Below are positions 1 to 36,980 of a stretch of 36,980 bases of DNA, one piece after another. Position 1 is the stretch's first letter; each line of letters opens with the position of its first letter. Position numbers and translations under genes: made by a program. This stretch comes from a virus: the IMG/VR virus record IMGVR_UViG_3300050821_002521, positions 1 through 36,980 of that record; one strand, given 5' to 3'. The notes beneath the pieces are model-generated. The model saw only the letters and a list, made by a program, of their open reading frames with translations. It had not been told where the DNA came from and made no database searches.

Positions 1-97
1 TTGTTCCACACATCCACCCATTCCGTCATCTTGGCCAGCACCGCTCCGTGCCCGGTAAACAACTTGGCGAAGTCCCCGGCCATCTCCGTTTCAAGAG
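1..97. repeat. Terminal direct repeat, left copy (circular joint)
   Basis: These 97 bases are identical to the last 97 bases of the window (36884-36980). A coding frame runs without interruption across the joint, so the repeat most likely marks a circular assembly of a circularly permuted or circular genome rather than a packaged terminal repeat. The unit genome is then about 36,883 bp. Confidence 0.95.
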
Positions 98-197
98 ATG
101 TAAGCCGTGCTGAAAGTTCGTTTTGCGCCGCTAGCAGCACCGACTGAGCCTGCTCGATGCGGTCCAGTTTCAGGTTGATTTCTTCGAGAGAAAGCAT
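1..197 (-). CDS. Small coiled-coil protein, 5' part (continues across the joint)
   Basis: The ATG at 197 lies one base past the TAG of the upstream gene. The N-terminal half is a heptad-rich helix (MLSLEEINLKLDRIEQAQ, then an NELSARLTSLETEMA stretch), typical of a short coiled coil. The frame leaves the window at base 1 and continues at the right-hand end to a TGA at 36802. The complete protein is 92 aa with a basic, Lys/Arg-rich C-terminus. No family was recognised. Its position after a small membrane protein in the early leftward cluster suggests an accessory role only. Confidence 0.75.
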   Translation of the reverse strand, partial: MLSLEEINLKLDRIEQAQSVLLAAQNELSARLTSLETEMAGDFAKLFTGHGAVLAKMTEWVDVWN

Positions 198-422
198 CTA
201 GCGCTCTCCAATCCCCAGCACATACCATGCCCACCATCCGAGCAGCACCGCAGCCGCCACAATCAAGCCAAAGAGCCAAGCCAGTTGCTTGCCCGATACT
301 TCGGCTCGGTCGCGCTGGCGTTGCTGTTCGATGGCGGCCCGGTGTTTTGCCTCGCGCTTGTCTTCGCGCTCCAGGTAGGCTAGAAACTCGTCCAGGTCCG
401 GGTTATGGTACTTGGGTTTCAT
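198..422 (-). CDS. Small membrane protein with C-terminal transmembrane helix
   Basis: This 74-aa protein has a charged, helical N-terminal part (YLEREDKREAKHRAAIEQQR) followed by one strong transmembrane segment (about residues 48-69, rich in Leu, Ala, Val and Trp) and a short tail. The ATG at 422 overlaps the stop of the upstream gene as ATGA; a longer reading from 506 is less likely. The topology suggests an inner-membrane anchor with a cytoplasmic coiled domain. No family was recognised; a host-takeover or superinfection-exclusion role is possible but unsupported. Confidence 0.75.
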   Translation of the reverse strand: MKPKYHNPDLDEFLAYLEREDKREAKHRAAIEQQRQRDRAEVSGKQLAWLFGLIVAAAVLLGWWAWYVLGIGER

Positions 423-679
423 GGACGTGGCTCCATAATTTTCTGGTAACGTTCGCCAGCAGCCATCGCTGCAACTTTCCCTTGCAAATGCTGAATCGTT
501 GCCCACTTGCCGTGCGGGAAAAGCAATTCGTCATCGTCGGACTGCTTGAGAACTTCAATAAACCATGCAACCCACTGCGGTTCAGTCCACTCCTGAAACC
601 ATTCGTAGCCGCGCGAACTAGCAAAGGACTTCAGCGCGTGCCAGCTTAGAAGTTCTCGCATGTTAATTGAATCGCTCAT
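419..679 (-). CDS. Hypothetical early protein (86 aa)
   Basis: The protein is Trp-rich and helical (WFQEWTEPQWVAWFIEVLKQ) with an acidic DDDE stretch. A strong GGAGGGGG ribosome-binding site lies upstream of the ATG at 679. The stop overlaps the next gene as ATGA, so the two are probably translationally coupled. No family was recognised. It belongs to the early leftward cluster downstream of the ERF gene. Confidence 0.75.
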   Translation of the reverse strand: MSDSINMRELLSWHALKSFASSRGYEWFQEWTEPQWVAWFIEVLKQSDDDELLFPHGKWATIQHLQGKVAAMAAGERYQKIMEPRP

Positions 680-699
680 CCCCGCTCACCCCCTCCTTG

Positions 700-1026
700 C
701 TAGGCGTCTGACAACGAAGGCTTTTCTGCATCGTCCTCGCTCAGCCGCTTAATGCTGTCGTCCGGCAACTGCTGCAACAGCCGGAGCATGATGCTGTACG
801 CCACGTTCGGGTCCACGCAGATAGTCACGTAGCGGTCAAACTCCTTGTGCCAGTCGGCGTAGGCTTCGGCATTGTGCAAGTCCTTGACCAGCCGCGTCTT
901 GCCTTCTTTGTTGGCCTTCCGCCGCTGAGCCTCGAGTCGCGGGAGCACAAGTTTTGCGGCTTCCGCCCCGCGGCCCTTGCTGATCAGGAACTGGCAGTGG
1001 GCCAAGCACTCCTCAACGTTAGGCAC
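700..1026 (-). CDS. Hypothetical early protein (108 aa)
   Basis: The likely start is GTG at 1026, with AGGGA seven bases upstream and an 8-base overlap with the end of the zinc-ribbon gene before it. A longer frame opens at 1134, but that part lies fully over the upstream gene. The protein is helical and basic in the middle (PRLEAQRRKANKEGKTR), with an acidic C-terminus. Possible metal ligands are sparse (Cys6, Cys10). No family was recognised. It lies just downstream of the ERF recombination gene, so a replication or recombination accessory role is possible. Confidence 0.7.
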   Translation of the reverse strand: MPNVEECLAHCQFLISKGRGAEAAKLVLPRLEAQRRKANKEGKTRLVKDLHNAEAYADWHKEFDRYVTICVDPNVAYSIMLRLLQQLPDDSIKRLSEDDAEKPSLSDA

Positions 1027-1255
1027 TGACGTTCCCTGACGTGAAATATGGCTTAACGACGCATCGCAGTTGCCACCGTTGGCCGTCCGGCTTCCAAGGT
1101 ATGTAGGTCGCCCCGCATCCTTCCGGGCAGCCAAAAGGCTTCATGCCGTCCTTCTTGAACAGGCCAAGCTGGCCCTCGGCTCCGCAACCTTCACAGACAA
1201 AGTTCCACACCGTCCTGTCTTTTGTTTCGCGTAGTACTCGACTGGCCTTTGGCAT
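1019..1255 (-). CDS. Small zinc-ribbon protein
   Basis: This 78-aa protein has two cysteine pairs, CEGCG and CPEGCG, spaced about 20 residues apart as in a zinc ribbon, on a Lys/Trp-rich background. Its ATG overlaps the ERF stop codon as TAATG, so it is coupled to the recombination gene. Zinc ribbons of this size often bind DNA or act as adaptors. The specific partner is unknown. A role beside ERF in single-strand annealing is an inference from position only. Confidence 0.75.
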   Translation of the reverse strand: MPKASRVLRETKDRTVWNFVCEGCGAEGQLGLFKKDGMKPFGCPEGCGATYIPWKPDGQRWQLRCVVKPYFTSGNVSA

Positions 1256-2079
1256 TATGGTGCGCTCTGAAGCTTCTTGGTCGGCACGCCGCAGGCTTCG
1301 AGGTCTACCAGCAGCATGTCGATGTTGTCCGGCCCGCTGGTTGGCACAAACATGCCATCCCCGTTGCCCTTCAGGTACTTCTTGAGCAGTGAGCGAAGCC
1401 CCTCAGCCGCCACTTCGTTCAGCCCGGCACCGAATTCCTTCAGGTTTAGAAACACGGCCCGATGGCCGTTGAACTTGTCGGGTGTCGTCCAGAATAGCGT
1501 TGTTTGCACTTTAGGGGCTTTCTCGGCGGCTTTCTCCTTGAGCTTGGAGATTTTATCCTTGGCTACGTCCTGAGCCGCTGTAGCCTTGTCTACGCTGGTA
1601 TCTGCTTCCGGGTCGGATTCGTCAGGAATCAGGAAGGCGTGCCGAAGGCCGTACTTCAAAGCTCCGGTCATGGCTTTGTACACTGCCTTGTCGCCCTTGT
1701 CAGTTCCCGTACCATAGCTGTGGAGCACGATCGGCGGGCAATCCGAATCGCCATCATGGAAACTGAACTCCATCTTCACGTCCACGGCCTGCATGTGGCC
1801 CTCTTTGGCTGGAATCTCGTAGTTACGTATCTCGATCACGTCAGCCACGAGGTAGACGTTCCTTACGGACAAGGCTTTGCGCACGATCCAAGCTACGTCC
1901 GCGGCCTTAACGTAGTTGTATTTCTGGAAGTCGTTCCGGCCACGCTTGTCCACGTTGTCGATTTCGTCCACAATCTCTGCCAGCTTTTGCACCAGAGATT
2001 TCGGCATAACTTGGATAATGGCTCCCGGTGTTCCAAAGTCAGGCACCGTTCCATTAGGCTTGCTCACTTGTTCGCTCAT
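1255..2079 (-). CDS. erf: ERF-family single-strand annealing recombinase
   Basis: ERF-family proteins bind single-stranded DNA, form rings and anneal complementary strands. In P22 the Erf protein circularises the infecting genome. The 274-aa product shows the family's core: an N-terminal helical region with the basic DFQKYNYVKAADVA block, then the GTGTDKGDKAVYKAMTGALK signature and a YGLRHAFLIP end. The C-terminal third is a Lys/Ala-rich linker plus a small domain. It lies in the early leftward cluster and probably works with the RusA-like resolvase at 33.5 kb. The start at 2079 overlaps the upstream stop as ATGA. Confidence 0.92.
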   Translation of the reverse strand: MSEQVSKPNGTVPDFGTPGAIIQVMPKSLVQKLAEIVDEIDNVDKRGRNDFQKYNYVKAADVAWIVRKALSVRNVYLVADVIEIRNYEIPAKEGHMQAVDVKMEFSFHDGDSDCPPIVLHSYGTGTDKGDKAVYKAMTGALKYGLRHAFLIPDESDPEADTSVDKATAAQDVAKDKISKLKEKAAEKAPKVQTTLFWTTPDKFNGHRAVFLNLKEFGAGLNEVAAEGLRSLLKKYLKGNGDGMFVPTSGPDNIDMLLVDLEACGVPTKKLQSAP

Positions 2080-2270
2080 AGTCCCTCGTATTTCGCTCTG
2101 TCTCGTGCTGCGTCAATCCGGCTGGCCATCCAGTCGCTTGCTTCCGTGTCCATCCTGTCGCCCAACATCACTCGCTCATCGGGCATCAATTCCCAATATT
2201 CCTTATCGAACATTTCAAGGGACAGCGAGGCGTAACGCTCGTTCCACCACTCCTTGTAATCACTTGGCAT
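2076..2270 (-). CDS. Hypothetical early protein (64 aa)
   Basis: A small acidic protein rich in Trp, Tyr and Met (DYKEWWNERYASLSLEMF). The start overlaps the previous gene by 11 bases and the stop overlaps the ERF start as ATGA. No family was recognised. It may be an ERF-coupled accessory protein, judged only from the tight coupling. Confidence 0.7.
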   Translation of the reverse strand: MPSDYKEWWNERYASLSLEMFDKEYWELMPDERVMLGDRMDTEASDWMASRIDAARDRAKYEGL

Positions 2271-2490
2271 TGAGTTTCTTTCCGCATCTCATACAAAACG
2301 TTTCCATGCCTGGCTCCCTGTCGGCGTGCTCGCAAGCATCCTGGCTCGCCTCGCGCAGCAAGTCGGACATCTTCAGCCAGAACTTTTTTACATCGCCCAG
2401 CGTCATGGCCGGAGAATCATTCGACGTCGGAAACTCACGCACAAGAAGCGCCTGCAAGCGGCAATCCAGCTGGTTGCGAGTCAGGCTCAC
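2260..2490 (-). CDS. Small protein with C-terminal CxxC motif
   Basis: This 76-aa protein is helical (KKFWLKMSDLLREASQDACE) with a C-terminal CMRCGKKL motif that, together with an upstream Cys and His, could hold zinc. The ATG overlaps the upstream stop as ATGA. It is one of about ten small Cys-pair proteins in this genome. No family was recognised. Confidence 0.7.
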   Translation of the reverse strand: MSLTRNQLDCRLQALLVREFPTSNDSPAMTLGDVKKFWLKMSDLLREASQDACEHADREPGMETFCMRCGKKLNAK

Positions 2491-2684
2491 TGGCGCACCA
2501 ATCCGTATTTGGACGGGTCTTCGCCAATCTGTTCCAGCGCCGAGACTAACTTGCCGGAGATTGTCTTTGTGTCATAACCAGCTACCATGTAAAAATTAGT
2601 GACGGCTCCGGCGATGGCAGCGGCCTCGCGCTTAGTGAGCACCAAGACGACGGCTTTTTGACCAACAGCGAATCTTCTGCTCAT
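2487..2684 (-). CDS. Hypothetical early protein (65 aa)
   Basis: The start is ATG at 2684, with a GAGGGAG ribosome-binding site seven bases upstream and a TAATG overlap with the upstream stop. A reading from 2780 would lie entirely on the upstream gene. The product has a short beta-like N-terminus (KAVVLVLTKRE) and a helical C-terminal half. No cysteine motif or membrane segment is visible. Function unknown. Confidence 0.7.
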   Translation of the reverse strand: MSRRFAVGQKAVVLVLTKREAAAIAGAVTNFYMVAGYDTKTISGKLVSALEQIGEDPSKYGLVRQ

Positions 2685-2872
2685 TATCGCTCCCTCACCA
2701 AACTTCTCGGAACCAACCCAAGAGCCAGGAGTCCCGCCAAGCACAAAGCCTTGGCCTTTCTGCGCTGGTCGGCTTCCCAAGCCCGCTCCAGCAAGTCCTG
2801 AAACTCGTCGTCTGGCTCTGGCTCGGCTGTCATGTCGGGATCTTCGTAGTCTCCTGCACAGTTGCTACACAT
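2684..2872 (-). CDS. Small CxxC protein with hydrophobic C-terminal segment
   Basis: A 62-aa protein starting MCSNCAGDYED, so the CxxC pair is at the very N-terminus, followed by an acidic helix and a Leu/Ala-rich segment (ALCLAGLLALGLV) that is short for a membrane span. The ATG overlaps the upstream stop by 8 bases. No family was recognised. Confidence 0.65.
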   Translation of the reverse strand: MCSNCAGDYEDPDMTAEPEPDDEFQDLLERAWEADQRRKAKALCLAGLLALGLVPRSLVRER

Positions 2873-3026
2873 CGGCAGGCCCGTAGTCTTCGAGTTTCTC
2901 TTCGATGGCCTGCTGGATTACCTGGGCCAGTTCCTTGACGCGCTCTTCGGTCAGCCCATGCTCAATGTCGGACAGGAAGTAGCGCGCCAGTTCGTCGCAC
3001 TTCTGGTCGTAGGATATTTCTCTCAT
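2865..3026 (-). CDS. Very small early protein (53 aa)
   Basis: A 53-aa open frame starting with ATG at 3026, which overlaps the stop of the first leftward gene as ATGA. It is entirely helical and acidic (RVKELAQVIQQAIEEKLED). It is too short for most gene callers, but the coupling and amphipathic helix pattern support it. Function unknown. Confidence 0.65.
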   Translation of the reverse strand: MREISYDQKCDELARYFLSDIEHGLTEERVKELAQVIQQAIEEKLEDYGPADV

Positions 3027-3178
3027 GCCGCCTTCCCTTCCTTGCGCAATCGCGCCAGTTCCCGCCGCCGCTCGACCAGTTCCCGTATGGCTTCGCTCAC
3101 CGCCTGAATGTCTCCGCTGCCGTTGAAGAAGCTGGCTGCCAGTTCGTCAATTCTGTTGCGCTCTTCGCGTGTCAACAT
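3023..3178 (-). CDS. First gene of the leftward early operon (51 aa)
   Basis: This 51-aa frame opens with ATG at 3178, with GAGG six bases upstream and the leftward promoter about 20 bases upstream. The product is a charged helix (NRIDELAASFFNG, then RELVERRRELARLRKEGK), compatible with a small DNA- or protein-binding factor. As the first gene expressed from the leftward early promoter it could be a regulator, but no helix-turn-helix is evident. Its stop overlaps the next start as ATGA. Confidence 0.65.
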   Translation of the reverse strand: MLTREERNRIDELAASFFNGSGDIQAVSEAIRELVERRRELARLRKEGKAA

Positions 3179-3193
3179 TGGTTGCCTCACAAC

Positions 3194-3221
3194 TTGAACA
3201 ATACGCTCATTTGCGTAGAAT
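3194..3221 (+). promoter_or_regulatory. Rightward promoter for the HTH-methyltransferase operon
   Basis: A -35 element TTGAAC (3194-3199), a 16-base spacer and a -10 element TAGAAT (3216-3221, five of six consensus bases). It points at the 58-aa helix-turn-helix gene 70 bases further on. Its -35 overlaps the -10 of the leftward promoter and its -10 overlaps the leftward -35. Confidence 0.5.
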
Positions 3222-3225
3222 GCAA
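3198..3225 (-). promoter_or_regulatory. Leftward early promoter
   Basis: Read on the minus strand: -35 TTGCAT (3225-3220), 16-base spacer, -10 TATTGT (3203-3198). The first leftward ATG is at 3178, giving a leader of about 13 bases that carries the GAGG ribosome-binding site. It is antiparallel to and interlocked with the rightward promoter, so both cannot be occupied at once. Confidence 0.5.
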
Positions 3226-3254
3226 GAGAAAAAAAGTCCTAGTACTAAAATAAT

Positions 3255-3269
3255 CTTGCAATCCGCGTA
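3255..3269 (+). promoter_or_regulatory. Third operator half-site
   Basis: CTTGCAATCCGCGTA matches the half-site CTTGCATTCTACGCA of the dyad at 3193-3226 at 11 of 15 positions. It lies 21 bases before the start of the helix-turn-helix gene, where binding could block its expression. Confidence 0.4.
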
Positions 3270-3290
3270 TCGTGGTAGTAGGGTAACAGC

Positions 3291-3467
3291 ATGGACGTTA
3301 TCAGGGAACTGGAAAAGCAGGTGCGCAAGGCGGGCAGCCAGAAAGAGGCCGCCGAGGCTTTGGGCATCTCTGCGCAGTACCTCAACGATCTTCTGCAAGG
3401 ACGCCGTGGGGCCAGCGACAACGTGCTGGAAAAGCTCGGTTTAAAGAGGATTGTGGTGCGGGCATGA
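3291..3467 (+). CDS. Cro/XRE-type helix-turn-helix protein
   Basis: A 58-aa protein with a classic short helix-turn-helix: residues 16-23 (SQKEAAEA), turn at Leu-Gly-Ile-Ser, recognition helix from AQYLNDLLQGRRG. This matches the small single-domain regulators of the Cro/XRE group that bind as dimers. It is the first gene rightward of the control region and overlaps the cytosine methyltransferase start as ATGA, so the two are coupled. It probably controls the promoters at 3193-3226. Whether it acts as a Cro-like or repressor-like protein cannot be told. No full-length CI-type repressor is seen. Confidence 0.8.
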   Translation: MDVIRELEKQVRKAGSQKEAAEALGISAQYLNDLLQGRRGASDNVLEKLGLKRIVVRA

Positions 3468-4279
3468 GACTTCTAGACCTATTCTGCGGGCGGTGGGGCT
3501 GGTCGAGGGCGTTTGCTGCGAGAGGGTGGGAATGTGTAGGCGTGGATTGGAATGCGCCTTCAGAAATCCCTGAACGTTGTAAGTTCCTGCTGCTGAATGT
3601 TTTGTTGATTGATTTAGCTTACGTCAAAAATATGCACTTCGATTTTATCGTCTGTTCAAGTCCCTGCGAGGAATTCTCAGTTTGGGGAATGAAGCACTTC
3701 CATCCGAACCCTAAATACCCAGAGATGGGCATAAAGCTGTTCAACCACTCCCGCGCTATTCTTGAGGCTTCTGGCGTGCCCTATGTAATGGAGAACGTCA
3801 AACCGGCTCAGAAGTTTGTCGGCCAGGCGGATTCTCGGTGCGGCTCTTTCTATTTGTGGGGAAACGCAATCCCGCCGATTATGCCTCAAGGAATCCGCAA
3901 GGGAGCCACACAGATGCGTAGAGACGGCCGGTACAAGCGGCATGGCGGGGTTGATGAGCAGATGTACAAAGCCAAGGACGTGCGAGCCGCAAATCTGGCC
4001 ACGATCCCACCCGAGCTAGCCAGCTGCGTAGCCGACTATGCCGAGCGGCTGCTGGAGCAAAAAAGCGGTTGGCGTAAAATAAGCAAGGCCGCAACCCTAA
4101 CAGCGAGTCACGGCCACGCTTGGACAGGCGTCAGGAACAGCCCCGAGCTTATGCCTGTTTTGGCTGCTCCGCAAGGGGCTTCACCGGCTCGATTGGCCCA
4201 TGCGGCCGGACGCGGAACGCCTCGCCACACGCCTCGCAGTGGTAGTTGGTCCCACGCTCGAACGGGCCTTCCAGCTTGA
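3464..4279 (+). CDS. Phage cytosine-5 DNA methyltransferase (minimal form)
   Basis: C5 methyltransferases transfer a methyl group from S-adenosylmethionine to cytosine C5, here probably to protect phage DNA from host restriction. Motif I is LDLFCGRWGW (residues 4-13), the catalytic Cys is C68 in SSPCEEFS (motif IV), and the motif VI ENV is at 110-112. A motif X-like IPPELASCVADYAERL closes the fold at 181-196. The target-recognition region is very short, as in other small phage enzymes. The last 44 residues (from about 228) are low-complexity and lie antisense to the 51-aa zinc-ribbon gene, so they may be a non-essential run-on. Coupled to the upstream HTH gene. Confidence 0.88.
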   Translation: MRLLDLFCGRWGWSRAFAARGWECVGVDWNAPSEIPERCKFLLLNVLLIDLAYVKNMHFDFIVCSSPCEEFSVWGMKHFHPNPKYPEMGIKLFNHSRAILEASGVPYVMENVKPAQKFVGQADSRCGSFYLWGNAIPPIMPQGIRKGATQMRRDGRYKRHGGVDEQMYKAKDVRAANLATIPPELASCVADYAERLLEQKSGWRKISKAATLTASHGHAWTGVRNSPELMPVLAAPQGASPARLAHAAGRGTPRHTPRSGSWSHARTGLPA

Positions 4280-4304
4280 CTATCCGAGGGTGCTTGCAGG
4301 GCAT
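4149..4304 (-). CDS. Small zinc-ribbon protein, last gene of the leftward series
   Basis: A 51-aa frame with GGAGG six bases before the ATG at 4304. Metal ligands are Cys3 and His5 near the start and the YHCEACGEAF block (Cys23, Cys26), followed by a Pro-rich tail. It overlaps the 3' end of the rightward methyltransferase gene by 131 bases tail to tail. The ribosome-binding site and CxxC pattern support it as real. Confidence 0.65.
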   Translation of the reverse strand: MPCKHPRIVKLEGPFERGTNYHCEACGEAFRVRPHGPIEPVKPLAEQPKQA

Positions 4305-4394
4305 AGTTTGCCTCCAGAGAAAGTAAGGGGCGGCGCCAGCGCGGTTTTGGAGCTGGCAGGAGGGTTGACGAGGGATGGTTCCCGCCCCGGCCCG

Positions 4395-4847
4395 TTAGCT
4401 GATCTGGGTTACAGCAAAGCCTGTCGCCGGCGTCCCTGTGGCGCCCTGAGCGAGCGTAACGGTGGTGTCCTGGCTGATCTTCACGCCATTCGAGTTGATG
4501 CCGGTAATGGTCAGCGTGAAGTTGGCCGCGGTATCCGTTGCCGAGGTGCCTACCGCAACATTCAGCCCGGTAGCGTCCGCGGTCAAGGTCACCAGCGGAT
4601 CGCTGGCTGTCCATACGGGTATGGCTCCCGGGGCCAGCAACCCACCTGCCCGCACGGTTACAGCTGAAAATGTTCCTACCTGTCCTGCTACGATCGAATT
4701 GTTCGTTGGCATACCATTTTCTCCTGTTTGTCTAACTTGGAATCCTTCTGCTGCTGGTGGTTCCAAAGCCGTTGCGATGCGCTCGAGAGCATTCGCGATT
4801 CTTCCGAGGTCATAGTCTGCGAGCTTGTCCCACTTGTCGTCGCTCAT
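4395..4847 (-). CDS. Ig-like or beta-rich structural protein (150 aa)
   Basis: The first 30 residues form a helix (GRIANALERIATALEPPA). From about residue 45 the protein is Thr/Val/Ala-rich with alternating beta strands, resembling a bacterial Ig-like domain (LVTLTADATGLNVAVG, NFTLTITGINSNGV). Such domains often decorate phage heads or tails. Position after the lysis genes is unusual for a head protein. An internal start at MPTNNSIVAG (residue 46) would give the beta domain alone. The 90 bases between its stop and the next gene hold nothing recognisable. Confidence 0.65.
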   Translation of the reverse strand: MSDDKWDKLADYDLGRIANALERIATALEPPAAEGFQVRQTGENGMPTNNSIVAGQVGTFSAVTVRAGGLLAPGAIPVWTASDPLVTLTADATGLNVAVGTSATDTAANFTLTITGINSNGVKISQDTTVTLAQGATGTPATGFAVTQIS

Positions 4848-4877
4848 GGCGCAAAGTCTAGCACGTGCGTCAAGCGG

Positions 4878-5042
4878 TCAGAAGTGCCGGAATCCGCCTA
4901 GCAGATAGATCACCAGGCAAATCAGCAGGATGGTCCCCAGCCCGATGCTTCCGCCGCGCCCCCAGCTGCCATTGTTATTGGAGTCATACCAGCCGCCAAA
5001 CCCGCCAAACACAAGAATCAAGATGATGATCAAAAGCAGCAT
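4878..5042 (-). CDS. DUF3309-like small two-helix membrane protein
   Basis: A 54-aa frame, ATG at 5042. A first hydrophobic helix (MLLLIIILILVFGGFGG), a short Asn/Gly/Trp loop (residues 18-31) and a second helix (GLGTILLICLVIYLLGGF) match the layout of the tiny DUF3309 membrane proteins common in proteobacteria. In this lysis block it could be a holin or antiholin component. That role is inference from location. Confidence 0.65.
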   Translation of the reverse strand: MLLLIIILILVFGGFGGWYDSNNNGSWGRGGSIGLGTILLICLVIYLLGGFRHF

Positions 5043-5085
5043 GGATCCATCTTCTCTCCGGGCTGGGAAGGGTGTCTGTTCAAAA

Positions 5086-5325
5086 CTACACTTTGGGCAG
5101 CTGATCCTCCAGCGGGATCTTGTTCAAGTCAATGGGAAGCCCTGTTTCCGCGTTGTACGCTGCCAAGGCGTTGGTCAGGATCTTCTGGAAGGCTTGCTCG
5201 ATGGCGATCGGCACGCCTAGTTGCGGGATGGCCGATAGAGCGCCAAGGACCAGATTGATGATGGTCAGTATGTTTTGGAGTTTCGAGCCTGCCGGGGCAG
5301 GGCTTGGAATCGGAGGTGTGCTCAT
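5086..5325 (-). CDS. Small hydrophobic protein of the lysis block (79 aa)
   Basis: A Pro-rich start (STPPIPSPAPAG) is followed by one hydrophobic helix (LQNILTIINLVLGALSAIPQLGVPIAI) that could span a membrane, then a polar helix. The ATG overlaps the stop of the lipoprotein gene as ATGA. It may be a second holin-type protein. It has no recognised family. Confidence 0.6.
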   Translation of the reverse strand: MSTPPIPSPAPAGSKLQNILTIINLVLGALSAIPQLGVPIAIEQAFQKILTNALAAYNAETGLPIDLNKIPLEDQLPKV

Positions 5326-5705
5326 AGCTTTCCATTCTTGGCCGCTGTCAGGGCCGTGGTCTTGGTGTTCACGTCAGCCAGAGAAGCGCTAACAAGGTCA
5401 GCCTGGGTTTGTGTGGCTACTCCGTTGAGGGCTGCTTCGTGGTAGGCGATGTAGGCCTTGTCCGCCACGTTGTAGCTGTCGATCAGGTAAGAGAGCGCAT
5501 TGCGCACTGCTGGAGCGATGTTGGAAGGGAATCCAGCGCTGGTGGATAGCTGCTGCTTGGTTGTCTCGATGATGTTGTGCGCAACAATCAGCGAGTCATA
5601 GGCTCCCGAATCGAACGAATTGGCTGAGCCGGGATGGACCGGCCGGGCAGCGCAGCCAGAGAACGCCAGCGCAAGAACGAGTATCAGACTACGGCTTCGT
5701 CGCAA
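5322..5705 (-). CDS. Lipoprotein of the lysis block, outer-spanin-like
   Basis: The start chosen is TTG at 5705, preceded by AGAGG at about six bases. This gives MRRSRSLILVLALAFSGCAA, a lipoprotein signal peptide with lipobox AFSGC, so the mature protein begins at the lipidated Cys. The 127-aa product is helical after the lipobox and lies directly downstream of and slightly overlapping (17 bases) a membrane protein gene, near the endolysin. That arrangement resembles the outer-membrane half of a two-component spanin, though it is longer than typical Rz1 proteins. The longer reading from 5798 would bury the signal peptide. Confidence 0.65.
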   Translation of the reverse strand: MRRSRSLILVLALAFSGCAARPVHPGSANSFDSGAYDSLIVAHNIIETTKQQLSTSAGFPSNIAPAVRNALSYLIDSYNVADKAYIAYHEAALNGVATQTQADLVSASLADVNTKTTALTAAKNGKL

Positions 5706-5991
5706 TGGGCACCTCTTTCGGTACTTCGCGGGGCGGGTTGGGGATCTGGCCTTGCGCTTCCTGGGCGTCGGCCAGCCCGGTAGCTTGCGCTGCGGCAACA
5801 GGTAGCTTTGAGCTGTAGGCGCGGCTGAGATTGGCTCCTAGCGTGTTCAAGAAAGCGAATATGAACCTGTAAAACTGGCTGGAACCTACCTCCGGCGCCG
5901 GCAGAGAGCCGATAAACGCGCTGGCAATGTAGTAGGCGACAAGAGTTGAGATGGTCTGATGGGCCTGCAAAAATGCGATGATGCTGCTCAT
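5689..5991 (-). CDS. Holin-like membrane protein
   Basis: A 100-aa protein with a short N-terminus, a hydrophobic helix (TISTLVAYYIASAFIGSLP) and a second amphipathic aromatic segment (FYRFIFAFLNTLGANLSRAY), then a Pro-rich hydrophilic tail. Size, topology and position immediately after the endolysin (ATGA overlap, 5988-5991) fit a holin. The family assignment is by layout, not by a definite signature. Confidence 0.6.
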   Translation of the reverse strand: MSSIIAFLQAHQTISTLVAYYIASAFIGSLPAPEVGSSQFYRFIFAFLNTLGANLSRAYSSKLPVAAAQATGLADAQEAQGQIPNPPREVPKEVPIATKP

Positions 5992-6452
5992 GCCTGACTC
6001 AATGTGAGGCTATTCCACACAGCTGTCAAGCCTCCTGTCGAGAATAGTTCGCGCATGGCGTCGGTTGGGCTGTCAGGAACCTCCTGGGGGTATAGATGAG
6101 GCTCATCCGGGAACGATCGCCACGCTGCGCCCTCCGCTAGCCCACAGGAAGGGGCTTTAGCGAGTATCTCAGACCATCTGGCATCCTTGCCGTCCCAGTC
6201 GATCATGCCATCGACGTAAGGGGCTACATCCACCGCCAAGCCGAAGTTGTGCATGGAATAGCCACCGCGGGCCTCCGTGACAACCTTCCCAGGCAGAGTC
6301 CTGCCCTGGGCGTACAAAGCATCTTGTTGGGCATAGGTGCGAAGACCTTGCGTGATGGCCAACTGGAACGACAGCATGGTAGAGAGCTGGTCGATGCGCC
6401 GTGCCAGCTCCGGGTGAACGTCGTCTAACCGGCTTTCGCTGTTGGCATCCAT
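5988..6452 (-). CDS. Endolysin, M15 (VanY/LAS-type) peptidase
   Basis: LAS metallopeptidases such as T5 endolysin cut peptide cross-links in peptidoglycan. The zinc-binding and catalytic residues are visible: SMHNFGLAVD gives His68 and Asp75, and DEPH gives catalytic Asp116 and zinc ligand His119. The upstream block FQLAITQGLRTYAQQDALY is the conserved substrate-side helix. At 154 aa it is a single catalytic domain with no cell-wall binding module and no signal peptide, so release needs a holin. The GGAGG ribosome-binding site precedes ATG 6452. Confidence 0.9.
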   Translation of the reverse strand: MDANSESRLDDVHPELARRIDQLSTMLSFQLAITQGLRTYAQQDALYAQGRTLPGKVVTEARGGYSMHNFGLAVDVAPYVDGMIDWDGKDARWSEILAKAPSCGLAEGAAWRSFPDEPHLYPQEVPDSPTDAMRELFSTGGLTAVWNSLTLSQA

Positions 6453-6521
6453 TGTTCACCTCCGGGGCGACCAGCTCCATTCCCAGCCGCGCGGTGTTCG
6501 CTGCCGGGTCCCCAGTTCCAG

Positions 6522-6689
6522 TCACCCCGAAGACTTTTTGCGCTTGGCAAGGGCTTGCTTAATGCTCTTCTTGTGCCGGTATTTCTTTGTCTCGTCCTCG
6601 TACTTGGCCTTGGCCACATCCCAGCAATCCTGGCAAATGTCAGTGTCATGGACGTGTGGCTTGTCCTTGCCGCAAGCCGAGCACTTCAC
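6522..6689 (-). CDS. Small zinc-finger protein (55 aa)
   Basis: A GTG at 6689 overlaps the upstream stop as GTGA. The N-terminal half has two Cys pairs (CSACGKD and CQDC) with a His-x-His between, followed by a highly basic Lys/Arg helix (KKYRHKKSIKQALAKRKK). This is the pattern of a small nucleic-acid-binding treble-clef or zinc ribbon. Its position within the lysis block gives no clue to function. Bases 6453-6521 downstream hold no further gene that can be supported. Confidence 0.7.
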   Translation of the reverse strand: MKCSACGKDKPHVHDTDICQDCWDVAKAKYEDETKKYRHKKSIKQALAKRKKSSG

Positions 6690-6889
6690 GGCTCGACCTC
6701 TAGGAAGGCTATGCTGTACGTCTTCCCGACTGTAAGCTCAACGGCTTTATGCCCTGCGATGAGCATGGACACTTTGCCCTTCTCTTCCGCACTGTCGTGC
6801 CCGGTCAGATACGCATCCATGCCTGACTTCCCTTTGTGCACACAAATCACAAGCACTGTGTCCGGCACCCGTAGTGGCTCGGGCTTCAT
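6686..6889 (-). CDS. Hypothetical protein (67 aa)
   Basis: A small beta-rich protein (TVLVICVHKGKS, VSMLIAGHKAVELTVGKTYS). The ATG overlaps the upstream stop as ATGA and its own stop overlaps the zinc-finger start as GTGA. No family was recognised. Confidence 0.65.
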   Translation of the reverse strand: MKPEPLRVPDTVLVICVHKGKSGMDAYLTGHDSAEEKGKVSMLIAGHKAVELTVGKTYSIAFLEVEP

Positions 6890-7284
6890 GGCTTCTTATT
6901 CCAGATCAATAGTATCCAACCGATAGCCGCAATGACCAGCATAACCACCTTGTCCGCTGTCCAGCGCGATTGTGCCACGCCACCGCTTTTCAGGCTTTCT
7001 ATTTTCTCTTCAATGGCATGGAACTTTGCTTCCGCTTCCGTCCTTTGCAAGAGTGTGGCGGCTTGGTCCTTGAGCTGGCCCCTGAACTCGTTCACGGCAT
7101 CAAACCGCTTCTCGGTGGCCGTTTCGGCCTTGGCTACGGCTTTTTCGCTGGAAGTGAGTGCCAGCCCGGTTTTCTCGTCCATGGCCTTGAAGCGTTCTTC
7201 ATAGCGGCGGTCGCGCTCGTCCATAATCTCCCGCTGGGCAACCAGCTTTGTTTCGAGCACGTCCGCGTGTTCACTATCGGTCAA
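6886..7284 (-). CDS. Coiled-coil protein with C-terminal membrane anchor
   Basis: The 132-aa product is a long charged coiled coil (residues 5-105, for example KAVAKAETATEKRFDAVNEF) ending in a single transmembrane segment (VVMLVIAAIGWILLIW) and a KKP tail. Proteins of this shape occur in phage lysis cassettes. It may be a tail-anchored holin-associated or inner-spanin-like protein, but the coil precedes the membrane segment, opposite to a canonical Rz. Overlaps the upstream gene by 11 bases. Confidence 0.65.
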   Translation of the reverse strand: MTDSEHADVLETKLVAQREIMDERDRRYEERFKAMDEKTGLALTSSEKAVAKAETATEKRFDAVNEFRGQLKDQAATLLQRTEAEAKFHAIEEKIESLKSGGVAQSRWTADKVVMLVIAAIGWILLIWNKKP

Positions 7285-7462
7285 TTCTCCTCCGGGGCTT
7301 CCTCCGCCCGCCCAGCATCAGGATCCCTGTCAGGATCTCGCGGTAGGCCCGCGCATGCGTCTTGCAGAACCTTCGCGTTCTTTCCGTCTCGCAGCCGCAA
7401 GGCACATACAGAACGTGCTTGTTGACTACTTCCTCGCGGAACGCCTTGCAGGTAGTTCTCAT
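7274..7462 (-). CDS. Small Cys-rich basic protein (62 aa)
   Basis: ATG at 7462 overlaps the upstream stop as ATGA; a longer reading to 7588 is discarded because it lies over the upstream gene. The product has YVPCGCETERTRRFCKTHA, a C-x-C ... C-x2-H ligand set suited to zinc, and a strongly basic C-terminus (GGRRKPRRRIDR). A nucleic-acid-binding role is plausible. Confidence 0.65.
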   Translation of the reverse strand: MRTTCKAFREEVVNKHVLYVPCGCETERTRRFCKTHARAYREILTGILMLGGRRKPRRRIDR

Positions 7463-7887
7463 GGGGCTACAGGATGCGCTTCCCGGTAATGGCCCTTGAA
7501 CCACTGGTTGATGCCAAACCCCGCGTCTATGGCCGTGCCGCCGTAGCCGAACATGGAGCAAAAGGCCCTGGGCTGTTCCTTCCAGCAATTCTTGGTGGAC
7601 GCGATGATGGCGAAATTAACGCCATTGCCCCAAGCATAGCTCTGCCACGCCGCTCCGTACATCCCCTGACAGTTTTCGACTCCGCCTTGACGGCAGTGGT
7701 AGAGGCCGCCGGCGTGGATGCCCGCTGCAATGCCCCCGGCAATGAACGCGGTGCGGTAGGGATGGTCGCGGTATTGGTGCTTGAGCCAGTTTATGGGACC
7801 AGCGTGTGCCGCAGGAATCAGCAACGCGCACGTCAGGGGCAAAGTGAACCAGATGGAAAGGGTGAGGGTTAGGAGGAGTTTTCTCAT
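7459..7887 (-). CDS. Secreted small protein with Sec signal peptide
   Basis: The chosen start (ATG 7887) gives MRKLLLTLTLSIWFTLPLT followed by an AHAG cleavage site, a good Sec signal peptide. An in-frame ATG at 7911 is possible but makes the signal worse. The mature part is about 110 aa, rich in Gly, Tyr and Trp, with four cysteines that could form disulfides in the periplasm and a Gly/Ala hydrophobic segment (TAFIAGGIAAGIHAGGLYHC). No family was recognised. It lies between the tail genes and the lysis block. Confidence 0.7.
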   Translation of the reverse strand: MRKLLLTLTLSIWFTLPLTCALLIPAAHAGPINWLKHQYRDHPYRTAFIAGGIAAGIHAGGLYHCRQGGVENCQGMYGAAWQSYAWGNGVNFAIIASTKNCWKEQPRAFCSMFGYGGTAIDAGFGINQWFKGHYREAHPVAP

Positions 7888-7900
7888 TGTATTCCATCCA

Positions 7901-10090
7901 TTATTGAGCATCTGGTGAACAGCTCCAATTCATTACTCCAGTATCCGTGCCAATCAAGTCCTTGACGATCAACGTAGTGGTCGTGGGAATTACTTGCAGG
8001 ACTCCAGTAAATACGCCCGCCCCAGTCCACGACGCAGTACATTTTGGAGCTACACTATAGGTTGTTTGAAATGTGTAGGTCGGGCATACTCCTGCGGCCA
8101 TCGTACAGGTTCCGGCATAGTCTGAGTTCCACTGGGTGATGTTGGCCCCTGTCGTATGCAAGAGCGGGCACGGAGATGAAGCCGCCACCAAAGCTGTGGC
8201 GCACATATTCATGGAAGCCAGATTCCCTGTCTGCCCGACAAGATTGTTCTGCCTGACTACTTCCAAGTTAGTCGGAGCTACGACAATGTGATTTCGTGAC
8301 ACTAGAACGTTTTGGATTGTTTGAAATGTGTCTGTCGGGCCTAGTAAGAATTGGACACCGTTTACGTCAGCGTAGTTGTCTTCTATCTTCAACCCATCTA
8401 CGCCAGTCTGATACTTAATGACAGCACATAATCCGTTGGTTGGAGTCTCGAAAAGGTTGTTAGTTATACGGGTGGAGAAAGACCCTGGTAGTAGAAGAAT
8501 CTCAGGGCAGAAGTAGGCAAAGTTGTTGTCGGTGATTTGCCCTGTAGGACCGCCAACGGTAATGAGCGTCGTCGTGGTGCTGTTGTTTCCTGCACATGCC
8601 CCCGTGAATCCCGGCTGGCCGCACACCGCGAAATTCCCGATGATACGCGGATTGCTGGTGGACGAGGATGCTATATCGACCCACTGCCTCATAACGCCAT
8701 CGTAGTTCTCGACGCGATTCCCCTTGATCAGCACGTCTTCGTTGTCGTTGACAGCATCAATGCCCCAGAAAGTAACAGCAGCATTCCCGAAGTTCAAGAA
8801 GTGGTTGCTTAGGATATACGGAGCAAAGACGTGGCTGTTCACAACGATGCCGTCACTTGCTTTTTGGGCGCAGGTAAACCCGAGGTCTTTGACGGTGAAA
8901 GTTGGCGCATAGAAACCAGCCGCGCCTGACCCGGAAAGCCCAGTGGGGCCGAGGTCCATCACATGCCCTGTTCCCTGATAGCAAAGCCATGCAGTGTCAA
9001 ACCCCGAGCAAGCAAAGAGAGTAACAGCACGCGGAAATACCAGCCCCGAAGTGAAGTTGTAAAACCCTGGGGGGAAACACACGCCAGGAGTGGCAATCTT
9101 GAAGCTGCGAAGCTCTACGGCTTGTGTCTGCCACGGCGAGGTAAGCGAAAGCGTGCCGCTGGTGGTAACACTCGTTCCCGCGCCCGCTGCCGTGTTGTCG
9201 ATGATGGCATCCCCGAACATATTTACAAGTGCGCCGACGTTAGCCCGGACTGTCCCAGCGTTGGCCGCAAGCGTAATCGTGGCTCCATTGATCCAGCCAA
9301 CTCCGCTGACAATAACGTTGTTGGCATCCTGCGTCACGACCGAAACAGAAGGTGCCGTGGAACTGCCTCCCGGCTGGATACCTGCGTTGCCATAGGCTCC
9401 TACTCCGCTGTAGGAAGCGGCTGCGATGCTGTAGATTTCCGCTGGAGAACTGGTTACCGTGACGGACGTGGCTGCGTTCGTGACACCCACGATAGAGCCG
9501 TACATTCTTGAAGCCCCGCCGCCTCCAGCTATCTGCTGGTTGACGATGTTGTAGTTATTCACTGCACTTGAATCCGACACCACGATGGTCTGCCCAGAGG
9601 TGTGGTTATCAATGAAGGAGATAAGCACTGTATCTCCGGGGGAGATTGTCAGCGAACAGCTAAGTGTCGTGATGGCATTGCCTTGAGCAGAGCATTGGCT
9701 ATGAAAGACAATCCCGCCAGTTGAAACATACCCTGCTGCCGTGGCTGCCGTCGCTACCGCCGCAAAAGCTGTGGCATTGTCTGCTAGCGCTGGCGAAGCT
9801 CCCAAGGTTCCAGCATTGATGACTGGGCCTACTGCATCATTTGCGTGAGTCGCCGTAATTACTCCCGTCCCCGTAGTCGTGATCGACCCTCCCGAGCCGA
9901 CGACCTGGGGCGTGGTGACGGGGAAGCCTCCGCCACCGCCTCCAATCTGCGTTTGTGGTGGCTCTGGCGGGATAGCTTCCAGTACTTTAGGCTGTGGTGC
10001 ATTGGGATGGTAAAGCGTGTAGTCGTGCTCGCTGGCTGCTGCCGGGCTGGCCAGCAAAAGGAAGGTGAGCAAAAACTTCTTTGGATTCAT
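7901..10090 (-). CDS. Beta-helix tail spike-like protein with signal peptide
   Basis: The start at ATG 10090 has GGGAGG eight bases upstream. Residues 1-19 (MNPKKFLLTFLLLASPAAA) form a Sec signal peptide with an AAA-type cleavage site. The 729-aa product continues with a short EHDYTLYHP motif shared with the upstream gene, a Pro/Gly linker, Ser/Thr-rich strands, and from about residue 330 a right-handed parallel beta-helix: repeated short strands with Asn ladders (ILSNHFLNF, VLIKGNRVENY, PRIIGNFAVC, QITDNNFAYF, TRITNNLFE, LKIEDNYADV, VLVSRNHIVV). Such folds bind or cut surface polysaccharides. A compact Cys-containing domain ends the protein. Confidence 0.75.
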   Translation of the reverse strand: MNPKKFLLTFLLLASPAAASEHDYTLYHPNAPQPKVLEAIPPEPPQTQIGGGGGGFPVTTPQVVGSGGSITTTGTGVITATHANDAVGPVINAGTLGASPALADNATAFAAVATAATAAGYVSTGGIVFHSQCSAQGNAITTLSCSLTISPGDTVLISFIDNHTSGQTIVVSDSSAVNNYNIVNQQIAGGGGASRMYGSIVGVTNAATSVTVTSSPAEIYSIAAASYSGVGAYGNAGIQPGGSSTAPSVSVVTQDANNVIVSGVGWINGATITLAANAGTVRANVGALVNMFGDAIIDNTAAGAGTSVTTSGTLSLTSPWQTQAVELRSFKIATPGVCFPPGFYNFTSGLVFPRAVTLFACSGFDTAWLCYQGTGHVMDLGPTGLSGSGAAGFYAPTFTVKDLGFTCAQKASDGIVVNSHVFAPYILSNHFLNFGNAAVTFWGIDAVNDNEDVLIKGNRVENYDGVMRQWVDIASSSTSNPRIIGNFAVCGQPGFTGACAGNNSTTTTLITVGGPTGQITDNNFAYFCPEILLLPGSFSTRITNNLFETPTNGLCAVIKYQTGVDGLKIEDNYADVNGVQFLLGPTDTFQTIQNVLVSRNHIVVAPTNLEVVRQNNLVGQTGNLASMNMCATALVAASSPCPLLHTTGANITQWNSDYAGTCTMAAGVCPTYTFQTTYSVAPKCTASWTGAGVFTGVLQVIPTTTTLIVKDLIGTDTGVMNWSCSPDAQ

Positions 10091-10132
10091 TGCACTGCCT
10101 CCCGAAATGCGACGCACTTGGTCACGGCCGCC

Positions 10133-12127
10133 TTAGTCGAGTATCGCCATACAATCTATCGCAGGCCAAGAAGCCGCCACAGCTTGGATGGCGAAGTAGT
10201 TCACCGTCACCGTGGTTGCTGATTTCGTGATGGCGTAAGGGTTGCTTGGCGTGCTCGTCGGAGCTCCAACAGGAGTACAGACTACGCTGTAGTTCGTGTT
10301 GGGCAGAGTGACGCCCCAAGTCACTGTTATGGGAGTTGCGCAGATCCCACCGATGGATGCTGCCGTCGTGCATCCCGCTGTTCCCTTTTTTGAGACGTAG
10401 TAGCCTATGGTGGCGTTGTAGCTGAGGCCAAGGGTTGTCGTCAGTGTCGGGTCTGGAATGTTGATTGTGCGAGCCGCGGCCGTGGCTGCTGGAGCAAACT
10501 TGAAGTTGTTTGTGGCTGCTGTGCCGAGCCAGAGATTGCCGAACGGAAGCAGCGTGGTGCCTAAATCTATAGTCCCGGCAACGTTTGGAACAGGTGCTCC
10601 GAAGAACTGAGTAGTGAGATCAGTAGAGTTTATCCGCTGATGTATATTCCCACCAGCAATTAATTCAAACTGACTGCCGCTAGTCGTGCCCACCTGCCCA
10701 TTGTTGACCGTATCAGGTGAACGCAAAATCGTAGTGCGTACTCCCGCAGTGTCGTTCAACGTCCATAAGCATCCGCCCGAAGCTACTACACCATCACATT
10801 GTTGGCTTCCCTTCCAATGACTCGTAGGTAGTAGCGTGCCTCCGAAGTTGTGCCCGTAACTGATTACGTTCGTATAGGCGTTCGTGTCCGTTGGGCCTGT
10901 GGTGTCAGTGATCAACCCTACCAGTAGTACGATTTGAGGGACTGCCGCTTGATTCCTAAAAATGAATGTGCCCGCTCCGAGGCCAAGCGTGATGACATTT
11001 CTGATGTCCCAGCTTGTGCCTCCATGATTATTATCGAAGATGTAGGTATTTTGGTTACTAAACGATGCGGTTGCGACGCGCCCACCGTGATAGGTAATCG
11101 ACCCGCAGGCCGTGGCTGTTGACGGGCAATCCACAGCATACCCGGTTCCATCTATCTCCATATCCGCGCCGTAGATGTTCAAGGACTGCGAGTTCAGAAC
11201 GGTCATAACCGTAGTGTTGGCTGCTCCTGTGTAGACCCCGCCGAATATAGCTGCGGCAGCGGTAAGATGCGTGGCGTCTCCGAATTGCATCCCGCTCTGA
11301 TCGAATACCGAGCCTCCAAGTATGTTGAGACCATAGTTACGTAGGCTTACTAGACCATGTGGCTCGCCATGCACCCACACGTGATCTAGCGTAGTCATAG
11401 TGACCTGCCCGCCCGTAAGCGTATTCCCGACTCGAATAAATGCGGTTGACCACGCCGTCCCAGGTTGGTCTGTTACTCCGCGAAGCGTGACGCCATAGAC
11501 GCCTTGGTCAATATCGATTCCCACGGTGCCGGTACCGGTGTTGGCTATCGAGAAGTTTTCTAGTAACGAACCAGTCGCGCCGCCGAACGCACCAACGCCA
11601 TAGACTTGTATCCCCATCCCGCTTCCGTTATAGATAAACAGGCAGCCTCCGTTGCCTTGCGTACCTACTCCAGTAGCGTGGAGGTGTACCTCACGGTCTA
11701 TGAGGATAGTGGTGGTGTAAACGAAATTCCCGGTAGATGGGCAGCCCACCTCAATCTCTCCTCCTGTAGGGGCCACTGGTAAGCTCTGGATTGCAGCGTT
11801 GACCCATGCGCCAAAGTCGGATCCTGCCCAACCTTGGGGATTGCCTTCGGAGACGCAGCGGATTTTGTTGATGATCGTGCAGTTTCCGCTAATTCCTGCT
11901 CCGTTGAATGTGTTGCTCCCTGTGAAGGTGTTGTTGGCCTGAAACGTCCATGCTCCGGTCACCGTGCAAGCTAGATTTGCAGCGCAAAAGGTGTTTACTT
12001 GGGGGAAAATTAAAGGTGTCACTTTGATGGCGTGAAAATGAGGGATGATCGGAGGATAGAGTTTGTAGTCACGTGGCGCAGCGAACGCCGAAGATGAAAG
12101 CAAGAAAAATATCAGCAGTCGTTTCAA
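10133..12127 (-). CDS. Pectate-lyase-fold tail spike-like protein with signal peptide
   Basis: The start is TTG at 12127, overlapping the upstream TGA as TTGA. MKRLLIFFLLSSSAFA then AP is a clear signal peptide. The mature N-terminus carries DYKLYPP, echoed in the next gene. After a coil-like linker comes a pectate-lyase-superfamily entry: WAGSDFGAWVNAAIQSLP and GGEIEVGCPSTGNFVYTT, the usual start of a phage right-handed beta-helix spike, followed by beta-helix turns. The C-terminal 90 residues are a separate beta domain with four cysteines. Likely receptor binding or polysaccharide depolymerase. Catalytic residues cannot be assigned by eye. Confidence 0.75.
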   Translation of the reverse strand: MKRLLIFFLLSSSAFAAPRDYKLYPPIIPHFHAIKVTPLIFPQVNTFCAANLACTVTGAWTFQANNTFTGSNTFNGAGISGNCTIINKIRCVSEGNPQGWAGSDFGAWVNAAIQSLPVAPTGGEIEVGCPSTGNFVYTTTILIDREVHLHATGVGTQGNGGCLFIYNGSGMGIQVYGVGAFGGATGSLLENFSIANTGTGTVGIDIDQGVYGVTLRGVTDQPGTAWSTAFIRVGNTLTGGQVTMTTLDHVWVHGEPHGLVSLRNYGLNILGGSVFDQSGMQFGDATHLTAAAAIFGGVYTGAANTTVMTVLNSQSLNIYGADMEIDGTGYAVDCPSTATACGSITYHGGRVATASFSNQNTYIFDNNHGGTSWDIRNVITLGLGAGTFIFRNQAAVPQIVLLVGLITDTTGPTDTNAYTNVISYGHNFGGTLLPTSHWKGSQQCDGVVASGGCLWTLNDTAGVRTTILRSPDTVNNGQVGTTSGSQFELIAGGNIHQRINSTDLTTQFFGAPVPNVAGTIDLGTTLLPFGNLWLGTAATNNFKFAPAATAAARTINIPDPTLTTTLGLSYNATIGYYVSKKGTAGCTTAASIGGICATPITVTWGVTLPNTNYSVVCTPVGAPTSTPSNPYAITKSATTVTVNYFAIQAVAASWPAIDCMAILD

Positions 12128-13647
12128 AATACCACCGCCTTCAGCATTTGTCCGATGGTCGTATTACCGGCATTGGCTACGCTCATTTGTACGGTCACCT
12201 GAAGGAGATTGGAAACCGTTGTGTTCACGGCAATGGTTGGCGTGCCTACAGGTCCGTTGGGACCGACCGGGGCATTGCCGGTTATGCCGAATGTTTCGCA
12301 ACTCCAGTTAGCTGTCCCTCCGGCCCCAGCGGTCAGCACCGCAAACTTCCCTGTCCAGTCAAAAGGAGAATTGGTGCTTACGCCTTGCGTCTGCGTGGTT
12401 GCGCAAGCAGTACCGCCCCCAAGCGTTACGCTGATGGTGAGCGTATCTCCTGACGCTGTGCTTTGCAGGCCAGTCAAGTTGACCAGCAGAAGACTGCCTT
12501 GCGAGAGCGTGTTAGCCGGGATGGTGCAAGAAAGCAGGTTCTGTACCGTGTTCAGGTTTGTGACGGTTACTGGAGTAAAGTTTGTGCAGCCGATTTGCGC
12601 TCCAAGCCCTCCAGCACGAATCTCTGACGGGAAAAGATCCATGAGATAGGTACCGGCTCCTGCGTTTGTGCCGAGAACGCGGCCAACAACTTGCCCGCCG
12701 CTTGTTGGATAGGTCGTCTGGCCAGTATCGTGGCAATTGTTTCCTGCCGTCGTGCTGATTTGCACATAGTCATCTACAGTCGTGCTGCCGTCAAAGGCGC
12801 AAAGCACCTGCCCTCTGCGCTGGACGATGTTTATCCCCGAAGTGCCCGCTCCAGCTACAACAATGCCGATAACTCCGCCTGTGTCGCTTGTTACCGTGGA
12901 AACCGCTACCGTTCCAGCGCCAAGCGGAACGAGTTTTGCAAGTCCGTTAAGTACGGTACCGGCACCGCCGTTCGTGAAATTCTCAAAGTTCGTTGGATTG
13001 CCGGTGGCCACTGCTACCCCTCCAGATGTCAAGCCGGCAATGCTTGGGCTGATCAGCGTTGCTCCTGTGGCATTGTTGATGATCGGCGCGGAAAGCGTCT
13101 TGTTGGTCAGCGTCTGCGTGGCCGTGAGTGAAATTAGGCAGTCCCAGAACGTAGTGAACGCCCGGAAGCAGGGGATGTCTGTGCGGTAGGCCAGCTCGCC
13201 GGCGGTCCCTCCAGGGTCCGAGGTTGCGCCAAGCAGGAACAGGTTGGCGGGCGTGTTTACAACGGTCCATGCGCTTATTCCGTCAATGGTATATTGGGTC
13301 GTGCCTGTAGCGCAGGAAACCCCTCCGGCGGAAACCAAAACGAATCTGTATGTGGCATTTGATAGCCAGATATTCGCAAAGCCCCCACTATCCAAGATTA
13401 TTGGGTTTGGATTCAAGGATGTTCCTGTGCTATCCTGGTATGTGGCTAACGGCGTACTCGTGCCGGTAATATAAGTTTGTAGGCATCCGGAAGCTAGAGG
13501 TGCTCCATTGGCACCGAAAAATTGTTGCTTTGCAACCGGAGACGGAGCTACAGAAACTTGAGCACACACCATGTGCGCTAGACCAAGAACCAGTCCGAGA
13601 ATTGACAGGCCGTGCCTATATTGCAATCGCATTTTCAATGTACGCAT
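12124..13647 (-). CDS. Tail fibre protein with P22-tailspike-like adaptor and signal peptide
   Basis: From ATG 13647 (GGAGG just upstream) the protein starts with a basic segment and a hydrophobic stretch (HGLSILGLVLGLAHMVCAQ) that reads as a signal peptide. Next comes a head-binding-type adaptor: AKQQFFGANGAPLASG, LQTYITGTSTPLATY, NPIILDSGGFANIWL. This is the pattern that attaches many phage fibres to the tail. The remainder is a Gly/Thr/Asn-rich fibre with TLTNKTLSAPIINNATG-type repeats and a C-terminal beta domain. An in-frame ATG at 13632 is an alternative start. The gene's 5' end is overlapped by a divergent HNH gene. Confidence 0.78.
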   Translation of the reverse strand: MRTLKMRLQYRHGLSILGLVLGLAHMVCAQVSVAPSPVAKQQFFGANGAPLASGCLQTYITGTSTPLATYQDSTGTSLNPNPIILDSGGFANIWLSNATYRFVLVSAGGVSCATGTTQYTIDGISAWTVVNTPANLFLLGATSDPGGTAGELAYRTDIPCFRAFTTFWDCLISLTATQTLTNKTLSAPIINNATGATLISPSIAGLTSGGVAVATGNPTNFENFTNGGAGTVLNGLAKLVPLGAGTVAVSTVTSDTGGVIGIVVAGAGTSGINIVQRRGQVLCAFDGSTTVDDYVQISTTAGNNCHDTGQTTYPTSGGQVVGRVLGTNAGAGTYLMDLFPSEIRAGGLGAQIGCTNFTPVTVTNLNTVQNLLSCTIPANTLSQGSLLLVNLTGLQSTASGDTLTISVTLGGGTACATTQTQGVSTNSPFDWTGKFAVLTAGAGGTANWSCETFGITGNAPVGPNGPVGTPTIAVNTTVSNLLQVTVQMSVANAGNTTIGQMLKAVVF

Positions 13648-14164
13648 CTCCTCCAAGAGAACATACTGTAACCGGGCGTGCTGGAATAAAGCGCCACGCG
13701 AAAGAATCCCACTTGAAGAACGATTCTGGAAGTTTGTCCATAAAACCGATGGATGTTGGTTTTGGATTGGCAGTGATGATGGGTCTGACGGTTACGGTCG
13801 AGTCTCCAGAGGCGGAGAACATATCAGTGCTCACATTGCATCTTGGGAATTGCATTTCGGTGCAGTCCCAGAAGGAAAGCAAGTCTGCCATTATTGCGAT
13901 ACTCCACCATGCGTTAGACCAGAACACCTTTTCATTGGAAGCCGCAGCGACAATGCAACAGACCGCTACAAAAAGGGCCGTTGGGAAGTTCCAGATAATC
14001 GAGGCGAGAGATGCGGAACGCACATTCTCATAGCAGACCAAGTTAAGGAAATCAGACATCTTCATGCTGCTGGTGTGGGCGGACCTTCCTTGGCAAAGCA
14101 ATACGGAGTTCACCCACAGACTATTTACGGCATCATTTGCCGCAGAACGTGGAAGCACATCTAA
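13571..14164 (+). CDS. Free-standing HNH endonuclease, antisense in the late region
   Basis: The 197-aa product has an N-terminal zinc ribbon (Cys15, Cys18, Cys33, Cys37), the HNH core (Cys62-Trp-Phe-Trp, SAHIASWELHFG with His88, VCHYCDTPPC, then PEHLFIGSRSDN giving His119 and Asn128) and a C-terminal helix-turn-helix (DQVKEIRHLHAAGVGGPSLAKQYGVHPQTIYGII). This is the architecture of phage homing-type HNH nucleases. It is on the strand opposite to all its neighbours, two bases from the end of the 306-aa gene, and its zinc ribbon overlaps the signal-peptide end of the tail fibre gene by 77 bases. Likely a recent insertion. Confidence 0.88.
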   Translation: MCARPRTSPRIDRPCLYCNRIFNVRISSKRTYCNRACWNKAPRERIPLEERFWKFVHKTDGCWFWIGSDDGSDGYGRVSRGGEHISAHIASWELHFGAVPEGKQVCHYCDTPPCVRPEHLFIGSRSDNATDRYKKGRWEVPDNRGERCGTHILIADQVKEIRHLHAAGVGGPSLAKQYGVHPQTIYGIICRRTWKHI

Positions 14165-14166
14165 TC

Positions 14167-15087
14167 TCATGGATTCTTCAGTCTCCGGTTAATCTCGTTT
14201 TGGGCAAGCTTGTCGCCCCAGTCTGCCAGTATTTTCAGCCTGCCAAGTGGTGCTTGCGTCAAGTCCCCGGCCCTCTTCAAATCCTCGGCTGTTGGCTGTT
14301 CGCCGGGCTGAACGATCTTTTTGGTCCGCGTAATCAAATCCTGCGAGCTTCCAGAAGGTGTCTCCTCGGAAGGAACTTCCAGCCCGCCATTCGCACCCTT
14401 GGTAAATCCAAATGCCTCTGGCTGCTGCTTCATGGCAGCCATGATTTCACGCCCTCGCATCTCGTAGAACTTAGCCACAGAAGGAAGCGGTGCTCCGGCG
14501 GGTGGTTCAGGGATTCCAAATGCCTCTGGTTGTTGCTTCATCGCCGCCATAATGTCCTTGCCGTGATTGGCGTAAAATTCTTCAGCGGAAGGCAACGGCG
14601 CTCCGGTTTCCTGAAACTCGGGCTTATTGAAGAAGTCCATAACGTCGCCCTTGGCAGGCATCTTCCCTCCGCCTGCCCCATATACCCCACCTGCCAAGGC
14701 ACCAATGTTCCCGCCAAGTTCTGGCTGGCCAACCATTCCACCCGCTTCCTTGCCTATAAACTTTCCCGCTACGGCTCCCAGAATACCTCTGGCTAGCGGG
14801 TATAAAGGCGCGAGACTTCTAGCGGCAATGGCTTCAACTCCCATCCCAGCAGTGCCAAGAGCACCGAGAGCAGTAGCAGCAACAGGAGCTCCCTCGGCGG
14901 TCTCGCGTTCTTCGCTGCCTCCGATGGGGGACGGGAGTGGGCGACTAAGCCGAGCCCATGCTTCTTTCCAAGAACTCGGCAGTCCCCATTTCGATTGCGG
15001 CGGCACAATTTCAAACTGATTGCCAGCCGCCGCAGTAGCTTGCGGTGGAGGGACTACCTCAAAAACTGGGTTTACGGTGCCACCCAT
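14167..15087 (-). CDS. Virion protein with tandem 36-residue repeat, probable ejection protein
   Basis: ATG 15087 has an AAGGGG ribosome-binding site and overlaps the upstream ejection gene by 16 bases. The 306-aa product starts with two FEVVPP/FEIVPP motifs, has a Gly/Ala-rich hydrophobic middle (ARGILGAVAGKFIGKEAGG) that could insert into a membrane, then two copies of a 36-residue unit (GAPLPSxxxFYxxxGxxIMAAMKQQPEAFG), and a charged C-terminus. Its place directly after two ejection-type genes suggests an internal virion protein. No enzymatic motif is seen. Confidence 0.65.
   Translation of the reverse strand: MGGTVNPVFEVVPPPQATAAAGNQFEIVPPQSKWGLPSSWKEAWARLSRPLPSPIGGSEERETAEGAPVAATALGALGTAGMGVEAIAARSLAPLYPLARGILGAVAGKFIGKEAGGMVGQPELGGNIGALAGGVYGAGGGKMPAKGDVMDFFNKPEFQETGAPLPSAEEFYANHGKDIMAAMKQQPEAFGIPEPPAGAPLPSVAKFYEMRGREIMAAMKQQPEAFGFTKGANGGLEVPSEETPSGSSQDLITRTKKIVQPGEQPTAEDLKRAGDLTQAPLGRLKILADWGDKLAQNEINRRLKNP
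14407..14606 (-). repeat. Two tandem copies of a 108-bp coding repeat
   Basis: The segments beginning near 14407 and 14515 are offset by exactly 108 bases (36 codons). The encoded IMAAMKQQPEAFG blocks are identical, while third-position changes are frequent, so the duplication is old or maintained by selection on the protein. Confidence 0.75.
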
Positions 15088-16619
15088 TCGCCCCCCTTCG
15101 ACTTGGCTACGTCTTTGCCATTCATTCTCAGGATGTGCCCGTCTTCCTTTGGCGCCGCAGGAGCCCCCGCAGGAGCTTGGAATTTCGTAAGAGGCGCACT
15201 GCCTTTGCTCCAATCTGGCGGATTCGGATCGCGCGCAACGTCGGTGACATAGTTTACTTCTGCTCCGAAAGCGGATTTTAGCGTTGGCCCATCCATCTTT
15301 TTGGCTTGCGCAAGGTCGTGCAAATTCTCTAGCAAATAAGGCCCAAGTCTTCCCGTGTGGACGGCTCCCAGCAAGGTGCTGCTAAGGTCCATCTTGGCTT
15401 TGAGAGCTGCATAGTCGGCATCGCCAGCGCCCCAAGTCCCGGTCATAAATTCGTTCCAGCGCCCGGCCAGCGGCCCTAGTTTGTCTTTCTTGTCCATCTT
15501 GTCGATCAGTTGCGTGATGCCCATGTCCTTGGGCTCTGCGCCCGCTGGCCCTTGCTTGTTGGCCAGCATCAGCCACTGCCGTCCACTGAGAGCTTTCTGA
15601 TAGTCCTGAGAGGGAATCTCGGCAGCGTCCTTGACTCCCATTTGCTGCGCCTGCGAATAGGGAACAACCACCGTGCGCCCGGTCTTTGGGTCTGTGCCCT
15701 GGACAGGCTTCAAACCAACCTTGTCGATCTGGAAATCGAACATCTGCGCTCTGATACCGTTGCTGACGGCAAGCTGTTTTTCGGCATCTTCATGCGTGAG
15801 CTTCGCGCGACTGGCCTCCTCTGTGGATTGCAAGAGTTTGTCCATGCGTTCAAAATCAGTAGGGTTGGCTCCCGGTTTCAGCTGGAAATAATCAGGAGGT
15901 TCTTCGCCTGGATGCAGGACTTGCCATCGCGCTTTCAGTCCATTGTTAAGCAATGGAATGTTGCTGGGGTCGAGCCCGCTTATCTTCTCCCCTGTTACGG
16001 CATTAGTTAGTCCTCCAGCTACTGGCTTCCATGCCTCCAGAGCCAATTTTTGCTTCTCTTGCGCTTCTTTTACCAGCTGGCTGCCGAGCGCGAAGTTGTT
16101 GGCCAGCACGATGGCTTGCTCGTTGCCTGGGTAGGTGTGCGACATCGCTCCGGGCTTGATGGTCCCGGCCTGCTCTTCTTTCGTTACTTCGCTGTCCCAG
16201 GCGGCTTGCTGTGCGGCGGGGTCTTTCATGCCAGCAATGTTCAGCACTCGCCCGCGGTACTCATCGTTCTGCTTGGCTAGCGTGTCTGCGGTGTTCTGCG
16301 CGGTGATGGCATCGTTCTTGGCTATTTCGCTGGTTGTCTGCCGGGTTGCGAGAAGCTTTTGGGTTACTCCAAACACCGCCGATCCGCTGCCGCCGTTCCG
16401 CAGAACGCCCATAGCCAGCGAGTTGGGATCTTTCCCGTCCCAGTTCAGCATGGCTTGCGTGATGGCGTGCTGGTCGGTCAGTTGCTGCTGCTCCTGCTGA
16501 ATTTGGAGCGTGCGCATTTGCGCTTCCTGCTGGCCAGCCTGAATCTGCTGTGCTCCCGCCATCTGCTGAATCGGAGATTCAGGGGGTTTAATCATCAGGG
16601 CGGGGAAACCTGTAGCCAT
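15072..16619 (-). CDS. Probable DNA ejection (internal virion) protein
   Basis: A 515-aa, Gln/Ala/Lys-rich, mostly helical protein. The N-terminal 120 residues are a Gln-rich coiled coil (QQIQAGQQEAQMRTLQIQQE). The middle has a mixed region around KARWQVLHPGEEPPDYFQLK, and the C-terminus is Pro/Ala-rich with a small basic end. Size, composition and position after the gp7-like gene match the second and third ejection proteins of P22-type phages (gp16 or gp20 positions), though no direct similarity can be shown by eye. Start overlaps upstream stop as TAATG. Confidence 0.65.
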   Translation of the reverse strand: MATGFPALMIKPPESPIQQMAGAQQIQAGQQEAQMRTLQIQQEQQQLTDQHAITQAMLNWDGKDPNSLAMGVLRNGGSGSAVFGVTQKLLATRQTTSEIAKNDAITAQNTADTLAKQNDEYRGRVLNIAGMKDPAAQQAAWDSEVTKEEQAGTIKPGAMSHTYPGNEQAIVLANNFALGSQLVKEAQEKQKLALEAWKPVAGGLTNAVTGEKISGLDPSNIPLLNNGLKARWQVLHPGEEPPDYFQLKPGANPTDFERMDKLLQSTEEASRAKLTHEDAEKQLAVSNGIRAQMFDFQIDKVGLKPVQGTDPKTGRTVVVPYSQAQQMGVKDAAEIPSQDYQKALSGRQWLMLANKQGPAGAEPKDMGITQLIDKMDKKDKLGPLAGRWNEFMTGTWGAGDADYAALKAKMDLSSTLLGAVHTGRLGPYLLENLHDLAQAKKMDGPTLKSAFGAEVNYVTDVARDPNPPDWSKGSAPLTKFQAPAGAPAAPKEDGHILRMNGKDVAKSKGGEWVAP

Positions 16620-17455
16620 TACGCTGGCCCTCCTGGGCCCAATCCTGGTGGCGTGCTTGCTCCCGGCCGATTATTCAGCAGGCTGGCCAAAAGCGCGTAC
16701 TGGCTGATGTTTGAAATACCTCCTGTGATCGAATTCGCAATTCCGGCGTAGCCTGAAGCGTTTGCCGCCCCTGCCAAGTTCAAGTTCGCCCCTTGCTGCG
16801 CTCCGCCTGTCAGGTTGATGTTGGAAATGTTGTTTGCCGCCGCTTGCCCTTGATTTCCTAGCGTCGTTGCCGCGGTCTGCCCTGCTCCGCTAAGTGCCGC
16901 TAACCTGTTAAATGTGTTTGTCTGGTTCCCCTGGAAGATGTTGTAGCTCTGCTGATATTCGGCTAGAGCGCGGTTGTAGGTGTCGGAATACGTCTGCGAG
17001 GCTAACCCTTGTGAGTACTGATCAAGGGTTTTCTGGGCTCCAGTTGAGAGCAATCCGCCTTGTGCCGCCGCGCTGTTCTGGATGGAGTTCTCTCCTTGCT
17101 GGAGTGCGAACTGATAGCCTGGAGTCTGTTGGGCTTGTGCCGCGGTAGGCGCTTGAAACTGTTGCGTCCAAGGCGTCAGCAGCCCCTGTCCAGGAGTTCC
17201 AAGCAGTGCAGCAAGGCTGTTGATCCCTTGCGTGCCAGCTTGCAGCCAGGGCGCCATGTTGGCTTGCTGCGTGGCCCATTGCTGCTTCTGGAAGTCGAGC
17301 GAGGCTTGCTGGTCCTGATGTTGAAGCTGTGCGGCGGAAGTTGCAGCGCTAGCTTGTGCTCCGGCCGCCTTGCTGGCCATAACTCCGCCAACCGCACTGC
17401 TGGCGGCAGAAGCTACGCCGAGGCCGATTGCAAGGCCTGTGCTAATGAACGGCAT
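16619..17455 (-). CDS. P22 gp7-like DNA ejection protein
   Basis: A 278-aa protein with an N-terminal hydrophobic Gly/Ala segment (GLAIGLGVASAASSAVGGVMASKA), a Gln-rich helix, and the conserved block PGYQFALQQGENSIQNSAAA ... STGAQKTLDQYSQG ... YNRALAEYQQSYNIF ... NRLAALSGAGQTAA. This block is widespread in phage injection or DNA-transfer proteins. These are packaged in the virion and enter the cell with the DNA. The start overlaps the GNAT gene stop by 14 bases, placing the acyl-transfer pair at the head of this cluster. Confidence 0.78.
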   Translation of the reverse strand: MPFISTGLAIGLGVASAASSAVGGVMASKAAGAQASAATSAAQLQHQDQQASLDFQKQQWATQQANMAPWLQAGTQGINSLAALLGTPGQGLLTPWTQQFQAPTAAQAQQTPGYQFALQQGENSIQNSAAAQGGLLSTGAQKTLDQYSQGLASQTYSDTYNRALAEYQQSYNIFQGNQTNTFNRLAALSGAGQTAATTLGNQGQAAANNISNINLTGGAQQGANLNLAGAANASGYAGIANSITGGISNISQYALLASLLNNRPGASTPPGLGPGGPA

Positions 17456-17894
17456 CGAGCTCCTTCACAAAGGAAACTTCCAGTTGCTTGTAGCCAAACC
17501 GTTCGTAAATGTTTGCCACATCGACGTTTGGCGCGCTGAAGCTCATGTACTTTGCGCCCATTTCTTTGGCTTGCCGCTCCGCCTCCCAAAGAAGTTTCAT
17601 GCCTCCGCCGCCTTTGCGTTCTTCCGGCTCGACATACCACATAATCTCATTAGCGGTAGGCTCTCCGGTAAAGTAGTGCGCAAAGATGATGAATCCGAGA
17701 AGCCCTACGACGCGCCCAGTGTCGTTTTCATAGATCAGCACTTTCCCTTTGGCGTTTTCAATGACTTCAAGAGCCAGCTTTGCGCTTTGCTCTGGAGTGT
17801 CTTTGATCATCCCGGCATAAGGACCGTTGACCAGCGAAAGACTGCCCAATCTCACCAGTTCCGGTATGTCTGCGGTCGTGGCGTCTCTAACCAT
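17442..17894 (-). CDS. GNAT-family acyltransferase
   Basis: The 150-aa product carries the GNAT core: strand VVGLLGFIIF, then EIMWYVEPEERKGGGGMKLL, where R93-K-G-G-G-G98 is the RxxGxG/A pyrophosphate-binding loop, followed by the helix LLWEAERQAKEMGA and the terminal IYERFGYKQLEVSFVKEL strand. GNAT enzymes move an acyl group from CoA or, in some branches, from acyl carrier protein. The gene overlaps the upstream acyl carrier protein gene by 8 bases and the downstream gp7-like ejection gene by 14, so an ACP-linked donor and a virion protein target are attractive but unproven. Confidence 0.85.
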   Translation of the reverse strand: MVRDATTADIPELVRLGSLSLVNGPYAGMIKDTPEQSAKLALEVIENAKGKVLIYENDTGRVVGLLGFIIFAHYFTGEPTANEIMWYVEPEERKGGGGMKLLWEAERQAKEMGAKYMSFSAPNVDVANIYERFGYKQLEVSFVKELDAVH

Positions 17895-18108
17895 AACGCT
17901 CCACGTACTTTACTACGTCATGCAAAGTGGTGAGCTTTGGCAGTTCGCTGTCAGGGATGTCTATGCCGAATTCATTTTCAAGCTCGAGCACCATGCTCGC
18001 CAGTTCCAGTGAGTCTCCAAGTTCGTGAACCTTTGCGTCCAGCGTAACGTTTCCAAAGTTCTCCTGTGCAAGCTGAAGAACGCGTCCCTCGGTTGAGGTC
18101 AGAATCAT
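17887..18108 (-). CDS. acpP-like: Acyl carrier protein
   Basis: The start at ATG 18108 forms an ATGA overlap with the upstream stop and has GGGTGA eight bases before it. An in-frame start at 18138 is less likely. The 73-aa product has the carrier fold: GDSLELASMVLELENEFGI, with Ser33 in the D-S-L motif as the predicted phosphopantetheine site, then DIPDSELPKLTTLHDVVKYV, the helix III-IV signature. It is acidic and of typical length. Host holo-ACP synthase would have to load it. No fatty-acid or polyketide genes accompany it; its only partner is the coupled GNAT gene. Confidence 0.88.
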   Translation of the reverse strand: MILTSTEGRVLQLAQENFGNVTLDAKVHELGDSLELASMVLELENEFGIDIPDSELPKLTTLHDVVKYVERYG

Positions 18109-18353
18109 ACAAGCGTCACCCAAATTAACCCGTTCCAAGCAAGGACATGGTTAGTGTCCGTCTCGAACACGATAGACCCGATAGCCTGCCCTTTCAATGC
18201 CAACCTCTGTGCATGAGTCACAGAGAAACCTTGCGGCATGGCGCTCAGAAACGCGCTAATAGCCTGAAACCATTGCTCCCAGGCAAACGTAGGCGACGGC
18301 TGCCCTTGCTTCTGGAAGTCGGTGTCTACCGGAGGCGCTGGGAACTTGCTCAT
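18105..18353 (-). CDS. Small protein between gp10-like and ACP genes (82 aa)
   Basis: Start at ATG 18353, ten bases after the gp10-like stop; the reading from 18437 is rejected because it lies inside that gene. The protein has a Pro-rich start (MSKFPAPPVDTDFQKQG), an aromatic helix (FAWEQWFQAISAFLSAM) and a C-terminal beta pair (IGSIVFETDTNHVLAWNGLIW), typical of small phage tail proteins that end in a GxVVYDTT-like strand and a tryptophan-containing hairpin. Possibly a minor tail component. Coupled to ACP by ATGA. Confidence 0.65.
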   Translation of the reverse strand: MSKFPAPPVDTDFQKQGQPSPTFAWEQWFQAISAFLSAMPQGFSVTHAQRLALKGQAIGSIVFETDTNHVLAWNGLIWVTLV

Positions 18354-18363
18354 AATAATAGAC

Positions 18364-20196
18364 TTAACTAACTTCCGCGTACTGCTTCGTAAGTCTCTTG
18401 CTCGGCTGATAGCCAGGTTGACCGTTGACGTAGGCATCTACAATCCTGAATGGCACAGGATCGGAACAGCTGATTTCATACGTCCTGATGCGCGCTCGCC
18501 CAAGCCTTGCCCAGCGCAAGCGTGTCTTGTACGTCCCAGCCTGCCCGGCGTCCCGCGGCTGAGCATTAGACCAAGTGTGCCCGCCATCATCGGAGAACCT
18601 GAGCCAGACCAGCGGCCCTCTGGCAAACAATTGGTTGTTCTTTGAAGTCTGCAAGAGTCCAATTGAGGTCACGCTCAAATCCCATGCCGACGATGGCGCT
18701 ACCATGGTGATGATGGTCGGATTAGCGGCAAAGGCTACCGAGGTCGTGGTCAGAAGGCCTGCGATCGTGACCCCCAACTGCCAGGTGGCTGCGCCTACGT
18801 TCAGATAGACCAGCTGGGCAGCTCCGAGCGAGCCTGAAGTTGTCTGAAGCAATCCACTGTCCTTCACCGTAACGCCCCACAGGATGCCGTTGGCGTCTTT
18901 CAGCGTCAGGACCGTAGGAGCTCCGCCGCCAGTCTGCAAGGGAGGTTCAGGCCCCAGCCCTGTCTCCATGTCCAGTTCAAACCGAGTGTGCTTTACGACT
19001 TCAAGCTCAGTTGAGATGTGCGGCGCTCTACGTACTCTGACAATCGGCACGCCAGCATTGTCAAGAAAGGCTTCGTCCATCTGGTAGAGATTCGACGATC
19101 GCCAGTCGCCAACAATGTGCGTACCATTCCAGAAGGAATGGTTCCAGCTGGGATGGCCCATGGAAGCGCCCGAAGTTACGTTTAGAAGATCGCGTTCGTG
19201 CCAAAGCCCTGTTGCTACGTCATAGACCCAGGTCGCTCCATTGCCGTTGTTAGCTGACGGAAACAGAACCTGCCAGAAGGAATGCCCGAATTTCTGGTAG
19301 GCATAGCTGACCGCATCGGAGGCTTTGGGATACTTCTGCCAGGCAAGTTCCGTTGCATGGGTCGAGATGCGCGAAGCGTTGTAGCCTACGGCTCGCCACG
19401 CTACTCGGTCGCCTTTGTCGTCCTGGCCAATCCATAGCAGGGAATTGTCTACCTTGTCGCAGGAGAATGGCGATGCGCCGCCTTGCTCGATAAATCCCCC
19501 TGGAACCACGTCAAAAACGTTCAAAGAGCCGGAAGCATAGTACACCACTGTCTTTTTGTTGCCTCTTAGCCACACTTGGCGGTGATCGGTCTTCATGCCA
19601 ACCACGTTTTCAGGGAACACGCTGACAACGATTTGCCCGTTCAGGTTCCAGCTGGAGGCATCAAAGACATTCGAGATGCACACTGTACCGGAATTGGCAA
19701 TCAGTGCCAGAAAGAAACTGTCGCAGAACTCTACTTGCCGGACTGGAGCCGGGCCAGTTGATAGCGTGAAATTCGATGCTGCTATCTGGCTGAAAGCGTT
19801 TGTGGCCAGAACCAGCAGGTAAACCGACCCTCCAGAAGCAACCAAAAGCTGCGTCTGGCTGCAAACCATCGAGGCTGGTAACCCGTCGTTTGCCAGGCCC
19901 GTCCCTCTTACCGTCACAGACACGGTGATGGGCACCCCCGTTCCGCCAGAAGTCTGCGTAATCTCGTATAGCTGGGTATCGGCTACGATGAATTCCCGCC
20001 CGTTGTATTCAAGTTGGCCCCGCGGCGCCCCGCCAAAAGAGGCTATCTTGGCGAGGCCTGGTGTGGGATTGAGCACCATCTTCGAGCGGCCGCTGCCGGA
20101 TTCGTTGACCTCTGGATAGAGATTTCTGCAGATCTGGTTGTCTGCGTTCACAGCTTGAACGGTGTAACTGCCCGAACAGAAGTCGAAACGCGCCAA
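18364..20196 (-). CDS. P22 gp10-like packaged-DNA stabilisation (tail hub) protein
   Basis: In P22, gp10 forms the tail hub that closes the portal after packaging. This 610-aa protein has the family start FDFCSGSYTVQAVNADNQIC, followed by NLYPEVNESG ... PGLAKIASF and a beta-propeller-like series of strands (GREFIVADTQLYEI, TQLLVASGGSVYLLV). The C-terminus has a fibre-attachment-like PRDAGQAGTYKTRLRWARLG. It is longer than P22 gp10. The start is TTG at 20196 with GAGG six bases upstream. It lies directly behind the gp4-like gene. Confidence 0.85.
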   Translation of the reverse strand: MARFDFCSGSYTVQAVNADNQICRNLYPEVNESGSGRSKMVLNPTPGLAKIASFGGAPRGQLEYNGREFIVADTQLYEITQTSGGTGVPITVSVTVRGTGLANDGLPASMVCSQTQLLVASGGSVYLLVLATNAFSQIAASNFTLSTGPAPVRQVEFCDSFFLALIANSGTVCISNVFDASSWNLNGQIVVSVFPENVVGMKTDHRQVWLRGNKKTVVYYASGSLNVFDVVPGGFIEQGGASPFSCDKVDNSLLWIGQDDKGDRVAWRAVGYNASRISTHATELAWQKYPKASDAVSYAYQKFGHSFWQVLFPSANNGNGATWVYDVATGLWHERDLLNVTSGASMGHPSWNHSFWNGTHIVGDWRSSNLYQMDEAFLDNAGVPIVRVRRAPHISTELEVVKHTRFELDMETGLGPEPPLQTGGGAPTVLTLKDANGILWGVTVKDSGLLQTTSGSLGAAQLVYLNVGAATWQLGVTIAGLLTTTSVAFAANPTIITMVAPSSAWDLSVTSIGLLQTSKNNQLFARGPLVWLRFSDDGGHTWSNAQPRDAGQAGTYKTRLRWARLGRARIRTYEISCSDPVPFRIVDAYVNGQPGYQPSKRLTKQYAEVS

Positions 20197-20928
20197 TTAT
20201 CGCCTCACTATCCACGTGTCCGAGCGCCAATCCCAAACCGCTGCTCCCATTCCACTTAGCCCCGGGTCACACTTCAGGATCGGCGCTGGCAGATTGGTAT
20301 CCTTCAATGCTTGCAGTGATTTCTCCGCGGTCATCATTACATCTGGCGTTGGCTGGACGCTAAACTCCGGGCAAAGCCTAAGTGCCAAATTGTAACGGAT
20401 GGCCTGCAAATAGGCTGGCGGGAATGTAACATCGGTTACCGCGAGGTCTGGCCAGGTCGATAGCGGCGCCCAGGAGTAGATGACTACGTTCGAGGTCAGG
20501 CCAGGGATGACCCAGAAATTCAGCGTCATCAACGGAAAGCCCTGGTCGTTGTAGCAGAATAGCGGATAGCTGCCAGAGATATTCTTCACGCGCACGTTGG
20601 CCCAGCCGTCCACGTCGAGCAAGGTAATCGGCACTTCGCTAGGCTGTGTTGGATTGCTTAGAATCTGGCAGCCCATCCTGGTAATCTTGGCTGGCCTGGC
20701 CATGTTGAAATTGCCGCCGGTGCCCAGCGTGTAAGTCTGCGTGCCAAGGACAAACGGGAAGGTATTGATCTGGTCGGTGAAGATCTTCAACCCGTCCGCC
20801 TGCCACTCATCCATCATCTGCTGAAGGATTATCAGGCAATCGGCGGGCTCGTTGCCGACAAGGTTTTCACCTGAAGCAAGGATACCGGCCAAGCGCGCCG
20901 CGCTTTGGAGCAAATCGACGCCCTTCAC
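20197..20928 (-). CDS. P22 gp4-like head-to-tail adaptor
   Basis: The 243-aa product has the gp4-family layout: N-terminal helices (LLQSAARLAGILASGE, CLIILQQMMDEWQADGL), a beta section with the TYTLGTGGNFNMARPAKITR signature, and a C-terminal helix block (PPAYLQAIRYNLALRLCPEF). In P22 this protein binds the portal first and receives gp10. The next gene downstream is the gp10-like protein, which confirms the assignment. Confidence 0.88.
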   Translation of the reverse strand: MKGVDLLQSAARLAGILASGENLVGNEPADCLIILQQMMDEWQADGLKIFTDQINTFPFVLGTQTYTLGTGGNFNMARPAKITRMGCQILSNPTQPSEVPITLLDVDGWANVRVKNISGSYPLFCYNDQGFPLMTLNFWVIPGLTSNVVIYSWAPLSTWPDLAVTDVTFPPAYLQAIRYNLALRLCPEFSVQPTPDVMMTAEKSLQALKDTNLPAPILKCDPGLSGMGAAVWDWRSDTWIVRR

Positions 20929-20931
20929 TGG

Positions 20932-21162
20932 TTATCCCCGTTTCTTGAATACCTCTTGAACGTGATTTGCGGAAGTCAAATGCTTCAATGCCGGATGCGG
21001 GCGGGCGCTGGGCTCGCGGTAGGCTTGGCGCTCTGCTGTATGGTCCTTTGAGCCACCTGCCGCTTGACGGGTGCTGCGTTCCATCGCTTGGGCTGCTGTC
21101 GCTGGGACAGGACGCATGATGGCTGCATCCACCACTTTGCTGCCTTGCGTTTTGTGCGGCAT
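20932..21162 (-). CDS. Small basic hypothetical protein (76 aa)
   Basis: A Lys/Arg/His/Ala-rich, probably unstructured protein (MPHKTQGSKVVDAAIMRPV, then ARPHPALKHLTSANHVQEV). Its start overlaps the upstream stop as TGATG. It lies between structural genes and may be a minor virion or assembly protein. No family was recognised. Confidence 0.65.
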   Translation of the reverse strand: MPHKTQGSKVVDAAIMRPVPATAAQAMERSTRQAAGGSKDHTAERQAYREPSARPHPALKHLTSANHVQEVFKKRG

Positions 21163-21698
21163 CAGTTCACCTCGACAACGCGCTCGGGCAATTCCAGTTT
21201 GTTGGGGCTGTCTACCCAGCCATCCTTGGCCAGTTTGGCTTCGTCCTTCTTGCAGTCCGCTTCGTCAATAGGCGTAGGGAAGTTCGGGTCCCAGCCAATC
21301 GGCACGTAGCAAGTCTCGTAGGGATGGACGATGTTCACGCCCTTGTCCGAGCCATGTCCGGTGACTTGTCCCTGGTAGCCGTTCTCGATGGCCAAAGCAT
21401 ACGGCATGGGATAGTTCGGGTTGATGCGGTCGCCCTTGTAGATCGGTTCCTCGAGATTGGGCTTGCCGTCTGTGCCCTTCTTGTACCTGATTGCCAGACG
21501 ATAGAGAACCTTGGGGTAGAGCTTGTTTTCAGCGGCAATCTGCTCGGCATAGAGGCGGTCAGTTCCGGTGATGTAGGGAGGTTTCGGGTCGTTCTGCTCC
21601 ATGGCGCGAATCTGCGCATCGGTGCGCCCGGCTGAGTCCCTGACTTCCCTAATCAGCACCATTTCGTTGTTGCGTGGCTGCATCCGTACAACTGGCAT
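21162..21698 (-). CDS. Hypothetical structural-region protein (178 aa)
   Basis: The protein starts with a short beta region (RNNEMVLIREVRDSAGRT), a helix (RLYAEQIAAENKLYPKVLYR) and a mixed C-terminal part with Pro and Tyr (INPNYPMPYALAIENGYQG). No transmembrane segment or catalytic motif is visible. Start overlaps the upstream stop as TAATG. Its position between coat and gp4 suggests a head or connector accessory protein. Confidence 0.7.
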   Translation of the reverse strand: MPVVRMQPRNNEMVLIREVRDSAGRTDAQIRAMEQNDPKPPYITGTDRLYAEQIAAENKLYPKVLYRLAIRYKKGTDGKPNLEEPIYKGDRINPNYPMPYALAIENGYQGQVTGHGSDKGVNIVHPYETCYVPIGWDPNFPTPIDEADCKKDEAKLAKDGWVDSPNKLELPERVVEVN

Positions 21699-22063
21699 TA
21701 TTTTACCTCTTGAATGGGTTGAGGTGGAACGGGCTTGGGCGGCGGCGGCGCTGGAGCCTTCGCAGGATCAACGGCGGCTGCTCTCGGAGCAGGCTTGCGC
21801 GTGTCCGGCAGTCCCTTGCGGCGCTCGGTATGCGGCAGCGGGCGGTTGTCGGTCGAGCCTTTGATGCGGCGTTCCGGCGGAGGCAGAAGCGGCGGAGGCC
21901 CGGCAGTCAGTTCAAACTCTTGATTAAGATCGTACAGGAGGATTTCTTTTTCCGGCGGCGGAACAGGCAAGGACAGTTCTCCATGCAACCCTTCTTCGCC
22001 TTTCAGCGTCAAGGTGAAATCGCCCCCGGGAGATTGCGTAACCTTCGTAACTTTCAGTTTCAT
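21698..22063 (-). CDS. Hypothetical protein with Pro-rich C-terminal tail (121 aa)
   Basis: The first 55 residues are beta-rich (MKLKVTKVTQSPGGDFTLTL). The remainder is a Pro/Arg/Lys-rich disordered tail (PPPLLPPPERRIKG, APAPPPPKPVPPQPIQ). Long Pro-rich tails occur on virion accessory proteins. ATGA overlap with the upstream gene. No family was recognised. Confidence 0.7.
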   Translation of the reverse strand: MKLKVTKVTQSPGGDFTLTLKGEEGLHGELSLPVPPPEKEILLYDLNQEFELTAGPPPLLPPPERRIKGSTDNRPLPHTERRKGLPDTRKPAPRAAAVDPAKAPAPPPPKPVPPQPIQEVK

Positions 22064-22572
22064 GTCGTTGTCTCCACAGTGTAAAACACGGTAATGTGCA
22101 AGGTTCCGGTGCCAGCGGCAAAGTTGTTGGTGACCTTCGAGATGGTCAATGGAGCATTTTCATTGGTTGGCGGATTGGCTGCCGTCGAAGTCCCGCCAAA
22201 CGCGAAGATTTGCTGGGAACGTTGCCCGGCAGTTGGCCCAGTAACGATGGTATTGGCTGCCAAAGCCGCTGTCATGGTTCCAACGCTGAAGGATACCGCT
22301 CCGCCAACGTCAGTGTATTGCGTTCCGCCAATCATCCGTAGAATGATGGTTTCCGGGCAAATCATGAGGCCCGGACCAGGTGCAGGGACTAGCGTTACCG
22401 CCGTTCCGAGCAGGGCCAGAAGCTGCGCCGAGGTCAGGGTAACGTCTGTCCGGTAATCCATCTGGAAGCCGGATTGAAGTCCTACGACGGCATCCTTGGT
22501 GAATGCGCCTTCTTTGTTCAGCGTGCCAATGAGCGGCGTTGCCGCCGCCGGTAGAACTGCAGGAGTCGCCAT
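22060..22572 (-). CDS. Putative virion structural protein (170 aa)
   Basis: A Thr/Ala/Gly/Val-rich, all-beta protein (VTLTSAQLLALLGTAVTLVP, GAVSFSVGTMTAALAANTIV, GTLHITVFYTVETTT) without charged helices. This composition fits a head decoration or capsid-surface protein. It follows a similar beta-rich gene and precedes the Pro-tailed gene in one coupled group. Family not recognised. Confidence 0.7.
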   Translation of the reverse strand: MATPAVLPAAATPLIGTLNKEGAFTKDAVVGLQSGFQMDYRTDVTLTSAQLLALLGTAVTLVPAPGPGLMICPETIILRMIGGTQYTDVGGAVSFSVGTMTAALAANTIVTGPTAGQRSQQIFAFGGTSTAANPPTNENAPLTISKVTNNFAAGTGTLHITVFYTVETTT

Positions 22573-22575
22573 CGG

Positions 22576-23247
22576 TTAAGCCTTTCTCGACGGATACCAC
22601 AGAGCCGCGCCGCTTGAAGTATCGAGAATGAAGTCAATGAATGTTCCGGCAGTCAAAGCTGCGACAGTGCCGGCGATTGCCGGCCCAGTTCCGCCGCCGC
22701 CTGTCGCCCACGCCGCCGTTGAGTCGGTAATGATCGTGATCCGCGTTCCGTTGATGTAGTTCTCTTCGGAGTTTGGCCCGGATTGACTCAAAAGCGCTGA
22801 AGTCGGCGGCTGCATGTTGGTGATCGAAGCCGCGCCGCTGACATGGAACAGCGAACTGGGGCAAATGATGCTGGCAGCCGAGGCTACGACCGGACCGGAA
22901 GTCTGCGAGTTGATGTCCGGCTGGACGCTCACAAAGGCCTTGATGGCCGGCACGAAGTTCAGGAAGTCCAAGCTGGTTCCGAAGATAAACGGCGTAAGCG
23001 TCGGATGTGGCATGGCGCGCGTGCCCATGACTCCGCGCTTGACGCTGACCGGTGATACGCCTGAGCCAAACGTTCCGCTGATGATTTGCATCATTTCCTG
23101 ATCGACCAGCAGATACGTCTGCACGCCTACGGCAGGGTTGGTGGCGGCTTGGAAGACCGATGCGGTCACGCCAGTGCCTACGGTCAGCGAAAAAGAGGTG
23201 TCGGTTGCTCCTAGTGCGTTTGCGATTGTGCTATAGGCAAATGCCAT
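22576..23247 (-). CDS. Putative virion structural protein, beta-rich (223 aa)
   Basis: The protein starts MAFAYSTIANALGATDTSFS with a repeating beta pattern, includes QTYLLVDQEMMQIISGT and VSVKRGVMGTRAMPHP, a motif seen in phage head-region beta proteins, and ends with a small hydrophobic beta domain (GTFIDFILDTSSGAALWYPS). It is the first late gene after coat in transcription order, separated from it only by the antisense HNH gene. Probably a head decoration or connector protein. Confidence 0.7.
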   Translation of the reverse strand: MAFAYSTIANALGATDTSFSLTVGTGVTASVFQAATNPAVGVQTYLLVDQEMMQIISGTFGSGVSPVSVKRGVMGTRAMPHPTLTPFIFGTSLDFLNFVPAIKAFVSVQPDINSQTSGPVVASAASIICPSSLFHVSGAASITNMQPPTSALLSQSGPNSEENYINGTRITIITDSTAAWATGGGGTGPAIAGTVAALTAGTFIDFILDTSSGAALWYPSRKA

Positions 23248-23255
23248 GATTTACC

Positions 23256-23283
23256 TTGCCTTTCCTGTAGTCGCTGTTATATT
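23256..23283 (+). promoter_or_regulatory. Promoter of the antisense HNH gene
   Basis: TTGCCT (23256-23261), 16-base spacer, TATATT (23278-23283). The predicted start point falls at or next to the ATG at 23290, so the message could be leaderless. Confidence 0.4.
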
Positions 23284-23289
23284 ACGCAC

Positions 23290-23712
23290 ATGCCAATGAC
23301 ACGTGCCGAGATTTCCAAACGCTATTCTGATTCTGACAAAGGCCGTGCTAAGAAAAAAGAATGGGTTGAGGCAAACAAAGAGCACCTTGTCGAGTACCAT
23401 GCTCAGTGGATTAAGGACCATCAGGACAGAGCTTCTGCAGCGCTGGCCAAATGGAGACGTGAGAATCGAGCGAAATACAATGCCCAATACAAGCGGTATC
23501 GCGACCGCAACAAGGAAAAGTTTTCGGCGTACCGAAAGTTCAAGCGTGCGTTGAAGGCTGGTATTCTCGTCCGGCCCATCGCCTGCGAAAAATGCGGCGA
23601 GGACAAAAAAAGGATTGACGCACATCATCACTTGGGCTATGATAAGCCCCTTGATGTTCAGTGGTTGTGCCGTCAGTGTCATGTAGATATTCACAAGATT
23701 TCTACGCCATGA
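23290..23712 (+). CDS. Free-standing HNH endonuclease beside the coat gene
   Basis: A 140-aa protein. The N-terminal 90 residues are a highly charged helical DNA-binding arm (AKWRRENRAKYNAQYKRYRD). The C-terminal HNH/zinc domain has Cys99-x2-Cys102, the AHHHLGYDKPLDVQWLC core (His112-114) and CRQCHVDIH (Cys127, Cys130, His131, His135). It runs opposite to its neighbours, and its end overlaps the coat gene's last codons by 11 bases tail to tail. Homing-type nucleases commonly sit beside conserved head genes and cut an intron-less or HNH-less homologue. Confidence 0.88.
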   Translation: MPMTRAEISKRYSDSDKGRAKKKEWVEANKEHLVEYHAQWIKDHQDRASAALAKWRRENRAKYNAQYKRYRDRNKEKFSAYRKFKRALKAGILVRPIACEKCGEDKKRIDAHHHLGYDKPLDVQWLCRQCHVDIHKISTP

Positions 23713-24919
23713 CCCTACAGGCCGTCTCACCGTAAAGAGTCGCCCACCCATACAAAACGTCGAAACGTCCAGGCAAACGATCGGAGTTTATATCGTATGC
23801 TTTTATGTATCTCATGCTCAACCCCAGCTGATCACTGGATTTTCGCTCGGCCATGATGACTCCGCCAGTCGGCAGAACCATGTCAGCCATGCCCAAAGTG
23901 AAGCTGCCCTTGTGGAAGCACAGACCTTGCGGGGAGTTGATTCCCGCGGCGCCAAACACGTTGATGCTTGCGCCAGCGCCAGGAGCTGCTACCACGTTCT
24001 GGAATGGCCCCGAAAGCACGATGGCCGGGAAGATCGGCGCTGTGGCCGCGCCGCCCGAGGAAGTGACATCGGCAGTGACCGTGAAGCACTGCAAAGAGCC
24101 TGTCGAAGTCTTTTCCTGCGGGTTGACGGAGTAAACGCCTGTCGTCCCTGAACCGATGGTGAATACATTGCCCTTCTTGAGCAATGCGGTCACTGATCCG
24201 GCGTTCGAGAGCACCAGCGATGCGCCTGATTGCCCGCCGGCGTTGATGGTAATCGTTGTGGCGCCGTTCAAGGCTCCCACGGTGTTTACCGCTACGTTCT
24301 GATCCATGGCCCACGCTGCGCCGATGGCATAGCCCATGTAGCCTTCTTCGTACTGTTCGCGGATACGCTCTGAAGACTGGAACAAGCCCTTCAAGGCATC
24401 AACGATCGGAGGTTCCATGGCCTGGTTGATGATGATGGCTCGTGGCGTCTTGGCCGCGGCGTTGTCATTCAGCTTCTGCATGGCCTGCAAGTAGGTGAGC
24501 AAGGCGTTCGGCGGTGTGCCCGGAACGCCTACCGCATTGGCCACGTTGAGGTATTGCAAGAGCCCGTCAGCATCAATCTTGTTGGCAATGCGCGCCATAG
24601 CAGGCTTCAGGAACCTGTCGGCAAAGTTCTCGATGTTCAGCGTGAAGTCTTCCGAGGTGAAGGTGGTGTCTACGCCGAACTGCGTGGTAAGCACCAACTG
24701 GACTACCGTTTCGATGGCGTCTTCGGTTGAAAGCCCTTGCCCGGAGCGGCCGGTATACTTGGGCGGTTTGCGAATGTTTAAGATCGTTCCAATTTGCGCG
24801 CCTTGCTTGGCAAAGTCTTTGTCGTATTCGCGGACAACTTCTTTCGTGAAGGTGAGTTCGTTTTCAAGAACTGGCAGGGATTCCATCGTGACCATACCGA
24901 TGGTTAAAAGTTGGTTCAC
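23702..24919 (-). CDS. Major capsid protein, P22 coat family
   Basis: The 405-aa product has the P22-coat signature: TMESLPVLENELTFTKEVVR near the start, QIGTILNIRKPPKYTGR, TEDAIETVVQLVLTTQFGVD, then LNIENFADRFLKPAMARIAN. P22 coat is an HK97-fold protein of about 430 aa with an inserted domain; here residues 220-330 are the variable beta-rich insertion. The GTG start at 24919 has GGAG nine bases upstream, inside a predicted stem. It is preceded by its own promoter and a folded leader, as expected for the most abundant virion protein. Confidence 0.93.
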   Translation of the reverse strand: MNQLLTIGMVTMESLPVLENELTFTKEVVREYDKDFAKQGAQIGTILNIRKPPKYTGRSGQGLSTEDAIETVVQLVLTTQFGVDTTFTSEDFTLNIENFADRFLKPAMARIANKIDADGLLQYLNVANAVGVPGTPPNALLTYLQAMQKLNDNAAAKTPRAIIINQAMEPPIVDALKGLFQSSERIREQYEEGYMGYAIGAAWAMDQNVAVNTVGALNGATTITINAGGQSGASLVLSNAGSVTALLKKGNVFTIGSGTTGVYSVNPQEKTSTGSLQCFTVTADVTSSGGAATAPIFPAIVLSGPFQNVVAAPGAGASINVFGAAGINSPQGLCFHKGSFTLGMADMVLPTGGVIMAERKSSDQLGLSMRYIKAYDINSDRLPGRFDVLYGWATLYGETACRVMA

Positions 24920-24925
24920 TGAGGA

Positions 24926-24976
24926 GTTCTCCTTTCGTTAAAAGAATCAGTTTCGATTCCTTCCCCGTAGGAGAAC
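24926..24976 (-). promoter_or_regulatory. Folded coat leader that masks the ribosome-binding site
   Basis: On the minus strand GTTCTCCT (24976-24969) is exactly complementary to AGGAGAAC (24933-24926), which contains the coat Shine-Dalgarno AGGAG. The 35-base loop holds an inner hairpin, GAATC-GAAACT... pairing with GATTC (24944-24959). The eight-base outer stem would hide the ribosome-binding site. Seven bases after the stem comes the GTG. Confidence 0.5.
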
Positions 24977-24984
24977 AAATTTAC

Positions 24985-25001
24985 CGAGCGACTGGCGCTC
25001 G
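24985..25001 (-). other. Perfect hairpin in the coat leader
   Basis: CGAGCG-CCAGT-CGCTCG on the minus strand, a six-base-pair stem with a five-base loop, just upstream of the stem that covers the coat ribosome-binding site. It could protect the 5' part of the coat message or compete with other folds. Confidence 0.5.
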
Positions 25002-25020
25002 CAGGAGAGAACTGACTGCT

Positions 25021-25048
25021 ACGCTACGCCCTTTTTGTCTGTTGTCAA
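25021..25048 (-). promoter_or_regulatory. Candidate coat promoter after the terminator
   Basis: A perfect -35 TTGACA (25048-25043, minus strand) begins only three bases after the terminator T-tract. The best -10 is TAGCGT (25026-25021, 16-base spacer), which is weak. The leader to the coat GTG would be about 95 bases. Confidence 0.4.
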
Positions 25049-25050
25049 GC

Positions 25051-25083
25051 CAAAAGAAAAAGCCCCGGCTTGGACCGGAGCTT
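25051..25083 (-). terminator. Rho-independent terminator between scaffold and coat
   Basis: Minus strand: AAGCTCCGG-TCCAAG-CCGGGGCTT followed by TTTCTTTT. The nine-base stem has one A-C mismatch. The opposite strand also ends in a T-rich run, so it may work both ways. Confidence 0.75.
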
Positions 25084-25118
25084 GTTTCTTTTGCAGAGAT
25101 GGTGCCTAGACGTAGTAT

Positions 25119-25147
25119 ATTTTACGCGATAATTGGTTAGCAGACAA
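25119..25147 (-). promoter_or_regulatory. Promoter upstream of the scaffold-coat terminator
   Basis: Minus strand: TTGTCT (25147-25142), 17-base spacer, TAAAAT (25124-25119, five of six). Transcription from here would reach the terminator at 25083-25051 after about 60 bases without meeting a start codon with a ribosome-binding site. The stretch 25084-25191 holds no coding frame. Confidence 0.45.
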
Positions 25148-25191
25148 TAGGGTATGCGTACAGCTATGGCATTCACATCTTTTTTTAATTT

Positions 25192-26187
25192 TCATCGGCC
25201 CCTCGCTCTTCTTGCCTGTCTACGCTGCCGGATGTATTCGTCCGTATCGGTGATTTCGTTCAATGGCACATCGTTGCGGGCATTGCCTGTCAGTCGAATA
25301 CCGGGGCTTGGTGCACTCGAAACAAAGTCTGAAGGCTTGACCGCCAGCCGCTCGGCTATCTTGCCAATCTCAATGACTTGCTGGAAGTCGTCCAGTTTCA
25401 TGAAATTCCTTGCTGCGAGGTCGTTTTCGGGCTTGGCGAGCCAGTAAGCGACTTCAGGGGCCGCCAGGCGGGTGATCGCTACTCTGCCGGCCTCGGACAT
25501 CGTTAAGCCTCTGACATGCGCTGCCTCGAGCGTCGTGTTGAAGTCGGGATGCCCGGCAATGAAGGATTTGCCTTTCTCGAGGAACTTGTCGAACTCCTCT
25601 TTTCGCAGGGTATCTACCAGCGCTGGCTTGGGTACTTCCTTGGGTATTTCGGCTGGCTTTGCGCCATTCTCCTTGGCTGCCCACAGCGCCATGGCGGCGT
25701 AGTACTGCTCTACGTCCTGGAACTCGTTCATCTTTGGCTGAGTCTTGGGGGCTTCGGCTGCGGGAGGAGTTTCAACGACTGGCGGTGGCACAGCCTTGGC
25801 CGCTTCTACCTGCTTGGCGAGCTCCGCAGCCTTCTCTTCAGCTTCGTGCTTTTCCCTGGTCAGTTGCTCGATCTTGACTTGCTTGCCGCCACGCTCCCGG
25901 CGCTTCTTGCCGTTCCGCTCATTGATGTAGGCATCTACCGCTTGCCGATCGACCATTTCTGGCGGGATGGCATTGTCGAGGATGGCTTTGATTTCTTCTG
26001 CTGGCTTGCCTTTTAGCGGTTCGGGGATGGCTGCTGCGAGTTCTTCCGGCGTGGCTGGCTTCGTGGTTTCGATGACGACTGGCGTAGGCTCGGCGTTGCG
26101 CTCCTTGGCACGCTCGGCGATGTAGGCATCGGTATCTTGCCGCTCTTTGACTTCAGGTTCGACGATGGGCGTGGCTGGCGTGCTCAT
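25192..26187 (-). CDS. Scaffolding protein
   Basis: A 331-aa highly charged, helical protein located directly upstream of coat, the position of P22 gp8. Residues 105-150 form a coiled coil (EQLTREKHEAEEKAAELAKQ). The C-terminus is a basic helix, DTDEYIRQRRQARRARGR, comparable in position and charge to the P22 scaffold tail that binds the coat. The same D-x-YI-x-x-R motif appears twice more, near residues 19-28 (DTDAYIAERAKER) and 84-92 (VDAYINERNGKK). Scaffold leaves the procapsid during DNA packaging. Start overlaps the upstream stop as ATGA. Confidence 0.8.
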   Translation of the reverse strand: MSTPATPIVEPEVKERQDTDAYIAERAKERNAEPTPVVIETTKPATPEELAAAIPEPLKGKPAEEIKAILDNAIPPEMVDRQAVDAYINERNGKKRRERGGKQVKIEQLTREKHEAEEKAAELAKQVEAAKAVPPPVVETPPAAEAPKTQPKMNEFQDVEQYYAAMALWAAKENGAKPAEIPKEVPKPALVDTLRKEEFDKFLEKGKSFIAGHPDFNTTLEAAHVRGLTMSEAGRVAITRLAAPEVAYWLAKPENDLAARNFMKLDDFQQVIEIGKIAERLAVKPSDFVSSAPSPGIRLTGNARNDVPLNEITDTDEYIRQRRQARRARGR

Positions 26188-26408
26188 ATCGCCCTCGGCA
26201 TAAATACTTGAGCCTTAGGATTAATGCACAAAACTTCCACCTCTCCGCGCATCTCACCCCATCCCTCGCGCCATTGGACAGGAATTGTCCTGTAAGCCAT
26301 GGGGACATGGCCGCGTTCCCTGGCAAACGCAGCCAATTCCATCTTTAGACTTTTAGCGTCAGTATCCTCGCGCAATACCGCTGACCATGATTGATTCGGC
26401 GCGCTCAT
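26184..26408 (-). CDS. Hypothetical protein (74 aa)
   Basis: A small mixed-fold protein (SLKMELAAFARERGHVPMAY, then EMRGEVEVLCINPKAQVF). It overlaps both neighbours as ATGA. It lies between portal and scaffold genes. No family was recognised; a packaging or assembly accessory role is only positional inference. Confidence 0.65.
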   Translation of the reverse strand: MSAPNQSWSAVLREDTDAKSLKMELAAFARERGHVPMAYRTIPVQWREGWGEMRGEVEVLCINPKAQVFMPRAI

Positions 26409-26680
26409 ATCCAGTCAATGTCCATTTCGCCCGGCGTCCCGGCAGTAACCACTTGGATACCAGTCCCAAAGAAAAGCGGCGCCAGCAAGCCCAAATTGAC
26501 GGTAATCGCGCCCGGCGTGGTCCCGCCATAGTTGCTGATGAGCGTGCCTGCGGGTGTAGGTCCATCAAAGAGCTGGAGCGTCCAGCCCGTACCTGCTGCT
26601 GGTACGCTGATGCCACGGATGTACCCGGGAAGATTTTTTAATTGGAACGTACCACTAGTTACTATCTTGGTAATGGCCAT
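26405..26680 (-). CDS. Small beta-rich virion-type protein (91 aa)
   Basis: A Gly/Thr/Pro-rich all-beta protein (GYIRGISVPAAGTGWTLQLF, AGTLISNYGGTTPGAITV) with very few charged residues, of the type used as capsid decoration or fibre knob. It lies upstream of the scaffold gene. Family not recognised. Confidence 0.65.
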   Translation of the reverse strand: MAITKIVTSGTFQLKNLPGYIRGISVPAAGTGWTLQLFDGPTPAGTLISNYGGTTPGAITVNLGLLAPLFFGTGIQVVTAGTPGEMDIDWI

Positions 26681-26681
26681 G

Positions 26682-27002
26682 TCAAATCTCCATTCTGTCT
26701 AGGATTTCGTGTATCCGTGAAACCTGCGATTGCAAGGACCGCGTGGCTCGGCTAACTAGAGCCACAAGCTGAACAGAATGCTCAGGTTCTTTGCCCTGCG
26801 TTGAATCCGAAGGTCCGCATGGGCGCATGGCTGGCGAGAGACGCTGTTCCAATTTGGTGACTACGGAACAGAGGTCTTGCAATACGGCATCGTGAGTCAT
26901 AAGCGCTTCGAGTACCAATGGTTGACGTTCTGCGATGACATTTGGGGCATTCGTCCTTAGTTGGTTCTGTGCCGCATTCTGACTGCCTGCTAATTCATAC
27001 AT
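26682..27002 (-). CDS. Helical hypothetical protein (106 aa)
   Basis: Two helical segments (QPLVLEALMTHDAVLQDLCS and SRATRSLQSQVSRIHEILDR) joined by a Pro/Ser-rich loop, consistent with a small coiled-coil protein. It starts two bases after the portal stop. Function unknown. Confidence 0.65.
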   Translation of the reverse strand: MYELAGSQNAAQNQLRTNAPNVIAERQPLVLEALMTHDAVLQDLCSVVTKLEQRLSPAMRPCGPSDSTQGKEPEHSVQLVALVSRATRSLQSQVSRIHEILDRMEI

Positions 27003-27004
27003 TT

Positions 27005-29197
27005 TTATTCTCCTTGTGCTGCTGGTTGCTGTGCGTTCGGGTCCGGTGGCGGCGGGGTTGTCGCCAAATCCTTTTCATGCGCTTGCTGACTGGCTTGCGT
27101 TTGCTGGTCGGCTTGCTGGCCCATCTGCGCCATTGCTAATTCATGCGCCTGGTCTGCGGCGTGTTCCCACTTGTCAAAGTCCAGCTGTGCCGCGGCTAGC
27201 TTTGCGTTTATGCCTGCCACCTCGACTTGTGCGGCGGTCTGAAGCTGGGCAATGGCCATCTTGCCGTCTTGCTGAATCTTCTCGGTCTTGATGGCGTCCA
27301 TCATCTCCTGATTGTGCTTCATAAGCTCTTGGTTAACTTGCTGGGCTTGCTGGAGTTGCGTGCCAAGCTTCTGAATCTGCGCTTGCGGGTCAGTGTCGTC
27401 GTCGCCCAGGGCTTGTGGCGGGATGATGCGCTTGATGCGTGCGGCAATCTCCTTTGCTCCCGGCATGTCTGAGTTGCCAATGATCACGTCCCCGGCGACT
27501 TTCATAATCTCGCCAGTCTTGTCGGCTTGCGCCAGCTGCATTTGCATGTTGAAGGCTTCTTGTCTCTTCGTCTGGTAGCTTGGCCCAACGTCGATAACCA
27601 CGTCGTAGGCACCTACCGAGATGTCGTAGACTTCCTTGATTTCTTCGGTAAGCAGGGCTTCGGCAGCATTCTGCCTGCCTGCGTGAACAATGACGTGATT
27701 TGTGGCCCCGTCAGGCTTAATGATTCTTTGCACACGAGGAGCATCGTAGATGAATGGGGCGGCGTCGAGGATGATACGTCCAATGTGACGGAGGGTCCGC
27801 GATAGGTTGTCAGTGAAGTTGAGATTGGTAAGCCCCCCTTGCTTTTGGAGCAGGTCGATCGCTTTGCCAGATTGGTCTGTTTTGGTTTGCCCGAGCGATG
27901 GTTCATAGATTCCTGTCACTGACTTCAGGTCTTGGTCTACCGCCTGGCTCATCGCCAGAATAGCTTGGATGGGCGGCTCAAACTGGTTCCTTACAGGCAA
28001 AGATGGCGCTGGCTGGCCGCTGGTTGTCACCATGTCGGCCTCGAGGTAGGCGTAGTTCACTACGTTGGCGTTTTGCCACTTGCCATCTTTGAATTGCCCT
28101 TTCCAGCCCACCCACGGAGCTTTAGGCGCCAGAGCAATAACTTCAGCCGCGTAAGAACGAAAATAGTTAATCGAACGCTGCGCATCCTTGGCGTTCCTCA
28201 CAATCCCGCAAAGCTCGCGTTCGCCGTCTACATCGAAGTCGTAGGCAATGAACGGAACCAGCGGAATGTAGCCGACCGTGCCTGGGAAGTCATATTCGTC
28301 AATGACCTCGATGGCGTTGATGACCGAGCACGTGATGGTGCATTTGCGGTACTTGCGTTTCTTGATGATCTTGGGCTTTTCTGCCATCTCTGCTGTCATC
28401 TTCGTGTAGGTCTTGCGGTCAAGGATCTGGCCATTCTCGAGATGCAGCAGTTCTTCGTCGTCCCATTCCTTGTGCCAGTATTCTGCTACGCGGATGGTCT
28501 TCGAGTTGCCCCATTCAGGGAAGTTGTCGCCTATCGAGGTGAGATCGTTCAGCTGTGCCAGCTGGCTGTTGGAGAACAGCGCTTTGTACTCATCGAACGG
28601 ATAGTCGCAGGTCTTGAACTTCCAGTTAGCGTCTGACTCATCGGCATACGTTGAACTCGGGTCGCAGTACACGGTAAAGAAGTTCTTGATTCTGCGGATG
28701 TAGAGTTCCTGATCGAAAGTACGTCCTGGCAAGTAATCAGCGCAAATCTCGCAATAGCCTTTGCCGGCAGTCACCATGGCTTCAAAGCCACAGTCAATCG
28801 CTACTTCGCTGTCAGAGTTGACGTGGATGTGACGGATAATGCCTTCGAGGATTTCGGCGGTGTCTGTGTCCGCGCCGTCGCCTACCGGCTTGATGGTGGC
28901 TTGCGGTCTTTGCGCTCTTTGCTCGTTAACAATCTGCGAGATGATGGCCGGCATCCGGTTGATCGTCAAGCAGGGCCGATTCTCTTCTTGCCGCTGCGTT
29001 TCTGTCTCCCCGGGCCATTGCTTGCCGACACGGAATCGCATATCGTCCAGGGCTTTAGCTCTGAACTTGTTTTCGGCGTCTACAGCTATCTTGAAGCGTT
29101 CCCTTGCGCGGGCCAGGAAGTCTCTGGTTTCTTGCGAGCTGGCAGCGACAGAACCTGCTATAGTGCGTGGCTTGTCGTCCAGAACGTCGTAGGCCAT
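27005..29197 (-). CDS. Portal protein, P22 type
   Basis: The portal is the dodecameric ring at one capsid vertex through which DNA is packaged. This 730-aa protein matches the P22 gp1 length (725 aa) and layout: an N-terminal helical start (ETRDFLARARERFKIAVDAE), RFRVGKQWPGE, the family block RPCLTINRMPAIISQIVNEQ, IRRIKNFFTVYCDPSSTYAD, and a long Gln-rich C-terminal coiled coil (KLGTQLQQAQQVNQELMKHN) equivalent to the P22 barrel. The start overlaps the upstream stop as TGATG. Confidence 0.93.
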   Translation of the reverse strand: MAYDVLDDKPRTIAGSVAASSQETRDFLARARERFKIAVDAENKFRAKALDDMRFRVGKQWPGETETQRQEENRPCLTINRMPAIISQIVNEQRAQRPQATIKPVGDGADTDTAEILEGIIRHIHVNSDSEVAIDCGFEAMVTAGKGYCEICADYLPGRTFDQELYIRRIKNFFTVYCDPSSTYADESDANWKFKTCDYPFDEYKALFSNSQLAQLNDLTSIGDNFPEWGNSKTIRVAEYWHKEWDDEELLHLENGQILDRKTYTKMTAEMAEKPKIIKKRKYRKCTITCSVINAIEVIDEYDFPGTVGYIPLVPFIAYDFDVDGERELCGIVRNAKDAQRSINYFRSYAAEVIALAPKAPWVGWKGQFKDGKWQNANVVNYAYLEADMVTTSGQPAPSLPVRNQFEPPIQAILAMSQAVDQDLKSVTGIYEPSLGQTKTDQSGKAIDLLQKQGGLTNLNFTDNLSRTLRHIGRIILDAAPFIYDAPRVQRIIKPDGATNHVIVHAGRQNAAEALLTEEIKEVYDISVGAYDVVIDVGPSYQTKRQEAFNMQMQLAQADKTGEIMKVAGDVIIGNSDMPGAKEIAARIKRIIPPQALGDDDTDPQAQIQKLGTQLQQAQQVNQELMKHNQEMMDAIKTEKIQQDGKMAIAQLQTAAQVEVAGINAKLAAAQLDFDKWEHAADQAHELAMAQMGQQADQQTQASQQAHEKDLATTPPPPDPNAQQPAAQGE

Positions 29198-29430
29198 CAG
29201 TTAGCCTTTTGCGTGAGGTCCAATAGCTTGTTGTTGCTCGGCGTAATCTGTTCAGCCATCAAGGTAGAAGGGTATTGCCCTGCTTTCAGCTTCTTGGCCC
29301 ATGCTGCCATGACGGATCGCAAGACCTGCACATCGGTTTCATCCGCCATCTTGAAGCGGAAAGTATCCATGAGCATCTCGCTGAACTTCTTAGCTCTGTC
29401 AGGCCTCCATTGCGGCTTACTCATAGGCAT
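29197..29430 (-). CDS. Hypothetical protein between GroES-like and portal genes (77 aa)
   Basis: The start is ATG 29430 with GAGG five bases upstream; it overlaps the end of the co-chaperonin gene by 14 bases, and a second ATG follows at 29424. The longer reading from 29514 is rejected. The product is helical and basic (PDRAKKFSEMLMDTFRFKMA, VLRSVMAAWAKKLKAGQYPS). No family was recognised. Confidence 0.7.
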   Translation of the reverse strand: MPMSKPQWRPDRAKKFSEMLMDTFRFKMADETDVQVLRSVMAAWAKKLKAGQYPSTLMAEQITPSNNKLLDLTQKAN

Positions 29431-29875
29431 GCTCACCTCGATTGATGAAATGCTCTCGCTCGACCGCCGTGCCAAGATACTCCACTTTGACATGCTCGTT
29501 TGGCAAGATCCCAAAGACGTCAGCTTCGCGGATGAGATGCACGTTCCTGTCGAGCTTGTAACTCAGCGGCCGCTCGAGAGGGCCTTTGCCGTCTGCGCCT
29601 GTGCCTACATTCTCGGCGTGCGTCAAATCATTCCAGCGAGAGTTGAACGCTACGATCTGTCCGGGTTGGACACTGCAAGGCTCGCGATAGCCTTTGTACC
29701 AGTCCCAGAAGTCACCTATCTTCGTATGGCGGTACCACCACTCGCCAGGATGCCATTTGCCGGGCCCTACAGCCAATACCAGCCCTTTTATGCTCTTGGG
29801 TGCGTCAGTGAGAACGATGATGCTGGATACGTCTATGCGTTGCACCAGGATGCGGTCTTCGGTGGGTTGGATCAT
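29417..29875 (-). CDS. groES-like: GroES-like co-chaperonin with a large insertion
   Basis: GroES caps the GroEL chamber. Phages such as T4 (gp31) carry their own cap to fold coat protein. This 152-aa product has the GroES frame: IQPTEDRILVQRID, a mobile loop carrying the I20-V21-L22 tripeptide that contacts GroEL, GLVLAVGPGKW, VQPGQIVAFN and the closing NVHLIREADVFGIL. Two insertions lengthen it beyond the usual 97 aa: a Trp/Tyr-rich block at about 41-69 and a charged loop at about 83-107; an extra tail follows 125. ATGA overlap with the large terminase gene. A role in coat folding is inferred. Confidence 0.8.
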   Translation of the reverse strand: MIQPTEDRILVQRIDVSSIIVLTDAPKSIKGLVLAVGPGKWHPGEWWYRHTKIGDFWDWYKGYREPCSVQPGQIVAFNSRWNDLTHAENVGTGADGKGPLERPLSYKLDRNVHLIREADVFGILPNEHVKVEYLGTAVEREHFINRGEHAYE

Positions 29876-31341
29876 ACGCTCATCCAGCTTTTAGGCCTCC
29901 GAGGAGGCTGCTGTCGTGAATCTTGTGCCGATTCCGGTGCTACGTCAACAGCAAACGTCAGCGTCAGTGTGTCGGCGCAGTCAGGAGAGCGCAATCCTCT
30001 CTTTTTCATAATCTCTTTGGCTTCGATCACGACCGAGCCGTGCGCGCGCTTGCCTTGGGCGTAATGGAATTGCGGGCCCGTCAAGTCTGAGGCGAGTTCT
30101 TCGTCATCGGGGATTTGGGCGCCACCGTCAAGCCATGCTTTCGTTTTGCCCCAAACCTCTGCTCTGCGGTTGAAATACTTGATTGCATCAAATGCCGACT
30201 CTGCTCCATCAAAGCCGAGAATCTCATAGCCAAGGGCTTTGCAATAGTCAACGACACCCCCTCCAATTCCACCTGCGTCAACAATACTGGCCTGCGGTCG
30301 GAGTTCCGTAATGTAATGGATGACTCGATTCGCCGTATATTGCGTGTCACGATTCCTGAATCGCTCGAGCTGGACATACTTCCTCCCTTGCCGGTAGCCT
30401 AGAACGGTTTGATCGTCCCCGAATCTTGCCACGTCACAGGCCAGTATCCGAGGTAGATATTCGTACCCTTCAGCTCTGTAGTGCCTCGCCTTTTGGACGA
30501 CTTCCGAGGAGATAAATTGAGTGTCGCCTTGGCGGGGAAAGACTCCCCTAACTCGGACTCGGAAGAAATCCGAATCCTCGCCCTCGTCTTCTTCCCATTG
30601 CTTGTAAAGAGCTTTGTTTGTCCCCTCGACAGTTCGAGAGTCAATGTGGCGATGCCGCCAACGATGGCCTTGGCTACCAAAGCATTCAAAGAACGGTCCA
30701 TCGTTGAGAGTTGGATTACCAAAGACGAGCCACAGTATGATCGTGTTCTCATCGGTCAAGGCCCCCTTCGTAACTTCCCAGATTGGCCTGTTAATTGCGC
30801 TCGCTTCATCGAAGATAACCAGAATCAGCTTGCCGGCATTGTGCAGCCCTGCAAAGGCTTCTGTGTTTTGCTCGCTCCACGTCTCGAAATCCGCCCTGTA
30901 AGTGGCTCTGTATTCAGTGTCTTTGACTGATACCCTGGTGGCTTGGACTTCCCAGAAGTCTTTGTCGTAGGCCATCCTGAACCATTTGCTGACCTCCGGC
31001 TGAGTCTTTGAACTGAGCTGATTGCCGGTGTTGGCTGTGATGATTGCCCTGGATCCCGGCCAGCAGGACAGCGCCCACTTCAGGATCATGGCTACCAGAG
31101 CTGATTTGCCAATGTCGTGCCCTGAGGCTACTGCGGACTGATATGGCATGAACTTTGTTGCAGGGTTCCTGATGTGCTCGCCGATCGCTGCCAGTTCTTC
31201 GGCCTGCCAGGTCCGGGGGCCAGGTGAGCCCGCCAATTCACCTTCGTTCCATGGGAAGATGGCTTTGACAAGCCCTAGCGGGTCAAATGCGTAACTGGCA
31301 ATTTCTTCAATCAGTTCAAGAGCCTGATTCACGTTTGGCAC
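29872..31341 (-). CDS. terL: Large terminase subunit
   Basis: The packaging motor. The ATPase domain has a Walker A-type loop SGHDIGKS (residues 73-80) and Walker B LILVIFDEA (172-180), with the coupling motif near WLVFGNP (204-210). The C-terminal nuclease has the acidic triad in CDVARFGDD (Asp303), IVDAGGIGGG (Asp355) and SPDCADTL (Asp454 or Asp457). At 489 aa it matches the size of headful-type large terminases. It overlaps the small terminase gene by 26 bases and the GroES-like gene by 4. Confidence 0.93.
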   Translation of the reverse strand: MPNVNQALELIEEIASYAFDPLGLVKAIFPWNEGELAGSPGPRTWQAEELAAIGEHIRNPATKFMPYQSAVASGHDIGKSALVAMILKWALSCWPGSRAIITANTGNQLSSKTQPEVSKWFRMAYDKDFWEVQATRVSVKDTEYRATYRADFETWSEQNTEAFAGLHNAGKLILVIFDEASAINRPIWEVTKGALTDENTIILWLVFGNPTLNDGPFFECFGSQGHRWRHRHIDSRTVEGTNKALYKQWEEDEGEDSDFFRVRVRGVFPRQGDTQFISSEVVQKARHYRAEGYEYLPRILACDVARFGDDQTVLGYRQGRKYVQLERFRNRDTQYTANRVIHYITELRPQASIVDAGGIGGGVVDYCKALGYEILGFDGAESAFDAIKYFNRRAEVWGKTKAWLDGGAQIPDDEELASDLTGPQFHYAQGKRAHGSVVIEAKEIMKKRGLRSPDCADTLTLTFAVDVAPESAQDSRQQPPRRPKSWMSV

Positions 31342-31687
31342 GCATCTTTGTGAGAGCTTCGGTATAGCTAATGGTCAGATTTGCTTCGATGGGCTGGGTT
31401 GGCATACCGTGTTTGTAGGCCATCAACACTCTCCAAACGTTAGCCGCTATTTCGGTAGCCTTGAGTCTGGCTTGCCAGTTGATCAGTTCGCGTTCGTCCG
31501 TGACGATGCCCTTGTCAGCAAAGAACTTCGTCTCCATTGCCTTGTGTGCTGGATGGGTCATCAGCCGGCAAGCGAGAAGCTCGAGGCTTCCGGTGTCAGG
31601 ATCTTGCTTCCTCAGCATCCGCTCGACGCGCGTAACGAAGGCCTTGGCGTCCGGGGTGATGTTGGGTTGTCCTTTGGGGCGTCCCAT
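31316..31687 (-). CDS. terS: Small terminase subunit
   Basis: A 123-aa protein immediately upstream of the large subunit. It begins with a basic MGRPKGQPNITPDAKAFVTR, typical of small terminases that contact DNA, followed by a helical body (ELINWQARLKATEIAANVWR) and a basic tail (EALTKMRAKRESGS). Identification rests on position and layout more than on a strict signature. Confidence 0.75.
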   Translation of the reverse strand: MGRPKGQPNITPDAKAFVTRVERMLRKQDPDTGSLELLACRLMTHPAHKAMETKFFADKGIVTDERELINWQARLKATEIAANVWRVLMAYKHGMPTQPIEANLTISYTEALTKMRAKRESGS

Positions 31688-31694
31688 AGTTGGT

Positions 31695-31840
31695 ATTTTC
31701 GAGTATTACGCTAGTTTCTAGGCGTTTACAAGCGGTTTTAGTACCATTTTCCGAGGTATTCTCAAGATGCAACAGTGCCCCATCCAGCCACACGTAGCTC
31801 GCCCAGCCATAGCAGGTCTTGCGGGTGACAGAATGTGTCA
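31695..31840. promoter_or_regulatory. Non-coding region upstream of the terminase genes
   Basis: About 165 bases (31688-31853) without a supported gene. It contains a perfect dyad TGACA-GAATG-TGTCA (31826-31840) and two near-direct repeats on the minus strand, AATACCTCGGAAAAT (31760-31746) and AATACTCGAAAAT (31707-31695). A weak leftward promoter, TTGTAA (31731-31726), 17-base spacer, TAATAC (31708-31703), ends just before terS. Together they may form a late-gene control site. Confidence 0.35.
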
Positions 31841-31853
31841 TACGAGGAGTGTA

Positions 31854-32138
31854 TCATGGTTTGCCTGCTTGCTCCTTGGCTGGAGGCGCGGTGAGAGCTT
31901 CCCACAATTCTGCTGCGCTGATTTTGTGGCTTTTCCCTTTGTAGGTGATTTGAAGCTCATAGATACCGCCGTGCTCGTTAGCATCAGCCAAATCATTCAG
32001 TGCCACAGCGTAAATCATCGCGCGCGAAAACGCCGTTCCGGTTATTACATTTCCGCTGCTACCTTGCTTCTCTTGTACGGCCACTCCGGCTGGAATTGCT
32101 AATATGGCCAATAATGCCTGTCTTCTTGTAAGGCTCAT
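31854..32138 (-). CDS. Exported protein with twin-arginine-type leader (94 aa)
   Basis: The N-terminus MSLTRRQALLAILAIPAGVA has the twin-arginine pattern (S/T-R-R-x-A-L-L) and a moderate hydrophobic core, as in Tat-exported proteins; a Sec reading is also possible. The mature part is about 70 aa with no recognised fold. It overlaps a 20-codon upstream frame as ATGA and lies just before the terminase control region. Exported phage proteins here may act on the envelope, for example in exclusion of other phages, but nothing in the sequence shows this. Confidence 0.6.
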   Translation of the reverse strand: MSLTRRQALLAILAIPAGVAVQEKQGSSGNVITGTAFSRAMIYAVALNDLADANEHGGIYELQITYKGKSHKISAAELWEALTAPPAKEQAGKP

Positions 32139-32197
32139 TTCTGCTCCTTGGCGCGGGTGAAAAGTGGCCCTCTTACGCGGCTCTCGGCTAGGGCCAT
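32135..32197 (-). CDS. Possible 20-aa coupled reading frame
   Basis: MALAESRVRGPLFTRAKEQK, with GAGG seven bases before the ATG and an ATGA overlap with the exported protein gene. It could be a real micro-protein or a leader that sets translation of the next gene. Confidence 0.3.
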   Translation of the reverse strand: MALAESRVRGPLFTRAKEQK

Positions 32198-32210
32198 CAC
32201 CGAGCCTCGC

Positions 32211-32402
32211 TTATTCGTCTGCTGATGGCTTTGCTGGATGGTGACAGGTGACGGTGTTTGGCCCCATGACCGCTGTGGACATGCAACTGTCGATAACATG
32301 GTCGTTAGAGTCAGAAGAATGGTCAATGAACATCGTAATGCAGTTGTCTCCTGCCAGCTTATAGCCGTCTTCGCAGACGAGTGTTTTCTTATCAAGTGGC
32401 AT
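32211..32402 (-). CDS. Small Cys-containing protein (63 aa)
   Basis: Start at ATG 32402, overlapping the upstream stop by 11 bases; the longer frame to 32519 is discarded. MPLDKKTLVCEDGYKLAGDN is followed by an Asp/Ser/His-rich part and a HHPAKPSADE end, with four cysteines. No family was recognised. Confidence 0.6.
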   Translation of the reverse strand: MPLDKKTLVCEDGYKLAGDNCITMFIDHSSDSNDHVIDSCMSTAVMGPNTVTCHHPAKPSADE

Positions 32403-32988
32403 CACCGTCGCTCTCTCCCGATGGTTTCGGGGAAGCCTTGGCGTGATTGATGATGGCATCGAGTCGCTCTGAACAAGCGTGCAATGGCCCGTAGTGCTGT
32501 TCAGCTTTGCGCCACTCATCCCTTAGTTCCTCCAGTTCCTTCAGCAGATCAGTCGGCGGACGATAAAGATAAACCGTGGTACTAAGTCCAGAAGACATTG
32601 ATGTTAACGTAAATCCTTCTTCTTGGGCGCACCGCAACACACCTTCAACTGGAGTTAACTCTGGCAAGTCTGGGAAAATGTAGACCTGACAGTTCTTGTA
32701 GCGTAGAGCTATCCGCCTGAGAATATCGTCGGCTATTTGCTGCCCCGGCGCGGCTGCCGGATCACTCGTTGCTGGCGGGGCGGTTTCGTACCAAATGTGA
32801 ACGCCATACCGATGTGCTGCAAGATGATTTGATGGCAATTCACACTTCAGACCATTGATAGGCGAGACGGCTTTACACCATTCTGACTGTCTCTCGGCTG
32901 GCCCTGCCGCTGGAGCAGGCTTGGACACACCGAGCTTGGGATCGTTCATGGCTAGCGCATCAGTTCGGCTGGGCTTCGTTTCGTCCAT
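32392..32988 (-). CDS. Hypothetical protein (198 aa)
   Basis: A Pro/Ala-rich N-terminal third with a possible zinc site (Cys38, Cys49, His55, His59), a middle alpha/beta section (NCQVYIFPDLPELTPVEGVL, then STTVYLYRPPTDLLKELEEL) and a C-terminal helix. GGAAG precedes the ATG at 32988, which overlaps the HNH gene by 37 bases. No family was recognised. Confidence 0.7.
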   Translation of the reverse strand: MDETKPSRTDALAMNDPKLGVSKPAPAAGPAERQSEWCKAVSPINGLKCELPSNHLAAHRYGVHIWYETAPPATSDPAAAPGQQIADDILRRIALRYKNCQVYIFPDLPELTPVEGVLRCAQEEGFTLTSMSSGLSTTVYLYRPPTDLLKELEELRDEWRKAEQHYGPLHACSERLDAIINHAKASPKPSGESDGDAT

Positions 32989-33287
32989 CGGGGCTTCCTT
33001 TCATCAAGCAAATTATGGTGAAACCTACAGAGCGCAAGCAGGTTATCTAACCGGTCATCGCGGCTCACACTGCGGCGTATCTTGTGATGCGGGTCGGCTG
33101 CTGGATGTGCGCAGGCCCACGCCTGATACTCGTTCTGCCACTCGCAAAAACCACGGCATCTCTCCCACAGTTCCAGTTTGCGGGCTTCCCAGTCCTTCCC
33201 TGCCAGCCGCTCCCGGCCGTCCTTGAACACAAATGAGCCGGGATCCTTGAAATGCCGTGCCGCGGTGGCTTGCCGGTCCGCTTTCAT
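32952..33287 (-). CDS. HNH endonuclease, sense orientation
   Basis: A 111-aa protein with an HNH core: C44-x3-C48 and C59, then ADPHHKIRRSVSRDDRLDNLLALC (His67, His68, Asn82), and C87-x2-HH. The pattern, including DPHHK followed by DNLLALCRFHH, is typical of phage HNH proteins. It is co-directional with RusA and near the terminases, so a role in recombination or packaging is as likely as homing. AGGAGG lies upstream of the start. Confidence 0.85.
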   Translation of the reverse strand: MKADRQATAARHFKDPGSFVFKDGRERLAGKDWEARKLELWERCRGFCEWQNEYQAWACAHPAADPHHKIRRSVSRDDRLDNLLALCRFHHNLLDERKPRWTKRSPAELMR

Positions 33288-33318
33288 CGCTCTAATAGCC
33301 TCCTATTGCGTTTAACGG

Positions 33319-33330
33319 GCATTCTACGCA
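33319..33330 (+). promoter_or_regulatory. Distant copy of the control-region half-site
   Basis: GCATTCTACGCA is identical over 12 bases to the half-site in the dyad at 3193-3226 (minus strand there). It covers the RusA stop codon and the 36-base gap before the HNH gene. Confidence 0.35.
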
Positions 33331-33668
33331 GGGTCAAGCTCGATCACTGTGTGCCGCTCCTTGTGCGCGCATTGGGACTGCTCGACCGTCAGGTCCAGAT
33401 ACTTTGCCGTGTCGTCCATGATCAGCCGGTTGAATCTGAGTGCATCCACCAAGGGCTTCACTGAGCCATACAGGTTGTCTTTGTCGTAAGCCCTTGCATG
33501 GCAAAGAGTTATCTTGCAGCGCATCTTGACGATGGGCTTCAGGTAGGCTCCGTTGAGTTGCTGGCGTATCAGCAGTATCCAGCTGTTCTTGATGTCCTGC
33601 TTCTTGGCCCAGTGCATCCGCAAGGTGCGGTTGAGCGACGGCGGTACATCTGGAATGTCTAGCTTCAT
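33324..33668 (-). CDS. rusA: RusA-family Holliday junction resolvase
   Basis: RusA dimers cut Holliday junctions symmetrically. This 114-aa protein has the fold's start (PDVPPSLNRTLRMHWAKKQ), the acidic catalytic set in YDKDNLYGSVKPLVDAL (Asp62, Asp64, Asp74) and LIMDDTAKY (Asp85, Asp86), and the terminal HKERHTVIEL strand. The ATG at 33668 overlaps the upstream zinc-ribbon stop as ATGA; a longer form from 33692 (GTG) is possible. It probably processes branched DNA made during ERF-driven recombination before packaging. Confidence 0.9.
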   Translation of the reverse strand: MKLDIPDVPPSLNRTLRMHWAKKQDIKNSWILLIRQQLNGAYLKPIVKMRCKITLCHARAYDKDNLYGSVKPLVDALRFNRLIMDDTAKYLDLTVEQSQCAHKERHTVIELDPA

Positions 33669-33805
33669 GCCTGTTTCACGCACTTTGGACACCAAAACTT
33701 ACCTTGCCCACGCCACCAGCTACGCATCGCATTCTCCAGCGATTCCGTGGCTCGGCAGACACAGCATTCCACTTTCCTGCCTTTCCAGCGCTCACTGTCC
33801 TTCAT
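33665..33805 (-). CDS. Very small zinc-ribbon protein (46 aa)
   Basis: ATG 33805. Ligand pairs CCVC (Cys14-15 and Cys17 region) and CPKC (Cys39, Cys42), with a Trp-Trp-Arg-Gly-Gln-Gly linker (WWRGQGKFWC), the layout of a minimal zinc ribbon. Its stop overlaps the RusA start as ATGA, so it is coupled to the resolvase. Confidence 0.65.
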   Translation of the reverse strand: MKDSERWKGRKVECCVCRATESLENAMRSWWRGQGKFWCPKCVKQA

Positions 33806-33838
33806 GCTTGCACCGCCCGCAAAACAGGTCCAAGAGCC

Positions 33839-33961
33839 TCACGCCTTCTTGTCCTTGCGCACAAACCCGACCCACACAAAGTTGTCCCCTTTGCCGGCAA
33901 TCTCCCGCTTGACTCGCTTCAGGATGGCCCAGCGGATCCTGGCTGCTTTTTGACTGGTCAT
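33839..33961 (-). CDS. Very small basic protein (40 aa)
   Basis: A 40-aa frame with GGAGGGG three bases before the ATG at 33961 and an ATGA overlap with the upstream gene. The helix SQKAARIRWAILKRVKREIA is strongly basic and amphipathic, and the tail is FVWVGFVRKDKKA. Function unknown. Confidence 0.55.
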   Translation of the reverse strand: MTSQKAARIRWAILKRVKREIAGKGDNFVWVGFVRKDKKA

Positions 33962-34317
33962 GTTCCCCTCCTCGCTGTTTCTATTCGCTGCCACCGGGCT
34001 ACAACTACCGTCCGGTGTTTCAGCTTTCGGCATACCGCTCGGATCGGGTCTCTGGGATGCTGGCCTTCCGAATTGCAACTGCCAAGGCAAATTTCAAAGT
34101 ACCCGCGACCTCCGCAGAACTGACAGGGGAGATTCGGTTCTGGGTACTCACAGCAACAGCAGTCCTCCCCGCAGTCGTGCCCGTCAAGCCCATCCTCGCA
34201 CTGCTCGCACTCCTCTGTCGTCAATTCGCAGCAACCGCACCGAGGACAAATCTTTGAGCCATCGCCACGCGCGTCAAGGAGCTCCTGAAGGAATTCCCGC
34301 TGTTTTGGTTCGCTCAC
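33958..34317 (-). CDS. Cys-rich zinc-finger protein, DnaJ-like motif
   Basis: The start is GTG at 34317 with GGGAGG six bases upstream. The 119-aa product has a dense Cys cluster: CPRCGCC, CEQCED, DCGEDCCCCEYPE and CQFCGGRGYFEIC. The last is close to the CxxCxGxG unit of DnaJ-type zinc domains. It may hold several zinc ions. The basic C-terminal helix (CRKLKHRTVVVARWQRIETA) could contact nucleic acid. An upstream in-frame start at 34410 is less likely. Confidence 0.7.
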   Translation of the reverse strand: MSEPKQREFLQELLDARGDGSKICPRCGCCELTTEECEQCEDGLDGHDCGEDCCCCEYPEPNLPCQFCGGRGYFEICLGSCNSEGQHPRDPIRAVCRKLKHRTVVVARWQRIETARRGT

Positions 34318-34450
34318 GATGCGCCTCCCGGCAACGTACCGCCTCAGCCTCGTCCAAACAGCAAGCTGTGAATCCGCACTCGCATCTGACGCACCACTTG
34401 CGGCCTGCAAAACTTCCGTCGTACCAGAGTTCTATGCTGTGCTCAGTCAT
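34274..34450 (-). CDS. Small Cys-rich protein (58 aa)
   Basis: ATG 34450 overlaps the upstream stop by 8 bases. WCVRCECGFTACCLDEAEAV contains five cysteines in a zinc-ribbon-like arrangement with an adjoining acidic helix. The 3' end overlaps the next gene's start by 44 bases. The overlap is long, so confidence is moderate. Confidence 0.5.
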   Translation of the reverse strand: MTEHSIELWYDGSFAGRKWCVRCECGFTACCLDEAEAVRCREAHRERTKTAGIPSGAP

Positions 34451-34775
34451 CTTGCCTGTTCATTTTCTCGCGCTCGCGGATCTCCCAAAGACCGTCTGAC
34501 AGGGATTGAATCTCGGGCTCGGCTTTCTCGCGTGTTTCTTCCATGTGCTTTTTCAGTTCTGCGCGGCGATCGGCGTCTTGTTTCTTGTAAACGCGGCAAC
34601 TTGCAGGAATGTTCATCACGAGGCCCATGTGCCTGCTCATCGTGGTATGCCTTTGCCGCGAATCCCCGCAATGCGGGCAAAGATACCCTTGTGGCGGGCC
34701 TACGTAAATAGGCTGTGGACCCTTTGGTTTGCCGTCAACCTTGCAAGGAATGGTCAAGCAAAGTTCTTCAGACAC
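34443..34775 (-). CDS. Zinc-binding protein with basic coiled-coil tail (110 aa)
   Basis: The N-terminal half has YLCPHCGDSRQRHTTMSRH, a C-x2-C ... H-x5-H set that fits one zinc finger, and a further Cys near residue 60. The C-terminal half is a charged coiled coil (KKHMEETREKAEPEIQSLSD). A single-finger protein with a coil suggests a small DNA- or RNA-binding regulator. ATG at 34775. Confidence 0.65.
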   Translation of the reverse strand: MSEELCLTIPCKVDGKPKGPQPIYVGPPQGYLCPHCGDSRQRHTTMSRHMGLVMNIPASCRVYKKQDADRRAELKKHMEETREKAEPEIQSLSDGLWEIREREKMNRQDD

Positions 34776-35284
34776 AGGACGCCTTTCTTTCCCGGTTCCC
34801 TCTTAGGCCTTTGACTTTGCATCTGACGTTGCTTGTAAGGTTCTAAGCAAGTTACAAAGTCGTGTTTAGTTTCTAGGCCTGCGAGGTTCCAGCCGAAAAG
34901 GGATTTACTCTCTGGCGCATCCTTCCTCTCGCTGCTTTCGCCATCGTGCGTCGTTGGTGGTACGTAGGCGCCGGTGCAGCGTTTAACTCTACTTTGAGAG
35001 AGAGGCAGTTTAAGGCGACCGCTCGGAAGTTGCAGGTCGGCGTGACGGCACCAGCGGGAACAACCGGTTGAAGGCGAGACCACCAGAGCCTCATTCCCCG
35101 CTCCCAGTACCTTGTCAGCGCGTACAGATTCACAGATTTTTTCAGCCAGTTGAAATCGAAAGATGTTCGCATTGTTGGCCGGACTCTTTCTTGAGGAAAA
35201 CTTGCGAGCGGGAGGGCGGAAAGTTCGCCCGGCCAAGAGAGATGCTAAACGCCCGGCCCCGCTCGCTTGAATTCCTTGCCTCAT
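34754..35284 (-). CDS. Uncertain open frame (176 aa) after the Acb2-like gene
   Basis: The frame opens seven bases after the Acb2-like stop and ends 22 bases inside the next gene, as expected in this operon. The product is basic and low in recognisable structure (FRPPARKFSSRKSPANNANI; SERKDAPESKSLFGWNLAGL). The same stretch is also open for 99 codons in another leftward frame (34873-35172) and 82 codons rightward (35068-35316). I cannot decide which is used, or whether the 500 bases are mainly non-coding. Confidence 0.35.
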   Translation of the reverse strand: MRQGIQASGAGRLASLLAGRTFRPPARKFSSRKSPANNANIFRFQLAEKICESVRADKVLGAGNEALVVSPSTGCSRWCRHADLQLPSGRLKLPLSQSRVKRCTGAYVPPTTHDGESSERKDAPESKSLFGWNLAGLETKHDFVTCLEPYKQRQMQSQRPKREPGKKGVLCLKNFA

Positions 35285-35290
35285 TTCATA

Positions 35291-35575
35291 TCACAGCTTT
35301 CCGTCGAGCGCAATAGCAGCGTTTGCGGTCATCACAGCTTCGCGCAAAAGCCTGACCGCCGCTGTCTGGTCCGCGCAATTTGGCGTGTTATCAACTATGC
35401 ACTGCCCCATTTCCTTTGCTTTGGCGCGGATCGCTTCATACTTCGGCAACTGTTCTGCGCTTGGTGCGTGATAGGTGAAAATATTGTTGATGTCCACTCG
35501 TCTCTCCTTTTCCAGTTCTTTGACCATTTCATTCAGGCCAAACTTGGTGATGCCCGGTGTTAGGAATCTGCTCAT
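35291..35575 (-). CDS. acb2-like: Acb2/Tad1-type cyclic-nucleotide sponge (anti-CBASS)
   Basis: Acb2 proteins are small phage hexamers that sequester the cyclic di- and trinucleotides made by CBASS immunity, and related ones block Thoeris signals. This 94-aa product has the hairpin-domain pattern: [20 protein letters not shown] (32-51), a helix [11 protein letters not shown], then the second helix [20 protein letters not shown] (74-93). The family usually reads FTYHxPxxxQxxxYEAIRxxAKE and EAVMxANAxIA. The start overlaps the methyltransferase stop as ATGA, making an anti-defence pair. ATG at residue 17 is an alternative start. Confidence 0.75.
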
Positions 35576-35820
35576 TTCTCCTTTCCGCTAAAGTCAAGCA
35601 CTTCTTGCGAGAGTCTTTTTGCTGCTATCTCGCAGTACTTTTCTTCTATTTCTATGCCGATGGCGCGGCGGCCTTTGTTCTTTGCCGCTACCAAGGTCGT
35701 GCCACTGCCGGCGAACGGGTCAAGTACCGTTTCATTGGGACGGCTGACCCGCTCTAGCAGCCAGGTCCAGGAGCCGAGTTGGCTTCGGGCACGGATGGTC
35801 CGTATCGCGGTCGGAGTCAT
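35572..35820 (-). CDS. C-terminal part of a frameshifted beta-class DNA methyltransferase
   Basis: From about residue 15 this frame continues the upstream enzyme: [20 protein letters not shown], then the SAM-binding motif [14 protein letters not shown] and the [17 protein letters not shown] end. Residues 1-14 are out of context. Removing one base at about 35779 fuses it with the N-terminal part into a 228-aa enzyme. Confidence 0.8.
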
Positions 35821-36259
35821 AGCAAATCTTACTGTCAGGCCTGAGTTCGTTCACGTAAGGATCACGCCCGTAGTAGAAAATTGGCTGCCAGAGCCGCATT
35901 CCCCACCGGCTGATTGACGTGGAAGCCGGGTAATAGAACACGCCACAATGGTCAGGCTTTGGGTACGAGTGGATGTTCACCTGCCCGGGCGTGAGTACAA
36001 GCCTCGGAACCTCGGACAAAAAACCGATTATTGTTGGCACCACAAACTCCGTGACATATTCTTGCGTGTCCTCGAAAGTTTCGGTATTGTATGCGCCCTT
36101 GCTGTCAGTCCCCGGCGCTAGCCCGCGCTTCATTCCATTGATACCGTAAGGAGGGTCCGTCAGAATCATATCACACTCTATTTCGCTACGGTCAGCGAGC
36201 CAAAGTCCGCAATCTCCGTGGTAGATCGTGATGCCAGCGTGTTCGTAGTACGGTTTCAC
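35732..36259 (-). CDS. N-terminal part of a frameshifted N6-adenine/N4-cytosine methyltransferase
   Basis: The GTG at 36259 overlaps the upstream stop as GTGA. The catalytic motif IV is DPPYGI (residues 35-40), preceded by [20 protein letters not shown]. Conserved sections continue through [18 protein letters not shown] and end at DHPCPKP (residues 154-160). After that the frame yields unrelated sequence ([11 protein letters not shown]). Motif IV before motif I is the beta-class order. As written the enzyme is split; a one-base error or a true mutation would explain it. Predicted target unknown. Confidence 0.8.
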
Positions 36260-36639
36260 TCAGAATCCCCGTCAAACTCATCGGAATCAAGAATCGCTTG
36301 CAATCTTTCTGTCGCTAGGCGGTACCACGTCTGTAGCTTGTGCTGGCTTTCCAGACTCAGGTTCGCCCATTCGTTCTGTGGTAAAAGGGCTTCCCCTGAA
36401 GGCGATGCATTCTTCACAGTAGGGAGGATAGCTGTGTTCGTTGAGGTGTCCGCACTTCCCGCAGTACCACATAACGCCTCCTGTGCTGGCATGGCTACCG
36501 ACTGAGAAAGAAGATTTGCTCGGTAAGCTCGCAGGATAGTCCTCAACTTATCTCTGGAATTGTGGCACCAAGCCAACTCATCCAACCAAGCATCTTCTCC
36601 GGGCGTGCGCTCAACATTGGCTTGTTGCATTTCGCTCAC
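36256..36639 (-). CDS. Hypothetical early protein (127 aa)
   Basis: The start is GTG at 36639, overlapping the preceding small gene as GTGA (ATG at 36630 is an alternative). The product has an acidic helical start (ERTPGEDAWLDELAWCHNSR), a Thr/Ala/Ser-rich centre and a helical acidic end (HKLQTWYRLATERLQAILDS). No family was recognised. Coupled to the methyltransferase. Confidence 0.65.
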   Translation of the reverse strand: MSEMQQANVERTPGEDAWLDELAWCHNSRDKLRTILRAYRANLLSQSVAMPAQEALCGTAGSADTSTNTAILPTVKNASPSGEALLPQNEWANLSLESQHKLQTWYRLATERLQAILDSDEFDGDSE

Positions 36640-36746
36640 TTCGTCTCTCTTTCGGCAAGGAGTTTGCAAATCAATTTGATAATCACTCCAGTTAGTTCCG
36701 CCCAAATAGGCAGCAACTCTTTCAACTTTTGGGCCGTTTCGCTCAC
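36636..36746 (-). CDS. Micro-protein with one hydrophobic helix (36 aa)
   Basis: GTG 36746 with GGGAG five bases upstream and GTGA overlaps on both sides. The sequence has a hydrophobic helix (LPIWAELTGVIIKLICKLLA) flanked by charged residues. It could be a small membrane or helix-binding peptide. The two junction overlaps support translation. Confidence 0.5.
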   Translation of the reverse strand: MSETAQKLKELLPIWAELTGVIIKLICKLLAERETK

Positions 36747-36904
36747 TTCATCTCCCATCCATCCGCCGCGCTAGCTGCGATGCTGCCCGCCCTGAGGTGT
36801 GTCAAAAACTCCTTGTATCTTTCTTCTGCTTCCTTCTCGCTTTGTGACCAGCCTTTCCCTGCTTGGCCGGGGGCGCTAACAATTTGTTCCACACATCCAC
36901 CCAT
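36743..36904 (-). CDS. Small helical protein (53 aa) starting in the terminal repeat
   Basis: ATG 36904 lies in the right copy of the 97-base repeat. The frame overlaps the end of the coiled-coil gene in another frame and ends with a GTGA overlap to the micro-protein gene. The helix SEKEAEERYKEFLTHLRAGS is well formed. Supported by coupling; function unknown. Confidence 0.5.
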   Translation of the reverse strand: MGGCVEQIVSAPGQAGKGWSQSEKEAEERYKEFLTHLRAGSIAASAADGWEMK

Positions 36905-36980
36905 TCCGTCATCTTGGCCAGCACCGCTCCGTGCCCGGTAAACAACTTGGCGAAGTCCCCGGCCATCTCCGTTTCAAGAG
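36802..36980 (-). CDS. Small coiled-coil protein, 3' part (same gene as at 1-197)
   Basis: This is the continuation of the coiled-coil gene that begins at 197. It runs through WVDVWNKLLAPPAKQG to a TGA at 36802. The last 97 bases of this entry duplicate bases 1-97. In the circular genome it is one gene with 92 codons plus a stop. Confidence 0.75.
   Translation of the reverse strand, partial: LETEMAGDFAKLFTGHGAVLAKMTEWVDVWNKLLAPPAKQGKAGHKARRKQKKDTRSF
36884..36980. repeat. Terminal direct repeat, right copy (circular joint)
   Basis: Exact copy of bases 1-97. See the left copy. It overlaps the start of the 53-aa gene and the middle of the coiled-coil gene, which only reads through when the two ends are joined. 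Confidence 0.95.

Follow-up and report, generated by a model that had tools for sequence, protein, structure and literature searches.

The window, that is, the whole stretch of DNA that was analyzed, is a virus record (IMGVR_UViG_3300050821_002521) that has 36,980 bases and looks complete. Its ends are an exact 97-base repeat (1-97 is identical to 36884-36980), so the record is probably a complete genome, either circular or terminally redundant. The minus strand carries P22-like coat, portal, DNA-ejection, and terminase genes, and the window also encodes a RusA-like resolvase and an Erf-like annealing protein. An N6/N4-type DNA methyltransferase gene at 35572-36259 is seemingly split into overlapping frames (35732-36259 and 35572-35820). 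PADLOC returned weak generic matches only, and a search of window positions 2800-4600 against Rfam gave no match. Only two genes are read rightward from the control region described here, those for a helix-turn-helix (HTH) protein (3291-3467) and a methyltransferase (3464-4279), and this unit converges head-on with the late genes. The features of the region are as follows.

1255..2079, minus strand: Erf-like single-stranded-DNA-annealing protein, in the leftward early block
3023..3190, minus strand: first leftward gene, starting at GTG 3190, or at ATG 3178 with GAGG before it (by inspection of the sequence)
3194..3221, plus strand: rightward promoter proposed earlier, TTGAAC-16-TAGAAT; letters present, not conserved
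3198..3225, minus strand: putative promoter P_L, -35 TTGCAT (3225-3220), 16 bp, -10 TATTGT (3203-3198)
3202..3217, no strand: candidate operator 1, TACGCTCATTTGCGTA, a perfect TACGC-N6-GCGTA in the P_L spacer, touching the -10
3226..3255, no strand: central element, GAGAAAAAAAGTCCTAGTACTAAAATAATC, 30 bp long and reaching exactly from one -35 box to the other
3254..3269, no strand: candidate operator 2, a perfect half GCGTA (3265-3269) plus a weak half, over the P_R -35
3256..3284, plus strand: putative promoter P_R, -35 TTGCAA (3256-3261), 17 bp, -10 TAGGGT (3279-3284)
3291..3467, plus strand: 58-residue HTH_3 (Cro/C1-type) protein
3464..4279, plus strand: cytosine-C5-type DNA methyltransferase, overlapping the HTH stop codon (ATGA)

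The HTH protein matches PF01381 with 31.5 bits, against a gathering cutoff of 23. An AlphaFold2 model (pLDDT of 88.9), with helices at residues 3-14, 17-24, 28-35, and 43-48, depicts a compact multihelix HTH fold. Its fold neighbors in the PDB are HTH regulators, with weak scores (E values of 0.04 to 0.4), and include Aca7, C.BclI, and C.AhdI. The protein lies below the cutoff for the YdaS_toxin family (PF15943; 23.1 versus 30 bits). Only residues 1-202 of the methyltransferase show homology; the final 69 look like frame read-through. Within this tail, on the minus strand, lies a terminator-like hairpin (4115-4087), which may stop late leftward transcription short of P_L.

The closest relative, G001 (IMGVR_UViG_3300021433_000008, also L002), encodes an HTH protein 93% identical to that of the window. 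The sole long DNA similarity between the two records (3200-3471, 83.5%) covers the control region and the HTH gene; some early proteins are 40 to 60% related, and the P22 coat is missing from G001. A scan with the central block only retrieved a further cassette, L066, which has the same block, the dyad, and an HTH gene 56% identical. About 25 further HTH homologues, most of them 30 to 55% identical, came from scans of IMG/VR, GTDB, and phage records. A GTDB search with the HTH alignment also gave one prophage-like Armatimonadetes locus, which was set aside; its gene lies inside an operon, without the dyad. The relatives of the P22-like coat (Xanthomonas phage PBR31, Rhodoferax phage P26218, and two Manatee Spring phages) were likewise dropped as relatives of the control region, as the parts fetched contain no perfect dyad.

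The overlap of the HTH gene with a cytosine methyltransferase gene, together with C.BclI and C.AhdI among the fold neighbors, is what would be expected if the HTH protein were a controller (C protein) of the adjacent enzyme, in the manner of a restriction-modification system. We consider this extremely improbable. Relatives of the methyltransferase at loci L026 and L027 have no such HTH gene directly upstream, and the relatives of the HTH gene are followed by other genes, with no restriction nuclease partner seen; the conserved linkage of HTH gene, methyltransferase, and nuclease by which C proteins are recognized was thus not found. The gene after the HTH gene is an HNH-type endonuclease in G001, and in L066 small genes lead toward the terminase. 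An earlier note had proposed an HTH-methyltransferase operon as one arm of a switch; the pair is not conserved.

The same note had read positions 3193-3269 as two interlocked antiparallel promoters on a shared palindrome, and every string of letters that it cited is in place. CTTG-N5-TACGC-N6-GCGTA-N5-CAAG occupies 3193-3226, centered at 3209.5; the rightward hexamers TTGAAC (3194-3199) and TAGAAT (3216-3221) and the leftward hexamers TTGCAT (3225-3220) and TATTGT (3203-3198) are each separated by 16 bp, and each -35 overlaps the opposite -10 by two bases. Within the window, CTTG-N5-TACGC occurs only at these two arms. As a generic palindrome, however, the 34-bp unit is ordinary and at chance level: it pairs at 11 of 17 positions, and 18 of the 36,947 34-mers in the window pair at least as well. 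A consensus promoter scan of positions 1-8000 found 4 sites against 3.2 expected, and promoter-like pairs were no commoner than in shuffled sequence. Elsewhere in IMG/VR, the whole 34-bp pattern gave chance matches only, inside one unrelated coding sequence. A stem-loop reading of the region was also rejected (single-strand fold z score of -1.96, which is modest). Since the palindrome and the promoter letters are weak alone, the decision rests on the relatives.

In G001, ACCGAG replaces the rightward -35 TTGAAC; in L066, both rightward hexamers are gone and no counterpart of TTGAAC was seen. Conservation between the window and G001 begins at 3200, which places the proposed rightward -35 (3194-3199) outside the conserved stretch. 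The check that the note itself had named, conservation of the half-sites, gave a divided answer: the inner TACGC/GCGTA dyad is kept, as are the right CAAG, which falls in the leftward -35, and the GCGTA half at 3265-3269, and the outer left CTTG is lost in both G001 and L066. Of the two outer arms of the palindrome, the right one belongs to a -35 box and the left one is not conserved; what is conserved as an operator is the inner 16-bp TACGC-N6-GCGTA rather than the 34-bp unit.

We conclude that TTGAAC-16-TAGAAT is probably not the promoter of the HTH gene, although it is the best-scoring rightward promoter of the interval, and that the real rightward promoter is probably P_R at 3256-3284. In all divergent relatives examined, the HTH promoter adjoins the ATG. 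With the promoter at 3194-3221 absent from both closest relatives and P_R conserved, P_L and P_R are not interlocked but stand back to back, an arrangement that does not imply what the note had taken to follow from the overlap, namely that RNA polymerase at one promoter excludes it from the other. It is thus very unlikely that the site acts as an exclusive switch between an HTH-methyltransferase operon and all other genes. What does stand is the more general claim that this is a divergent control region and that it contains a dyad operator for the HTH gene beside it.

Both conserved promoters were recovered in seven loci (the window, G001, L066, L008, L010, L014, and L021). P_L, for which a transcription start near 3191 is expected, lies in the same place in G001 (TTGCAT-16-TATTCT), in L066 (TTGACT-17-TAGTGT), and in the other four. 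Against the sigma-70 consensus, P_L and P_R of the window are weak, with 7 of 12 matches each; P_L is good in L008, L010, L014, and L021 (8.5 to 11 of 12). In all seven loci, P_R spans -35 to -7 relative to the start codon, give or take 2 nucleotides, and a promoter of this type is also present at L019, L023, L040, L049, and L056. Most of the relatives with an intergenic region at this point share the placement, with the -10 ending 6 to 9 nucleotides before the HTH start (6 in the window), so that a leaderless HTH mRNA is predicted. Shuffled sequences reached the P_R score in 0 to 2% of cases for L014, L019, L021, L023, L040, L049, and L056, in 3 to 6% for the window, G001, and L010, and in 22% for L008. 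The -35 boxes are separated by exactly 30 bp in three loci (the window, G001, and L066) and by 12 to 40 bp in the other four.

Operator 1 has 10 of 10 dyad matches in the window, L066, and L008, and 9 of 10 in G001; the dyad lies in the P_L spacer of L008, L010, L014, L021, and L066. The L066 copy, TACGCTTCAAAGCGTA, is independent evidence because the locus had been retrieved without use of the dyad. A systematic scan combined every possible five-base arm (1,024) with each spacer length from 0 to 14, giving 15,360 models, in the upstream regions of eight distant HTH homologues; the window and G001 were left out. TACGC-N6-GCGTA ranked first, with a score of 60; in 60 control draws from these loci, no model scored above 43. 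When a further seven loci were scored later, it ranked 16th, with a score of 25 versus 12, above all of its own controls. A weight matrix built from other loci placed window positions 3202-3217 first among 36,961 positions (20.3 bits versus 11.2 for the next), a ranking that is partly circular because resemblance to the window dyad had guided the choice of training sites.

Near the HTH start, dyads that match at 9 or more of 10 positions reach about 14 times their density elsewhere (p of about 8e-6). This estimate is conservative, since four of the sites counted as far, those of L003, L011, L012, and L013, belong to the spacers of TTGACA-17 promoters that lie 500 to 700 bp upstream and read into the operon that holds the HTH gene. 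The positions of these perfect or near-perfect operators are 5708 in L003, 2489 in L011, 116 in L012, and 2351 in L013; the promoters are strong, and the set includes Virus Rctr41k (KX853513). L025 has four near-identical leftward promoters (354, 2052, 2455, and 2767; TTGACA-17-TACTAT or similar), each with a TACGC-N6-GCGTA-like dyad in its spacer, an arrangement that suggests control of several promoters by one HTH protein. About nine HTH homologues have no such dyad nearby, most of them inside operons, so the operator is not used by every member of the family. A literature search on the dyad arms gave no relevant paper. LfsT (PMC9769523) was dropped as a candidate; it binds AACN(5-8)GTT, and the TACGC/GCGTA matches in that paper are primers.

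The third half-site of the earlier note, CTTGCAATCCGCGTA at 3255-3269, is real, but we identify it as the P_R -35 combined with a weaker operator. A -35 box (TTGCAA or TTGCAT) and an operator half make up both this site and the right arm of the palindrome, which accounts for their resemblance. One half of operator 2 is degenerate, and an alternative register exists at 3262-3277 (TCCGC-N6-TGGTA). The weight-matrix score of operator 2 at 3254-3269 is 10.4 bits in the window; in G001 the site scores 14.7 bits, where it is the second best in the genome. Predicted operator sites are thus present in both P_L and P_R.

The gene layout around these promoters also recurs. The leftward block contains Erf in L010 and G001 and Bet in L014; rightward, the HTH gene is followed by an O-like replication protein in L008, a Holliday junction resolvase in L010, and the terminase in L066. 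The lambda-type arrangement, with divergent promoters, recombination genes leftward, and a cro-like gene first rightward, is found in L008, L010, L014, G001, and L066. There is no room for a cI gene between P_L and P_R, and each of six records has a single HTH_3 match and no S24 domain, although a repressor of some other type may be encoded.

We therefore favor, as the probable reading, a compact early control region of the lambda type without cI, in which the HTH protein would repress, in the manner of Cro, both P_L and the promoter of its own gene. From the operator motif, its place in the promoters, both promoter positions, and the gene layout, as they emerge from comparison of the loci, we infer binding, repression, an order of affinities, a leaderless start, and a timing role. 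The HTH protein would be made from P_R (3256-3284) on a leaderless mRNA and bind TACGC-N6-GCGTA as a dimer, as expected from half-site boxes whose centers are 11 bp apart, one helical turn, and from the compact HTH fold of the model. Binding would be strong at 3202-3217, within the promoter from which the early block and its Erf gene are read, and weaker at 3254-3269, where the site covers the P_R -35. As it accumulates, P_L would be turned off first and its own synthesis limited afterward, an order of repression that would time the early genes. As drawn, the circuit is a negative-feedback timer, and none of the results demonstrates a two-state switch.

The protein could instead be a CI-like maintenance repressor of a nonintegrating temperate phage, with P_R constitutive, P_L off, and the genome carried as a plasmid. 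A leaderless repressor mRNA would resemble those of lambda cI and PY54 cI (PMC4488713), the strongest operator is on P_L, and no second HTH_3 gene accompanies this one in the six records. We regard this as unlikely, however: the protein is Cro-sized and has no cleavable S24 domain, and in the relatives its gene heads a rightward replication or late operon, as cro does. No tyrosine integrase was found in any record searched, and no serine integrase in the window or G001.

In lambda, P_L is directed leftward to recombination genes and P_R rightward to cro, which heads the replication genes; there are three operators per promoter, and cI and P_RM are present. The Cro-like reading of our region shares with this P_L directed to recombination genes, a P_R directed to a Cro-sized HTH gene that heads replication genes in relatives, and predicted operators over both promoters. 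The claim that the region is unlike lambda thus does not hold for layout: the relatives retain the P_L/P_R-cro arrangement, with no cI found. The differences are that cI and P_RM are absent, that one operator of another sequence is predicted per promoter, and that P_L and P_R are back to back, with 12 to 40 bp between the -35 boxes.

Other systems offer parallels as well (Cro behavior is summarized in PMC8630535 and PMC4488713). For PY54 Cro, of the telomere phages, a single 16-bp palindrome suffices, and repressor mRNAs are leaderless (PMC4488713); a 16-bp palindromic site, a single operator at each promoter, and a leaderless mRNA are likewise proposed here. PY54, however, has a cI gene and its Cro leaves its own synthesis unrepressed (PMC4488713), whereas here cI is absent and autorepression is proposed. 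Aca autorepressors are small phage HTH proteins whose inverted repeats, one or two in number, lie within the core promoter (PMC9410906), as proposed here, and Aca7 is a fold neighbor; aca genes, however, follow acr genes in one operon, whereas the present HTH gene comes first in its operon and would control a divergent promoter. In CP-933P, the small HTH repressors YdaS and PaaR2 bind over both divergent promoters and a transcript is leaderless (PMC8630535), which resembles the arrangement predicted here, and the YdaT site, TTGATT-N6-AATCAA (PMC9986795), shares the N6 spacing. The differences from CP-933P are a single repressor here, a repeat consensus of GTTTAGTAA there, and the score of the window protein below the YdaS_toxin cutoff. 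By analogy, the region would work like PY54 Cro, YdaS/PaaR2, YdaT, and Aca, without the cI that defines a full lambda immunity region.

The proposed repressor circuit assigns no role to the central element, AAAAGTCCTAGTACYAAAATA, which is the best conserved part of the cassette. Between the window and G001, 28 of its 30 bases are identical, compared with differences at 26 of the 58 third codon positions of the HTH gene (45%); the 80 bp from 3200, with few base changes, are far better conserved than synonymous sites. About 23 bp are identical in L066, though the HTH proteins share just 56% identity. Across the three phages, with HTH proteins up to 44% different, the element is nearly invariant. 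A literature search with GTCCTAGTAC gave no matching paper, and no Rfam family was found; a block in L019, AAGTCCTAGTA, is located at the end of a coding frame and is probably a chance match. The position between two -35 boxes would suit a shared activator site or an UP element. As a tentative possibility, the element may be one shared site, bound by an additional factor, either an activator of the phage or a protein of the host, that serves both P_L and P_R at once.

The corrected reading prevents a wrong claim of interlocked promoters and describes what appears to be an early control region of the lambda kind, pared down to a single repressor and two promoters that abut. It offers TACGC-N6-GCGTA (often TACGCTNATTNGCGTA) as a candidate operator for these very small phage repressors, a family for which the analysis found no known site, and it brings to light a near-invariant 30-bp element that is directly testable. 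If that element is a shared site, a single activator site would drive both promoters, one small repressor would silence them, and the region would be a two-input control region distinct from that of lambda.
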